Of a stretch of 7,930 bases of DNA, positions 1 to 7,930 are shown in pieces. The position numbers were made by a program, and so were the translations under genes. Position 1 is the first letter of the stretch. The number at the start of each line of letters is the position of its first letter. Origin of the DNA: Betaproteobacteria bacterium (GTDB lineage Bacteria > Pseudomonadota > Gammaproteobacteria > Burkholderiales > SG8-39); NCBI GenBank assembly GCA_029865405.1, contig JAOUGZ010000103.1, positions 1 to 7,930 on the forward strand. The letters run 5' to 3'. The notes under the pieces were generated by a model. That model saw only the letters and a list, made by a program, of their open reading frames with translations. It did no database searches and was not told the DNA's origin.

Positions 1-1323
1 GAGTCCGCCCAGGCCCATCAGGCCCATGGCGGCGATCTGCTCGGCGCCGCGCAGCACCTGCTCGGCGCCGGCCACCTTGCGCTGCACGCCGTAGCCGCCC
101 GACCAGACCAGGCCGGCGATGTGCGCGAGCTGTCCCGCGCCGTAGAGCCACGCCTGCACGGTGGCGAGGCGCGGCGCCGGGCGCGCGCACCCGAGGCGCG
201 GCAGCAGGTGATAGGTGAGGCCCATGAAGGCGAGGGTCACGCCGACGATGGCGCCGTGGTAGTGCGCGGGGATCTTCACGTTGCTGCCGTCGATGGCGAG
301 GCCGATCAGGCCGCCGGCGCCGAACAGCAGGAGCGACGCGCCGAGCGCGGCGCGCAACGGCCGCTCGGCGGGCTCGGCGCGCGGCGCGGTGGCGAGCGCA
401 TACAGCGTCGCCAGGGCGAAAGGCACGATGGCGAGGCCTCCGCCGATGCGCATCAGCCAGGTCTGCAGCCGGTAGTGCTCCACCGAGGTGATGTCGTAGG
501 CAAGGTAGATCACGGGCGTGGCGAACACGGACGCCAGCGCGATGGCGAAGAGCAGCAGCGCGACCCGCGGCGTGAGCGGCGCGCGCGCGCCGCCCGCTTC
601 GGCGAGCGCGAGCCACGCCGCGAACATGAGCAGCGTCCAGGTGAACTGCAGGACGTGCCCGCCGCCCCAGAACAGCACCTCGAAATACGCCTTGCCCTCG
701 AGGCTCGCCGGCAGCGCGGCGTACGACCAGGCGAAGGCGAGCAAGGCCACCGCCGCGGAAACCGAAGCGGCGTTGAGGCCGAAGCGCAGCGCCGCGGCGC
801 CGTCCGGGCGCGTGCCGACGCGCTGGGCAGTGAGCATCGAGCGCGCGACGAGCAGCGCGCAGCCCGCGGCGAAGAGCACGAGGCCGCCCAGGAACACGGG
901 CCCGTCGAGCACCGGCACGTAGTTGCTCATCACCGGCGGCTCGTTGCCGAGGAAGGGCGCCGCGCACATGGCGAGCGTCCCTGCAGCCGCGGTCGCGAGC
1001 CCGGCCCAGCCCAGCCCGAGCAGGCGCGTGCCGCCGTTCAGCGTCCACAGCAGCCCGCCGAACGCGGCGAACCACACCAGCACCGAAAGATCGACGTGCA
1101 CGACCAGCGCGACGCGGAAGAAGTCGGCCACGGCGAACAGGTCCTTCGTATAGGGCGCGCGCGCGAGGACCAGCAGCACCGAGAACACCCCCGCGCCGAC
1201 GAGCGCCGCGATCGCGAGCCACAGCCAGCCGGTGGCGAGGCGCCGCCGCGCGTCGGCGGGCGAGGCGAGGGCGAAGCGCGGCGCGGCCGCGGCGCCGGCC
1301 GCCTCAGCGGAGAGAGAACTCAT
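1..1323 (-). CDS. Divergent heme-copper superfamily subunit I lacking the helix VII CuB histidines, 3'-partial
   Basis: The first 441 residues of a polytopic membrane protein that runs off the window at position 1. I count about eleven membrane helices plus the start of a twelfth, the fold of heme-copper subunit I. Putative ligands: H76 in ALVVHVDLS (helix II, low-spin heme), H223 in GGGHVLQF (helix VI, CuB position), and H354/H356 in IPAHYHG (helix X, the two hemes). Helix VII should carry HH but reads FATPVIYLAYDITS (267-280). Depending on alignment the HH positions are Y276/D277 or L274/A275. The tyrosine position after H223 is F227. It is thus neither a standard A, B or C oxidase nor a cNOR (no conserved metal-site glutamates seen in helix VI). 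It may be one of the lesser-known NO-reductase-like lineages or a heme-only relative. The ATG at 1323 overlaps the upstream cytochrome b gene by 20 nt, implying coupled expression. Confidence 0.8.
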   Translation of the reverse strand, partial: MSSLSAEAAGAAAAPRFALASPADARRRLATGWLWLAIAALVGAGVFSVLLVLARAPYTKDLFAVADFFRVALVVHVDLSVLVWFAAFGGLLWTLNGGTRLLGLGWAGLATAAAGTLAMCAAPFLGNEPPVMSNYVPVLDGPVFLGGLVLFAAGCALLVARSMLTAQRVGTRPDGAAALRFGLNAASVSAAVALLAFAWSYAALPASLEGKAYFEVLFWGGGHVLQFTWTLLMFAAWLALAEAGGARAPLTPRVALLLFAIALASVFATPVIYLAYDITSVEHYRLQTWLMRIGGGLAIVPFALATLYALATAPRAEPAERPLRAALGASLLLFGAGGLIGLAIDGSNVKIPAHYHGAIVGVTLAFMGLTYHLLPRLGCARPAPRLATVQAWLYGAGQLAHIAGLVWSGGYGVQRKVAGAEQVLRGAEQIAAMGLMGLGGL

Positions 1324-2689
1324 GGGCATCGCCTTGTTTTTCATGGTGCACGTTGGGACGCAGGTGCGGGTCGCGCGTGCCGGCGAAGCGCTCGGCGCTG
1401 ATCTCGAGGCCGGTGCGCCAGGCGCACTCGCCGTCGCGGCAGCCGATGGCGCGCACGCGGCGCGCGCCGTTGCGCAGCGCGAATTCGACGAACGACGGCG
1501 GCAGCATGCCGAGGCAGCGCAGCGGGATGCCGCCGGCGTGCGCGCCCTCGCAGCTGAACACCAGCTCGTCCGCCGGCAGCGCGTCCTGCATCTGCCGCCG
1601 CAGGTCATCCACCGTCAGGTCCGGCAGGTCGATGCCGGAGGCGAGCTCGGCGACGCTGCGGAACGGCGTCGCGGACGGGCAGGCGCCGGCGCAGATGCCG
1701 CAGGCCGCGCAGCGCTCGTCGAACACCTGCGCGCGCTTGCCGACCATGATGACCGCTTCGTACGGGCAATCGGCGACGCAGCGCCCGCAGCCGTTGCAGT
1801 TCGCCGGATCGACCACGGCCACGGGCGCGGCCGGCCGGCGCGCGACGTAGGGCAGCGCGACGAGCGCGGCGGTGACCCCGCCTACCGCGAGCCACAGGAA
1901 TCCGGGCGAGGTCGCGTACATGAGCGGGTGCAGGAAGTGCATGAACCAGTCCGTCGGCAGCGCCTGCGGCACCACGGCGGGATCCCAGCGCGCCGCCGAG
2001 GACACCGGCGCGAGGAGCGACAGCGCGAGCAGCGTGGCGACGAGGCCCCAGGCGAGGGCGCGCGGCGCGACGGTCGCGGGCCGCCCCAGGCGCTGCACGT
2101 GCACCCACATGCCGGCGAGCAACGCGAGCGGCAGGCCGATGTGCAGGAACACGAACAGCGAGAACAGGCGGTCGGTGATGCTCTCGGCGCCGAGGAAATT
2201 GCGCGCCATCGGTTCCGCGCCGATGCCCAGCGCGAGCAGCCATTCGGCGGTCGCCTGCGCCGAGAACTGCGCGCGCGCGTCCCACACCAGCCAGTAGCCG
2301 ACGATGCCCGAAGCATAGAGCAGCCACACCAGCGGCACGCCGGAGATCCAGGTGAAGGCGCGAAAGCCGCGGAAGCGCCCGGCGAGGAGCTCGCGCAGGA
2401 TGTGCAGCGCGACGACCACGACGAAGGCGTCGGCGGCATAGCGGTGCATGCTCCTCAGCATGCCGCCGAACCACCATTCCAGCTCGCCGATCGAGTCGTA
2501 GGCGCCGGCGACGCTGGTGTCGAAGCGGATATAGAGGTAGATGCCGCTCGCGGCGAGCACCCAGAACAGCGCGAAGCCGAGCGCGCCGAGGTGCCGCCAC
2601 GACGCCAGAAAATGGGGACAGACCTCATTTTTCCAACGGGAAGAAAAATGAGGTCTGTCCCTATTTTCAGGTGCGAAAGACGAAGCCAC
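1304..2689 (-). CDS. Fusion: di-heme cytochrome b - 2x[4Fe-4S] ferredoxin - MvhD-like domain
   Basis: A 461-residue redox protein. Residues about 31-285 are a cytochrome b core with six membrane helices and heme pairs H82/H96 and H183/H197 (spacing 14 and 14). The PEWY position reads TDWF (246-249). Residues about 293-345 are a bacterial-type ferredoxin with two four-cysteine sets, C298/C301/C304/C308 and C327/C330/C333/C337. Residues about 372-445 resemble the delta subunit of F420-non-reducing hydrogenase (MvhD/FlpD family), with C380, C392 in RCLGMLP and C417/C422 in GCRDGEC; in methanogens this domain passes electrons to heterodisulfide reductase. Electrons could run between cytoplasmic Fe-S partners and membrane hemes (inference; direction unknown). 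The first about 30 residues are unlike its paralogue at 3167-5077 because the palindrome at 2608-2668 is translated in frame. The start is assigned to GTG 2687-2689, the only usual start before helix 1; this start is uncertain. It overlaps the next gene by 20 nt. Confidence 0.88.
   Translation of the reverse strand: MASSFAPENRDRPHFSSRWKNEVCPHFLASWRHLGALGFALFWVLAASGIYLYIRFDTSVAGAYDSIGELEWWFGGMLRSMHRYAADAFVVVVALHILRELLAGRFRGFRAFTWISGVPLVWLLYASGIVGYWLVWDARAQFSAQATAEWLLALGIGAEPMARNFLGAESITDRLFSLFVFLHIGLPLALLAGMWVHVQRLGRPATVAPRALAWGLVATLLALSLLAPVSSAARWDPAVVPQALPTDWFMHFLHPLMYATSPGFLWLAVGGVTAALVALPYVARRPAAPVAVVDPANCNGCGRCVADCPYEAVIMVGKRAQVFDERCAACGICAGACPSATPFRSVAELASGIDLPDLTVDDLRRQMQDALPADELVFSCEGAHAGGIPLRCLGMLPPSFVEFALRNGARRVRAIGCRDGECAWRTGLEISAERFAGTRDPHLRPNVHHEKQGDAHEFSLR
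1332..1335 (-). promoter_or_regulatory. Shine-Dalgarno for the second heme-copper gene
   Basis: AAGG on the minus strand lies 8 nt before the ATG at 1321-1323 and only 2 nt before the in-frame ATG at 1327-1329. Spacing favours the 1323 start. Confidence 0.5.
2608..2668. repeat. 61-bp near-perfect palindrome, REP/MITE-like element
   Basis: Two 25-nt arms (2608-2632 and 2644-2668) are reverse complements with a single mismatch and flank an 11-nt loop (2633-2643). The core GGGGACAGACCTCATTTT and the AT-rich tips differ sharply from the GC-rich surroundings. From general knowledge, palindromes with this GGGACAGACC core are scattered in many proteobacterial genomes and are often found beside REP-associated (Y1/RAYT) transposase genes. 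No transposase is present here. It lies exactly at the junction of two operon genes and could fold into a strong hairpin in the mRNA. No T-tract follows either arm, so I do not call it a terminator. Confidence 0.85.
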
Positions 2690-3170
2690 CCTTGGCCTTC
2701 GAGAAGTCGATGAGGAGCGCGGCGCCGGGCGCGAGCTCGAGCGTCGTTTCGCCGATGAAGTTGAATTCCTCGCCGGGGCCGTCGCGCAGGCGCGCGACGA
2801 TGCGGTGCCGGCCCGCGGCGAGCGGCAGGCGGTGGTACACGGTGGCGTTGCCGTCGCGCTGCACGCCCGAGGGCGCCACCTCGCGCCGCAGCACGATTTC
2901 GCCGTCGACCTCCAGCTCGACGAGCAGCACCGCGCGCTCGCGCGGGCAGTCGAGCGCCGCGCGCATGTTGGGCGCGAGCTTGGCCAGCTCCGCGGCGCTG
3001 CGCTCGCGGCACGCCTCCTTGCGCTCGGCGGCGTGGATGAACGACAGGCGCACCAGGGCCTGGTCCGGCGCGAGCGTGAAGAAGCGCGGCTCGGTGGAGA
3101 AGTAGCCGATCAGCGCCATGAGCGGCACGTAAAGCGCAAGCTGCGCGGCGATGCGCAGGGCTCGCTTCAT
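2667..3170 (-). CDS. Membrane-anchored protein of unknown function, 167 aa
   Basis: I do not recognise this family. The ATG overlaps the upstream stop (ATGA) and has a strong GGAGG site, so it is a real translated gene. Residues 7-24 form one hydrophobic helix after a short basic start (MKRALR), so it is an uncleaved anchor or signal. The rest (about 27-167) should lie outside the membrane, in the periplasm. It looks mixed at first, then mostly beta: alternating hydrophobic strands such as AVLLVELEVDGEIVLRR (80-96) and TTLELAPGAALLIDF (142-156). Two cysteines, C54 and C75, could form a disulfide; there is no heme-binding CXXCH or iron-sulfur motif. It sits between the two cytochrome b fusions, suggesting an accessory or assembly subunit of that complex (inference). 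The final two bases of its TGA stop come from the palindromic element at 2608-2668, so the native C-terminus may have been altered. Confidence 0.8.
   Translation of the reverse strand: MKRALRIAAQLALYVPLMALIGYFSTEPRFFTLAPDQALVRLSFIHAAERKEACRERSAAELAKLAPNMRAALDCPRERAVLLVELEVDGEIVLRREVAPSGVQRDGNATVYHRLPLAAGRHRIVARLRDGPGEEFNFIGETTLELAPGAALLIDFSKAKGGFVFRT
2696..2700 (-). promoter_or_regulatory. Possible Shine-Dalgarno for the read-through GTG start of the second cytochrome b
   Basis: GAAGG on the minus strand lies 6 nt before the GTG at 2687-2689. It is also coding sequence of the 167-aa gene, so the match may be chance. It matters because this GTG is the only conventional start that reads across the palindrome and keeps the first membrane helix. 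Confidence 0.35.
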
Positions 3171-5077
3171 GCGTGGCCTCCGAGGCGCGCGAGCTGCGGC
3201 GCGGGGCGGAAAGCGTCGGCGAAGCAGTCGTCCTGGGCGAGGCCGCGCGCGCGGAATGCCGGGTGCGCGGCCTCCACCATCGCGCTCGAGCCGCAGGCGT
3301 ACACCTGGTGGCCGGCCAGGCTGGGAAAGTCGGCGAGGATGGCTTCGTGCACGAGGCCGGTGCGGCCCTGCCAGCGGTCCTCGGGCGCGGGGTCGGAGAG
3401 CACCGGCACGAAGGTGAAGTTGTCATGCTCGCGCGCCCATTGCTCGGGCAGCTTGGCGAGGTACATGTCCGCGCGCTGCCGCGTGCCCCAATACAGCAGC
3501 ATGCGGCGCCGCAGCCCTTTGGCGAAGGCGTACTCCAGCATGCTCTTCACCGGCGCGAAGCCGGTCGAGCCGGCGACGAAGATGATCGGCTTGTCGGTGT
3601 CCTCGCGCAGGAAGAAGGCGCCGAGCGGTCCCTCGAAGCGCAGCCTGTCGCCGGCGCGCATCCCCTCGAACACGTGGCCGGTGTAGCGCCCGCCCGGGAT
3701 GTGCCGGATGTGCAGCTCGATGCGCGCGCTCTGCTGCGGCGCAGTGGCGAAGGAAAAGCTGCGCCGCGCCCCGTCCTCGAGCAGCACGTTGATGTACTGC
3801 CCGGCGTAGAACGAGATGGGCTCACCGCCTTCGATGGCGAGGATCACGCGCATCACGTCGGGGGCGAGCCGCTCGAGGCTTTCCACCGTGGCGCTCCACT
3901 CGCGCGGGCGGATGCCGCCAAGGGCTTTCGCCGGCAGGTACTCGATCTCGATGTCGCCGCGCGGCGTGGCGCAGCAGGTGAGGATCTTGCCGGCGTCGCG
4001 CTCGGCCCGCGGCAGCGCCTCCTGCTGGTAGGCGCCGTAATCGACTTCGCCGTAGGCGAGCGTCGCCTTGCACTGCCCGCAGCCGCCATGGCGGCACTCG
4101 AACGGCAGAACGACGCCTTCGCGCAGCGCGGCATCAAGGATCGTGTCGCCTGCACGCACCGAGACGATGCGATTGTCGGGGCGTATCAGCATATGGTGCT
4201 CGGCCGCTTTCTTCTTCGGCGGCAGCCAGGGCAGCAGGAGAAACAGCACCGTGGCGCCGCCGAGGAGCAGCCAGACTTCGCCCGGCGAGGTGCGGTACAG
4301 CAGCGCGTACACCGGCAGGTAGAACCAGTCGAACGCGACGCTGCCGGCCGCGGTGGCGAGATCGGCACGCGGCTGGCTGACGGCGGGCTTGACGAGCGAG
4401 AGCACGACCAGTGCCGCGGTCAGCGTGAGCGCCACCGGCAGCGGCGGCGCGGTGCGCGCCTGCGGCACGCGCTGCGTGTGCACCCACAGGACGGCGAGCA
4501 CGAGCAGCGGCACACCGATGTGGATGAAGGACAGCAGCGAGAACAGGCGGTCGTTCAGGTTCTCGGCAAAGATGAAGTTGCGCACCAGCGCGCCCTGGAA
4601 CACCGGCAGCCAGTCGAGCCACTCGGCGGTCGCGACGACCACGAACTGCGAGAGGCGATCCCAGGGCAGCATGTAGCCGTTGATTCCGGAGGCGTACACC
4701 AGCCACAGCAGCACCAGGCCGCTCACCCAAGAAAACCAGCGGAACCCGCGATAGCGGTCGAAGCACCAGTGACGCGCGAGGTGCAGCGCCATCACCAGCA
4801 CCACGCCGTCGGAGGCATAACGGTGGACCGAGCGCAGCACGCCGCCTGCATACGGCTGGTCGAGCGTCAGCGCCTGCACCGAGTCGTAAGCGCCGCCGAC
4901 GCTGGTCTCGAACAGCACGTACAGGTACAGCCCGCTCGCCACCACCAGCCACATCAGGTAGTAGGCGATCGGGCCAAGGTAGTACAGCGGGTTCAGCCGG
5001 TCGCCGAAGGCAAGGTTGAACAGCGCCTCTACCCTGAGGAAAAACCACTGTCCGATCAGGTGTATACGGTGAATCAC
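3167..5077 (-). CDS. Fusion: di-heme cytochrome b - [2Fe-2S] ferredoxin - FAD/NAD(P)H reductase
   Basis: A 636-residue three-part redox protein. Residues 1-290 are a bc-type cytochrome b core: an amphipathic N-terminus, about six membrane helices, and heme pairs H85/H99 and H186/H200, each spaced 14 apart as in bc1 cytochrome b. Where classical cytochrome b has PEWY, it has FDWFY (249-253). Residues about 295-385 are a plant-type ferredoxin with cluster ligands C328, C333, C336 and C368 (C369 is an alternative). Residues about 392-490 are a ferredoxin-reductase FAD domain (RSFS at 439-442, GPLGAFF at 483-489). Residues about 495-620 are the NAD(P)-binding domain (GSTGFAPVKSM at 503-513, YACGSS at 593-598). 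Likely role (inference): electrons pass from cytoplasmic NAD(P)H through FAD and [2Fe-2S] to the membrane hemes, then to quinone or a partner. The GTG start has AGGA upstream. The stop overlaps the next start as ATGA. It is paralogous to the cytochrome b at 1304-2689. Confidence 0.92.
   Translation of the reverse strand: MIHRIHLIGQWFFLRVEALFNLAFGDRLNPLYYLGPIAYYLMWLVVASGLYLYVLFETSVGGAYDSVQALTLDQPYAGGVLRSVHRYASDGVVLVMALHLARHWCFDRYRGFRWFSWVSGLVLLWLVYASGINGYMLPWDRLSQFVVVATAEWLDWLPVFQGALVRNFIFAENLNDRLFSLLSFIHIGVPLLVLAVLWVHTQRVPQARTAPPLPVALTLTAALVVLSLVKPAVSQPRADLATAAGSVAFDWFYLPVYALLYRTSPGEVWLLLGGATVLFLLLPWLPPKKKAAEHHMLIRPDNRIVSVRAGDTILDAALREGVVLPFECRHGGCGQCKATLAYGEVDYGAYQQEALPRAERDAGKILTCCATPRGDIEIEYLPAKALGGIRPREWSATVESLERLAPDVMRVILAIEGGEPISFYAGQYINVLLEDGARRSFSFATAPQQSARIELHIRHIPGGRYTGHVFEGMRAGDRLRFEGPLGAFFLREDTDKPIIFVAGSTGFAPVKSMLEYAFAKGLRRRMLLYWGTRQRADMYLAKLPEQWAREHDNFTFVPVLSDPAPEDRWQGRTGLVHEAILADFPSLAGHQVYACGSSAMVEAAHPAFRARGLAQDDCFADAFRPAPQLARLGGHA
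3177..3181 (-). promoter_or_regulatory. Strong Shine-Dalgarno for the 167-aa gene
   Basis: GGAGG on the minus strand lies 6 nt before the ATG at 3168-3170, inside the last codons of the cytochrome b-reductase gene. It fixes the start of the 167-aa protein. Confidence 0.75.
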
Positions 5078-5121
5078 CGCCTCATCCTAGGGCGGTGGTG
5101 GGGCGCGCAGGTTGATCTGGG
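5078..5121 (-). other. 44-nt intergenic spacer between the two modules
   Basis: This is the only real gap between genes in the window. It lies between the TAA of the SCO gene and the GTG of the cytochrome b-reductase gene. Apart from the Shine-Dalgarno-like AGGA near its end, I see no convincing -35/-10 pair, hairpin or terminator, so the two gene groups are probably cotranscribed. An internal promoter inside the SCO gene cannot be excluded. Confidence 0.5.
5085..5088 (-). promoter_or_regulatory. Ribosome binding site for the cytochrome b-FNR gene
   Basis: On the minus strand AGGA lies 7 nt before the GTG at 5075-5077. The nearby ATG (in GGATGAGG) is followed within three codons by a stop in its own frame, so the GTG is the best start. 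Confidence 0.5.
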
Positions 5122-5904
5122 TTAAATATTCGACGGTCGCCGGCGCCGCCGCCACTCGACGACCAGGAACGCCAGGATGCCGAGGATGATGCTCGCGCCC
5201 ACGAGCAGCTCGGCGACGATCACGTAGTTCACCCGGTAGCGCCCCGCCACGGGGTCGTACACGGTGCACAGCAGCTTCACCTGCTCGAAAAAGGCCTGCA
5301 GGTTGCCCTGCGGCACGGGCTTGTTCTGCGCGAGCTGAAGCAGCGGCCCGACGAACAGCGGCACCTCGAACTGATCGCCATATACCTGCCGGTAGATGCG
5401 GCCGCTGGCGTCGACGATGCTCGCCTGCAGCAGGTGGTCGAACCCGGAGGCGGTCGACTCGTAGCGAAAGCCGAAATCGGCGACGAGTTGCGGCAGCGTT
5501 TGCGCCTCGGGCGAGAGGAACAGCCAGTTGCGCGACTCCACTGCGTGCTTGCGCCTGAACTCCTTCATCGCGCCCGGGGTGTCGAACGGCAGGTTGAAGC
5601 CGATGGTGGCGACGCGAAACGTCCCCGGCCCGAGCGTGCGCTCGGCCTCGGCGATCGCTTTGGCGAGGAACTGCGTGCTCGCCGGGCAGACCTGGAAGCA
5701 GCCGGTGTAGACGAAATTCACCACCAGCGGCTTGCCGCGCAGCTCGGCGAGCCGCACGGTGCGCCCCTCGGTGTCGCGCAGCGTGTAGTCGCCGATCGGG
5801 CGGCCGATCGCGGCCTGGCTCTCGCGCAGCGCGAGCTTCTCGTCGAAGGCGTGCGCGCCGAGCGCCGCGGCGAGCAGCAGCGCGCTAAGCGAGAAGCGCA
5901 GCAT
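5122..5904 (-). CDS. senC: SCO1/SenC family copper chaperone with C-terminal membrane anchor
   Basis: Thioredoxin-fold protein that delivers copper or reduces thiols during assembly of copper sites in heme-copper enzymes, acting on the periplasmic face. It has 260 residues from the ATG at 5902-5904: a signal peptide MLRFSLSALLLAAALGAHA (1-19, likely cut at AHA), a SCO core (about 30-200), copper ligands C69 and C73 in TGCFQVCP and H157 in GFDHLL. A hydrophobic segment (about 226-249) is followed by WRRRRRP, which would place the tail in the cytoplasm by the positive-inside rule. Most SCO proteins are anchored at the N-terminus; here a cleavable signal plus C-terminal anchor is predicted. The frame is open upstream to 6123, but that part is antisense-like coding shadow of ctaB and would hide the signal peptide. 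It overlaps ctaB by 20 nt, so coupled translation is likely. Linkage fits copper delivery to CuB (or CuA, if the unseen subunit II has it). Confidence 0.93.
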   Translation of the reverse strand: MLRFSLSALLLAAALGAHAFDEKLALRESQAAIGRPIGDYTLRDTEGRTVRLAELRGKPLVVNFVYTGCFQVCPASTQFLAKAIAEAERTLGPGTFRVATIGFNLPFDTPGAMKEFRRKHAVESRNWLFLSPEAQTLPQLVADFGFRYESTASGFDHLLQASIVDASGRIYRQVYGDQFEVPLFVGPLLQLAQNKPVPQGNLQAFFEQVKLLCTVYDPVAGRYRVNYVIVAELLVGASIILGILAFLVVEWRRRRRPSNI

Positions 5905-6739
5905 CGAGCATGGCGCCCGCGAGCACCGCGCCCAGCTGCGCGAGCGAGGCGAGGAACGCGGCGCGCGCGGCGCCGCGTCCGGGGCGGCGCACGAGCGCCC
6001 GGCAGCGCAGCAGGAAAAGAATCCCGCCGGCTGCGGCAAACGAGAGGTAGATCCAGCCCAGGCCGAAGGCCGCGGGCACGAGCGAGGCGCCGACCAGGAG
6101 GGCTGCGCTGGCGAAGATGGCACGCGCCGCGCGCGCGTCGCCCACCACCACCGGCAGCATCGGCACGCGCGCCTTCGCGTAATCCTCGCGGCAGACGATG
6201 GCGAGGCTCCAGAAATGCGGCGGCGTCCACAGAAAGAGCACCACGGCGAGCGCGAGCGCCTCGGGGCCTGGCGCGGGCGACACCGCGGCCGCGCCGGCGA
6301 GCACCGCGAAGCTCCCGGCGAGTCCCCCGACCACGATGTTCCACCACGTGCGCCGCTTCAGCCACACCGTGTAGACCACGCCGTAGGTGAACGCGCCGAG
6401 GAACACGTACAGCGCGGCGAGCGGGTTCGCCGCCACGGCGGCGGCGAGCACCGAAAGCGCGAGCATCGCGCCGATCAGCCACAGCCACGCCGGCCCGTGC
6501 TTCAGCGCCCCGGTGACGAACGGGCGGTTCCTCGTGCGGCCCATGCGCGCGTCGAGATCGCGCTCGACGTACTGGTTGAACGCGCCTGCGGCTGCCGAGG
6601 CGACCAGCACCGCGAGGATCAGCATCGCACCGGCGGCGGCACCGGGGCCGGCGCCGGACTCCACCGCCATGCCGGCCGCGGCGGCGACGGCGATGGCGAC
6701 GCCGATCCTGAGCTTGAAGAGATTGAGAACCTGTCTCAC
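5885..6739 (-). CDS. ctaB: Protoheme IX farnesyltransferase (heme O synthase)
   Basis: Integral membrane UbiA-family prenyltransferase that adds a farnesyl group to heme b to make heme O, the precursor of heme A, for heme-copper enzymes. The 284-residue length is normal for the family. The first substrate/Mg site is NQYVERDLDARMGRTRNRP (N55, E59, D63, R68-R72); glutamate at the first acidic position is common in this family. The second is WTPPHFWSLAI (171-181) followed by EDYAKARVPMLPVV (185-198). YTVWLKRRTWWN (123-134) is also typical. About eight to nine hydrophobic helices are visible. The start is GTG at 6737-6739, sharing GTGA with the stop of the upstream oxidase gene. There is no good Shine-Dalgarno, so translation is probably coupled. 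The open frame extends upstream, but that part lies under the oxidase gene and is Arg/Gly-rich shadow. Location implies that the neighbouring enzyme uses heme O or A. Confidence 0.95.
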   Translation of the reverse strand: MRQVLNLFKLRIGVAIAVAAAAGMAVESGAGPGAAAGAMLILAVLVASAAAGAFNQYVERDLDARMGRTRNRPFVTGALKHGPAWLWLIGAMLALSVLAAAVAANPLAALYVFLGAFTYGVVYTVWLKRRTWWNIVVGGLAGSFAVLAGAAAVSPAPGPEALALAVVLFLWTPPHFWSLAIVCREDYAKARVPMLPVVVGDARAARAIFASAALLVGASLVPAAFGLGWIYLSFAAAGGILFLLRCRALVRRPGRGAARAAFLASLAQLGAVLAGAMLDAALLA

Positions 6740-7930
6740 TTCAGCGGCCAGACCGTCGACAGGTACTTCCAGTTGATGAAGTAGTACAGGACGAAGGAGG
6801 CGAGGAACACCATCGCCAGGGCGAAGGTGCCCGGCGCCACCAGGCCGCCCGCGCCCACGTTCGGGTGGTGCCCCGCGATCGCCGCCGCCACGGGCTTGGG
6901 CGCCGGCGCGATGCCGTCCTTCGCGCGCACGTGCTTGAAGCCCGGCGTCTCGATCTTCTTGCCGAGGAACACCGAGTACACCGTGATCAGCAGATACATG
7001 CCGCCGCCGACGATCGCGATGAGGCCGGTGATGCCGGCGAGCGCCATCATCAGCCACGCGGCGCCGGGGAACTCATGCGCGAACGCGTTGCCGGCGAAGC
7101 CGATGTCCCAGTGCCGGCGAGGCACGCCGAGCGTGCCCGCGCCCATCAGGAACAGCGACACGCCCATCATCGACAGGCCGAACACGTACGGCTGCCACTT
7201 CGCCATGCCCGGGAAGGCGAGCTCGCGGCGGAACAGCACCGGGATGAGGAAGTAGGTCAGGCCCATGAAGGCGAGCGTGGTGCCGACCACCACCGTGGCG
7301 TGGAAGTGCCCCGGCACGTAGAGCGTGTTGTGGATGATCAGGTTCAACTGCTCGGTGCCCATCATCACGCCCGAGATGCCACCGAGGAAGCCGAAGCCGA
7401 TGAGCGACATGAACATCGAGGAGAACGCCGGGTTGCCCCAGGGGGCCTTCCTCAGCCACTCGAACAGGCCGTGGTTGAAGCCTTTCTGGCGCTGCGCCAC
7501 CTCGATCGAGCCCGGAACCGTGAGGCCGTGCACCATCGAGGCGAGCACCGCCAGGTACATGGCGTAGCTGGTGTTGAAGATCTTCCAGTGCGAGGTCAGG
7601 CCCGGGTCGGCGAGCAGGTGGTGCGCGCTCGCCAGCTGCAGGAAGAGGATATACAGCAGGAACGCGGTGCGGCTCACTTTCTCCGAGAGCGGCTTGGCGC
7701 CGAACACGATCGCCGCCACCGCGTACCACACGGCGACGTGCGCGCTGACGTTGATCTGCTGCGACGAGTGGCCGAAGGCCCACCACACCGTGCGGTACAT
7801 GAGCGAGTCGATGTGCTCGACCAGGCCCACCGACCACAGGAACGTCGGGATGAGGATGATGGCGCCCGCGGCAATGGTGAACACGGCGATGATGCCCGCG
7901 GTGATGGCGCCGAAGGTCACCAGCGGCACC
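6736..7930 (-). CDS. B-family (ba3-like) heme-copper oxidoreductase subunit I, 5'-partial; NO-reductase-like active site
   Basis: Catalytic membrane subunit of a terminal heme-copper enzyme. The gene enters from beyond position 7930; 397 residues are visible, starting before helix VI, so helices I to about V are missing. The valine (GTG) at 7927-7929 is probably internal. Numbering from it: CuB ligand H54 in a GHSSQQ motif (helix VI), CuB dyad H103/H104 in SAHHLLADPG (helix VII), and heme ligands H208/H210 in VPGHFH (helix X). HHxxADPG and NVPRR-like (GVPRRHWD) signatures match Thermus ba3-type subunit I. The residue four after H54, tyrosine in ba3 enzymes (HPIVY), is Q58, and the cbb3-type helix VII tyrosine position is leucine. 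A hydrophilic Ala/Pro/His linker (about 323-365) leads to an extra C-terminal membrane helix (367-388). Family knowledge: B-family members without this tyrosine are proposed NO reductases (eNOR, sNOR/NorS). Oxidase activity is less likely but not excluded. The stop overlaps the ctaB start. Confidence 0.9.
   Translation of the reverse strand, partial: VPLVTFGAITAGIIAVFTIAAGAIILIPTFLWSVGLVEHIDSLMYRTVWWAFGHSSQQINVSAHVAVWYAVAAIVFGAKPLSEKVSRTAFLLYILFLQLASAHHLLADPGLTSHWKIFNTSYAMYLAVLASMVHGLTVPGSIEVAQRQKGFNHGLFEWLRKAPWGNPAFSSMFMSLIGFGFLGGISGVMMGTEQLNLIIHNTLYVPGHFHATVVVGTTLAFMGLTYFLIPVLFRRELAFPGMAKWQPYVFGLSMMGVSLFLMGAGTLGVPRRHWDIGFAGNAFAHEFPGAAWLMMALAGITGLIAIVGGGMYLLITVYSVFLGKKIETPGFKHVRAKDGIAPAPKPVAAAIAGHHPNVGAGGLVAPGTFALAMVFLASFVLYYFINWKYLSTVWPLK

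Follow-up and report, generated by a model that had tools for sequence, protein, structure and literature searches.

In heme-copper enzymes, CuB is bound by three histidines, one in helix VI and two in helix VII. Oxygen reductases of the A and B families additionally carry an active-site tyrosine in helix VI, and the NO reductases cNOR and qNOR combine a glutamate at that tyrosine position with the histidine pair (HH) of helix VII. In PMC8756737, a glutamine at the tyrosine position is the criterion for eNOR. Heme A synthase (CtaA in bacteria, Cox15 in yeast) is a separate family: PMC7140478 describes a catalytic glutamate for CtaA and reports that yeast Cox15 works with a ferredoxin and its NADH-fed reductase, and PMC9145763 states that classic CtaA needs O2. 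In this study, we characterized a heme-copper-fold subunit I homologue, encoded at 1323-1 and given our own label HCOL, which appears to have lost CuB. Titles and abstract openings in the literature yielded no CuB-less clade, though the main 2024 paper on NOR diversity may describe it, and the accessible part of PMC9145763 contained no assembly role for an HCOL-like protein.

The window, by which we mean the whole stretch of 7,930 nucleotides analyzed, has all of its described genes on the minus strand. Read in order they encode eNOR subunit I, CyoE, Sco, cytb-FNR, ORF167, cytb-Fd and finally HCOL (Table 1), and this order suggests that the seven genes form one co-transcribed operon. The eNOR identity of the first gene follows from the glutamine at its active-site tyrosine position together with a CuA-motif subunit II upstream in relatives; this subunit lies directly upstream of eNOR subunit I in the loci inspected (L001, L010, L049, L077 and L164) and matches Pfam COX2 at 23.9 bits in L001. 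The four histidines and the cluster cysteines of cytb-Fd are conserved across related loci. In ORF167, C54 and C75 are each found in 76/76 loci, H46 in 71/76 and H122 in 73/76. Many related loci have an ORF167 copy just upstream of HCOL and some have two copies. The cytochrome b halves of cytb-Fd and cytb-FNR share ~40% identity in cross matches, with four conserved histidines each, and look from sequence like paralogues; both halves give sub-cut-off matches to ExtP, a family of selenite/tellurite reduction operons. A 29-nt inverted repeat at 2605-2671 (93% complementary, 9-nt gap) resembles a mobile palindromic element; it forms the beginning of the cytb-Fd reading frame and is translated in frame. 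The cytb-Fd alignments of L001, L019 and L021 start only past it, at residue 28-32, and L003 has a similar stretch.

Table 1. Features of the window, with positions on the forward strand.
Feature	Position	Strand	Details
HCOL, CuB-less heme-copper-fold subunit I homologue	1..1323	-	441 aa seen, 3' end cut by window; PF00115 55.2 bits (cut-off 34.8)
H354-Y355-H356 codons, heme ligands, helix X	256..264	-	
Helix VII end and loop, residues 269-283 = TPVIYLAYDITSVEH, without HH	475..519	-	
I272/Y273 codons, aligned with helix VII HH of ba3, eNOR, A, C, cNOR	505..510	-	
H223 codon, sole retained CuB-type His, helix VI	655..657	-	131/131
H76 codon, low-spin heme ligand, helix II	1096..1098	-	
cytb-Fd, membrane cytochrome b + two [4Fe-4S] sites + FlpD-like domain, fused	1304..2689	-	
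ORF167, small 167-aa protein	2667..3170	-	no Pfam/NCBIfam family
cytb-FNR, membrane cytochrome b fused to [2Fe-2S] ferredoxin + FAD/NAD(P) reductase	3167..5077	-	
Sco/SenC protein	5122..5904	-	CxxxC 61/61, His 63/63; start inferred
CyoE/CtaB heme o synthase	5885..6760	-	TIGR01473 249.7 bits (cut-off 210.3); start approximate
eNOR-type subunit I, HH present, GHSSQQ (Gln at active-site Tyr position)	6736..7929	-	5' end cut

Relatives were drawn from a species-level genome collection in which 256 stretches matched the search pattern and 239 encode relatives; the best 80 of these 239 were kept. The closest full-length locus (L001) is 86% identical, and L008 reaches 89% but is cut. A wider alignment of 131 sequences comprises the window, the 80 loci and 50 more Pseudomonadota frames, with L111, a duplicate of L077 from the same genome, left in the counts. 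Judged by sequence, HCOL is by descent a member of the heme-copper superfamily near eNOR and the B family: it has the subunit I fold and scores above the cut-off for COX1 (PF00115), its only Pfam match. Its close homologues mostly have ~450-475 aa (e.g., 468 in P0002). The heme ligands H76, H354 and H356 and the single CuB-type histidine H223, all pointed out in an earlier note on this DNA, proved invariant. Across the window and the 80 loci, H76 is found in 80/80 (one locus is cut) and H223, Q226, F227, H354 and H356 in 81/81; across the 131 sequences, H223, H354, Y355, H356, R415 and K416 are found in 131/131, and H76 and Q226 in 130/130. H223 is the only one of the three CuB histidines present, the two helix VII columns being occupied by I272/Y273. 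The active-site tyrosine is indeed missing, its place taken by F227 in all 81 close sequences and by a variable residue, mostly Phe, among the 131, so that HCOL has neither the tyrosine of the oxygen reductases, nor the glutamine of eNOR, nor the glutamate and HH of cNOR/qNOR. From these ligands we infer two hemes and no CuB, which we consider very probable, with a bis-His or heme-only pocket, and the heme-only site that the earlier note had raised gains support from the sequence comparisons. Since the CuB, tyrosine and eNOR glutamine tests all came out negative, HCOL is better classed as neither an oxidase nor an NO reductase. Where named, the 120 homologues listed are called hypothetical protein, cytochrome c oxidase subunit I or cbb3-type subunit I, and with such names metagenome counts of oxidases and NO reductases may include proteins lacking a copper site.

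The HCOL protein of the window contains no HH. Three MAFFT modes, each with 33 HCOL rows and proteins of families A, B, C, cNOR and eNOR, place the HH columns at I272/Y273, as do profile-profile alignments against eNOR (probability 98.6) and against a Thermus ba3/Aquifex/eNOR profile (probability 99.6). The HCOL-ba3 alignment is ungapped from the helix VI histidine to the Asp of the ADPG loop, to which D277 corresponds in both ba3 and eNOR. Family alignment, a kind of check proposed in the earlier note, upheld the lack of a histidine pair at the CuB columns and displaced the two registers given there, Y276/D277 and L274/A275; those two had been derived from matching VPF or TPV alone. Searches of the HCOL protein against PDB sequences with phmmer and hmmsearch found no heme-copper relative, and the register therefore rests on family-to-family alignments. 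Foldseek gives Thermus ba3 as the best match, a ranking to be read knowing that neither VIA-align nor Foldseek discriminates among families A, B, C and cNOR. The AF2 model (pLDDT 88) has helix VII at 252-275 and helix VIII from 281, so that Y276/D277 fall within the loop and helix VIII begins with the segment around H283.

The same model bears on the suggestion that a second metal (Cu or Fe) sits on H223, D277 and H283. Within the close clade, conservation would fit such a site (D277 in 63/81, E282 in 79/81, H283 in 76/81). Elsewhere D277 is kept in just 3/23 sequences of clade i, 3/6 of ii, 2/14 of m and 2/5 of the other eNOR-type group, and H283 in 5/23, 0/6, 0/14 and 2/5, respectively (the labels e, i, ii, m and x were set before the tree was made, where neither e nor ii came out as a single clade). 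D277 moreover matches the ordinary ADPG Asp of CuB-bearing enzymes, and the model puts both residues in a loop or at the beginning of helix VIII. We therefore reject D277 and H283 as metal ligands on conservation and position, and consider a second metal on these residues very improbable. Helix VII as a whole is variable, with no position in 252-275 reaching 97% identity among the 131 sequences. At position 273, Y occurs in 80/81 of the close relatives, H in 20/23 of clade i and F in 5/6 of clade ii; the histidine of clade i looks, from sequence, like a remnant of the second CuB histidine. Y273 was also rejected as a new fixed ligand, the residue being F, H or L outside the close relatives. 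L113, L115 and L116, with ORF167 and cytb-Fd alongside, have F at this position.

As a control, the PF00115 loci of 19 genomes were examined, which gave 58 frames from 60 loci (none in L106 and L206). A helix VII-type HH was present in 53/53 frames outside the HCOL clade, a count carrying a slight bias toward HH because frames were chosen by the presence of HH or HxH, and absent from the five HCOL-clade frames (L108, L109, L110, L207 and L208). Together, the conserved ligands and the HH-bearing controls indicate that loss of the helix VII pair is more than chance. That the gene is decayed or misassembled and functionless could be argued from the lost superfamily copper ligands and tyrosine, but the heme ligands, invariant across the 131-sequence alignment, and the conservation of the gene cluster make this scarcely credible. 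One outlier, L155 (8679-10031; 54.6 bits), is very divergent, with a tree branch of 3.21. MAFFT lays its HH on the helix VII HH columns, in which case L155 would not be CuB-less; by its T-x-x-M anchor the HH falls at 283/284, a position with HH in 11 further rows. From its sequence, L155 might retain a CuB pair or might fall outside the HCOL clade. L080 has HH at 276/277.

A tree of 56 proteins groups the 33 HCOL rows in a single clade (100/100) on a long stem, sister to eNOR (98/97) and outside it, with two B-family oxidases next; the program warned of long branches, and the deep placement is therefore less certain than these support values imply. HCOL and eNOR subunit I share the fold, the Gln at H+3 of helix VI (HxxQ) and, in this window, a gene cluster. 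They differ in that eNOR has the helix VII HH and a Gln at the tyrosine position, whereas HCOL proteins have I/Y, A/Y, L/H, P/F and the like at the former and mostly Phe at the latter. The heme histidine positions of the B-family oxygen reductases (Thermus ba3/Aquifex; PDB 1ehk, 7deg) align with those of HCOL, which lacks their helix VII CuB ligands and active-site tyrosine, and cNOR and qNOR lie far off in the tree. The best explanation is that the HCOL clade split from an eNOR-like ancestor of the B family and then lost the helix VII histidine pair, so that HCOL exemplifies the reuse of the heme-copper fold after copper loss.

One genomic association of HCOL is with eNOR. Among the best 80 loci, 51 extend at least 8 kb upstream, and all of these but L003 (50/51) contain eNOR subunit I. 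In 398 Pseudomonadota genomes, of which 51 have HCOL (E<=1e-100), 276 CtaA and 30 eNOR (E<=1e-60), HCOL occurs in 28/30 eNOR genomes vs 23/368 others (Fisher 1e-26, relatedness ignored). Given also the conserved redox cofactor sites of both cytochrome b fusions, HCOL could be the electron-transfer subunit of an eNOR supercomplex, in which electrons would pass from cytb-FNR/cytb-Fd through the HCOL hemes to eNOR and drive NO reduction by NAD(P)H. We regard this as rather unlikely. eNOR has its own CuA-motif subunit II, 23 of the 28 genomes that carry both HCOL and eNOR have them on different contigs (the genomes are fragmented), and two loci, L003 and L007, carry HCOL and cytb-Fd without eNOR nearby. 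In L007 (69% identical), with no eNOR in the 7.9 kb upstream, the two genes adjoin an A-type CoxA together with Sco-, CoxB- and CyoE-like genes (identified partly by eye). A role confined to eNOR was rejected as the sole role of HCOL, 23 of the 51 HCOL genomes being without eNOR.

A second association is with the CtaA family. A profile scan found a CtaA-family gene in 57 of all 80 loci and in 41 of the 42 covered on both sides, L048 having none and L006 a weak match only. The scan count is used here since classic CtaA queries gave too low a count (12/80 loci); matches of 42-61 bits (L001, L006, L023 and L057) may be spurious, although L001 and L057 also have classic CtaA, that of L001 lying upstream (325 bits). 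In 17 loci, three with weak matches, the gene immediately follows HCOL in the same orientation. Forty-five of the 80 eNOR loci have only a divergent form, nine have both forms, three only the classic form, and in 23 none was seen. In 33/33 aligned rows of the divergent form, the ExxHR Glu is replaced by Arg and one of four histidines, defined as those invariant in five classic CtaA proteins, by Asn, with three histidines kept. By our own mapping, the ExxHR Glu is the catalytic Glu of PMC7140478; with it replaced, the divergent proteins may not make heme a. The divergent family (L044:11362-12354 and relatives among L001-L080) travels with eNOR/HCOL clusters as a second repurposed paralogue. The L044 gene overlaps the HCOL stop by 4 bp (PF02628, 41.9 bits; cut-off 29.9) and is followed by an NnrS gene at L044:12425-13630 (PF05940, 368 bits).

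Across the 398 genomes, CtaA occurs in 50/51 with HCOL, all except G086, vs 226/347 others (Fisher 6e-8, relatedness ignored). At least 22/51 genomes have HCOL and CtaA no more than 0.5 kb apart, 19 by listed coordinates and three by locus; 12 of the 22 are without eNOR. The listed coordinates give no CtaA position for G022, G026 and G117. Adjacency was not seen in the remaining 29/51, with gaps of 3.4 kb in G098 and 11.4 kb in G066. In L178 and L180, a CuA-motif subunit II, HCOL and CtaA follow one another on one strand, and in L145 HCOL is followed by a CuA-motif subunit II, which Pfam names (COX2) in L145 and not in L178. Another HCOL clade adjoins genes for a multiheme cytochrome c, ResB and CcsA, the last in 14 of the 16 loci L141-L156, with no CtaA in the stretch seen. 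Most of the CuB-less homologues in L141-L144, L146-L154 and L156 have genes for CcsA, ResB and MtrC-like multiheme cytochromes as neighbors, a setting reminiscent of extracellular electron transfer.

Alternatively, HCOL might use a heme-only site, with H223 and Q226 as distal pocket, for catalysis on or sensing of NO, O2 or another small ligand. In some clades it would do so with its own CuA subunit II, and a CuA-motif subunit II beside HCOL could mean an enzyme separate from eNOR. Both residues are kept (131/131 and 130/130) though the CuB ligands are gone, and NnrS lies near HCOL in L044. Helices VI and VII, however, offer no invariant acid, tyrosine or second metal ligand, variation extends to position 227 and the whole of helix VII, and the CtaA link would be left unexplained. 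We think such a role quite unlikely.

HCOL relatives often lie beside genes for making or handling heme, a setting that suggests the role of a redox helper and not that of a respiratory enzyme. We therefore favor, tentatively and at somewhat below an even chance, a role for HCOL as a diheme, CuB-less membrane redox or heme-handling partner in making heme-copper-type enzymes, not as a terminal reductase, because CtaA-family genes are common to eNOR clusters and eNOR-less oxidase loci and the third setting has CcsA and ResB, also heme-handling proteins. The linkage of HCOL to CtaA with CyoE and Sco likewise suggests a common pathway. HCOL would bind a low-spin heme through H76/H354 and a second heme through H356. 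H223 would have been retained for a different function, probably that of a distal ligand to the second heme or of a residue lining its pocket. HCOL would work with CtaA or a CtaA-like protein while heme-copper-type enzymes, here eNOR, are made, and cytb-FNR and the cytb-[4Fe-4S] protein would feed in electrons taken from NAD(P)H or ferredoxin, cytb-FNR resembling the ferredoxin/reductase pair of yeast Cox15. Several observations speak against a maturation role: the O2 need of classic CtaA is awkward in a denitrification cluster, CtaA in eNOR loci is mostly the divergent form that may not make heme a, and the multiheme/ResB/CcsA clade, G086, the genomes without adjacency and the subunit II genes of L145, L178 and L180 must also be accommodated. 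A bolder version, possible but on the unlikely side, is that the HCOL branch is a dedicated redox partner of heme-A-synthase-family proteins, passing electrons to heme, or taking them from it, during its modification or insertion; in eNOR clusters, the CuB-less oxidase fold and the Glu-to-Arg CtaA fold would make up a new heme-handling machine for building heme-copper NO reductases at low oxygen. If the CtaA link is functional, it would offer a handle on the electron donor or acceptor of bacterial heme a synthesis and on the maturation of heme-copper NO reductases in denitrifiers.

Two further observations concern neighboring genes. Downstream of the eNOR/HCOL cluster in L049 are a cytochrome d1 protein (NirS-like; 16618-18384) and a Crp-family regulator (19222-20337), pointing to denitrification. 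Four of five genomes examined encode an unusual C-like heme-copper subunit I of ~590 aa with GHNVLG, GGHHLIGG and HAH motifs (L094, L095, L097 and L101); two of these proteins form a deep branch beside cbb3 in the tree, and in G004 the gene lies ~2.6 kb after HCOL.
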